DNA of 30,703 nucleotides from a virus. The notes under the pieces are model-generated. The model saw nothing but the letters and a program-made list of their open reading frames with translations, did not search any database and was not told where the DNA came from. The translations under genes were made by a program, and so were the position numbers. Below, one piece after another: positions 1-30,703 of the stretch (positions are counted from its first letter, which is position 1; each line of letters begins with the position of its first letter). The stretch is from IMG/VR virus record IMGVR_UViG_3300043438_000156, positions 1 to 30,703 of that record. One strand, 5' to 3'.

Positions 1-127
1 GAGCAAGCTCTCGGAACGCGGTAATCATTTCCGTTACGGCTGGCATAACTACAACGCCGATTTCTTCGCTTAGGTTCTCTAGCTCGATTCCTAGAAGTTC
101 AATCTGCCCGGCGAAGGTCTGAGCGTA
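1..127. repeat. Terminal direct repeat, left copy (assembly overlap)
   Basis: These 127 bases are identical to 30577-30703. Both copies lie inside the tape-measure gene, and joining them restores one uninterrupted reading frame. This is the signature of a circular contig closed by a k-mer overlap. The unique genome length is then 30576 bp. A physical terminal repeat in the virion is not implied. Confidence 0.95.
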
Positions 128-763
128 AGCTTGCGCCGAACCGCCGAACTGAGATTGTAGTTCCGCAAGAATAATCTTCTGCGCGCCTAGAAGGTCGCCT
201 GATTCGGTGAGAGCTTTTATCTGCTCTTTCTGTTGCGCGGTGAACTGGATACCAACTCGGCTTAGGGCAGATAGTCCTTTCACCGGGTCGTTCAACGCCT
301 TACCTAGACGGATAGCTTCCGTGCTTGCGTCGGTTCCCATAGCCCGGGAAACGTCTAGGGTTGCTTGAACAGTTTGGTCGAAGATGTCGTTGTTTAGTCC
401 GGCTTGATTCTGAATGTTCTTGAAGGTAAGAAGAAGGTTTGCGCCCGACTGAATTAGTTCGTCGTCTACTGCGGTTTGACGACTTAGAGTTTCGGAGAGC
501 TTTGCGATATCTGCGGCGGTTCCGTTAGCGGTAGTCCCGGTGGACTTTAGAACGGCTTCGGTCTGCGCCATTATCTTTTGCGCTTCGGCTGCGTTCTGGA
601 CGCTCTTACCTAAAGCGGCAGCGACTACTCCGATACCAACTCCGGCAATAGCAGCGTTTCGTCCTAGAGCTTGAAAGTTGCCTCGAACTTTATTTAGCTG
701 GTATTGAGCTTGCTTCAATCCTTTAGAATCAAAGACGGTGATAATCGGTATTCTGACTGCCAT
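1..763 (-). CDS. Tail tape measure protein, N-terminal part (continues at 30703)
   Basis: This is the first 254 codons of the tape measure protein, the scaffold that sets tail length and may help DNA entry. The start is ATG at 763-761, overlapping the TAA of the preceding gene as TAATG. The frame is open to base 1 and continues without a break at 30703-29129, giving about 736 residues in the circular genome. The N-terminus has an Ala/Gly-rich hydrophobic stretch after a helical segment. It is followed by the long Gln/Ala-rich helical region usual in phage tape measure proteins, with motifs such as 'MAQTEAVLKSTG' and 'SRAMGTDASTEAIRLGKAL'. About 736 residues is short for a tape measure and implies a short flexible tail. 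Position after the tail chaperones supports the call. Confidence 0.9.
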   Translation of the reverse strand, partial: MAVRIPIITVFDSKGLKQAQYQLNKVRGNFQALGRNAAIAGVGIGVVAAALGKSVQNAAEAQKIMAQTEAVLKSTGTTANGTAADIAKLSETLSRQTAVDDELIQSGANLLLTFKNIQNQAGLNNDIFDQTVQATLDVSRAMGTDASTEAIRLGKALNDPVKGLSALSRVGIQFTAQQKEQIKALTESGDLLGAQKIILAELQSQFGGSAQAYAQTFAGQIELLGIELENLSEEIGVVVMPAVTEMITAFRELA

Positions 764-1269
764 TACATTACCTTTAGCTTCACGTTTGTTTTAGTTGTGT
801 ATCTTTTTATGATTGCTAGGACTGCGGCGGATACGCCTTCTTTTTTAGCTTCGTATCCTTTCCAGACATAACGCGAAGCTTTACCACTAAGTTTGCTAAG
901 CATTCCCCTAGCATTCCTAGAATTAGCGTCGGGGCCAGAACCTACCAAGTCGAGAATCTCAAAACCTGCCGCGTTGTCGGGAGAAATCGCTTCGAAGCCA
1001 ATTAGAGAACGCTCCGTGCCACCCCTGCCAAGTTTTGCGCTTGGTCTTACGTAAGTCCTAATCTTAGGAATTACGTATCTAGTTCTTCCGTTGTGGAGCA
1101 TTCCAAATAAGGGAGAAACTTTAGGAACTTTAGACTCTATGGAAGAAAGAACCGAAGCAACGCCGGGTTCGGTTATGATTTCTTTTCTCATTTGTGCGAA
1201 GAGCTTTGGTTCAAACTTTTTTAGTTCGTTGACGGTTGCGCCTATGCCTTCAACATCTACTCTTAGCAT
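763..1269 (-). CDS. Tail-associated protein, possibly HK97 gp10-like
   Basis: A 168-residue basic protein encoded between the frameshifted tail chaperones and the tape measure. The start is ATG at 1269 with a GAAGG-type Shine-Dalgarno sequence; the stop overlaps the tape-measure start. The N-terminus (MLRVDVEGIGATVNELKKF) resembles the beginning of HK97 gp10-like neck proteins, which often open with a beta strand followed by an amphipathic helix. The rest is basic, with no catalytic motif I recognise. Gp10-like proteins normally sit before the tail tube gene, so this position is unusual. It could equally be a minor tail or tape-measure-associated protein. The structural role is inferred from context; the family is uncertain. 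Confidence 0.5.
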   Translation of the reverse strand: MLRVDVEGIGATVNELKKFEPKLFAQMRKEIITEPGVASVLSSIESKVPKVSPLFGMLHNGRTRYVIPKIRTYVRPSAKLGRGGTERSLIGFEAISPDNAAGFEILDLVGSGPDANSRNARGMLSKLSGKASRYVWKGYEAKKEGVSAAVLAIIKRYTTKTNVKLKVM

Positions 1270-1314
1270 TTCAACCAGCCTTCTTTTCTTCTATTCTACC
1301 GAATCCAAATAAAG

Positions 1315-1339
1315 AAGCCCCTGCCGTAGCAGGGGACTT
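1315..1339 (-). terminator. Hairpin terminator candidate after tail chaperones
   Basis: A 10-bp stem with one bulged base and a 4-base loop (arms 1315-1324 and 1329-1339) lies just past the end of the frameshifted chaperone frame. On the minus strand it is followed by a T-rich run. It would reduce, probably not stop, read-through into the tape-measure genes. Confidence 0.5.
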
Positions 1340-1341
1340 CC

Positions 1342-1745
1342 TTATCGCGGTGGAAGGTTCTTAGCGACTAGCCACCTGTTCATTGTCCAAAGCATTCGGT
1401 CGGATTGCTCCAATAAAACACTTGGAGGAATTCCGGACTCGACCGCTAGGGAAGCTATGAACCAATGAGCGGAGCTATCGCCTAGTCCGACTATTCTGTT
1501 ACTTTTGGGTCTTCTGTTGCTCCAATAGCGTCTACTAGTTCTAGCCAAGCTTCGAATTCTTTGTCTGTTTGCTTCTTGCGCTTTTCAGAATGCCAAGCCA
1601 AGAAAAGCAACCAGCCCATTTTCGGGTCGTCTAGTTTTGCTATTGAAACGTCGTACTTATCTTCGAACGCTACCATATCGGGAGCCGATACAAGAACGTC
1701 CTTGTGTGTTCCGTCTGCGAACTCAATGCGTAGGGTTAGTTTCAT
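1342..1745 (-). CDS. Tail assembly chaperone, -1 frameshift product (GT-like)
   Basis: This is the long form of the tail assembly chaperone, made when ribosomes slip by -1 at CCCAAAA (minus strand 1509-1503). It joins the first 81 residues of the short form to 53 residues of the second frame, giving 134 residues and ending at TAA 1342-1344. The heptamer is in the correct register (C CCA AAA in frame 0, continuing AGT AAC AGA in the -1 frame). The second frame has no good start of its own, and the arrangement right after the tail tube gene matches lambda G/GT and most siphophages. The chaperone is thought to coat the tape measure while tail tube subunits polymerise. The fold of the C-terminal extension is not recognisable. 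Confidence 0.85.
1491..1745 (-). CDS. Tail assembly chaperone, short form (G-like)
   Basis: An 84-residue protein made without frameshifting. It starts at ATG 1745 and terminates at TAG 1491-1493, four codons past the slippery site. The N-terminus is a beta-hairpin-like segment (MKLTLRIEFADGTHKDVLVS), followed by an acidic helical region with a Trp-rich core ('MGWLLFLAWHSEK'). This pattern is common in actinophage tail chaperones. It lies ten bases after the tail tube gene, in the standard position. Short and long forms are normally made in a fixed ratio set by the slippery site. Confidence 0.85.
   Translation of the reverse strand: MKLTLRIEFADGTHKDVLVSAPDMVAFEDKYDVSIAKLDDPKMGWLLFLAWHSEKRKKQTDKEFEAWLELVDAIGATEDPKVTE
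1503..1509 (-). promoter_or_regulatory. Programmed -1 ribosomal frameshift site CCCAAAA
   Basis: The minus strand reads CCCAAAA, an X-XXY-YYZ slippery heptamer in the correct register (codons CCA AAA of the short chaperone). The -1 frame after it is open for 53 codons. The hairpin at 1315-1339 is too far away to be a classical stimulator; no nearer one is obvious. Confidence 0.85.
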
Positions 1746-1754
1746 TCTCTAGCC

Positions 1755-2165
1755 TTATGCTGTTGCGAAGGATACGGAACCCGAAGTTGGGTAAGAAACT
1801 GAGAACGTAGCTAGGTCGCCAACTGCTCCGGCTACTGGAGTCACGCTGTTCACGTGAACAAGCGCAGTCCAAGCTGGGTTAGTTGAAGAAGTAGCTGTTC
1901 CGTTTGGGTTGATTACTACGGTTGCGATTGTTCCAAGTAGCGGGTTTAGAACGGTGTTGATTTCACCAGCGGCGTATCCGCTGTGGAAGTCTAGGGATAC
2001 TGTTCCCTGTTTTAGTCCACCGATAATTTCTGTCCAGCCGTTTGAACCAAAGCTGGTCACGTCAATATCGGTAGAGGTAAGCTCTAGAGTTGCGGCAGCG
2101 ACGGAACTTGAAACTGTTCCACCGTTGATTGTGACCTTTGGGTTGATAACTACATATTTTGGCAT
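1755..2165 (-). CDS. Major tail tube protein
   Basis: A 136-residue protein rich in Val, Thr, Ser and Gly, predicted to be nearly all beta strand, as expected for the polymerising subunit of a siphophage tail tube. It contains the pattern 'ELTSTDIDVTSFGSNGWTEIIGGLKQGTVSLDF'-like strand-turn-strand segment (about residues 28-60, quoted only in part), typical of actinophage tail tube proteins. A C-terminal stretch, 'GDLATFSVSYPTSGSVSFATA', resembles the usual last strands. The gene sits between the tail terminator and the frameshifted chaperones, the canonical position. A clear Shine-Dalgarno (GGAGAAAC) precedes the ATG. Confidence 0.85.
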   Translation of the reverse strand: MPKYVVINPKVTINGGTVSSSVAAATLELTSTDIDVTSFGSNGWTEIIGGLKQGTVSLDFHSGYAAGEINTVLNPLLGTIATVVINPNGTATSSTNPAWTALVHVNSVTPVAGAVGDLATFSVSYPTSGSVSFATA

Positions 2166-2196
2166 TTGTTTTGTTTCTCCTATTTTCCTAGCGGTT

Positions 2197-2604
2197 TTAT
2201 TGTGCGTAAACTACGACGTTGAATTCAGCGGCTAGATAGGTAACTTCGCCAATGACAATGGAGCCGTAGTTCCGCATATCGGTTACTCGGAGAGAATCAC
2301 ATCTCCCACCGAGCGTCCTGTCTAATTCTATCGCAAGCTTTACCGAAGAACTTCCGGCTGGCGTTACGTAAGAATCGAGAAGTCTTTGCGCGGTTCTTTC
2401 CCCAACTCGACCGACTACGCAAGTGATAACGAAGTTGTATTCGTCCAGTCCCCGGGAACCAGCCTTGTCATAATTGACGCTTGCGACGTTGATAATCGAG
2501 ATAGGCGGGGAGATTGTGTCCGGTGTTTCGGTGGTAGTTCTAAGCCCGGAGATAGTTCCAATAGCGGCAGCGAGTCCGGCGCGCAGGTCGGTAATCGAAG
2601 CCAT
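2197..2604 (-). CDS. Tail terminator / tail completion protein
   Basis: A 135-residue alpha/beta protein directly upstream of the tail tube gene. An N-terminal helix (ITDLRAGLAAAIGTI) precedes a Pro-rich strand ('PDTISPPISIINV') and several alternating strands. This is the layout of the gpU/gp17-like tail terminator fold that caps the tube and joins it to the head. Its ATG overlaps the end of the connector gene (TAATG at 2604). The function is inferred from position and secondary structure; no diagnostic motif is visible. Confidence 0.6.
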   Translation of the reverse strand: MASITDLRAGLAAAIGTISGLRTTTETPDTISPPISIINVASVNYDKAGSRGLDEYNFVITCVVGRVGERTAQRLLDSYVTPAGSSSVKLAIELDRTLGGRCDSLRVTDMRNYGSIVIGEVTYLAAEFNVVVYAQ

Positions 2605-3200
2605 TACGCGAATCTAACTTTTCTGTAAACGTCTATTAGGTGCTTCACGTCCGGGTCAAGTTGAACGCCCACGCGGACGGCTCCCATTTCGCCAAAACCG
2701 GCGATACCCAAAGGCGAATCGTTACGCTTAAAAATTCTTGCGGCCTGAATGACGGTAGCTTGTTTTACTGCGATTGGAACCGCTGACCAGCCCCACACGC
2801 CCACAACGCGAACGGTTGCTTCTCCGTCTAGGACGTTGAAGATAAAGTCGTCTACGGCTCTTATACGGGTAGCTGGGTGTCCTGTAAGACCGTCCACGTT
2901 TCCGTTTAGTGGCTCTAGCTGATAATCCTTAGCGGCCCAAGTTGTGCCGAAGTCGTCGCCGTCCGAAGTCTGAAGAGTCGTCAAAGAAATTAGGTCGTCA
3001 ATTTCGGCAACGTAAGAATCCTGCGGAGCGAATAGACGGGTCGCAGTTCCAGCGTTGTAGAAGTAGCGTTGGGTGTAGCTATCCACCATTCGGGAAGCTG
3101 ATTCGACCGCAAGCTCTAGCAGAGCGTCGTCTACGCTATCGGTAATCCGAGCCGAAGCTTTGATTTCTGCGAGTGAGCAATATCCGTTTACGATTGCCAT
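2604..3200 (-). CDS. Head-tail connector (HK97 gp6-like adaptor)
   Basis: A 198-residue protein. The start is ATG at 3200, preceded by AAAGGAAA; the longer open frame upstream overlaps the preceding sugar gene and is not coding. Residues 7-50 (YCSLAEIKASARITD, DDALLELAVESASRMVDSYT) are the helical N-terminus typical of the phage_connect_1 / gp6-like adaptor that forms a ring under the portal. The rest is beta-rich, ending in a helix (PDVKHLIDVYRKVRF). It lies between head genes and the tail terminator, as expected, apart from the three sugar genes inserted before it. Confidence 0.8.
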   Translation of the reverse strand: MAIVNGYCSLAEIKASARITDSVDDALLELAVESASRMVDSYTQRYFYNAGTATRLFAPQDSYVAEIDDLISLTTLQTSDGDDFGTTWAAKDYQLEPLNGNVDGLTGHPATRIRAVDDFIFNVLDGEATVRVVGVWGWSAVPIAVKQATVIQAARIFKRNDSPLGIAGFGEMGAVRVGVQLDPDVKHLIDVYRKVRFA

Positions 3201-3220
3201 AGATTTTCCTTTGTTCGTTT

Positions 3221-3640
3221 CTATCTTACCAGTCGGGCTTTTATGGCGGTCGAGCTGATTCCAGCGGTGTAGGGAATGTAGATTAGAGAGATTCCGCGGT
3301 CGTCTAACCAATCCTGAGTGAATCCCATTTGAGCGTAGTAGTCGCGCCTTGCCCAGTCTGAGCCAATCGCAAGAATGTCTGGAGCCGTCATTTCAATAGC
3401 GGGCTTTGAATCTGCGCCGCCGTAGTTAGGAATTACTTCTGATACCGAACGACAAGAAAGAAGAACTGCCCGTCTTTCTTCGTAGCTAATGACTGGTCGC
3501 TTGCCTTTGTAAGCTTCGATAAATTCGTCCGTGTTTAGAGAAACTACTACCTGTCCTAACTCAGCGCAACGAGCTAAGAAGTTAGCGTGGCCCGAATGAT
3601 AAAGGTCGAACGTTCCCCCGGTGTAAACGGTTAGTCCCAA
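3221..3640 (-). CDS. Cytidylyltransferase-like nucleotidyltransferase (TagD type)
   Basis: A 139-residue protein of the small HIGH-superfamily nucleotidyltransferases, such as glycerol-3-phosphate cytidylyltransferase, which form CDP-linked alcohols or sugars. Visible motifs: GGTFDLYHSGH (residues 8-18, with HSGH binding nucleotide), a basic segment 'GKRPVISYEERRAVL', 'RSVSEVI' and the C-terminal ISST (128-131), matching the RTEGISTT motif of the family. The start is TTG at 3640 with a GAAGGG Shine-Dalgarno; it overlaps the upstream glycosyltransferase by 10 bases. It is the last of a three-gene sugar island in the structural operon. The substrate cannot be read from the sequence; glycerol phosphate is one option. 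Confidence 0.85.
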   Translation of the reverse strand: MGLTVYTGGTFDLYHSGHANFLARCAELGQVVVSLNTDEFIEAYKGKRPVISYEERRAVLLSCRSVSEVIPNYGGADSKPAIEMTAPDILAIGSDWARRDYYAQMGFTQDWLDDRGISLIYIPYTAGISSTAIKARLVR

Positions 3641-4275
3641 CGGTTAGCCCTTCGAATAGTCAAGTCCCAGTAGCCCGGAGAGAAGTCATTCTCGATAACT
3701 TTCTTATCCATTAGCTTTCGGTTAGCTTCGTAGGTTCGGTCATTTTCTTTTCTCTTACCTTCAAGGCTAGAAGAATTTTGATGATTCACTCCGGCTTGTA
3801 TTTTATGAACCTTTACCCCAGCTTTTTCCATTCTGCGCTGAAGGTCGTTATCGTCGAAGTAGAGCGGATAGAAACGTTCGTCATAAAGTCCAGCCTTAGC
3901 TATTGCGCCTTCTCCAAATACAACGCACGACCATTCGGGGATAATGTCTACGAAGTTCATAGCGTCCGGGTCTACGTCCCGCGCAATTATTTCTAGCGCT
4001 CCAGCTTCAAACCAAGCGTCGTCATTTACTAGAACCCAGTAAGGCGCGTAAGGTGTCGATTTGATTATCAGATTCCAAGCACCTACAAGCCCGAGTCCGA
4101 AGGGAACTCGTATAAGCCATAGATTCTTTACCTGCTCCGGTTGCTTCGGTTCCCAAGTCTTTAGTCCAGAATTATCTACGATTACTAAGTTCTCGACTGG
4201 GTAATCTATCGAATCTAGAAGCCGATTAGCTAAGTCGAATTGACTGTAAGTTGCGAATCCTAGAACTGGAATCAT
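3631..4275 (-). CDS. Family 2-like glycosyltransferase (GT-A fold)
   Basis: A 214-residue glycosyltransferase. The N-terminal Rossmann-like half has the nucleotide-binding 'IVDNSG' (32-37), and NDD at 84-86 stands at the usual DxD metal/nucleotide position. The acceptor half has 'FYPLYFDDNDLQRRMEKAG' (135-153), a common GT2 signature in which the acidic residues include the catalytic base. No membrane segment is seen, so it probably acts in the cytoplasm on soluble substrate or on virion proteins. The ATG overlaps the TAA of the upstream GT4 gene (TAATG). Acceptor and sugar are unknown. Confidence 0.85.
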   Translation of the reverse strand: MIPVLGFATYSQFDLANRLLDSIDYPVENLVIVDNSGLKTWEPKQPEQVKNLWLIRVPFGLGLVGAWNLIIKSTPYAPYWVLVNDDAWFEAGALEIIARDVDPDAMNFVDIIPEWSCVVFGEGAIAKAGLYDERFYPLYFDDNDLQRRMEKAGVKVHKIQAGVNHQNSSSLEGKRKENDRTYEANRKLMDKKVIENDFSPGYWDLTIRRANRWD

Positions 4276-5486
4276 TAGGCGAATTTCTCGCGAAGAATCG
4301 GCAACCAGTATTTAGTCCAAACCTTATCCACGTCAAAGTCTGAAGCGAAGTCGATTGCTACTTGTGAACGGCCCTTGCCTAGCTTGTAAGCTTCTTCGAG
4401 AGCTGCGACGATAGAAGGCACGTTCGGAATTTGCCACCACGCGTCCTGACCTGAATCCCAAGAAGGCTGGCCTTCCACTAGGAAAGAATCTTCAGAAAGA
4501 AGGTCTGGAGTAGCTGCCCAAGAAGAACCGATTACCCGGGTTCCGCAAGCTTGCGCTTCAACCGACGGCACTCCGAAGCCTTCTCCGTAAGAGGTAGCAA
4601 GAAGAACGTCCATTCCCGTATAGTATCCGGCTAGAGTTTCCTGCGGGATTCCATAGCGATAACTAAACGGATTTGGAAAGGCAACGTCGTTTTTATCTAC
4701 GCCCAAGCTTTGAAGAAGCGAAACTAGATTCCAACCAATGCCTTTAGAAACTGGGTCGGTGTGAAGATAGAGCATAACGTCCGGGTGCTTCTTCTGGAAG
4801 ATTGAGAACGCGAGTAGATTTTCTGAGAATGCTTTCCGGTGAACTAGGCCCGAGCTTTTATTTGCCGCCACCATTCCAACAACGAATCGGTCTTTAGTTC
4901 CCATATGTTCTTCTACCGACTGCCCGTTTATTTCATAAGTGGGTTTTAGAACTTTAGTATCTATTCCGTGCGGTGCGTATTTACACTCAATCCCTTTAGC
5001 TTCCATTTGTCTAACTCCGTGCGGAGCCATAGCAATCGGAGTCACTTTCTTTTTCTTTAGAAACTCTTCGACTCTAGGAGGTAGCGTTATGTGGTCGAGC
5101 GGAACCCAGCTCAGAATATCTATATCGTTGAACGCTGGATTAGTAAGAACCCAAACGTCATAAAGGGTAATCATAGCGTTTGGTTGGTTTGGTTTAGAAG
5201 CTGAGAAAGTCTTGTGGTCTACTGGAGCAGAATCGTTCGAATACATATCGAAGCCCCGGGCGAAGTGTGGAATCTTTCCATAAGGGGTTTCTAGTTCACG
5301 CTTGATTCCTTCAAGTCCGTAGTTAGAAAGAGCAGCAACGTCGAAGCCGTGACGCTTCAATCTATCTACTAGGTAGCGGGCTTGCTGTCCGTAGCCCGTC
5401 GGTTGGTCGGGCGAATTCGAATAAAGCGTAACCGTTCCTTTGAACTGTTCACGGTTAGCAGGGTTTTTTGATTTGGTAGGAGTCAT
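4275..5486 (-). CDS. Family 4-like glycosyltransferase (GT-B fold)
   Basis: A 403-residue retaining-type glycosyltransferase. The N-terminal half has a Gly-rich acceptor-side loop (PTGYGQQARYLVDRL, 29-43). The C-terminal half has the donor-binding pattern of GT4 enzymes: 'NKSSGLVHRK' (209-218) and the E-x7-E motif in 'GEGFGVPSVE' (301-310), followed by 'AQACGTRVIGS'. No signal or membrane segment is visible. It follows the major capsid gene, from which a terminator separates it, and is translationally coupled to a second glycosyltransferase. Capsid or tail glycosylation is a reasonable guess from context; surface-polysaccharide change in the host is an alternative. Confidence 0.88.
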   Translation of the reverse strand: MTPTKSKNPANREQFKGTVTLYSNSPDQPTGYGQQARYLVDRLKRHGFDVAALSNYGLEGIKRELETPYGKIPHFARGFDMYSNDSAPVDHKTFSASKPNQPNAMITLYDVWVLTNPAFNDIDILSWVPLDHITLPPRVEEFLKKKKVTPIAMAPHGVRQMEAKGIECKYAPHGIDTKVLKPTYEINGQSVEEHMGTKDRFVVGMVAANKSSGLVHRKAFSENLLAFSIFQKKHPDVMLYLHTDPVSKGIGWNLVSLLQSLGVDKNDVAFPNPFSYRYGIPQETLAGYYTGMDVLLATSYGEGFGVPSVEAQACGTRVIGSSWAATPDLLSEDSFLVEGQPSWDSGQDAWWQIPNVPSIVAALEEAYKLGKGRSQVAIDFASDFDVDKVWTKYWLPILREKFA

Positions 5487-5521
5487 AGAAAAACATTATC
5501 ACTTCAAAAAGACAAAAGGAA

Positions 5522-5552
5522 AGGCCGCCGAAACCCTACCGTCCGGCGACCT
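5522..5552 (-). terminator. Rho-independent terminator after major capsid gene
   Basis: An approximately 11-bp GC-rich stem containing G:U/mismatch positions (arms 5522-5532 and 5542-5552) is followed on the minus strand by a long T-rich run (5521 down to about 5500, including TTTCCTTTTGTCTTTTTG). It would end most capsid transcripts and lower expression of the downstream sugar genes. Confidence 0.75.
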
Positions 5553-5580
5553 CTCCAGTCTGTTAGCTAATGCTTTTGGC

Positions 5581-6756
5581 TTAGCTTGCTCCACCCTTGA
5601 ACTTAACAAAGTGGGAAGCGTGAGTCAATTTCGAGTCAACGCGAGCGGTAACTCTAAATGTAGTTACGTCGTCGTTGAATGCGTAATCGGCTGACTGAGC
5701 AACTTGGATTCCTCCGGCTACACGAGCCTTCAGGGAAGGCAAGTGTCCTACGCCGATTGAAAACGCCGCTGTGCCGACTGAACTAACGGCCGGGTTCTCA
5801 TATACTGGATATCCGAGAAGCTGGTCTGGCTGACCCTGTGCGATATTTCCGGCTGACCAGATAAACGCTCCAGAACCGTCCTTGATTTTGCGAACTGCCG
5901 CAAGACCTGACTTGTTCATCAACCAACCAACACCCGGAAGCAAGCGAGCCTGTCCGTCTAGTGCGTATAGAAGGTCAACTAGGTTTTCGTAAGTTGGTGC
6001 GCCGGATACTCCGGTTCCACCAGTTACCGCTGAAGCTCCGGTTGTGAAGATACCGGTTGGCTCTACGGTTCCAGTTCCGGTGGTTAGACCGGTGTTGATT
6101 CCGAAACCGATTGCGTTTCCGGCCTGCTCAGCGATTAGAGCTGAGATGTCGAAACCTGCGTCGGTTAGTAGCTCATTAGCAACAGGAACCAAGAATGAGT
6201 ACTTGAATGCGCCTAGTGTAATTGAGCTGAAGGTTGGCTCGCTGTCGTCGATAGCTGAACCAGCACTCTTAATAGTCGCAGTTGAATACGCTGTCAAGGT
6301 TGGGATTGTTAGCTGGTCGCCGCTGGCGGTGTTGATAACCTGAGCAACGTTTAGCATTGGGCCAGCCAATCTAGCGATTGAGAAAACCTCGTCGTAGAAA
6401 GACTTTGGAACGGTGTTGTCGGAAGGAACTAGAGTTCTTTTCTCTGCGCCGAATACGTGTGAACGCATTTCTCCGTTAGCAATTGCGCGAAGAATTTCTG
6501 CGTCGCCACGAACCTCGTTAGAAGGAATGAAAGAGTTGCGAGCTGCGTCTACTGCGCGGGCCTCACGCTCTTCCATTTTCTTTGCGGTTTCAATAGCTGC
6601 GTCGCGCTGAGAAATTTCGTTCTCAATACGCTCGATTGTTGCTTGGTCATCTACGGTTAGTCCGCGCTTGTCCGCTTCGGCTGACTCGATTACTGTACGA
6701 GCCTGCTCGATTAGGTTGTTGCGGGCTTCAACCTGCGACTTTAGAAAGTCTGACAT
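5581..6756 (-). CDS. Major capsid protein, HK97 fold
   Basis: A 391-residue HK97-type major capsid precursor. Residues 1 to about 75 are charged and coiled-coil (the delta/scaffold domain). The linker around 75-110 ('EVRGDAEILRAIANGE') is the likely region where the prohead protease cuts. The remainder contains typical features: 'TVPKSFYDEVFSIARLAGPM', 'GDQLTIPTLTAY', 'EPTFSSITLGAFKYSFLVPVANELL' (quoted in part), and the P-domain segment 'NKSGLAAVRKIKDGSG' with 'LLGYPVYENPAV'. A strong Shine-Dalgarno (AAGGAGT) precedes ATG 6756. Hairpins flank the gene on both sides, which fits separate, high expression. Confidence 0.95.
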   Translation of the reverse strand: MSDFLKSQVEARNNLIEQARTVIESAEADKRGLTVDDQATIERIENEISQRDAAIETAKKMEEREARAVDAARNSFIPSNEVRGDAEILRAIANGEMRSHVFGAEKRTLVPSDNTVPKSFYDEVFSIARLAGPMLNVAQVINTASGDQLTIPTLTAYSTATIKSAGSAIDDSEPTFSSITLGAFKYSFLVPVANELLTDAGFDISALIAEQAGNAIGFGINTGLTTGTGTVEPTGIFTTGASAVTGGTGVSGAPTYENLVDLLYALDGQARLLPGVGWLMNKSGLAAVRKIKDGSGAFIWSAGNIAQGQPDQLLGYPVYENPAVSSVGTAAFSIGVGHLPSLKARVAGGIQVAQSADYAFNDDVTTFRVTARVDSKLTHASHFVKFKGGAS

Positions 6757-6939
6757 AGTTGTTACTCCTTGTTTGATTTGTGATTATGGATTCCCGCCAA
6801 GCTAACTCGAACGGATACTACGGGGAGCTGACTCGACCCGCTGTTTATATTCTACCAATCCGGGTAAAGAGCAACCCCGCCGGAAAGGAATACGGCGGGG
6901 TTGCGTGTCGAGAGAAAGGGGGAAATCCTCGACTGACCC
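6757..6939 (-). promoter_or_regulatory. Leader region of the capsid gene; weak promoter candidate
   Basis: A 183-base non-coding gap before the capsid gene. It holds a strong hairpin (6871-6904) and, downstream on the minus strand, AT-rich TAGAATATAAA (around 6846-6856) that could serve as a -10 element. A matching -35 is weak (TTGCTC at 19-base spacing). A dedicated capsid promoter is plausible but not proven. Confidence 0.3.
6871..6904 (-). terminator. Perfect 12-bp GC-rich hairpin upstream of capsid gene
   Basis: The arms GCAACCCCGCCG (6871-6882) and CGGCGGGGTTGC (6893-6904) pair perfectly around a 10-base loop. On the minus strand it is followed by TCTTTACC, a weak T tract. It may act as a terminator, a processing site or a 5' stabiliser of the capsid mRNA. 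Confidence 0.55.
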
Positions 6940-7107
6940 TTATCGGGTTTCTTTTGCTTCTACGACGCGAACTTCTTTAGACTCGACTTTATTATCAAGT
7001 TCCCAGATTGCTTGCGCCCAAGCTTCTACATTATCAACAACTATTCCATATTCTGGATTACCTGAAGATTTTAGAATTGCTTCTTTGATTGCGTCTTTGC
7101 TTGCCAT
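6940..7107 (-). CDS. Small protein of unknown function (55 aa)
   Basis: A 55-residue acidic protein starting one base after the protease stop codon (ATG at 7107) and ending at TAA 6940-6942. It reads as two helices: MASKDAIKEAILKSSG and NVEAWAQAIWELDNKVESKE. No family is recognised. Its tight coupling to the protease and position before the capsid gene suggest a role in head assembly, but that is inference. Confidence 0.6.
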   Translation of the reverse strand: MASKDAIKEAILKSSGNPEYGIVVDNVEAWAQAIWELDNKVESKEVRVVEAKETR

Positions 7108-7833
7108 TTATAGCCTCTTCATTAGTAGTTCAAATTTCTTTTTCTTTAGTTCCAGCGCCGTAAGCTCTTCGGAGTTAGCTTCAGCTTCGGCTTCTTCTTG
7201 TGGAGTTAGTCGCTGGATTACCTTTGTTAGAAGCTCGGACTGCTCTAGAGATAAGTCCTTGCCGTCTTCGATAGCAAGCATAGCGTCTGCGAGCTGGTCT
7301 GCGTCTACCTCTGCGCGCTTTGCTACTCCGTCGAATGAACGAACGGCTGCGGTTCCCGCGGTCTGAGAATAAGCCGGGAACGCCACGATTGAAACTTCGT
7401 GAATCCTGACTGAGCGAAGAGTTCTTTCCGTGCCTTCAGCGTTCCAAGAATCACCGTTAGCTGGAACTGAGAATCCAAAACTCATAGCCGATACGTCGCC
7501 GCGCTGGACTAAAGTGCGAACGTCTTTTCCTAGAGAAGTTTCTGGGAGCATAGCGGTTACGCGTAGTCCATAGCTATCTTCTTCAAGCTTTAGAGTTCCA
7601 GCCCGGGTAGAACCAAGAACTGCTCCGGTGTCGTGGTTCCATAGAAGCTTGATATCGTTGCGGGCCTTTAGTGAACGCTTGAATGCTCCGGGCGCGATAC
7701 GCTCGATAAACGGAAGTGGTTCGCTCGGGGAGTTGAAGACTGCGGCGTATCCGGTGAAGGTCATACCGTCGCCACCTTCAACGGCTCTCAGTTCGAACTG
7801 GACTTCGTTAGTTCGCTTTTCAATCTTTGCCAT
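7108..7833 (-). CDS. Possible internal-start form of the prohead protease
   Basis: ATG at 7833, in frame inside the long gene, is preceded by AGGAAAG at 9-base spacing. It would yield a 241-residue protein of the normal HK97 protease size, beginning exactly where similarity to the protease domain begins. Co-production of a long and a short form from one frame is known in lambda (C/Nu3). Here it is inferred only from the ribosome binding site. Confidence 0.45.
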   Translation of the reverse strand: MAKIEKRTNEVQFELRAVEGGDGMTFTGYAAVFNSPSEPLPFIERIAPGAFKRSLKARNDIKLLWNHDTGAVLGSTRAGTLKLEEDSYGLRVTAMLPETSLGKDVRTLVQRGDVSAMSFGFSVPANGDSWNAEGTERTLRSVRIHEVSIVAFPAYSQTAGTAAVRSFDGVAKRAEVDADQLADAMLAIEDGKDLSLEQSELLTKVIQRLTPQEEAEAEANSEELTALELKKKKFELLMKRL

Positions 7834-8820
7834 TTGTTCGCTTTCCTGACTTATGCTTGCGCGATTTTCTTCCTCTAGTCTAGCAACGACTCCCTGCGCA
7901 TATTTCATAGCGCGATTAGCTGAAGATTTGCTAGGGCCACTTCCCCAAAGAAGGTGCGCGACAACTCCCGCGCTTGGATAATTTTCTGAAGTTGGATTTG
8001 CGTCTGGAGAATCTAGGTCGCCTAAGTGTCTAGCAATCCACGCAGCGATACGAACCCACTTGTCGGCGGTGACGTTTCCTTCTGCCATAGCGCGAGCTTC
8101 TCTTACGGTTCTATCTACAAGTCCGTCCCCGGCTAGACCTTGTGCGTAGTATTCAAGTCCACGCCTAGCGGCTGCTCTCATATATGCTGGCGGGGTTAGG
8201 TCTACGGCTCGGGCTTCGGAATTCTCTTCCGCTGGTTGCCAAGCGTTACAGTAGTTTCCGCCGTCTACGAATGCGTCCCAACGCTCGCACCACGCTTTAT
8301 CCCCGTCGTCGTTTAGTCGGGCTTCGTTGAAGAAGAAGCAATTTCCGCAGGCTCTACCTTCTGGAACATCTGGAGCTAGTGCCGGGCGATAGTTGTCTGG
8401 CAGATTTTCTTCGCCTTCGTCTTCTTCTTGTTCTTCTGCGTCTTCTACTTCCGCCGAAATTCTATCCGGCATTGGGATTCGCTGAAGCTTGAAGACGTTC
8501 ATAATCATTAGTCGTTGGGTCGAGTGATAGGTTTCGTCTTCTAATTCGTAGACTTCTAGCCCGGCTAGTTCGCCTTCTATCAGTACGACCTGAGCAAGAA
8601 CGTTTGGGTTTCTAATATTCCAAGTTACCCAATCGCCAATCTTTAGTTCTCCGACGGCTGCGCGCTCTCCAACAAATTCGGTTTCTTCCGCTATGGATAC
8701 TGCGATAGCTTGTTCAATCGCGGATTCTTTAGTGTCGTGGCAAGCAAGAAGTTCCCCGTCTTCTTTTACAACGGCCCAGCTAGGGCAGTCTGCGGAATTG
8801 TCGGTTATGTAATAGGGCAA
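7108..8820 (-). CDS. Prohead protease with long N-terminal extension
   Basis: A 570-residue fusion. The last 241 residues (from Met330) are an HK97-type serine prohead protease: 'TFTGYAAVFN', catalytic His396 in LLWNHD, Ser447 in SAMSFGF, then 'RIHEVSIVAFPAY'. Residues 1-45 resemble a short actinophage domain (PYYITDNSADCPSWAVVKEDG). An acidic linker follows, then a Cys cluster C158-x2-C161-x16-C178-x12-C191 that looks like a metal or Fe-S site, and a helical segment (210-320, 'YMRAAARRGLEYYAQGLAGDG', 'WVRIAAWIARHLGD') with no function I can name. The start is TTG 8820 with an AGG 8 bases upstream. Met330 has its own good Shine-Dalgarno, so a short protease may also be made. Confidence 0.88.
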   Translation of the reverse strand: MPYYITDNSADCPSWAVVKEDGELLACHDTKESAIEQAIAVSIAEETEFVGERAAVGELKIGDWVTWNIRNPNVLAQVVLIEGELAGLEVYELEDETYHSTQRLMIMNVFKLQRIPMPDRISAEVEDAEEQEEDEGEENLPDNYRPALAPDVPEGRACGNCFFFNEARLNDDGDKAWCERWDAFVDGGNYCNAWQPAEENSEARAVDLTPPAYMRAAARRGLEYYAQGLAGDGLVDRTVREARAMAEGNVTADKWVRIAAWIARHLGDLDSPDANPTSENYPSAGVVAHLLWGSGPSKSSANRAMKYAQGVVARLEEENRASISQESEQMAKIEKRTNEVQFELRAVEGGDGMTFTGYAAVFNSPSEPLPFIERIAPGAFKRSLKARNDIKLLWNHDTGAVLGSTRAGTLKLEEDSYGLRVTAMLPETSLGKDVRTLVQRGDVSAMSFGFSVPANGDSWNAEGTERTLRSVRIHEVSIVAFPAYSQTAGTAAVRSFDGVAKRAEVDADQLADAMLAIEDGKDLSLEQSELLTKVIQRLTPQEEAEAEANSEELTALELKKKKFELLMKRL

Positions 8821-8821
8821 C

Positions 8822-9082
8822 TTATACCTGCTTCAGATAACTAATTGTGTGTCCGGCTTTTCCAGATACGGCATAAACGCTTTCTAGCGGATTCATTTCC
8901 AACTGGATACTTTCTTCTTTTTTTACAACGAAGCCAGTAGCGGTTGTAACATCTGGGCCGCCAATAAAAACTGCGTCGGTGTTGTCGTTGTTGTGGACAA
9001 TTAGGCGAAAGTTAGAGTTTGAAGTTCCGTCGATAATTGACGGAACTGTTCCAACGGTGATAACTCCCGAACTTATAGCCAT
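8822..9082 (-). CDS. Small beta-rich head-associated protein
   Basis: An 86-residue protein between portal and protease. The sequence alternates short strands and turns ('GVITVGTVPSIID', 'FRLIVHNNDNTDAVFIGG', 'SIQLEMNPLESVYAVSG'), the pattern of a small beta-sandwich such as a head decoration or fibre-anchoring domain. The ATG overlaps the portal stop (TAATG), and the stop lies two bases before the protease start. The family is not recognised; a structural role is inferred from position and composition. Confidence 0.55.
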   Translation of the reverse strand: MAISSGVITVGTVPSIIDGTSNSNFRLIVHNNDNTDAVFIGGPDVTTATGFVVKKEESIQLEMNPLESVYAVSGKAGHTISYLKQV

Positions 9083-10434
9083 TACTGAACCTCGTAAACG
9101 CCTTCAGGATTAGCCGGGTCGAGCTGCGCGACTGGCTGAAGTTGTGTGCTTGGAACTCCGGTGTGCGGGATAGCTGGAAGTCCTAGAGCTTCCAGAACTG
9201 CCTTCGGTTCGTATCCGGCAAGAACTAGCTTCTGCGCCATAGCTACCTTCTTGTCTTCGGTGGTGATTCTAGAATCGTCGATAGAAACGTTAGCTAGTGG
9301 AACTCGAACTTGGTCGGCTACTGAATCTGCCATTGGAGTTAGGTCTTCGAACCTGCGGATATCGTTCACGGTGTAATAACCCGCCTGAAGTCCGATTGAG
9401 TAAGACGTTGCTCGGGCCTGAGAATCTCCGCGAAGAAGTCCGTCTAGGTTGAACTTTAGGAATGCGTTCTCTCCGCCCGGCACTTCGCTTAGAAGCGGGC
9501 TGAATGCTACCTCTAGCTTGGTTACGATTGGGCGAAGTGTGTGCTGAACGAAGAAGATAGAGTCTTGTTCAACCGAAGCGTAAGCGGTCGAACCTTGAAC
9601 GCCTAGCATATGGTTTGGAACGTTAAATGCGCGGGCTACATCTTCGACTGATAGGCGACGCGAAGTTTCTAGCTGAGAGTTTTCAGGGTCTACTGCGGTT
9701 GGTTTCCATTCTGCGCCACCAGATAGAACTCCGGTCTTGTGTGAACGCTTTAGTCCACGGTGCGCTGAATCAAATCCACGGCGAAGATTCTCTGCCTGTT
9801 CGCTGTTTAGGTTTCCCGGAAAGGTAATGATTCCCTGCGGGGTTGCGCTGTTGCTAAAGAAGCGAGCTGCGTAAGATTCCAACGCCATAGACAAACCGAA
9901 GTTATCTTTGAGAGCTTCGACTCTAGCCATTCCCCGAATCTCACCCGGGCGAACTAGGTCAGAAATAAAGATAACGTCTTCGGAGCTGAGAAGATTTTTC
10001 TCTCCTTGAACTTCGAACATTACGCGTCCGATACCGTTGCGTCTAATTTGTACCTTGTGCGGGTTTAGTGGAACTAGGTTTACGACTTGACCGCCCGAGC
10101 GGAAGACGCGAATAAAAGCGTTGCCGTCGATTAGTAGGGAAACGATTACCGACTGCCAGAATGCGGAAGGCTGTTGGTCTAAGTCTGGCTTAGAAACCCA
10201 AGCTGGCTTCGGACGGAACGGGCCACGTGCGCCGTCGCGTCGAATGTAAGCGTCTAGGGGAAGCGTAGAGATTGTGTCCGAGATAAGAGATACCGCCGAC
10301 CAAATCGCCGTAATCTTGAACGCGGTTTCTGAGTTGATAACCGTTCCAGACTGATTCAGGTCGGTAAGGTCTTCGCCGGCTCCCCATAGGGTTTGAAAGC
10401 TTATTGCCCTTTTCTCAAAAAGGTTATTCAACAT
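9082..10434 (-). CDS. Portal protein, HK97 family
   Basis: A 450-residue HK97-type portal, the dodecameric ring at the special vertex through which DNA is packaged and the tail attaches. Features: N-terminal 'NSETAFKITAIWSAVSLISDTISTLPL', 'FWQSVIVSLLIDGNAFI', 'VVNLVPLNPHKVQIRR', 'DVIFISDLVRPGEIRGMARVEA' (each quoted in part), and the helical region 'SVEDVARAFNVPNHMLG' that characterises the clip/stem of this family. The length is normal. The ATG overlaps the stop of a 43-residue membrane protein (TAATG). Confidence 0.95.
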   Translation of the reverse strand: MLNNLFEKRAISFQTLWGAGEDLTDLNQSGTVINSETAFKITAIWSAVSLISDTISTLPLDAYIRRDGARGPFRPKPAWVSKPDLDQQPSAFWQSVIVSLLIDGNAFIRVFRSGGQVVNLVPLNPHKVQIRRNGIGRVMFEVQGEKNLLSSEDVIFISDLVRPGEIRGMARVEALKDNFGLSMALESYAARFFSNSATPQGIITFPGNLNSEQAENLRRGFDSAHRGLKRSHKTGVLSGGAEWKPTAVDPENSQLETSRRLSVEDVARAFNVPNHMLGVQGSTAYASVEQDSIFFVQHTLRPIVTKLEVAFSPLLSEVPGGENAFLKFNLDGLLRGDSQARATSYSIGLQAGYYTVNDIRRFEDLTPMADSVADQVRVPLANVSIDDSRITTEDKKVAMAQKLVLAGYEPKAVLEALGLPAIPHTGVPSTQLQPVAQLDPANPEGVYEVQ

Positions 10435-10565
10435 TAGTTACGCTCCATAGCAATTCCAAATAAGACCGCCGCTGTTCCAGCGACAATAAGAGAAACGGGA
10501 ATCGAGATTAGAGCAATTCCCGCAACGATTAGCGCGGCTCCGATTATTTGAATTACTGTTGCCAT
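10434..10565 (-). CDS. Small two-helix membrane protein (43 aa)
   Basis: A 43-residue, very hydrophobic protein between terminase and portal. It is made of two transmembrane-length stretches (about residues 4-22, IIGAALIVAGIALISI, and 24-39, LIVAGTAAVLFGIA) ending in MERN. The start is ATG 10565; the stop TAA overlaps the portal start. Tiny membrane proteins are frequent at this place in actinophage genomes; their role is unknown to me. A holin-like or membrane-docking function is possible. Confidence 0.65.
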   Translation of the reverse strand: MATVIQIIGAALIVAGIALISIPVSLIVAGTAAVLFGIAMERN

Positions 10566-10574
10566 TATTCACCC

Positions 10575-12098
10575 TTAGAAAAAGAAGTCGGGAACCATTT
10601 CTTCTATTCTACTGCTAACTGCTCTATCGAAGGCGATTACTGCGGCTACCGCTGCGTCAATCTTGCGGGGAGAATGACGGTTTTCTTTTACGATACGGAT
10701 TCCCAAGTTATCTATCTTCGTGACGGCGTTATCTAAGTGCCTTGAAAGAACTGGGCTTCCGTCGTGTTCTACGGTTCCGCCCGTGACTGCGTCGTAGAAC
10801 TTCGCGCAAGCTTGAACCATTCGCTTCGGTGAAGTCGAAGGCCACTCGACAATCGGAACTCCCCGGTCTGCTAGGACTTCCATAGAGCGTTGCCAGCGGA
10901 AAGGGTCGCAAGCTACTTCTCGGGTTTTCGGGTATTTCTGAATAAAGTTCATAATTGTTTCTTCGACTTCTTGAATATCTACTCGCCATAAGTCGTCGTG
11001 GATTGTTAGGTCTTTTTCCCATTCCTTGACTAGCCAAAGGAAAGGTTTTTCTTCTTCGGTCTTTGGAATTACGCAAGCAACTAGAACGGTACAGTCCCCG
11101 GAGAACGAGCCGTCAAATCCTAGAATGATTTCGTCGTCGGGGCTGGGTTCTCGTTCGCTCTTTAGTTCGTTCCAAGTTCCAGCCGGGAGCCAAGCGGTCT
11201 GCGAAGATACCCATTGGTTTAGTCGCTTGGTTCTAAACTCCGCTTCCGGTGTTCGCTTGACTGCGCTCTCGAAGTCTGCCTTATCTACCAAGTCATCAAA
11301 GCCCGGGTTAGCTTGCTCCCAAACTTTCGGGTCGCGGTGGTCGGCTTCGTCCGGTGCTGCCCACCAAGCCATAAAGAAAGACGGGTCTTTTACTTCTCCG
11401 CGCGAAACCTTCTGCCCATACTGAAACAAGTTGTAAGCGATTGAGTCGCCACCAGTCATATCCTTTTTTACTCCGGCGGTTGTGATTGCGATTAGCTGTG
11501 CGATACTTCCACGGTTTCCCATAGCCAAACTCATAACGTCAAAGAGTGAACGGTCTTTGTGCGCGTGTAATTCGTCGGCGATTACCCTATGCGGATTGTA
11601 TCCCTCTTTGGAAAAACTCTCAGCGGAAAGAACACGATAGACGGAGTTAGTTGCCGGAACGAATAGTGCGTCCCGGTAGACCTTGACCAGTTCCGATAGC
11701 TCCGTCGATTCGACGATTCTCTTAGCTTCACCGAACACGATTCGAGCCTGTTCTTTTTCGGCAGCGATTGAATAAACTTCCCCGCCGTCTATTCCTTCAG
11801 CAAGAAGAGAATAGAGTCCAAAGCTAACTGAAGCGAGCGCGCTCTTGCCATTTTTCCTCGGTTCCCCGATTAGGCAAGTTCTCGCAATAAGTCCCCCGTG
11901 TTCGTCCCGCGCGTAAACGTGCCGGATAAGTTCTTTCTGCCAGTCGCGTAGCTTTAGAGCGTCGCCGACCTTTCCAGCGATTCCGTCCTTACCGATAGTC
12001 CCAAAGGTTTCCGAGAACTCGATTACTATTTCTCCGTCGCCTTGTTCGATAGCTTTCTGCGAAACTGGAGTTAGCCATAGCGGGGGCCAACTATTCAC
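10575..12098 (-). CDS. terL: Terminase large subunit
   Basis: A 507-residue ATPase-nuclease that packages DNA. Walker A: GEPRKNGKS (78-86). Walker B: VIADE (172-176), with the catalytic Glu last. Coupling motif around 'IAITTAG' (203-209). RNase H-like nuclease: acidic residues D329 (LGFDGS), D398 (ACDPF) and D481 (KIDAAVAA). The sequence is of the HK97-like Terminase_1 type, consistent with cos packaging. The start is GTG 12098, overlapping the TerS stop by 8 bases. Full length with all key residues present. Confidence 0.95.
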   Translation of the reverse strand: MNSWPPLWLTPVSQKAIEQGDGEIVIEFSETFGTIGKDGIAGKVGDALKLRDWQKELIRHVYARDEHGGLIARTCLIGEPRKNGKSALASVSFGLYSLLAEGIDGGEVYSIAAEKEQARIVFGEAKRIVESTELSELVKVYRDALFVPATNSVYRVLSAESFSKEGYNPHRVIADELHAHKDRSLFDVMSLAMGNRGSIAQLIAITTAGVKKDMTGGDSIAYNLFQYGQKVSRGEVKDPSFFMAWWAAPDEADHRDPKVWEQANPGFDDLVDKADFESAVKRTPEAEFRTKRLNQWVSSQTAWLPAGTWNELKSEREPSPDDEIILGFDGSFSGDCTVLVACVIPKTEEEKPFLWLVKEWEKDLTIHDDLWRVDIQEVEETIMNFIQKYPKTREVACDPFRWQRSMEVLADRGVPIVEWPSTSPKRMVQACAKFYDAVTGGTVEHDGSPVLSRHLDNAVTKIDNLGIRIVKENRHSPRKIDAAVAAVIAFDRAVSSRIEEMVPDFFF

Positions 12099-12540
12099 GG
12101 TTAGCCTTCTTCGCCATTAGCTCTTCGAGCTTGCTCATTTTCTTTACTTCTGCCACGCCTAAGCGGGAACGGTCGGACGGGGTAAATCCAAGAAGCCCTA
12201 GATTCGAAACTATTTGCTTGTCCAGCTCTCGAAGTCCACGGCGGTCTTTCGGATTGTTGTCTGTCATTACACGCACTCGAAGATTCCAGCGTTCGTCGAT
12301 TAGCTCGCAAGTCATAAGAAGAATTTCTAGGTCGGTGTTCGGGCTTATCCAATTTATGCCGGACTGCCAAACCCTGTCCCAAAGTTCCTGCCCGTATTTG
12401 AGAAGTGGACGTGCGGGTTCTGGAGTTTCGCTTGCTTGCGAGATTAGCATTATTGCCGATTGCTCGGGCAGGGCGCGCTTGCCGGGATTGCCAGTCAATC
12501 GCTTTATCTCGGCTGGTTTAGTAGGTCGTCCCGCTGGCAT
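12091..12540 (-). CDS. terS: Terminase small subunit, P27 family
   Basis: A 149-residue DNA-recognition subunit. The opening (AGRPTKPAEIKRLTGNPGKR) is the signature of P27-type small terminases, and 'LGFTPSDRSRLGVAEVKK' near the C-terminus is likewise typical. The remainder is helical. Starts at ATG 12540 with GGAG upstream. The stop overlaps terL. P27-type terminases usually come with an adjacent HNH endonuclease, which is present upstream. Confidence 0.92.
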   Translation of the reverse strand: MPAGRPTKPAEIKRLTGNPGKRALPEQSAIMLISQASETPEPARPLLKYGQELWDRVWQSGINWISPNTDLEILLMTCELIDERWNLRVRVMTDNNPKDRRGLRELDKQIVSNLGLLGFTPSDRSRLGVAEVKKMSKLEELMAKKANRE

Positions 12541-12586
12541 TATGCTTTCTCCGCAAACTTAAAAATTTTTTTAGATTTCTCCCAAT

Positions 12587-12598
12587 CCCCTAAAGGGG
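12587..12598 (-). terminator. Short CCCC/GGGG hairpin at the end of the mom-like gene
   Basis: CCCC-TTTA-GGGG on the minus strand spans the TAG stop of the mom-like gene. The stem has only four strong pairs and no following T run, so it is at best a weak terminator or a 3' end stabiliser between the tRNA-like element and terS. Confidence 0.3.
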
Positions 12599-13360
12599 CT
12601 TGGAATCTAGCAGGTCGGAAGATTGGAGCAGTAGGGTCGGATTCGCACCGCCTTCTTCTGACCGGAAGTCAGACGCATTACTACTTATGCTTCTACCGCT
12701 TATGCCTTTATACATTGTAGCCCCTTGTTTGGCTATTTCTGTATAGGGTATTTCATCAACCGTTAGTTTAGTTCGGGATTCAGGGTCTATGAAATAGACA
12801 TACCGAAGCTGGAAACCCTGTAACGGAATAGCCTCACCCGAATCCAAAAGGTGTCTAGAGAAATAACGCCCGTTTACCTTTGGATAGTTTTCATTATCCA
12901 AAGTTTTTTTAGCCACTACACGTCCGTTCCAGAGAAGCATTTGTTGATTTTTCTTTATCTGGGTTAGTACGAAATTAGCGGCCCGGTAGATAGTCCCGTC
13001 CCCGCATTGAGTAGCGTCGGCAAAGCTAATAACCCATTTGACTTGAGGTGCGTGTTTCTTAATCAGCTTCATAGAAATAGCTAAAGCTCTAGATTCGCTA
13101 TATAGGGGAAGATTGTCGCTGAATGCCATTCGATTCAGCTCAACGAATTCAGTCCAACCCGTATCCTTTACCAACATTGAAACTCGACGTTTGTCTATCG
13201 AAGGGCCGAACTGTAATGCGCCTTCAAGTTTGCCACGATAAAAAACGCCTATGTGTATTTGGGAATTGGTTACGACCTTACCGCTGTAATGATATTTCTT
13301 TACAATCTCGTTAGCCTCTTTTGCCGAGATAGGTTTTAGGATTATTTCTTTTGCGCTCAC
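12590..13360 (-). CDS. mom: Mom-family DNA modification protein (adenine glycinamide-type)
   Basis: A 256-residue relative of phage Mu Mom, the GNAT-fold enzyme that converts adenine to an N6-carbamoylmethyl (glycinamide) form and so protects DNA from restriction. Family signature blocks: YHYSG (23-27), 'HIGVFYRGKLEGALQFGPS' (36-54), ELNRMAF (74-80), 'YSESRALAISMKLI' (87-100), SFADATQCGDGTIYRAANF (112-130) and 'LQGFQLRYVYFIDP' (180-193). The start is GTG 13360, overlapping the TGA of the ParB-like gene (GTGA). Residues after about 219 do not look like a folded domain: codons 221-246 contain a 76-nt glycine-tRNA-like sequence. Family assignment is firm; the exact base product in this phage is unknown. 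Confidence 0.9.
   Translation of the reverse strand: MSAKEIILKPISAKEANEIVKKYHYSGKVVTNSQIHIGVFYRGKLEGALQFGPSIDKRRVSMLVKDTGWTEFVELNRMAFSDNLPLYSESRALAISMKLIKKHAPQVKWVISFADATQCGDGTIYRAANFVLTQIKKNQQMLLWNGRVVAKKTLDNENYPKVNGRYFSRHLLDSGEAIPLQGFQLRYVYFIDPESRTKLTVDEIPYTEIAKQGATMYKGISGRSISSNASDFRSEEGGANPTLLLQSSDLLDSKPL
12624..12699 (-). tRNA. tRNA-Gly(UCC)-like element inside the mom-like gene
   Basis: A 76-nt cloverleaf with encoded CCA. Acceptor GCGGTAG/CTACTGC (7 bp, with G3:U70). D arm GCAT/ATGC with an 8-base loop. Anticodon stem TCTGA/TCAGA with loop CTTCCGG (U33, anticodon UCC). T stem GGCGG/CCG[A]CC (5 bp, one bulged A), loop TGCGAAT. Discriminator T, then CCA. Glycine identity elements G1:C72, C2:G71, C35, C36 and U73 are all present. 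Residues needed in translation are missing: A at position 8, no G18-G19 pair, G at 55 so that T-psi-C-G reads TGCG. These changes resemble staphylococcal non-proteogenic tRNA-Gly used by Fem transferases. It may be a glycine carrier for Mom, a decayed tRNA, or a non-functional imprint. Confidence 0.7.
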
Positions 13361-13953
13361 GGGGTTTCCCTAAAAAATTCAGCAATTCTAGCTAGTGCGT
13401 TTCCGTTGCTATTTTGATTTTCGTTAGTATCAAAATTACCCATAACCTTTGCTTTTGCTAGTGCTTCTTTTACGCTAATGGCTTGGTCTTCGGAAAGAAT
13501 AAAGGTCATTTGTTCGAAGGGAGATTTTTCGCCGATTGCGGTTCCCAATCCTGACCAGTCAATTTCCTCACTATCCGGTTCCACCTCAAACCCAATAGCG
13601 GAAACGTCAAAGTCCAAAAGCCGTAATTCTTGAATCTGTGCGTCTAGAACTTTTACGTCCCACGCCGCTAGTTCGGCAGTTCGATTGTCGGCTAGTGCGA
13701 ACGCTTTGGTCTGCTCCGGTGTCCAATCGCCCGGGACTCGAACGGCGTCAATCTTCAACCAGCCCAAACGCTTCGCCGCTTCAACGGTTCCGTTCCCGGC
13801 GACGATTACGCCCGCTTCGGTTATGACGATTGGCTTGCGTTGCCCGAACTGATTCAGCGAACCTTGAATAGCTTTTAGGTTCTTTTCGTCGTGTTGCCTA
13901 GCGTTAGCCGGGTCGGGCGTTAGGTCTTTGATTTGTAGGGTTTCGATTTTCAT
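13357..13953 (-). CDS. ParB-like nuclease-domain protein
   Basis: A 198-residue protein with an N-terminal ParB/sulfiredoxin-like domain. Motifs: 'LTPDPANARQH' (11-21), 'GQRKPIVIT' (37-45), GNGTVEAAKRLGW (53-65, the ParB box II equivalent with GNGT in place of GHGR) and 'ALADNRTAELAAWD' (86-99). The C-terminal third is acidic and of unknown fold. Such phage proteins bind nucleotides or DNA and often sit beside modification genes. Here it is translationally coupled to the mom-like gene (GTGA overlap). The start is ATG 13953 with AAAGG. A role in choosing or preparing modification sites is inference. Confidence 0.85.
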   Translation of the reverse strand: MKIETLQIKDLTPDPANARQHDEKNLKAIQGSLNQFGQRKPIVITEAGVIVAGNGTVEAAKRLGWLKIDAVRVPGDWTPEQTKAFALADNRTAELAAWDVKVLDAQIQELRLLDFDVSAIGFEVEPDSEEIDWSGLGTAIGEKSPFEQMTFILSEDQAISVKEALAKAKVMGNFDTNENQNSNGNALARIAEFFRETP

Positions 13954-14118
13954 TCTTGCGCCTTTCTAGGCTTCTAGAGTAGCACCAGAAAACCAACTAA
14001 TTTCGCGGGTGTTTACACGGAACTGCGGTCGGGGTTTTCGTTTGAAAAAATCCCCAGAAAATAGCCCGTCCCCGGGTAATGCCGGTAGGGGGTATAGGGG
14101 TAGCCGAGCGGTAGGAAT
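13954..14118. other. 165-base non-coding gap upstream of the ParB-mom-terminase genes (cos candidate)
   Basis: No reading frame is credible here. The gap holds an inverted repeat (GGGG-TTTT at 14031-14038 against AAAA-TCCCC ending at 14055), followed by GC-rich runs (CCCCGGG near 14070, then GGGGG and GGGG tracts up to 14100). Position beside an HNH gene and shortly before terS is where cos sites usually lie in actinophages. A late promoter is an alternative. I cannot define cohesive ends. Confidence 0.35.
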
Positions 14119-14457
14119 CTAGCGGGAACCGGGCAGGGGCTTATTGCTACGGCGTCTATTACAACTTCTATGAGCTGGAAGGAGTTGTCCAGTATCTCCA
14201 GAGCTGGCAGGAATTACGTGGTCAGCTTCGAATGGGTCATTTTCTTTTTTTCCTTCTCCGCATAAGTGGCAAGCAATCGCGTTCTCCCGGACTGCTCTAG
14301 CCCGTCGTGCGTAGTCCCCGCCATACTGTCCCGTCGTTGCCTTGCGCTGAGAACGTCTAGCTTCGTGAATTGCTTTGGCTTGCGCTTGATGTGGTTCGCA
14401 TAGCGGTTCGGGGGATAGGACTCCGCAGATACGGCAGGGCTTAGGGAACCTTCTAAT
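14119..14457 (-). CDS. HNH endonuclease, apparent ATT start
   Basis: A 112-residue HNH nuclease. It has a zinc ribbon at the N-terminus (PCRICG, then LCEPH) and a core of CHLCG, ADHVIPASSGDTGQLLPAH and RSCNRRRSNKP, so the H-N-H residues and zinc cysteines are present. The frame contains no ATG, GTG or TTG between the preceding stop and the core. The best start is ATT at 14457-14455, which gives M-RRFPKPCRICG, the expected N-terminus, and overlaps the TAG of the upstream gene (ATTAG). A GGGGAAA tract lies just before. HNH nucleases next to terminases help cos cleavage in HK97-like phages. Confidence 0.8.
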   Translation of the reverse strand: MRRFPKPCRICGVLSPEPLCEPHQAQAKAIHEARRSQRKATTGQYGGDYARRARAVRENAIACHLCGEGKKENDPFEADHVIPASSGDTGQLLPAHRSCNRRRSNKPLPGSR

Positions 14458-14623
14458 CTTTTCCCCAATCCTTTCCCTTGAACTGGATAGGTGGAGCGTC
14501 GAACACTCGAACCATTACTTGCGCGCAGTTGGCGCAGCCCGGCTTATGCTCTTCAGCTTCTACGCTTCGGGTAATGGTAATGGTCATAGGACAGTCAGGG
14601 CATTTGTATTCGTAGGTTGGCAC
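14453..14623 (-). CDS. FmdB-like zinc ribbon protein
   Basis: A 56-residue zinc ribbon. It opens VPTYEYKCPDC, matching the MPTYEY-x-C-x2-C start of FmdB-type ribbons, and carries the second knuckle CANC (30-33). The C-terminus is 'DAPPIQFKGKDWGKD', also usual for FmdB proteins. The start is GTG 14623, overlapping the TAG of the upstream gene (TAGTG). Its role in phages is not established. The size and zinc knuckles recall Mu Com, the activator of mom translation, but there is no sequence relationship I can see, so I would not call it Com. Confidence 0.8.
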   Translation of the reverse strand: MPTYEYKCPDCPMTITITRSVEAEEHKPGCANCAQVMVRVFDAPPIQFKGKDWGKD

Positions 14624-14976
14624 TATGCGGATTCCTTTAGAAAGTCTTTGATTTTACTTCTTGTTCCGGTGCGGTAGCTAATGTCGTTGCGCTCCAGCTC
14701 CAGCGAATAGTCCGGCTGGATTATGTGTTCTTTGTTTACGCAGTCCTTGTGAAGACAAGTGCGGAAGCCCGGAAGATAAAGCTTTAGGTTTCTATCTATC
14801 GGGTTGAAGTGTTCGTCTACTTCTCCCCGCCACGGACGGCAGACTGTTCCGTTGTATTTGATTTCAGTTGCCATTCCATTACGGCAGTCTGAGCATTTAC
14901 CGTCATAGGTTCCCCGTGCCTTTCTTCTTTCTACTGCCGCTTCGCTAACTTCCATTCCGCAACGCTCGCAATTCAT
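14623..14976 (-). CDS. Zinc-ribbon / degenerate HNH-like protein A
   Basis: A 117-residue protein with two zinc knuckles (CERCG near residue 3; CSDCRNG near 28), then 'IKYNGTVCRPWRGEVD' and an HNH-like ending, 'FRTCLHKDCVNKEHI'. The same order of motifs occurs in the protein encoded at 20146-20415, so the two are paralogs. The CVN-x-EH segment resembles the last part of HNH nucleases, but the first His of the catalytic pair is not obvious, so activity is doubtful. A DNA-binding role is likely. It ends in a TAGTG overlap with the FmdB-like gene. Confidence 0.65.
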   Translation of the reverse strand: MNCERCGMEVSEAAVERRKARGTYDGKCSDCRNGMATEIKYNGTVCRPWRGEVDEHFNPIDRNLKLYLPGFRTCLHKDCVNKEHIIQPDYSLELERNDISYRTGTRSKIKDFLKESA

Positions 14977-14978
14977 TT

Positions 14979-15149
14979 CTAATCCCTTCGTTTGTGTATC
15001 TCTTCTTTGAGTGCTTCGATAATACCCTTGACGTCCGTATCTCCGAACGCGTCTATCTGGTCTACTTGTTCTAGCCAGTTGATTATTGTTAGACGTTCTA
15101 TTTCTTTTCCTGCGTTGAACGCTCGCAGATATTCCTTTAGTAGTTTCAT
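14979..15149 (-). CDS. Small helical protein (56 aa)
   Basis: A 56-residue protein, MKLLKEYLRAFNAGKEIERL followed by 'NWLEQVDQIDAFGDTD' and a basic C-terminus. The start is ATG 15149, overlapping the TGA of the metallophosphoesterase (ATGA). A longer open frame upstream overlaps that gene and is not coding. Unknown function; helical and coupled to its neighbour. Confidence 0.6.
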   Translation of the reverse strand: MKLLKEYLRAFNAGKEIERLTIINWLEQVDQIDAFGDTDVKGIIEALKEEIHKRRD

Positions 15150-16306
15150 AGCTTGTAAACCGTTCCCGTAAAGTCGATTCCCTTTTCCAAGAAGAACGTT
15201 ACAAGTCCGGGCTGAGAATCTTCTCCCGCTTGACGCTTCCACCAGCCGGAGCCGTTGTCCATTGTTGAAGCTTGAACCCAGAAGCGAGAAGTCCCCCGCG
15301 GTGTTGAACCTAGCTCGACGATTCGCAAGTGGTGGAAGTGTCCACTCACTCCGATTGTTGCCGCTGCTACGGGCTGATTGCCGAAAGCTTGTTGCCTCCA
15401 CCACGTCGGAACTTGGTCTGGACGCGGGCTTTGATGTCCGTGCCAAAGTCCGAGAACGTGGAACCCGTCGTCGAAGATATCCAACGCTACAGATTCGTCG
15501 TGCGGTTGTGGCTCTACGAACTTGATTGGCAGACCGACTTCAGAAGCTAACCGGGCTATAGTTCGTCCGATATGGATTCCCCAGTCGTCGGTTCCCTTTC
15601 CTACTCGCTGTTTGTTTATTCTCATTTGACAATGATTCGAAGCCACGGAGAGATAAACGATTTCGGGAACGTGTTCGCATAGAGCGCGCAGGGTCGTCCA
15701 CGCTAGAGTTGTCGCCAAATCTACCTGCTCCATAATTGATAGGTCGTTCGTGAAAAGTTGATTAGCGTCGTTAGCGTTTATAAAGTTCTCGATAGTATCT
15801 CCAACGTCGCAGAAGATTACTTTTGAAGGTTTTTCTTTCTTGACTTGTTGAATAAGCTTCGCCGTTGTTAGTTCCACTCTCTCGATTAGCTGGGCAGTTC
15901 CTCCGCGGTGGTCTACCTTTCCAACCTGTAAGTCCGACCAAAGAACAACTAGAGCCTTCTCGCTTGTCTGAGTTAGCTTTGTCTTGTTTAGCTTCGCAAC
16001 CTTCTTAGCTTCGGCGTAGAGAAGTGGCAGGTCAATTCCGCTGATTCGCTTGCGGAACGTGAACCGGAAAGACGTTAGGAATTCGCCGCCTTCTTTCTGT
16101 TGCCATTTGCTTACCCGGGGAGTTCCAATAACTTCGAACTCTTCAGGATTCATTCCAGCGGCTTCTAGAAACTCTTCGAAGCTGGTTGGCGATTCTGAAT
16201 AAGGAGTTGTTGCTTCGCCTTGATTGCCGTCGAAGATTACTCCCGGACGACCGAACGGAGTCGGTTCGACTTTCTTGGCTGGCTGTAAGTTATTTAGCAA
16301 GAGCAT
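15146..16306 (-). CDS. Metallophosphoesterase, SbcD/Mre11-like
   Basis: A 386-residue calcineurin-like phosphoesterase. Metal-binding blocks in order: SDLQVGK (124-130), GDTIEN (169-174), SNHCQMR (223-229), HGHQ (289-292) and SGHFHH (321-326). The first block has DLQ where many relatives have DxH, but the other ligands are intact. Residues 1-115 form a separate N-terminal region with an acidic Pro/Glu stretch. Related actinophage proteins are usually annotated as nucleases or phosphatases. The likely role is a DNA end-processing nuclease. The start is ATG 16306 with GGAAGAA. Confidence 0.85.
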   Translation of the reverse strand: MLLLNNLQPAKKVEPTPFGRPGVIFDGNQGEATTPYSESPTSFEEFLEAAGMNPEEFEVIGTPRVSKWQQKEGGEFLTSFRFTFRKRISGIDLPLLYAEAKKVAKLNKTKLTQTSEKALVVLWSDLQVGKVDHRGGTAQLIERVELTTAKLIQQVKKEKPSKVIFCDVGDTIENFINANDANQLFTNDLSIMEQVDLATTLAWTTLRALCEHVPEIVYLSVASNHCQMRINKQRVGKGTDDWGIHIGRTIARLASEVGLPIKFVEPQPHDESVALDIFDDGFHVLGLWHGHQSPRPDQVPTWWRQQAFGNQPVAAATIGVSGHFHHLRIVELGSTPRGTSRFWVQASTMDNGSGWWKRQAGEDSQPGLVTFFLEKGIDFTGTVYKL

Positions 16307-16509
16307 TCTTTCTTCCGGTGGCGCAGGATTGAAACGTCGCTTATCTTTAGTCCCCTAGAGCTTAGTTCCCGAGCTAAGGCTCCGGAGTTAAATTCCGGGT
16401 TTGCTAAGGCTCCGTCTAGGATTTCTTGGTCTTTCTTTTCTAGCTTGTTCCGTATAGTTCTTACCGCGCAACTACTAATCCTTAGCGGCGGTTTCAGGTC
16501 TTCCAACAT
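16294..16509 (-). CDS. Small helix-turn-helix-like protein (71 aa)
   Basis: A 71-residue basic protein. The segment 'NSGALARELSSRGLKISDVSILRHRKKECSC' (41-71, quoted by its key parts GALAREL and SILRHR) has the spacing of a helix-turn-helix with a basic recognition helix and ends in a CSC tail. Its stop overlaps the phosphoesterase gene by 13 bases. Probably a DNA-binding regulator; no target can be named. Confidence 0.6.
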   Translation of the reverse strand: MLEDLKPPLRISSCAVRTIRNKLEKKDQEILDGALANPEFNSGALARELSSRGLKISDVSILRHRKKECSC

Positions 16510-16687
16510 TTGTTCCCCTTATTAGATTGAGAGCCAAGTCCCCGAGTTCGGGTTCCAGTCCAGCGTATTCCATTTCCCAAGCTTTAGCCATTAGCAACGC
16601 AAGGTTTTTTCTTATGCTTTCGAAGTCTTCAGACCAAACTAGATTCGGGTCATTTAGAAGATTCAAAGCTTCTGGAAACTTATCCAC
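16475..16687 (-). CDS. Small acidic helical protein (70 aa)
   Basis: A 70-residue acidic protein (MDKFPEALNLLNDPNLVWSE, then 'KNLALLMAKAWEMEYAGLEP') that looks fully helical. The start is GTG 16687 with AGGAAAA upstream. It overlaps the next gene by 35 bases. No family recognised. Confidence 0.55.
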   Translation of the reverse strand: MDKFPEALNLLNDPNLVWSEDFESIRKNLALLMAKAWEMEYAGLEPELGDLALNLIRGTNVGRPETAAKD

Positions 16688-16779
16688 GGTTTTTCCTATC
16701 TAGTAGAAATAGCCGAATCTGATAGCGCAACCAGAGAATCTGGCGACGAATGTGAAACGGTTTTCTTTTTCCGCGGTGC

Positions 16780-16971
16780 TTACCCTTCGACAATTTCTAC
16801 AATCCTTTCTAGAATCTCTACCTCTACGTTGGTGATTACAACTGCGTCTTCGAGCAGGGCTTCGATTATTCTTTCCCGCTCTGCGACTGTTCCGCGGTGA
16901 TATCCCCGGGCGAATGCGAACGTTAGCTTGCGCTCTTTCTTATCTTTCGAGTTCGGTCTGAAGCCACTCAT
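16780..16971 (-). CDS. Small G-x3-ER motif protein 1 (63 aa)
   Basis: A 63-residue protein with a basic N-terminus and the shared motif in 'FARGYHRGTVAERERIIEALL' (20-40, in part), i.e. aromatic-x2-G-x3-ER-x-RI. The C-terminal half is a Val/Glu helix. It is one of a row of related small genes at 16.8-18.2 kb. Starts at ATG 16971, inside the end of the preceding 41-residue gene. Confidence 0.6.
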   Translation of the reverse strand: MSGFRPNSKDKKERKLTFAFARGYHRGTVAERERIIEALLEDAVVITNVEVEILERIVEIVEG

Positions 16972-17065
16972 TGAAGGCCACCATATCCCTTTCTAATTCC
17001 TTTATCATTTCGCCGTAAGTTTCTAGCTCGATTAGCAGAAGGTCTAGTTTCGTTTCTAAGTCCAT
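16940..17065 (-). CDS. Tiny coiled-coil protein (41 aa)
   Basis: A 41-residue protein (MDLETKLDLLLIELETYGEM, then IKELERDMVAFNEWLQTELER) with leucine heptads along its length. The start is ATG 17065 with AAAGGA at correct spacing; it overlaps both the upstream gene (10 bases) and the downstream one (32 bases). The fit of ribosome site, overlaps and heptads supports it as real despite its size. Confidence 0.55.
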   Translation of the reverse strand: MDLETKLDLLLIELETYGEMIKELERDMVAFNEWLQTELER

Positions 17066-17259
17066 TTCAATTCCTTTACGTGTAGTTCGGCCCGCTTTAG
17101 TCCGATTAGGATTCCGGTTTCGTCGAGTGTCGAAGCGGCTTGTTCTTGTTTAGCTATTTCTTCGCCCAGCATTTTTAGAATCCGGTTTCTTTCGTGTTGA
17201 ATGCCCGAGTTGAACGCGCGAACTGCGCTGCTTGCGATTATGTCTTGTAGGTCGCTCAT
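17056..17259 (-). CDS. Small G-x3-ER motif protein 2 (67 aa)
   Basis: A 67-residue protein with the shared motif in 'VRAFNSGIQHERNRILKML' (13-31): aromatic, G, then ER-x-RI. The rest is a helical, Gln/Glu-rich segment. Starts at ATG 17259, overlapping its upstream relative (ATGA). Unknown function. Confidence 0.6.
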   Translation of the reverse strand: MSDLQDIIASSAVRAFNSGIQHERNRILKMLGEEIAKQEQAASTLDETGILIGLKRAELHVKELKWT

Positions 17260-17498
17260 TTTTTCTCTTCCTTGATTGCGTAGATAATTGCTTCAGTAAT
17301 TGCGTCTAATTGGTCAAACTCAACTGGAATTCGCATAGCCGTAATTTGACCAAACGCTTCGTGAGTATCTTTTGCTTTAGTAAGTCTTTTCTCTAGCAAA
17401 TTGATAATGCGTTCCCTTTCCTTATTCCGTCCGTCTTCGAATGCGTCTTCGCTAATCTTCCAGACGATTTTGGTAATTTTTTCTACTGCTGAAGTCAT
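17256..17498 (-). CDS. Small G-x3-ER motif protein 3 (80 aa)
   Basis: An 80-residue helical protein with the shared motif in 'EDAFEDGRNKERERIINLLE' (17-36). The C-terminal half is a second helix ending KEEKK. Start and stop overlap those of its neighbours (ATGA), as in the rest of the row. Confidence 0.6.
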   Translation of the reverse strand: MTSAVEKITKIVWKISEDAFEDGRNKERERIINLLEKRLTKAKDTHEAFGQITAMRIPVEFDQLDAITEAIIYAIKEEKK

Positions 17499-17782
17499 AG
17501 CCCCAAGCCCCTTAGAACTTCGTTCTGCTCGCGCTTGTAGCGTCCTTCGATTTCCTGAATTATGTCGTCTAGGTTGATTGGAATTCCTTCGTGGTCTTCG
17601 ACAAAGCTGAGAAGATACTCTCGCTCGTTTCGTTGCCCGGCTTTGAATCCGTCGGTGTAAGCGGTGTTGCTAGTTAGCTTCTTATCTAGTCCGTCATAGA
17701 AACCGCGGACGTAGTTTTCTTGCTTGACCTGTTGAATCGTTCCGAAGGTGGTCGTTACTTCGTCTTCGTCTTTCCAGCTCAT
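17495..17782 (-). CDS. Small G-x3-ER motif protein 4, two copies (95 aa)
   Basis: A 95-residue protein with two copies of the shared motif: a weak one, 'NYVRGFYDGLDKKL' (22-35), and a full one, 'AYTDGFKAGQRNEREYLLSF' (40-59). The internal duplication suggests that this gene family grows by unequal recombination. The C-terminal tail is acidic then basic. Confidence 0.6.
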   Translation of the reverse strand: MSWKDEDEVTTTFGTIQQVKQENYVRGFYDGLDKKLTSNTAYTDGFKAGQRNEREYLLSFVEDHEGIPINLDDIIQEIEGRYKREQNEVLRGLGL

Positions 17783-17970
17783 TCCATTTCCCTTCTTGGT
17801 CTACGGTCAATCTGCGCTAGCTCTTCGATTAGCAAGTTCAAAGTTGCCGGGTCGATTAGTTTCTTAACAACTAGAAACTCCAAAAGATTTTCGACTGCGG
17901 CTTGTTCGTCGCGTCGTCCTCTGTTGTAAGCGTCTAGCGTTTCAACGGGAAGTTTCAGAAGCGTAAACAT
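17779..17970 (-). CDS. Small G-x3-ER motif protein 5 (63 aa)
   Basis: A 63-residue protein. The motif is 'LDAYNRGRRDEQAAVENLLE' (12-31), with EQ replacing ER. The C-terminus is strongly basic (RRPRREME). It overlaps its neighbours at both ends. Unknown function. Confidence 0.6.
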   Translation of the reverse strand: MFTLLKLPVETLDAYNRGRRDEQAAVENLLEFLVVKKLIDPATLNLLIEELAQIDRRPRREME

Positions 17971-18178
17971 CAGCGTTCAATCCTTCCACTAGGTCGAGAA
18001 TCTTTGCCACCGCTTTAGTTGGAACCGGGTTCGTCGCTTTGATTAGGCGAAGAACTTCGTCCCGCATTAGAAGACGGCCCATAAGGATTCCGTCCTGTTG
18101 CGCGGTCTGGTAGCTAAATTGGTTCGGATTGAAGTCGTCGTTTCCGAACTCGATTGCCGGGTTAGTCTTGCTTGTCAT
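17942..18178 (-). CDS. Small G-x3-ER-like motif protein 6 (78 aa)
   Basis: A 78-residue protein with a divergent copy of the motif, 'QDGILMGRLLMRDEVLRLI' (28-46), followed by a helix. The N-terminus is polar and Asn-rich. It overlaps the next gene by 29 bases. Membership in the family is less certain than for its neighbours. Confidence 0.55.
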   Translation of the reverse strand: MTSKTNPAIEFGNDDFNPNQFSYQTAQQDGILMGRLLMRDEVLRLIKATNPVPTKAVAKILDLVEGLNADVYASETSR

Positions 18179-18347
18179 TTATTGTCCTTTCCAAGAACTG
18201 ATTTTCTAGGTAGTTGAGTAGTTGAAGCTGGGCGGTGTATCGGTAGAGTCCGAGAGCTGGATTATCGTTTCTTGTTGCGCTCTGCTCCTTTGCGTATTCG
18301 TGTCCGACTTTTAGAATTCGGCGGAGAACGAATTCAACTTCGTTCAT
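18162..18347 (-). CDS. Small helical protein (61 aa)
   Basis: A 61-residue protein, MNEVEFVLRRILKVGHEYAK then 'YRYTAQLQLLNYLENQFLE'. The start ATG 18347 overlaps the TGA of the upstream membrane protein (ATGA); the longer open frame before it is not coding. Two amphipathic helices; function unknown. Confidence 0.55.
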   Translation of the reverse strand: MNEVEFVLRRILKVGHEYAKEQSATRNDNPALGLYRYTAQLQLLNYLENQFLERTINDKQD

Positions 18348-18502
18348 AGATACTTCCTTGCTAGGTAATCGACGAAGAAGATTGTCGTTCCGAGAAACCC
18401 AAAGACTCCGAGAGTGTATCCAAGAAGCAAGTTGGTTTCCTGAAGCTTCCAACTGCCAGCCAAGATAGCTGCGAAGAGAACAAAGAATCCAAAGAGCTTC
18501 AT
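18344..18502 (-). CDS. Small two-helix membrane protein (52 aa)
   Basis: A 52-residue protein with two transmembrane-length segments (about 3-20, FGFFVLFAAILAGS, and 25-44, LLLGYTLGVFGFLG) and a basic end (ARKYL). The start ATG 18502 overlaps the TAA of the upstream gene (TAATG). It could act in superinfection exclusion or host takeover, but nothing in the sequence decides this. Confidence 0.6.
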   Translation of the reverse strand: MKLFGFFVLFAAILAGSWKLQETNLLLGYTLGVFGFLGTTIFFVDYLARKYL

Positions 18503-18735
18503 TAGACACGCACCTTCGGGACTGAGAACTTGTCCACGAATTCGTCGAACTTGTCGTGCGCTAGTCGCTTGTTTAGTTCTCCGTCGAGCGACGTGTAATG
18601 CTCGAAGAAGTGGTCTGCTCCGTTGCGAATCTCGACGCAATAAACAAACTGATTGTTCTTGCCCCGGGTAAATCCAATAATCACGAACTCGTCGTCCGCT
18701 CTCTCGAAGTGGTCGAGAATTGTTAGGTTAGTCAT
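18502..18735 (-). CDS. Small acidic protein (77 aa)
   Basis: A 77-residue protein with alternating strands and a C-terminal helix ('EFVIIGFTRGKNNQFVYCVE', 'DKFDEFVDKFSVPKVRV'). The start is ATG 18735 with AAAGGGAAAA. No family recognised. Confidence 0.55.
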   Translation of the reverse strand: MTNLTILDHFERADDEFVIIGFTRGKNNQFVYCVEIRNGADHFFEHYTSLDGELNKRLAHDKFDEFVDKFSVPKVRV

Positions 18736-18757
18736 TTGTTTTCCCTTTCCTTCCGGG

Positions 18758-18773
18758 GGAGGCTTACGCCTCC
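18758..18773 (-). other. Intercistronic hairpin GGAGGC/GCCTCC
   Basis: A perfect 6-bp stem with a 4-base loop covers the stop codon of the gene ending at 18764 and lies just before the Shine-Dalgarno of the next. There is no T tract, so it is more likely a translation or mRNA stability element than a terminator. Confidence 0.45.
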
Positions 18774-19036
18774 ACCCTTCCTGCTACTGTAAATAGTTCG
18801 TGGTGGCGACCTGACCAAGTCATTTCGCTAACCTTTACGTTTTCGATTACGTATCCTGCTGCGGCTAGTTCTGCTGCTGCGGTGCTTGGTGAGAAAGTCC
18901 AGTTAGCAACGATTATCTGACCGCCGTCATTCATTACGGAGTAGCCAAAGTCTGTCCAGCCGTCTTTCTTGTCAAAGCCTAGAGAAGATAGTTTGCGGCT
19001 TACTGCTGAAGCGGTGGTCTTTGCGATTGTGTTCAT
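18764..19036 (-). CDS. Unknown early protein (90 aa)
   Basis: A 90-residue protein starting at ATG 19036, chosen because AAAGGAA precedes it; a longer frame to 19081 lacks such a site. The sequence (NTIAKTTASAVSRKLSSLGF, 'WTDFGYSVMNDGGQIIVANW', 'SEMTWSGRHHELFTVAG') suggests a small alpha/beta domain. It is the first gene after the 188-base intergenic region, so it may be strongly expressed early. Confidence 0.55.
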   Translation of the reverse strand: MNTIAKTTASAVSRKLSSLGFDKKDGWTDFGYSVMNDGGQIIVANWTFSPSTAAAELAAAGYVIENVKVSEMTWSGRHHELFTVAGRVEA

Positions 19037-19224
19037 TTCGGTTCCTTTCGTAGCCCCCGGGCCTTTCCCGGTTGTTACCAACCTAGCACGAATTTTCGGG
19101 AATTTCTACTAATTTTCGCAGATTTTGGAAAATTTCTGGGAATGTTACCAAATCGTTATAATTCAAGGTAGTTCGAACGGGTGTTCGATAGATTTGGAGC
19201 CGTAGAACGCCCGTAGGCGGGTTT
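19037..19224. other. 188-base AT-rich intergenic region
   Basis: One of the longest gaps in the genome, clearly richer in A and T than its flanks. It contains three spaced repeats (19092-19139), a TATAAT box on the plus strand (19157-19162), a 6-bp hairpin TCGAAC/GTTCGA (19173-19188) and a plus-strand terminator-like hairpin (19210-19226). It could be a replication origin, an operator region, or the site of a short plus-strand RNA. Confidence 0.6.
19092..19139. repeat. Three 8-mers at exact 20-bp spacing (iteron-like)
   Basis: AATTTTCG begins at 19092 and at 19112; AATTTCTG begins at 19132. The first and third are followed by GGGAAT. A 20-bp period places the copies on nearly the same DNA face. 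This fits origin iterons or an operator array; nothing shows which protein binds. Confidence 0.5.
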
Positions 19225-19226
19225 TT
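19210..19226 (+). terminator. Plus-strand hairpin with T5 run
   Basis: CCCG-TAGG-CGGG followed by TTTTT reads as a small intrinsic terminator on the plus strand, ending at the last codon of the minus-strand rusA gene. The stem is only 4 bp. It would end a transcript begun at the TATAAT box at 19157. Confidence 0.35.
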
Positions 19227-19635
19227 AGGACTCGGGTAGAGTGTTTACCCTTATCAAGGCTCCGGGGCCTCTATGGTCGGCGTAGAGCTTTGTAGCCGTT
19301 AGCCGGACAATCCGAGAATCGTCCACGTAGATTCCTGCCGTGGTCAAGGAATCACCGACGCTACGAATCAGCTTGTCAAGGTCGGGCATTACGGAAGGGA
19401 ACTCCCGGGTCGCCGTCTTCGGGCGAGGGAGATAAAAGATGACCGAAAGCTCGACCGGGCTATCTATCGGTTCCCAGCCTTCAGGGATTAGGTCTAGAGC
19501 CGCGAAGACGACTGCGTTTCTCCAACGCTTATGCTTTGCCGAATTGACTTGAACAATCCGTCCGTTTATTACGGAGTGCGAACCTTGAGAAGCGGGGTCG
19601 CCGAATACTTCGATTAGTAATTCAGTTGCGGACAT
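19225..19635 (-). CDS. rusA: RusA-like Holliday junction resolvase
   Basis: A 136-residue RusA-family endonuclease that resolves branched DNA during recombination and before packaging. Family features: 'GDPASQGSHS' (12-21), 'FYLPRPK' (67-73), the acidic cluster PDLDKL (84-89) with D95, and YVDDSRIV (103-110) followed by K116. All catalytic aspartates expected for RusA are present. The start is ATG 19635; it overlaps the upstream small membrane protein gene by 14 bases. Confidence 0.92.
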   Translation of the reverse strand: MSATELLIEVFGDPASQGSHSVINGRIVQVNSAKHKRWRNAVVFAALDLIPEGWEPIDSPVELSVIFYLPRPKTATREFPSVMPDLDKLIRSVGDSLTTAGIYVDDSRIVRLTATKLYADHRGPGALIRVNTLPES

Positions 19636-19780
19636 ACTGCCGCCACGCTTCGGTGATTCCTGCCCAAAGGTAGAAAAGACCGAAGACTAGTCCCGTCACG
19701 TGTAGGAAGCCGGAAGATTCGGAAGCGAACTCCACGAATAAAATTCCGGACGCAACGGGGACTAGCCAACGGATAAACAT
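19622..19780 (-). CDS. Small two-helix membrane protein (52 aa)
   Basis: A 52-residue protein with two hydrophobic segments (about 5-19, WLVPVASGILFVEF, and 25-41, FLHVTGLVFGLFYLWAG) and a basic C-terminus. The start ATG 19780 overlaps the stop of ssb (TAATG). Unknown role; it lies between ssb and rusA. Confidence 0.6.
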   Translation of the reverse strand: MFIRWLVPVASGILFVEFASESSGFLHVTGLVFGLFYLWAGITEAWRQYVRN

Positions 19781-20106
19781 TAGAACGGCAGAGCGTCTTC
19801 GTGAGTCGGAACCATTCCCGGAGCTTCGGAAGCGTCGAGTTTGATTGTTGCGAAGTTGATTGACAGATTTACTACGGTTTTGTCTTCGCCTTCTTTGTTC
19901 TTGTAGTTTCCGATTGCCGCTGAGAGCAGACCGCGAGCGGATACTTTTTGCCCGACCTGAAGTGTTGAAGTCGGAGTATCTAGCCAAGCGGTATATCTTG
20001 CGTCGCGCTTTTCGCCGTCTTTTGATTTGAAGGTTTCGAGAATCTGTACGCCTTTGTTTCCAAAGACCAGTCCAACGATTTCGCCTTTTACTTCTACTGT
20101 TGCCAT
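19780..20106 (-). CDS. Single-stranded DNA-binding protein-like (OB fold)
   Basis: A 108-residue protein with the beta-rich body of an OB fold ('EVKGEIVGLVFGNKGVQILE', 'ARYTAWLDTPTSTLQVGQKV', 'VVNLSINFATIKL') and an acidic tail ending HEDALPF. The tail matches the D-x-[hydrophobic]-PF tip by which SSB recruits partner proteins. It is a divergent SSB judging by size and tail. Neighbouring rusA and replication genes agree. Confidence 0.7.
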   Translation of the reverse strand: MATVEVKGEIVGLVFGNKGVQILETFKSKDGEKRDARYTAWLDTPTSTLQVGQKVSARGLLSAAIGNYKNKEGEDKTVVNLSINFATIKLDASEAPGMVPTHEDALPF

Positions 20107-20133
20107 AGTGTTTCCACCTTTCTTTTTTTCTAC

Positions 20134-20157
20134 CCTAACAGTTAGTTAGGACTTTTT
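20134..20157 (+). terminator. Plus-strand intrinsic terminator-like hairpin
   Basis: CCTAAC/GTTAGG (20134-20139 and 20145-20150, 5-base loop) is followed on the plus strand by ACTTTTTT. All genes here lie on the minus strand, so it would stop antisense transcription. It overlaps the 3' end of a minus-strand gene; on that strand it is followed by A-rich sequence. Confidence 0.4.
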
Positions 20158-20415
20158 TATATGCTCGGGGTTGACGCAGTCAAGATGACCGCAGTTCCGA
20201 ATCCCGGAAAGAACTGGAAGCCCTTCAAAGATTGGCTTGGAAAGAGTTTCAGCGTCGAAGTCGCCTTGCCACGGAAGACACTTGGTATTCCCATACTTGA
20301 CAATGAGCGACTGGCCCATTCGACAATCGGCGCACCGGACGCCCGTCTTAGGTTCGTCCATTTTGACGCGCCAAATATGCCCGCAACGGTTACATATCGC
20401 TTCATTCTCTTCCAC
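20146..20415 (-). CDS. Zinc-ribbon / degenerate HNH-like protein B
   Basis: An 89-residue paralog of the protein at 14623-14976: CNRCG (8-12), CADCRMG (28-34), 'VKYGNTKCLPWQGDFD' and 'IRNCGHLDCVNPEHI' occur in the same order. The ending matches the tail of HNH nucleases. The start is GTG 20415; an ATG at 20420 is in another frame and gives no motif. Likely DNA-binding; nuclease activity uncertain. Confidence 0.65.
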   Translation of the reverse strand: MEENEAICNRCGHIWRVKMDEPKTGVRCADCRMGQSLIVKYGNTKCLPWQGDFDAETLSKPIFEGLPVLSGIRNCGHLDCVNPEHIKKS

Positions 20416-20427
20416 CGCATTAGAGTA

Positions 20428-20790
20428 TCAGCCCTTGATTAGTCCGGCTTGAATAGCGGCGTTCCGACAACACGGGTCGCAGGTCAGAAGTCCGATTCCG
20501 TGAGCGCATTTCGGTTGCGGGGTTCCCTTGCGTTCTTCGGTGTACGAAGTCGCTCGGGTTTGTTCGGCCTTTCTTTTCTCCTTGATTCGGAGCGAATGCG
20601 CGATTACGTGCTTGGCTTCTACGTAGCTAATCGAGCTGTCCCGCTGCGCTTCGATTACCGCAGTCTTAGCTTCGGCGAAATCTAGGTAGCCGATTAGGTC
20701 AAACCAAACCTGAAGTTTCTCAGCGGTCAGTTGTCGGTTGTCGATTGCGCTTAGGTATTCCATTAGCTCTTTGAGTTCGTTCTTAGTCAT
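20428..20790 (-). CDS. Helicase-loader-like protein
   Basis: A 120-residue protein starting at ATG 20790, which overlaps the end of the replication initiator gene. The N-terminal helical domain ('LSAIDNRQLTAEKLQVWFDLIGYLDFAEAK', with the anchor IDNRQ and W35) follows a pattern common in phage helicase loaders and pre-primosome proteins. 'YVEAKHVIAH' follows, then a basic linker and a C-terminal Cys group (CAHGIG, CDPCC) that may bind zinc. No helicase is encoded, so it would have to recruit the host's DnaB. Confidence 0.65.
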   Translation of the reverse strand: MTKNELKELMEYLSAIDNRQLTAEKLQVWFDLIGYLDFAEAKTAVIEAQRDSSISYVEAKHVIAHSLRIKEKRKAEQTRATSYTEERKGTPQPKCAHGIGLLTCDPCCRNAAIQAGLIKG

Positions 20791-21454
20791 TTGCCCATTC
20801 TTCCAAAGCCTTAGAGTCTGTTGTCTTGCGTTTCGGTAGTGGCCCATTCGCCCAAGCTTCAGCATTCAACCACGTAGCCGGGTTCTTTATGAATTGCTTC
20901 TCGGGTAGATTCGGGTCTTCAGCGTAAGCCTTAGCTCCAGCGATTACAACGGCTGGGTCTTGATTCTTGATTGCCCGTCTGAATGCCCGTAGAGCTGCGC
21001 CCTTGTCTACCTTCTTCGGATAGCTTTCCCAGAAAGAATCAAATTCTGAATCGCTATATATTCTCTCGTTATTCTTTAAGTTGTTCTTCTTTAAGATGTT
21101 GTTCTTATGTAGCGGATTGTCCTGCGTAGGCTTATCCAACGTAGGTTCGCCCGACGGGTCTTGGGTTGTGTAGGTGTATCCGCCCAGATAACCTTTTTCG
21201 TTTCTCTCCCGGTCTTCGGAGCGCATTAGATACCCAGCTTCGAGCAGTTCGTTTATCAGCGTCCGGATTGCGTCGCGTCCAACTCCATTAGCGAAGGCTA
21301 GGTTTTCTTGACTGATTCTCCAACCCGGAGCGTGAGAAAGAAGCTGGGCTAGAAGTCCTTTAGCTCCGAGCGAGATTCTAGAGTCGCGCAACCAATCGTT
21401 CGGTATCTGCGTGAAGTGGTCGTCGAATGAGTGGTGTCCCCGAATCAGCGGCAT
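20783..21454 (-). CDS. Replication initiator-like winged-helix protein
   Basis: A 223-residue protein. Residues 10-95 form a winged helix ('FTQIPNDWLRDSRISLGAKGLLAQLLSH', 'ISQENLAFANGVGRDAIRTLINELLEAGYL', both abbreviated), the common N-terminus of phage replication initiators. A low-complexity Asn/Lys linker follows (115-132). The C-terminal domain contains FWESYPKKVDKGAALRAFRR and 'FIKNPATWLNAEAW', a module often found in phage primosome proteins. It is translationally coupled to the helicase-loader-like gene. It probably binds the origin; a site is not known. Confidence 0.8.
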   Translation of the reverse strand: MPLIRGHHSFDDHFTQIPNDWLRDSRISLGAKGLLAQLLSHAPGWRISQENLAFANGVGRDAIRTLINELLEAGYLMRSEDRERNEKGYLGGYTYTTQDPSGEPTLDKPTQDNPLHKNNILKKNNLKNNERIYSDSEFDSFWESYPKKVDKGAALRAFRRAIKNQDPAVVIAGAKAYAEDPNLPEKQFIKNPATWLNAEAWANGPLPKRKTTDSKALEEWAND

Positions 21455-21873
21455 TAGTTCCCTTTCTTAGCTAGTCCGATACTAGCCAACAAATCAGCCA
21501 GCGGAATCAGTCGGCCGATTGAAGCCTTGGTTGCCTTTGACGCAATTGGTTGTCTAGCTTCTCGGGGGTTCGTGTTGCTTATGAATTGCTTTAGGACGCT
21601 GGTTTTGACCATTACGAATCCTTCCCCGAGCGGTGAGCCAAAGCAATAGTATTCAGCTTCACTTACGTTTATGCCCGATTGCTTCTTATCCGAAGCGTCC
21701 GGTTCCGAATACTGCCACGTTTCAACGTAGACGTTTCCCGTTTCGTTTACTCGATAATCAGTTTTGACTTCTATCTTCTTGCCGATTAGGTCAGCCAAAA
21801 AAGTTTCGACAAGCTCTTCCCCGATTCGTCCCCGTGTAAAGTCCACGTCAAAGCGTGGTTCGTATCCAGCCAT
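21454..21873 (-). CDS. PD-(D/E)XK-like nuclease
   Basis: A 139-residue protein whose first 55 residues show a restriction-nuclease-like core: GEELVETFL (18-26), KIEVKTDYR (33-41, with E35-x-K37 as the catalytic strand) and 'TGNVYVETW' (45-53). The later part is less distinctive. The fold is common in phage resolvases and end-processing nucleases. The ATG is preceded by AAAGGAAAAA, and the stop overlaps the replication initiator start (TAATG). Confidence 0.65.
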   Translation of the reverse strand: MAGYEPRFDVDFTRGRIGEELVETFLADLIGKKIEVKTDYRVNETGNVYVETWQYSEPDASDKKQSGINVSEAEYYCFGSPLGEGFVMVKTSVLKQFISNTNPREARQPIASKATKASIGRLIPLADLLASIGLAKKGN

Positions 21874-21882
21874 TTTTTCCTT

Positions 21883-22212
21883 TCAGTCTGGTTGGTTCGT
21901 TGGAACCTTTCCAAAATTATCGTCTAGCAAGTGCCAGCCGTCCCAGAGGCGCACCGGAGTTTCTGCCGGGTCTTGATGTGAGTAGAGTTTCCAACCTAGA
22001 GTTCGTGCCTTGGCTGCGAAGCCTGATTGCGATTCCATTAGCCCATTTGAGTAAGAACAAAAAGCAATTATGTTCGACGGACGATTCCGTTCTTTGCTTC
22101 CACCCATTCCGCGATTAGCTCGGTGTTGCGGAATAAGTTCTGGCCCAGTTGAACCGCAACAAGGACAAGCCTTATCTCGGTCTAAGTATTTTTGAAACTC
22201 TTTTTTATTCAT
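21883..22212 (-). CDS. HNH-like nuclease protein
   Basis: A protein of about 109 residues (114 if the in-frame ATG at 22227 is used). ATG 22212 is preferred because it lies at the stop of the upstream gene. Zinc knuckle CPCCG, then 'LIPQHRANRGMGGSKERNRPSN' (key residues QHR, RGMGG, SN) and CSYSNGLMES. The pattern is a known phage HNH variant. The C-terminal part is of unknown role. Confidence 0.65.
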   Translation of the reverse strand: MNKKEFQKYLDRDKACPCCGSTGPELIPQHRANRGMGGSKERNRPSNIIAFCSYSNGLMESQSGFAAKARTLGWKLYSHQDPAETPVRLWDGWHLLDDNFGKVPTNQPD

Positions 22213-22438
22213 CTTCCCACGGGTCATATTTCTTCGCGGGTAGGTCTAAGCCCGTCCCGGAATAGTCTGCGGAGAATCCGATTGTTGAAGAGCTGTCCGT
22301 ATCTCTGAAATTGAGAATCTCTTCTTGGGTTGGAGCCGGGCACGAATGACGACGAATCCAATTCTTGTAAAGCTGAGTAGCTTCGTCCCCGGACGCTTGA
22401 AAACTTGCGCCACAAGAACACTTTTCCCGTATCTTCAT
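22205..22438 (-). CDS. Small zinc-binding protein (77 aa)
   Basis: A 77-residue protein with CSCG (7-10) and 'WIRRHSCP' (27-34), the spacing of a small zinc-binding or treble-clef-like unit. The C-terminal half is polar and acidic. It overlaps the HNH-like gene at its end. Unknown function. Confidence 0.6.
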   Translation of the reverse strand: MKIREKCSCGASFQASGDEATQLYKNWIRRHSCPAPTQEEILNFRDTDSSSTIGFSADYSGTGLDLPAKKYDPWEDE

Positions 22439-22464
22439 AAGCCGCCACTCTCCCGCCCATTAGT

Positions 22465-22794
22465 CTAGCTCCGCCATTGGAGTTCTACATTACGGCTAAT
22501 AACGGCGGTCATTGTGGCCGTATCGGATAGGACTTTCATCTTCATTTTTACCCGATTGAACTCCGCCCGGGCTAGGTCTGCCTTTAGCTTTTCGTCTACC
22601 GCTTGGAGTTTTGCCACGGCTTGACGGTCTGCTACCGTCCCTTGACTATTCAAGAAGGATAGAGAAACGGACTTGTCATAAGTTGCCTCAGCGTCCGCTA
22701 GTTTCACTTCTGCGTCATAGAGAGCCGAAGCACCTTTTTCCATTTCCTTGCTTATCCGTTGAAGCTCTTCGACGATTTGACCGGGGGTTTCCAT
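22465..22794 (-). CDS. Coiled-coil protein next to annealase (109 aa)
   Basis: A 109-residue, almost wholly helical protein with charged heptads ('IVEELQRISKEMEKGASALYD', 'LQAVDEKLKADLARAEFNRV', abbreviated). The start ATG 22794 overlaps the stop of the annealing-protein gene (TAATG). Small helical partners are common beside phage recombinases. No family recognised. Confidence 0.6.
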   Translation of the reverse strand: METPGQIVEELQRISKEMEKGASALYDAEVKLADAEATYDKSVSLSFLNSQGTVADRQAVAKLQAVDEKLKADLARAEFNRVKMKMKVLSDTATMTAVISRNVELQWRS

Positions 22795-23306
22795 TAGGCC
22801 AACCTTTCCGCCATAGTCTTTATGGCTTCGAGAATCCCAGCGTCGGCCTTAGCAGTCTTCGCTTCGGAATAGAGCAGTCGCAACTTGTCGATATCTTTAG
22901 CACTAGTTAGTTCGCCAGCTTCGTAAAGCCACGCGCGAACTGGAAGTTTTGGAGTCTGTCCGCGAGCAACCTTTTCCATTTCTTGTTTCGACGGGCCTTT
23001 GGAACCGCCTAATGCCCACCTAAGACTTCTACCAAGAGCGGAGGTACACGCGTTTTCTAGCGCGGAAGTTTTGTTAGCCATTCCAACGCCGTCTACTTCA
23101 AAAGCCCATTCAGTAGCTTTTGGTAGTTCGCGCTCTTGGTCTTCAGCATTTAGATAAACCCTAGCTTCGACAACCCAAGTTCCAACAGCGCGGTCTTGCG
23201 GTGTGGTGTGATTGACAATTACGCACCTGATATCTGGATACTCCGCTATTGCCCTTGCGTGTCTTTCCTCGACTGTTTCGTACTCGTTTAGATTGAATTG
23301 TGCCAT
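22794..23306 (-). CDS. ERF-like single-strand annealing protein
   Basis: A 170-residue protein. The diagnostic segment is NKTSALENACTSALGRSLRW (78-97), close to the ALE-x-A-x-TSA-x-GRAL block of ERF-type annealing proteins. Before it lies a beta-rich part ('RCVIVNHTT', 'GTWVVEARVYLN'); after it a linker and a C-terminal helical domain (ELTSAKDIDKLRLLYSEAK). Together with the adjacent YqaJ exonuclease it forms an exonuclease-annealase pair for recombination. The assignment is moderate because ERF proteins diverge widely. Confidence 0.65.
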   Translation of the reverse strand: MAQFNLNEYETVEERHARAIAEYPDIRCVIVNHTTPQDRAVGTWVVEARVYLNAEDQERELPKATEWAFEVDGVGMANKTSALENACTSALGRSLRWALGGSKGPSKQEMEKVARGQTPKLPVRAWLYEAGELTSAKDIDKLRLLYSEAKTAKADAGILEAIKTMAERLA

Positions 23307-24191
23307 TTACTTTTTTCCTTTCTCGTGATGTAAGTAAGGGTTTCCCATTCCCCGGGCGCGCAAGCTAATCGCGTGTTCGCCGTAGACGATTCCCTTTTTC
23401 TTTCCGCCCATAGCCGATAGGACTCGACTCTTCAGTTCGGTAAGTTTCTTTTCTGCTTCTTCGAATTGACTTAGAGCAATAAAGTAGTGAACGCCTAGTT
23501 CGTCTAAGTGTTCTTCTCCGTCTTCGATTTTAGGATTCATAGCCCGGATAGTTTCGAAGGTTGAATTGCTTCCGTCCCAGTCCGGCATTTTGTTGTTTAG
23601 AACTGATTCCCTGAAGCGGTAAGCGGCAGCGATTAGGGAAGTCGCTTCGAATGAATCCCACTCGACTTCGAATTCCTGATAGCTGGAACCTGCTAAAGCA
23701 ACAAGAACCGCTTCTTGAATTGCGAAGACGTTCATATACCAAAGAACCTGCGCCCGGTAGTGTTGCGGAACTTCGCTCCAGTAATCGCGCGAGAACTTGA
23801 CTTCGATAATGCCCCAAGTTCCGTCCGGCTTGCGATAGAGCGCGTCCGGGTTAGCTCGTTGCCAACTGAATTCTTTATGCGCCCAAGTTCCGGTGGTGAA
23901 GATTTCGTAGTCCGGGTGTTCTTCAGCGAAGATTTCTAGGATTGGAGTTTCTAACTTGTTGCCTAGACGCATAGACATATTTGGTTCTATGTCGTCCGCG
24001 ATTTGTTTAGTCTTCTTTGCCCATTTCGTTATCTGAGATTCCCACGGAGAAAGTCCGGCGATTGCTCCGATATCGGAACCACCCACGGCTGCGTCTTCGT
24101 TTCTTAGTTCGTGCCACTCAGGGGAACCAGATTCGAAGTCGCCTAAGAATACTGCGTCCCCTAATTCCTTTAGTTCTAGCTTGCTAATCAT
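23307..24191 (-). CDS. YqaJ-type (lambda exonuclease-like) recombinase nuclease
   Basis: A 294-residue PD-(D/E)XK exonuclease. Features: WHELRNEDAAVGGSDIGAI (26-44, the YqaJ signature), E81, D116 in NPDAL, the catalytic E130-V-K132 and Q148 in YRAQVL. The C-terminal third is helical with a basic tail. It would resect double-stranded DNA to give 3' overhangs for the annealing protein encoded next. It starts the minus-strand early operon, with AAAGGAAAA before ATG 24191, and diverges from the WhiB-like gene. Confidence 0.92.
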   Translation of the reverse strand: MISKLELKELGDAVFLGDFESGSPEWHELRNEDAAVGGSDIGAIAGLSPWESQITKWAKKTKQIADDIEPNMSMRLGNKLETPILEIFAEEHPDYEIFTTGTWAHKEFSWQRANPDALYRKPDGTWGIIEVKFSRDYWSEVPQHYRAQVLWYMNVFAIQEAVLVALAGSSYQEFEVEWDSFEATSLIAAAYRFRESVLNNKMPDWDGSNSTFETIRAMNPKIEDGEEHLDELGVHYFIALSQFEEAEKKLTELKSRVLSAMGGKKKGIVYGEHAISLRARGMGNPYLHHEKGKK

Positions 24192-24240
24192 TTTTTCCTT
24201 TCGTGCTATTTTCGGTCTAACTTTCCGATAAGGTCAGACT
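24192..24240. promoter_or_regulatory. Divergent promoter/operator region
   Basis: The 49 bases between the minus-strand exonuclease gene and the plus-strand whiB-like gene must serve both. GTCTAAC (24215-24221) and GTCAGAC (24233-24239) form an imperfect inverted repeat around 11 bases, a plausible operator. No strong -35/-10 pair is visible on either strand; promoters may overlap the coding ends. Confidence 0.45.
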
Positions 24241-24522
24241 ATGACTACCCTACGACAATTATTGGGAATTGAGCGCAATTACCTAGAACTTCACGAAGCG
24301 ATTAGGAAGGTCGGTTCCGTCGAGTGCGAAGAACTGCCCGACGTGTTCTTTGCCCAAGAAGCAAGCCAAATCAGCCAGAAATTGGTAGAAGAAATAGCCA
24401 AAGGTATCTGCCAGAATTGCCCGGTTAGGGTACAATGCCGGGACTATGCCAAGTCCACCCGGGTTGCGGGGATTTGGGGAGGCACTACTGAAGCGGAGCG
24501 TTACTCTTCGTCGGGGACGTAA
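24241..24522 (+). CDS. whiB: WhiB-like Fe-S transcription factor
   Basis: A 93-residue Wbl protein. Four cysteines that bind a [4Fe-4S] cluster lie at C29, C57, C60 and C66 (C-x2-C-x5-C core), followed by the G(I/V)WGG turn at 77-81 and a short C-terminus. The first spacing (27 residues) is a little longer than in many host proteins. Wbl proteins bind the principal sigma factor and alter transcription; phage TM4 WhiB blocks host WhiB2 function. This is the only plus-strand gene. Its last 22 bases overlap the convergent holin gene. It may control the phage switch or the host. Confidence 0.92.
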   Translation: MTTLRQLLGIERNYLELHEAIRKVGSVECEELPDVFFAQEASQISQKLVEEIAKGICQNCPVRVQCRDYAKSTRVAGIWGGTTEAERYSSSGT

Positions 24523-24686
24523 GTAATCGCTAGGGCCGAACCACCGATTGCTAGTAGAGCTGCGGCGACGTTTAGAATCTGCGCGCCTAGTTCGGTAGTG
24601 ATTGTTCCCAAGCTAATCAGTAGCGGGACGGTTGCGGCGACAATTCCATAAATCCATTTGCGGGTGTGCGGAGCTAGGTTGAACAT
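24501..24686 (-). CDS. Holin
   Basis: A 61-residue membrane protein: HTRKWIYGIVAATVPLLISL (7-26) with a first membrane segment, then a second (about 36-55, ILNVAAALLAIGGSALAI) and a charged end (YVPDEE). This is the typical actinophage holin pattern. It lies at the end of the lysis cassette and overlaps the whiB-like gene tail to tail. Confidence 0.7.
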   Translation of the reverse strand: MFNLAPHTRKWIYGIVAATVPLLISLGTITTELGAQILNVAAALLAIGGSALAITYVPDEE

Positions 24687-24958
24687 TATTCTTCTTCTTT
24701 CTTGTAGAGGTTCACGTCTTCAAAGGTAGCAGACGCGGTGTACGCGGTAAGAATAATCGAGATAAGAGCTACCCCGCCAATTACAAGCTGGACGGATACT
24801 TCCTTGTCAAAAAAGAAGGTTCCCATTCCGAAGATAATCATAACGAAGCCCAAGCGATAGCCACCATAGATTAGCTTCCGGCGATACTTCCAAGACGGGC
24901 CAGTTGTGTTTTCGCCTTCTTGTTCCCGAAGAAGCATTAGAGCGTCAAAGATTTTCAC
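24686..24958 (-). CDS. Second holin-like membrane protein (90 aa)
   Basis: A 90-residue protein with a charged N-terminus and two membrane segments (about 33-49, YRLGFVMIIFGMGTFFF, and 56-74, VQLVIGGVALISIILTAY), ending KKEEE. The start GTG 24958 overlaps the endolysin stop (GTGA). Lying between endolysin and holin, it may be a second holin or an antiholin. Confidence 0.6.
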   Translation of the reverse strand: MKIFDALMLLREQEGENTTGPSWKYRRKLIYGGYRLGFVMIIFGMGTFFFDKEVSVQLVIGGVALISIILTAYTASATFEDVNLYKKEEE

Positions 24959-25446
24959 TTTAGTTTGTCTAGAGCTATTTGGGTTTTTATGTAGCTAGTC
25001 GGTTCCGTGAAGCGAGTTCCGTTGTTTGTGTAGATATATCGCTTACCGCGCTGAATCTCGAAGTGAAGGTGTGGCCCGGTAGATTCTCCGGTGTTTCCAG
25101 ATTCGCCTAATTTCTCACCTTCGATAACTAAGTCCCCCACTTTTATTTCTGCGTCTTTGATAGAACCCTTTTTCAAATGGTAGTAAGACGAAGTAATCCA
25201 TTCCCCGTTTATCTTGTGGCTAAGTCGAACAATGTATCCAGCCCCGGCAGGTTCACCGTTAGGAAACTTGATACTTGAAGGCCCGGCGTAGATTACTTTT
25301 CCGTTAGCGATAGCTCGAACCGGACGACCAATTTCGACTGCGTAATCAACCCCGTTATGGTGGCGACGAACCTTGTCTATTGGGTGAATTCTCCAGCCAT
25401 AAGGCGAAGAGATTCTAGGCATTGGCTTATCAAAAGGAAAACGCAT
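24955..25446 (-). CDS. Endolysin, M23 metallopeptidase
   Basis: A 163-residue peptidoglycan endopeptidase of the LytM/M23 type. Zinc ligands H30 and D34 (HHNGVDYA), H90 (YYHL) and H126/H128 (GPHLHFEI) are all present, and the GxxG turns around 'SPYGWRIHP' are normal. There is no signal peptide and no cell-wall-binding domain, so export depends on the holins. It would cut peptide cross-links of the host wall. Confidence 0.92.
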   Translation of the reverse strand: MRFPFDKPMPRISSPYGWRIHPIDKVRRHHNGVDYAVEIGRPVRAIANGKVIYAGPSSIKFPNGEPAGAGYIVRLSHKINGEWITSSYYHLKKGSIKDAEIKVGDLVIEGEKLGESGNTGESTGPHLHFEIQRGKRYIYTNNGTRFTEPTSYIKTQIALDKLK

Positions 25447-25450
25447 AGTT

Positions 25451-25696
25451 CTATTTTACAATGAGCGAAAATAGAGCCGAAGCTAGTCCGGTGATTCCCG
25501 CGGCTAGTCCGGTGTAGGCAATCTTCTCAATCCACGCTAACCGCGCAAGCGTTAGTTCTACTTCCCGAAGACGGTTTGGAACCTGGTCTAAGTGGTCCAG
25601 CTTCTCTAGAATCTTGACAAGAGTTTCCCCATGCTCAAGTTGCTTGGCGTAAATTGCTTGCTGGGTAATGCGTACCCCAGTTGTTTCCTCAGCCAT
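25451..25696 (-). CDS. XhlA-like membrane-anchored lysis protein
   Basis: An 81-residue protein: a helical, charged N-terminal part ('KQLEHGETLVKILEKLDHLDQV') followed by one membrane helix (about 59-80, IAYTGLAAGITGLASALFSL). This resembles XhlA/hemolysin-type lysis proteins. It directly precedes the endolysin gene. Confidence 0.65.
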   Translation of the reverse strand: MAEETTGVRITQQAIYAKQLEHGETLVKILEKLDHLDQVPNRLREVELTLARLAWIEKIAYTGLAAGITGLASALFSLIVK

Positions 25697-25995
25697 TAGA
25701 TAGTGGTTTTTTCTAGCGGTGCAGTAAATCTGCCGTCAGGCAATAGGTAAGCGTTTGAGTTTATTGCTAGACAAAAGGCTAGAGCCTCAGCCTCAGTGAT
25801 GTTTGTAAAGTTCCAGGCTGTTAGCTGTGACTCGTCTTGTGGCTCTGTGACATAACCAAGGATAGTTCCGTTATCCTCAGCTTGCCCGGCGACCCAAGCA
25901 CCAGTAGCACCATAGCCAAGCTCTGCGATTTTGTCTTCTGGGCCAGTTCCGTATTTTGGGTTTGTAAAGTTTAGTTTCCAAGTCGCGTAATTCAC
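25696..25995 (-). CDS. Tail-region protein of unknown function (99 aa)
   Basis: A 99-residue protein beginning NYATWKLNFTNPKYGTGPED (start GTG 25995, overlapping the upstream TGA as GTGA). 'AEALAFCLAINSNAYLLPDGRF' follows. Proteins with this kind of opening recur near fibre genes in aquatic phages. It may be a short fibre or chaperone; I cannot assign a function. Confidence 0.55.
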   Translation of the reverse strand: MNYATWKLNFTNPKYGTGPEDKIAELGYGATGAWVAGQAEDNGTILGYVTEPQDESQLTAWNFTNITEAEALAFCLAINSNAYLLPDGRFTAPLEKTTI

Positions 25996-26516
25996 GATAG
26001 TTCCTTCTTTGTTTTTTCTACTTCAGCGACAAAGTTATCCAAGACACCTGCTTGCTCCATAGCTTCAATATGAGCGGCGTTCACCGATTGACCGCCCATA
26101 AGCATAGCCTTGGCATTGTTGGTTAGTCTTGCCTGCCAGTAATCAGGTTGCGCAATTTCTATTTCTTCGCGAGTAAATTTGTGTTCAAAGCTGTTCCAGA
26201 TATCTACTAGGTGAGCTAGTTCCCTTTCAGCTCCAATCATTGTAAATCTAGTTTGACTTAAACCAAGTTCCTTTTCTTGCGCCTTCAGCTCATCTATTTC
26301 GTCGCCAGTCGAACGGAGTTTGACTATTTTAGCTTCGGTCTTTTTGACCGCGATTTCTGCCAGCTTGTATTTGTAAATCATATCTTGTAGCTCAATGACA
26401 GTTTGGTAATACTTCATCTCAGGCGTTGCGTGTTGTCCTAAAACAAAACGCTCAATCTCAAAGCGTGAGCGTGGTTGCTGTATCTCAGCTATTGCCTTGT
26501 TAATTTCATCAAACAT
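25992..26516 (-). CDS. Helical fibre-associated protein (174 aa)
   Basis: A 174-residue helical protein. 'RFEIERFVLGQHATPEMKYYQ' (18-38, in part) and a coiled middle ('KKTEAKIVKLRSTGDEIDELK') precede 'EEIEIAQPDYWQARLTNNAK'. Relatives occur beside kelch-type fibres in pelagic phages, so a fibre-assembly or fibre-linked role is likely. Both ends overlap the neighbouring genes. Confidence 0.55.
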   Translation of the reverse strand: MFDEINKAIAEIQQPRSRFEIERFVLGQHATPEMKYYQTVIELQDMIYKYKLAEIAVKKTEAKIVKLRSTGDEIDELKAQEKELGLSQTRFTMIGAERELAHLVDIWNSFEHKFTREEIEIAQPDYWQARLTNNAKAMLMGGQSVNAAHIEAMEQAGVLDNFVAEVEKTKKELS

Positions 26517-27466
26517 TAGAGGATTCCGCTATCCGCATTAGCCGACAAGAGGTTTCTTGCCGAAGATAATCCAGTAGCTAATGTACTACGAGTATCAGAA
26601 GGAAAAGCAAACTTATTAACGGTTGTGACTAATGAAGATGATGTCTCTCCTCCACCAACATAACCAGCTACAAGAGCGTTTGACATACCTGCTAGCTGAC
26701 GAGTTGCTACGGATAAACCTGTCGCAAGTGTTGAACGAGTGTCTGAGGGAAAAGCAAACTTATCCACTCTTGTTTGCCTATTTCCGCCGACGTCGTTTCC
26801 GCCAGCAAAATACCCAGCGACCCCTTGGTTAGACATTCCAGCTAAGTTAGAAATAGCCGAAGTTAGGCCAGTTCCTAAAGATGTCCTAGTATCTCCGGGA
26901 AAAGCAAACTTGTTTATGGTAGCTGTAAGTCCAGCACCATTATCTCCACCCGCGTAGTATCCAGCGACCCCAGAGTTTGCCATAGCCCCAGAAGCAATCA
27001 CAGTTTCGCTAATGCCTGTTCCTAAAGTAGTTCTTGTATCCGCTGGAAACGCGAACTTATCCACCCTAGTAAGTCGAGAGCTATTTCCAAAACCACCCAA
27101 GAAGTATCCAGCAACTGCTGAATTAGCAAAAGCAGAAAGACCACGGCTGGCTTCTGAGAAAGCTGAGCTAATAGTGCTTCTTGTATCAGAGGGATAAGCA
27201 AACTTGTCTATTGAGTTGATATTAGAAGTGCTATTGCTTCCACCACCAAAATAACCAGCGACTCCGCTGTTAGCCATAGCAGCCCCGCTATCGGTGATTT
27301 GTGATAACCCTGTACCTAAAGTGGTGCGAGTGTCAGACGTAAAGGCAAACTTATCCACTGTTGTAACAAATGAGCCTGTATTACCACCGCCAAAATAACC
27401 AGCGATAGGGCCAAGAACCCCACCAGCCCCAGCAGCACTAAAAATACCTAACGCTGAGAGAGTCAT
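26516..27466 (-). CDS. Kelch-like repeat tail fibre (six blades)
   Basis: A 316-residue protein made almost wholly of six repeats of 48-50 residues. Each starts AGY-x-x-GG, continues with (V/I)(D/N)KFA(F/Y)-x-(S/A/G)DTR(T/S) and ends near (M/F)(A/S)N. This is a kelch-like beta-propeller, and six repeats would close one six-bladed ring. Such propellers serve as receptor-binding tips in pelagic phages. The repeats are also seen at DNA level (about 150-bp period). The first 18 residues are Ala/Gly-rich and may attach to the tail. Confidence 0.8.
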   Translation of the reverse strand: MTLSALGIFSAAGAGGVLGPIAGYFGGGNTGSFVTTVDKFAFTSDTRTTLGTGLSQITDSGAAMANSGVAGYFGGGSNSTSNINSIDKFAYPSDTRSTISSAFSEASRGLSAFANSAVAGYFLGGFGNSSRLTRVDKFAFPADTRTTLGTGISETVIASGAMANSGVAGYYAGGDNGAGLTATINKFAFPGDTRTSLGTGLTSAISNLAGMSNQGVAGYFAGGNDVGGNRQTRVDKFAFPSDTRSTLATGLSVATRQLAGMSNALVAGYVGGGETSSSLVTTVNKFAFPSDTRSTLATGLSSARNLLSANADSGIL

Positions 27467-27855
27467 TAGACCGCCGTTGCGTTACCAATAATGCGGTAAG
27501 AGTTAGCAGCAACACAGACAACAGAAACAGCGTCATAGCGAGTACCGATTGCGTAAGCGGTTCCTGCGGTTCCTCGACCATTTATAGTAGTGGCGGTTCC
27601 GTCGCGGGTGATTGTCACGGTTCCAGCTCCGTCTTGGAGAATGTCGATTCTTTCGCCCGGCTGGAAAGCGGTGGCGGTTCCAATAGTCACGGTCACGGCT
27701 GAAGCTGCGGTGAAGACTAAAGTTTCGTAGCGGTCAGCCGGAAGAACGGTATAGGCGGTTGCGGTGCTAGTGGCAAGATTTACTTCGTTGCTCAGGTATA
27801 GATTTACGTCTGCGGCAGCTAGGACTTCTCCAGCGGTAAAGGTTTTTCTAGGCAT
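27466..27855 (-). CDS. Tail fibre/spike N-terminal-type protein (129 aa)
   Basis: A 129-residue protein opening PRKTFTAGEVLAAADVNLYL, the common start of phage fibre proteins, followed by a Thr/Val/Ala-rich beta part ('TLVFTAASAVTVTIG', 'GERIDILQDGAGTVTITRDG'). It probably links the distal tail to the kelch fibre encoded next. The start ATG 27855 follows a short gap after the distal tail gene. Confidence 0.65.
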   Translation of the reverse strand: MPRKTFTAGEVLAAADVNLYLSNEVNLATSTATAYTVLPADRYETLVFTAASAVTVTIGTATAFQPGERIDILQDGAGTVTITRDGTATTINGRGTAGTAYAIGTRYDAVSVVCVAANSYRIIGNATAV

Positions 27856-27881
27856 TATTTTCCTTATGTCTTTCTTCTATT

Positions 27882-29129
27882 TTACTCGTAAGCAAGGCGG
27901 TCGTCGTCTAGGACACCCAAAACTGCGTCATCTAGGATAAAGATTGCGAAGTCTAGGCGCTCCAAGCTGAAGGTAATGTTCTTGCTATTGGTATCCCAGC
28001 TATTGTTTATACCGATTACCCGACAATACTGCTCGATAGCCGGGGGAACTTCAGAAGGTAAGAACTTGACTTGAACAATGTCGCCGATTTCTAAGTCTAG
28101 AACTAGGTTCTGTTGCTCGGTCGAAATGTTGTCTAGCGATACGGTCACGGTTTCGAATCGGTATTGTGGCTCTTTGAATCTCTGTAGCAAGAAGTCAGAT
28201 AGGAACTGAAGGTCGCTAGCGTTTTGAACTAATAGCCCAGACTTGTCGTAGGCGCGAACACCATATAGAGCTTGACTATCTAGGTCTTCTGCGAATCCTT
28301 CTTCTGGAATAGCTTCGTCATTCTGTAGGAAAACGCGGTTGTAAAGATTCTCAGAACCGTAAACAATGTTCACGTCAATAAATGGAACGGCAGTAAGAAG
28401 CGGGTCAACGCTTGTGTTAGCGAAGACTACGTCGATAACGTTCGGGACGGAGTTTCTTTCCCTAAAGACTACGTTGCCTTCTCGAGAAATAAAGATAGTT
28501 CCGAACTCGCTTGTTTCTACAAGCTGGAGATAGCTAAGTGTTCCCGTGCCTTCGTTCACTACTGAATCGAGCATAAGAGTATTACCCGGGTCTATCTCTC
28601 TTCTATCTTCCGGCCAGCTAACTTCAGGAAGGTTTAGAACGCGTTCAATTCTTGCTCCAGACAATTCGCTCGGCGGCACTACTTCATCTAGGGAAGAGTT
28701 AGCTAGAACTGAGAATGCGTCCGAAACTGCGATTGAAACAACGGACTTCTTTCCCGGTTCGTACTGAATGTCGAAGTCGTCAATAAAGCCGTTGAAGACT
28801 GGATAATTGTTTGAGCTAATCACAACTTCACGTCGGGGAATAAGCTGCCCGTAATACAATCCGTTTTCGTAGAGCGGGTCAAAGAGTCGGTCGAAGTTAT
28901 CGACGGTGATTGTTGCGATACCTGCGTCTATGCGGTCGAGAGCTTGGGACTTTCCTCGACGGATAGCCACGGAAACAAGACGGGAAGAGATGTCAAAGAG
29001 TTTCGTTCCGCCTAGCGTGTAATCCGTATTGTCAAGAACGCCTTTTACTGCGTCGTCAAGTCGAAAAGCGAACGGGTCGTTTCCACCTAAGTCAAGACCA
29101 AGTTCTACCTTTAGAGCTGGGGCTGCCAT
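27882..29129 (-). CDS. Distal/minor tail protein
   Basis: A 415-residue protein immediately after the tape measure (TAATG at 29129), where siphophages encode distal tail or baseplate hub proteins. 'VSVAIRRGKSQALDRIDAGIATITVDNFDRLFDP' (about 52-85, key parts RRGKS and TVDN) is typical of actinophage minor tail proteins. The segment FRLDDAVKGVLD near residue 22 recurs as FILDDAVLGVLDDDRLAYE at the C-terminus. The role in host contact is inferred from position. Confidence 0.8.
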   Translation of the reverse strand: MAAPALKVELGLDLGGNDPFAFRLDDAVKGVLDNTDYTLGGTKLFDISSRLVSVAIRRGKSQALDRIDAGIATITVDNFDRLFDPLYENGLYYGQLIPRREVVISSNNYPVFNGFIDDFDIQYEPGKKSVVSIAVSDAFSVLANSSLDEVVPPSELSGARIERVLNLPEVSWPEDRREIDPGNTLMLDSVVNEGTGTLSYLQLVETSEFGTIFISREGNVVFRERNSVPNVIDVVFANTSVDPLLTAVPFIDVNIVYGSENLYNRVFLQNDEAIPEEGFAEDLDSQALYGVRAYDKSGLLVQNASDLQFLSDFLLQRFKEPQYRFETVTVSLDNISTEQQNLVLDLEIGDIVQVKFLPSEVPPAIEQYCRVIGINNSWDTNSKNITFSLERLDFAIFILDDAVLGVLDDDRLAYE

Positions 29130-30703
29130 TACGCACCCTGCCAGACCGCGCCTGAAGTTCTTTCGTAAGCCTTGATAGCGTCAACGATTGCTTTTCCAAT
29201 AGTCGCTCCGGAACCGACTCCACCTTCTACATTTATGTTGTAAACGCTTTGCTGAGTTGTGTTATTGAATCTGGACTGGGTTCCGGTCATACCGATTTCG
29301 GAACCTAGAGTCTGGATTTCTCCGAAGCCCGCGTTTATTCGTCCGAGCGCGTCCGCTCCCCCAGCTACTAGCCCTGCCGCTAGACGTGCGCCCGCAACTG
29401 GCCCAGCCGAAATTACTTGCTGAAGTAGTGCCGGGTCTAGTCCCATAGAAGCTAGCTTGGTAATGTTTCCTGAGAAAGACTTTACCCGGGCTAGGAGCTT
29501 GTCCATATTTCGAATAATTGAATCAGTCGAACCGCCTAGCTCGGGAAGGCTAAAAGCTCCAACGATTGAGTCTTTGATACTAGAGAATATGCTAGTGACT
29601 GAATCGCTAAAGGACTTGTAAATTCTTTCGCGTTCGTCCGTAGCTGCTTTTTCTGAAGCAATAAGTTCATCACGTTTTCTATCCGCTTCTTGTTGGTCGG
29701 CTAGGATTTGGGCGTTAGTTGCTTCGGTCTGAGCTTTGATTTCTGCGATACCCGCGGCGGTCTTGTTGAACTTATTTTGAGTCTTAGTAGCTAGAGCTGT
29801 GTTGCCTTGTGCGATTTTCTTAGCTGTTGCTAATCCCTTAGTTCCGCCTAGAAGGTCTGCCGCCAATCCTTCGGAGATACCGCTCTTAGTAGTTAGTTTG
29901 GTAAATAGTTTTTGATTTTTTACCGCTGCGTTTAGAGTTTGAGCATAAGTCTTTTGTTGAGCACCGGCATTTTTATTATTTAGGTCTGGTGTAATAACGC
30001 TCGGAGTAAAAGCGGCAACTTTAGCGTCGAAGTTTGAACCGCCAAAAGAATCTGCTATGTCGCTAGCAGAACGTCGTGGAAGCGGAGCAACAGAAACCGC
30101 AGAATTGAATTTATTTATAGCGTCTGTCGCTACACCGTATTTACCAGCTGCCCATTCTGCGTCTTTTCCAGAATTTAGAACCGCTGTTCCAAAGCTGGTA
30201 ACGACTGGCGTAGTTTTTCGATAAGAACTGTCTACTTCAGTTGCGCCTTGAATTATGAATCCCAAAGCAACAACGAACGCGCCTATTCCCGTGGTAATCA
30301 AAGCAGCTCTGAATAATTTCAAAGCTCCAGTAGCGGCACCAACAACTCCAGTAGTTGCTCCAAATGTTGCGTTTAGAATTACAGCGGCAGCATTGTAAAG
30401 ACCAACCGCAACTTTACCTAAGTTGTAAGCGGTGTTTAGAAGATAAATACCCGTGACGACTTTGATAATCGCTTCAGCGTTTTGAACTAGGAAAATAAAA
30501 ACGTCTGAAATTGTTTTAGCGAATGCTTTTAGGTCTACCGATTCAAGCGCCGCTTTTAGCTTGGAACCGATTTCTGGAGCAAGCTCTCGGAACGCGGTAA
30601 TCATTTCCGTTACGGCTGGCATAACTACAACGCCGATTTCTTCGCTTAGGTTCTCTAGCTCGATTCCTAGAAGTTCAATCTGCCCGGCGAAGGTCTGAGC
30701 GTA
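29129..30703 (-). CDS. Tail tape measure protein, C-terminal part (continues from 1-763)
   Basis: The remainder of the tape measure protein; the first 27 codons (30703-30623) repeat those at 127-47. It contains a membrane-like segment ('LFRAALITTGIGAFVVALGFII', abbreviated) that may enter the host membrane, a Lys/Gln-rich helical region and a C-terminal 'NINVEGGVGSGATIGKAIVDAIKAYERT'-type end common in actinophage tape measures (motif YNINVEGGVG). The stop TAA overlaps the distal tail gene start. Confidence 0.9.
   Translation of the reverse strand, partial: YAQTFAGQIELLGIELENLSEEIGVVVMPAVTEMITAFRELAPEIGSKLKAALESVDLKAFAKTISDVFIFLVQNAEAIIKVVTGIYLLNTAYNLGKVAVGLYNAAAVILNATFGATTGVVGAATGALKLFRAALITTGIGAFVVALGFIIQGATEVDSSYRKTTPVVTSFGTAVLNSGKDAEWAAGKYGVATDAINKFNSAVSVAPLPRRSASDIADSFGGSNFDAKVAAFTPSVITPDLNNKNAGAQQKTYAQTLNAAVKNQKLFTKLTTKSGISEGLAADLLGGTKGLATAKKIAQGNTALATKTQNKFNKTAAGIAEIKAQTEATNAQILADQQEADRKRDELIASEKAATDERERIYKSFSDSVTSIFSSIKDSIVGAFSLPELGGSTDSIIRNMDKLLARVKSFSGNITKLASMGLDPALLQQVISAGPVAGARLAAGLVAGGADALGRINAGFGEIQTLGSEIGMTGTQSRFNNTTQQSVYNINVEGGVGSGATIGKAIVDAIKAYERTSGAVWQGA
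30577..30703. repeat. Terminal direct repeat, right copy (assembly overlap)
   Basis: Identical to bases 1-127; see the left copy. Counting it once gives a 30576-bp circle. Confidence 0.95.

What the first reader, a model, noticed from the sequence alone, without database searches (positions are those of the whole stretch)
14119..14469. HNH nuclease gene without ATG, GTG or TTG: probable ATT start
The frame carries a clear HNH nuclease, yet from the upstream in-frame TAA through to the HNH core no usual start codon exists. ATT at 14457 overlaps the FmdB-like stop (ATTAG) and gives an N-terminus directly before the zinc ribbon. ATT starts are rare (infC is the known case) and can limit expression. 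A +1 frameshift from the FmdB-like frame is the alternative.
Basis: seen in the sequence. Interest (0 to 1): 0.55.

Follow-up and report, generated by a model that had tools for sequence, protein, structure and literature searches.

The report
Phage nuclease gene starting with ATT
A small DNA-cutting (HNH) gene in a phage genome has no normal start codon; in this and 15 related phage sequences it very probably begins with the rare start ATT, which shares its last letter with the stop codon of the gene before it, so the two are probably translated one after the other.

Summary
Confirmed and strengthened. The HNH frame (minus strand, stop 14121-14119) has no ATG, GTG or TTG anywhere. ATT 14457-14455 overlaps the FmdB-like stop as ATTAG. 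It is not a sequencing error: 15 contigs with 15 other metagenome ids carry the same junction, while the gene is under purifying selection (median dN/dS 0.13). At or within 6 codons of that site, 14 of 14 other relatives with an N-terminus and 60 of 60 examined relatives have ATG, GTG or TTG. In two lineages a gene lies between FmdB and HNH; there FmdB ends GAC TAA and HNH starts ATG or TTG. So ATT is very probably the start; a +1 frameshift fusion is unlikely. Likely mechanism: ribosomes ending FmdB at UAG re-initiate on the overlapping AUU; in part of the other relatives FmdB and HNH also touch or overlap. A putative cos lies about 85 nt beyond, with terminase genes on its far side, so a packaging role fits. 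AUU starts and stop/start overlaps are known; the conserved ATTAG junction looks like a new variant. There are no protein or ribosome data.

The parts
14119..14457 (-). HNH nuclease gene, 112 codons plus stop; proposed start ATT 14457-14455, stop TAG 14121-14119; Cys/His ribbon, then HNH motif
   Evidence: dN/dS
14453..14457 (-). ATTAG: HNH start (ATT) sharing its last T with the FmdB-like stop (TAG)
   Evidence: same in 16 of 16 aligned junctions, (rows chosen because they have ATT)
14453..14623 (-). FmdB-like zinc-ribbon gene, 56 codons, start GTG 14623-14621, stop TAG 14455-14453
   Evidence: Zn_ribbon_8 32.4 bits, below its 34.4 cut-off; phrog_1076 FmdB-like, E 1e-7
14467..14475 (-). GAAAGGAUU, best anti-Shine-Dalgarno pairing before ATT (-5.7 kcal/mol, spacing 9); GGGGA (14466-14462) lies next to it
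   Evidence: GGA of FmdB Gly54 the same in 14 of 14 rows
14441..14468 (-). possible hairpin TTGGGGAA / TTCCCTAA with ATTAG in the 12-nt loop; not supported by stability or covariation
   Evidence: z-score 0.84, 159 of 200 shuffles fold at least as well; 96.2% of cells pair, 0 compensatory changes
14024..14033 (-). CCCGACCGCA, putative 10-nt cos overhang about 85 nt after the HNH stop
   Evidence: inferred from contig ends
10575..13953 (-). genes beyond the putative cos: ParB-like (13357-13953), Mom-like (12590-13360), terminase small (12091-12540) and large (10575-12098) subunits

Best explanation
The HNH gene is translated from the near-cognate start AUU at 14457-14455. The codon overlaps the UAG stop of the FmdB-like gene (AUUAG), and HNH is most likely made by termination-reinitiation: a ribosome (or its 30S subunit) that stops at UAG is already placed over the AUU and restarts there with initiator tRNA, helped by G/A-rich Shine-Dalgarno-like sequence inside the end of FmdB. 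In this register the third base of the start must be the T of TAG, so ATG, GTG and TTG are impossible, and of the NTT codons ATT is the plausible one (inference). The expected result is low, FmdB-linked output of an HNH that may assist terminase at the neighbouring putative cos. Shown: sequence, conservation, homology of the start site, purifying selection. Inferred: AUU initiation itself, coupling, low level, packaging role.
For: 1) Start homology: 14 of 14 non-ATT relatives with an N-terminus and 60 of 60 relatives examined (23 exactly at the codon) have ATG, GTG or TTG at or within 6 codons of the site. The 60 repeat 8 contigs and many are near-identical. 2) ATTAG in 16 records while dS from the window reaches 1.76. 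3) Natural contrast: L003 (HNH 98% identical to the window; grouped with it, support 0.842) and L014 (sister of L010, 0.945) have a gene between FmdB and HNH; FmdB there ends GAC TAA, HNH starts ATG or TTG. 4) Wobble signal: GAT is 115 of 454 Asp codons in 44 window genes, yet the last FmdB Asp is GAT in the 16 and GAC in L036, L041, L049, L050. In 14 FmdB rows, of 20 residue-invariant degenerate codons only Tyr6, Gly54 and Asp56 keep one codon. 5) FmdB and HNH also touch or overlap in other relatives: -4 (9), -1 (5), 0 (2), +1 (1), -8 (L191; L018 and L029). 6) SD-like pairing at the ATT sites is -5.5 to -7.3 kcal/mol, against a median of -5.05 for 44 window genes and -1.5 for L003 and L014. 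7) Published cases, passages only: re-initiation in E. coli (PMC2268962), AUU start of Borrelia PncA (PMC13398362), infC ATT and Streptomyces sigR GTC (PMC5472188).
Against: No protein or ribosome data. AUU is a poor start that IF3 discriminates against; PMC2268962 (passages) reports that extra IF3 lowers re-initiation about threefold even at AUG and that it is inefficient without an SD, so re-initiation need not excuse a bad codon. 4 of 16 members have a canonical codon at -15. The rows were recognised by ATT, so '16 of 16' is partly definitional. L079, a more distant FmdB, also has GAT (GKDR, stop TAA) without ATTAG, and L018, L029 and L191 have GAT with an ATG start. Of 83 entries (window + 82 loci), 22 have FmdB 57 nt or further upstream and 29 none by a simple motif (4 of these, L005, L013, L018, L029, do have one touching), so coupling is not universal. 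The SD-like position varies (spacing 4, 9 or 13).
Confidence: 0.72

Rival explanations
1. A programmed +1 ribosomal frameshift at GAT/TAG (or AAA G) joins FmdB to HNH, so HNH is made only as a C-terminal extension.
For: HNH lies in the +1 frame of FmdB and a stop follows GAT; GATTAG is the same in 16 of 16 rows; a slow UAG could stimulate a shift (inference).
Against: Asp tRNA would have to re-pair from GAU to AUU with two mismatches (inference); the Lys codon that could slip is AAA in 12, AAG in 3, AGA in 1 of 16; relatives with a gene between FmdB and HNH, or without a touching FmdB, have ATG, GTG or TTG at or near the same codon; the -1 heptamer G GGA AAA leads to the other frame (read).
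Confidence: 0.08
2. HNH is expressed from AUU by ordinary de novo initiation at its own Shine-Dalgarno, not coupled to FmdB.
For: SD-like pairing is slightly better than the median of other window genes.
Against: In the loci examined an ATT without a nearby canonical codon occurs only where the stop overlaps; when another gene lies between, the start is ATG or TTG.
Confidence: 0.12
3. Translation starts further upstream, inside FmdB, at a non-canonical or, in some members, canonical codon.
For: 4 of 16 members have TTG or ATG at codon -15; ATT or GTT stands at codon -4.
Against: 12 of 16 have no canonical codon upstream of the ribbon; codon -4 is GTT in several; homologues start at the ATT codon.
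Confidence: 0.06
4. The start was lost and HNH is a dying pseudogene, or the base is a sequencing error.
For: No canonical start.
Against: 15 further contigs with the same junction; median dN/dS 0.13; ribbon and HNH residues invariant in 24 aligned sequences.
Confidence: 0.02

Closest known systems
infC (IF3) AUU start and other near-cognate starts (Borrelia pncA AUU, Streptomyces sigR GTC)
   Same: Conserved non-canonical start at the place where homology puts the N-terminus; IF3 sensitivity would be expected
   Different: A phage nuclease gene; the ATT is tied to a stop/start overlap; no expression data
Termination-reinitiation coupled gene pairs (ATGA, TGATG, TAATG)
   Same: Overlapping stop and start on one strand, SD-like sequence inside the upstream gene
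   Different: The overlap is ATTAG, a -5 register that forbids NTG starts; the passages of PMC12548453 and PMC6728339 that I saw name NTGA, TGATG/TAATG and NTGNNTGA as the common ones
Phage packaging HNH nucleases (HK97 gp74)
   Same: Small HNH near terminase genes and a putative cos
   Different: No assay; sequence relation to gp74 was not tested

Membership tests
Genes with a near-cognate AUU start | No canonical start possible for the conserved N-terminus | tested here: met
   none in the window's whole frame; 12 of 16 members none upstream of the ribbon, 4 of 16 have one at codon -15
Genes with a near-cognate AUU start | Codon aligns with start codons of homologues and is conserved | tested here: met
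Genes with a near-cognate AUU start | Protein or ribosome evidence of initiation there | not testable with these tools
   no expression data held
Termination-reinitiation gene pair | Start and stop codons overlap or lie very close | tested here: met
   ATTAG
Termination-reinitiation gene pair | SD motif inside the upstream gene (usual, not required) | tested here: inconclusive
   moderate pairing, spacing 4, 9 or 13 among members
Termination-reinitiation gene pair | Downstream output depends on upstream translation | not testable with these tools
   needs reporters
Programmed +1 frameshift fusion | Conserved slippery codon with good +1 re-pairing | tested here: not met
   AAA 12, AAG 3, AGA 1 of 16; GAU is conserved but re-pairs badly on AUU (inference)
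HNH endonuclease (PF01844) | Score above the family cut-off | tested here: met
   22.9 bits vs 21.4; relatives L018 and L029 had no Pfam match up to E 0.01
HK97 gp74-like packaging HNH | Gene near terminase genes | tested here: met
   TerS and TerL at 12540-10575, with ParB-like and Mom-like genes between
HK97 gp74-like packaging HNH | cos packaging | tested here: inconclusive
   cos inferred from contig ends only
HK97 gp74-like packaging HNH | Stimulates TerL cleavage at cos | not testable with these tools
   gp74 activity seen in passages of PMC9410871; needs biochemistry

The most novel reading that the evidence does not exclude
A stop/start overlap can free a phage gene from the need for an NTG start: re-initiating ribosomes accept AUU because UAG places them on it, and the AUU has been kept by selection across this lineage as a built-in brake on the packaging nuclease, possibly sensing host IF3.
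Probability: 0.35. Interest if true: 0.65.

Novelty: new variant of a known kind. Interest (0 to 1): 0.5.

Why it matters
Gene finders that allow only ATG, GTG and TTG (general knowledge) cannot call this gene in 9 of the 16 records, where the frame holds none of these (one of the 9, L032, is incomplete). The lineage offers a natural allele series (ATT, ATG, TTG on nearly the same gene) to test whether re-initiation relaxes start-codon choice. One study counts 1 switch to AUU among 61,358 ancestral AUG starts and 1 among 5,080 GUG starts (PMC5622118, passage), so a conserved AUU start is rare.

Tried and rejected
Start at ATT 14469: rejected, relatives have ATT or GTT there. Start in the 84-aa TTG frame (14468) plus a -1 shift: no fitting slippery site found by eye. 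RNA hairpin around ATTAG: z-score 0.84, no compensatory change; left as a possibility. Host: the one genome-contig scan gave a single locus, L195 (22 residues matched, Clostridia MAG), not followed; host not identified. Among 50,697 phage records only phiPsal1 of Pontimonas matched. Solved structures: two weak hits, 8k3f (E 0.0045) and 5h0m, an HNH (E 0.0063). No Pfam match for the intervening gene of L003. A scan for the degenerate ATTAG junction found 14 contigs, all already held (the pattern itself contains ATT and misses L013).

Rows left out: fragments L015, L026, L027 (29 of 32 read, plus L001 and the window), the 17 loci L115-L131 of contigs already held and fragments L143, L166, L186 (60 of 80 read; the 80 are the best of 535). 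dN/dS: 14 of 16 members (L031, L032 incomplete), 84 of 91 pairs usable. Codon table: 14 of 16 rows (L005, L013 missed by the motif).

Literature searches: 16 papers; 3; 22, 20 listed; 53, 30 listed, mostly mitochondrial genomes; 172, 15 listed; 121, 20 listed; 2; 39, 15 listed; 0. In these listings I saw no report of a conserved ATT start in a phage gene; the library holds open-licence papers only. All cited papers were seen as passages.

Full report
Observation. The HNH frame runs on the minus strand from TAA (14517-14515) to TAG (14121-14119) with no ATG, GTG or TTG in 19 + 112 codons. ATT 14457-14455 overlaps the stop of the FmdB-like gene as ATTAG. The product has a Cys/His ribbon and an HNH motif (PF01844; ten HNH PHROGs). 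An absence of these three codons over 112 codons would occur by chance in about 4% of cases, so the absence alone proves little.

Relatives. A viral-contig scan with the protein gave 32 loci. Of these, 29 hold the N-terminus: 15 have ATT in the same ATTAG junction (L002, L004-L013, L016, L017, L031, L032) and 14 have a canonical start at or close to the same codon (L003, L014, L018-L025, L028, L029, L030, L033). With the window that is 16 ATT members; the 15 contigs carry 15 different metagenome ids, though L017 and L031 are identical where they overlap. The phiPsal1 gene has an ATG one codon before the aligned site. A wider scan returned the best 80 of 535; after leaving out 17 loci of contigs already held and 3 fragments, 60 remained, and all 60 have ATG, GTG or TTG between codons -6 and +6 of the site, 23 exactly at it. 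Eight of the 60 repeat contigs (L133-L139, L164), and many are near-identical. In L188 and L193 an ATT stands where kin have ATG, but an ATG follows three codons later.

Selection. Among 14 full-length ATT members the median dN/dS is 0.13 over 84 usable of 91 pairs, highest 0.31; dS from the window reaches 1.76. The ATT has persisted while synonymous sites approached saturation. Twenty-five protein columns, including Cys, His and Asn residues of ribbon and HNH motif, are invariant over 24 sequences.

The natural contrast. L003 and L014 carry an extra gene (80 and about 86 codons) between FmdB and HNH. There FmdB ends GAC TAA and its stop overlaps the extra gene's ATG (TAATG); HNH starts ATG in L003 (TAATG) and TTG in L014 (TTGA). 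On the HNH tree L003 groups with the window (support 0.842) and L014 with L010 (0.945), so the start codon differs at two separate places of the tree together with the neighbour; the direction of change is not settled. L049 has GAC GCA TGA with the ATG of HNH in the overlap; L050 has GAC GCA TAA without HNH directly after. In L018 and L029 the register is ATGGGTAG and the start is ATG.

Codon-level signal. GAT is a minority Asp codon (115 GAT, 339 GAC in 44 window genes), yet the overlap has GAT in all 16. In 14 aligned FmdB genes, 20 codons encode one residue throughout and could vary silently; 17 do vary, and Tyr6 (TAC), Gly54 (GGA) and Asp56 (GAT) do not. Because the members are recognised by ATT, GAT in 16 of 16 is partly definitional; the GAC cases and the natural contrast are the independent evidence. 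Against it, L079, a more distant FmdB, has GAT without ATTAG, and L018, L029 and L191 have GAT with an ATG start.

Mechanism. In 83 entries (window + 82 loci) checked with a simple motif, the FmdB-like stop lies at -5 in 14, -4 in 9, -1 in 5, 0 in 2, +1 in 1, -8 in 1, at 57 nt or more upstream in 22, and is not recognised in 29. Of those 29, one search shows L005 and L013 at -5 and L018 and L029 at -8, which leaves 25. So FmdB and HNH are often, not always, joined stop to start, which fits termination-reinitiation. SD-like pairing is moderate. A hairpin with ATTAG in its loop is possible but unsupported. The frameshift alternative lacks a conserved slippery site with good re-pairing and clashes with independent starts at or near the same codon in relatives. 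AUU initiation, coupling and IF3 effects are inferred from published cases seen as passages (PMC2268962, PMC5472188, PMC13398362, PMC6728339, PMC12548453); PMC2268962 also warns that extra IF3 lowers re-initiation even at AUG.

Context. The window has a 127-bp terminal repeat, i.e. a circular assembly of about 30.6 kb. Of 25 loci listed, 12 end 54-111 nt after the HNH stop, 2 at 225-230 nt and 11 run on. Two long linear contigs (G001, 31.3 kb; G003, 32.4 kb) have HNH at one end and the ParB-side sequence at the other, and neither end shows CCCGACCGCA; five ATT contigs that run through (L002, L005, L007, L009, L010) and the window contain it, while L016 and L017 have one-base variants. G002 has it near both ends with odd flanks, and L013 also reads past it. 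This suggests a cos with a 10-nt 3' overhang at window 14033-14024 (inference). HNH would then be the last gene at one end, with ParB-like, Mom-like, TerS and TerL genes at the other. HK97 gp74, an HNH, promotes cos cleavage (PMC9410871, passages), so a packaging role is the best guess.

Verdict. ATT as start: very likely. Coupled re-initiation: likely. Frameshift: unlikely. A new variant of known kinds.

Noticed in passing
window 14024-14033: Putative 10-nt cos (CCCGACCGCA, minus strand) between HNH and the ParB/Mom/terminase genes; contigs of relatives end near here, three followed by what looks like the start of a sequencing adapter (adapter recalled; L011 shows AGAT only, L021 AGATCGG, L154 AGATCGGAA).
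   Followed up: partly
window 1-127 and 30577-30703: 127-bp direct terminal repeat: the record is a circular assembly.
   Followed up: no
L003 about 2259-2501, L014 about 2238-2498: Extra gene of 80 to 86 codons between FmdB and HNH in two lineages; the L003 copy has no Pfam match.
   Followed up: partly
L001 2492-2803 (phiPsal1, MG835450): HNH homologue with an ATG start has no CDS of its own in the record; a short hypothetical CDS in another frame is annotated there.
   Followed up: no
L188 and L193, 1501-1503: ATT where close kin have the first ATG of HNH; an ATG three codons later could serve.
   Followed up: no
L032 about 2660-2739: Contig end seems to run into the reverse strand of FmdB, probably an assembly artefact (translation).
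   Followed up: no
window 12590-13360: Mom-like DNA modification gene (PF25680, 188 bits) between a ParB-like gene and the terminase genes.
   Followed up: no
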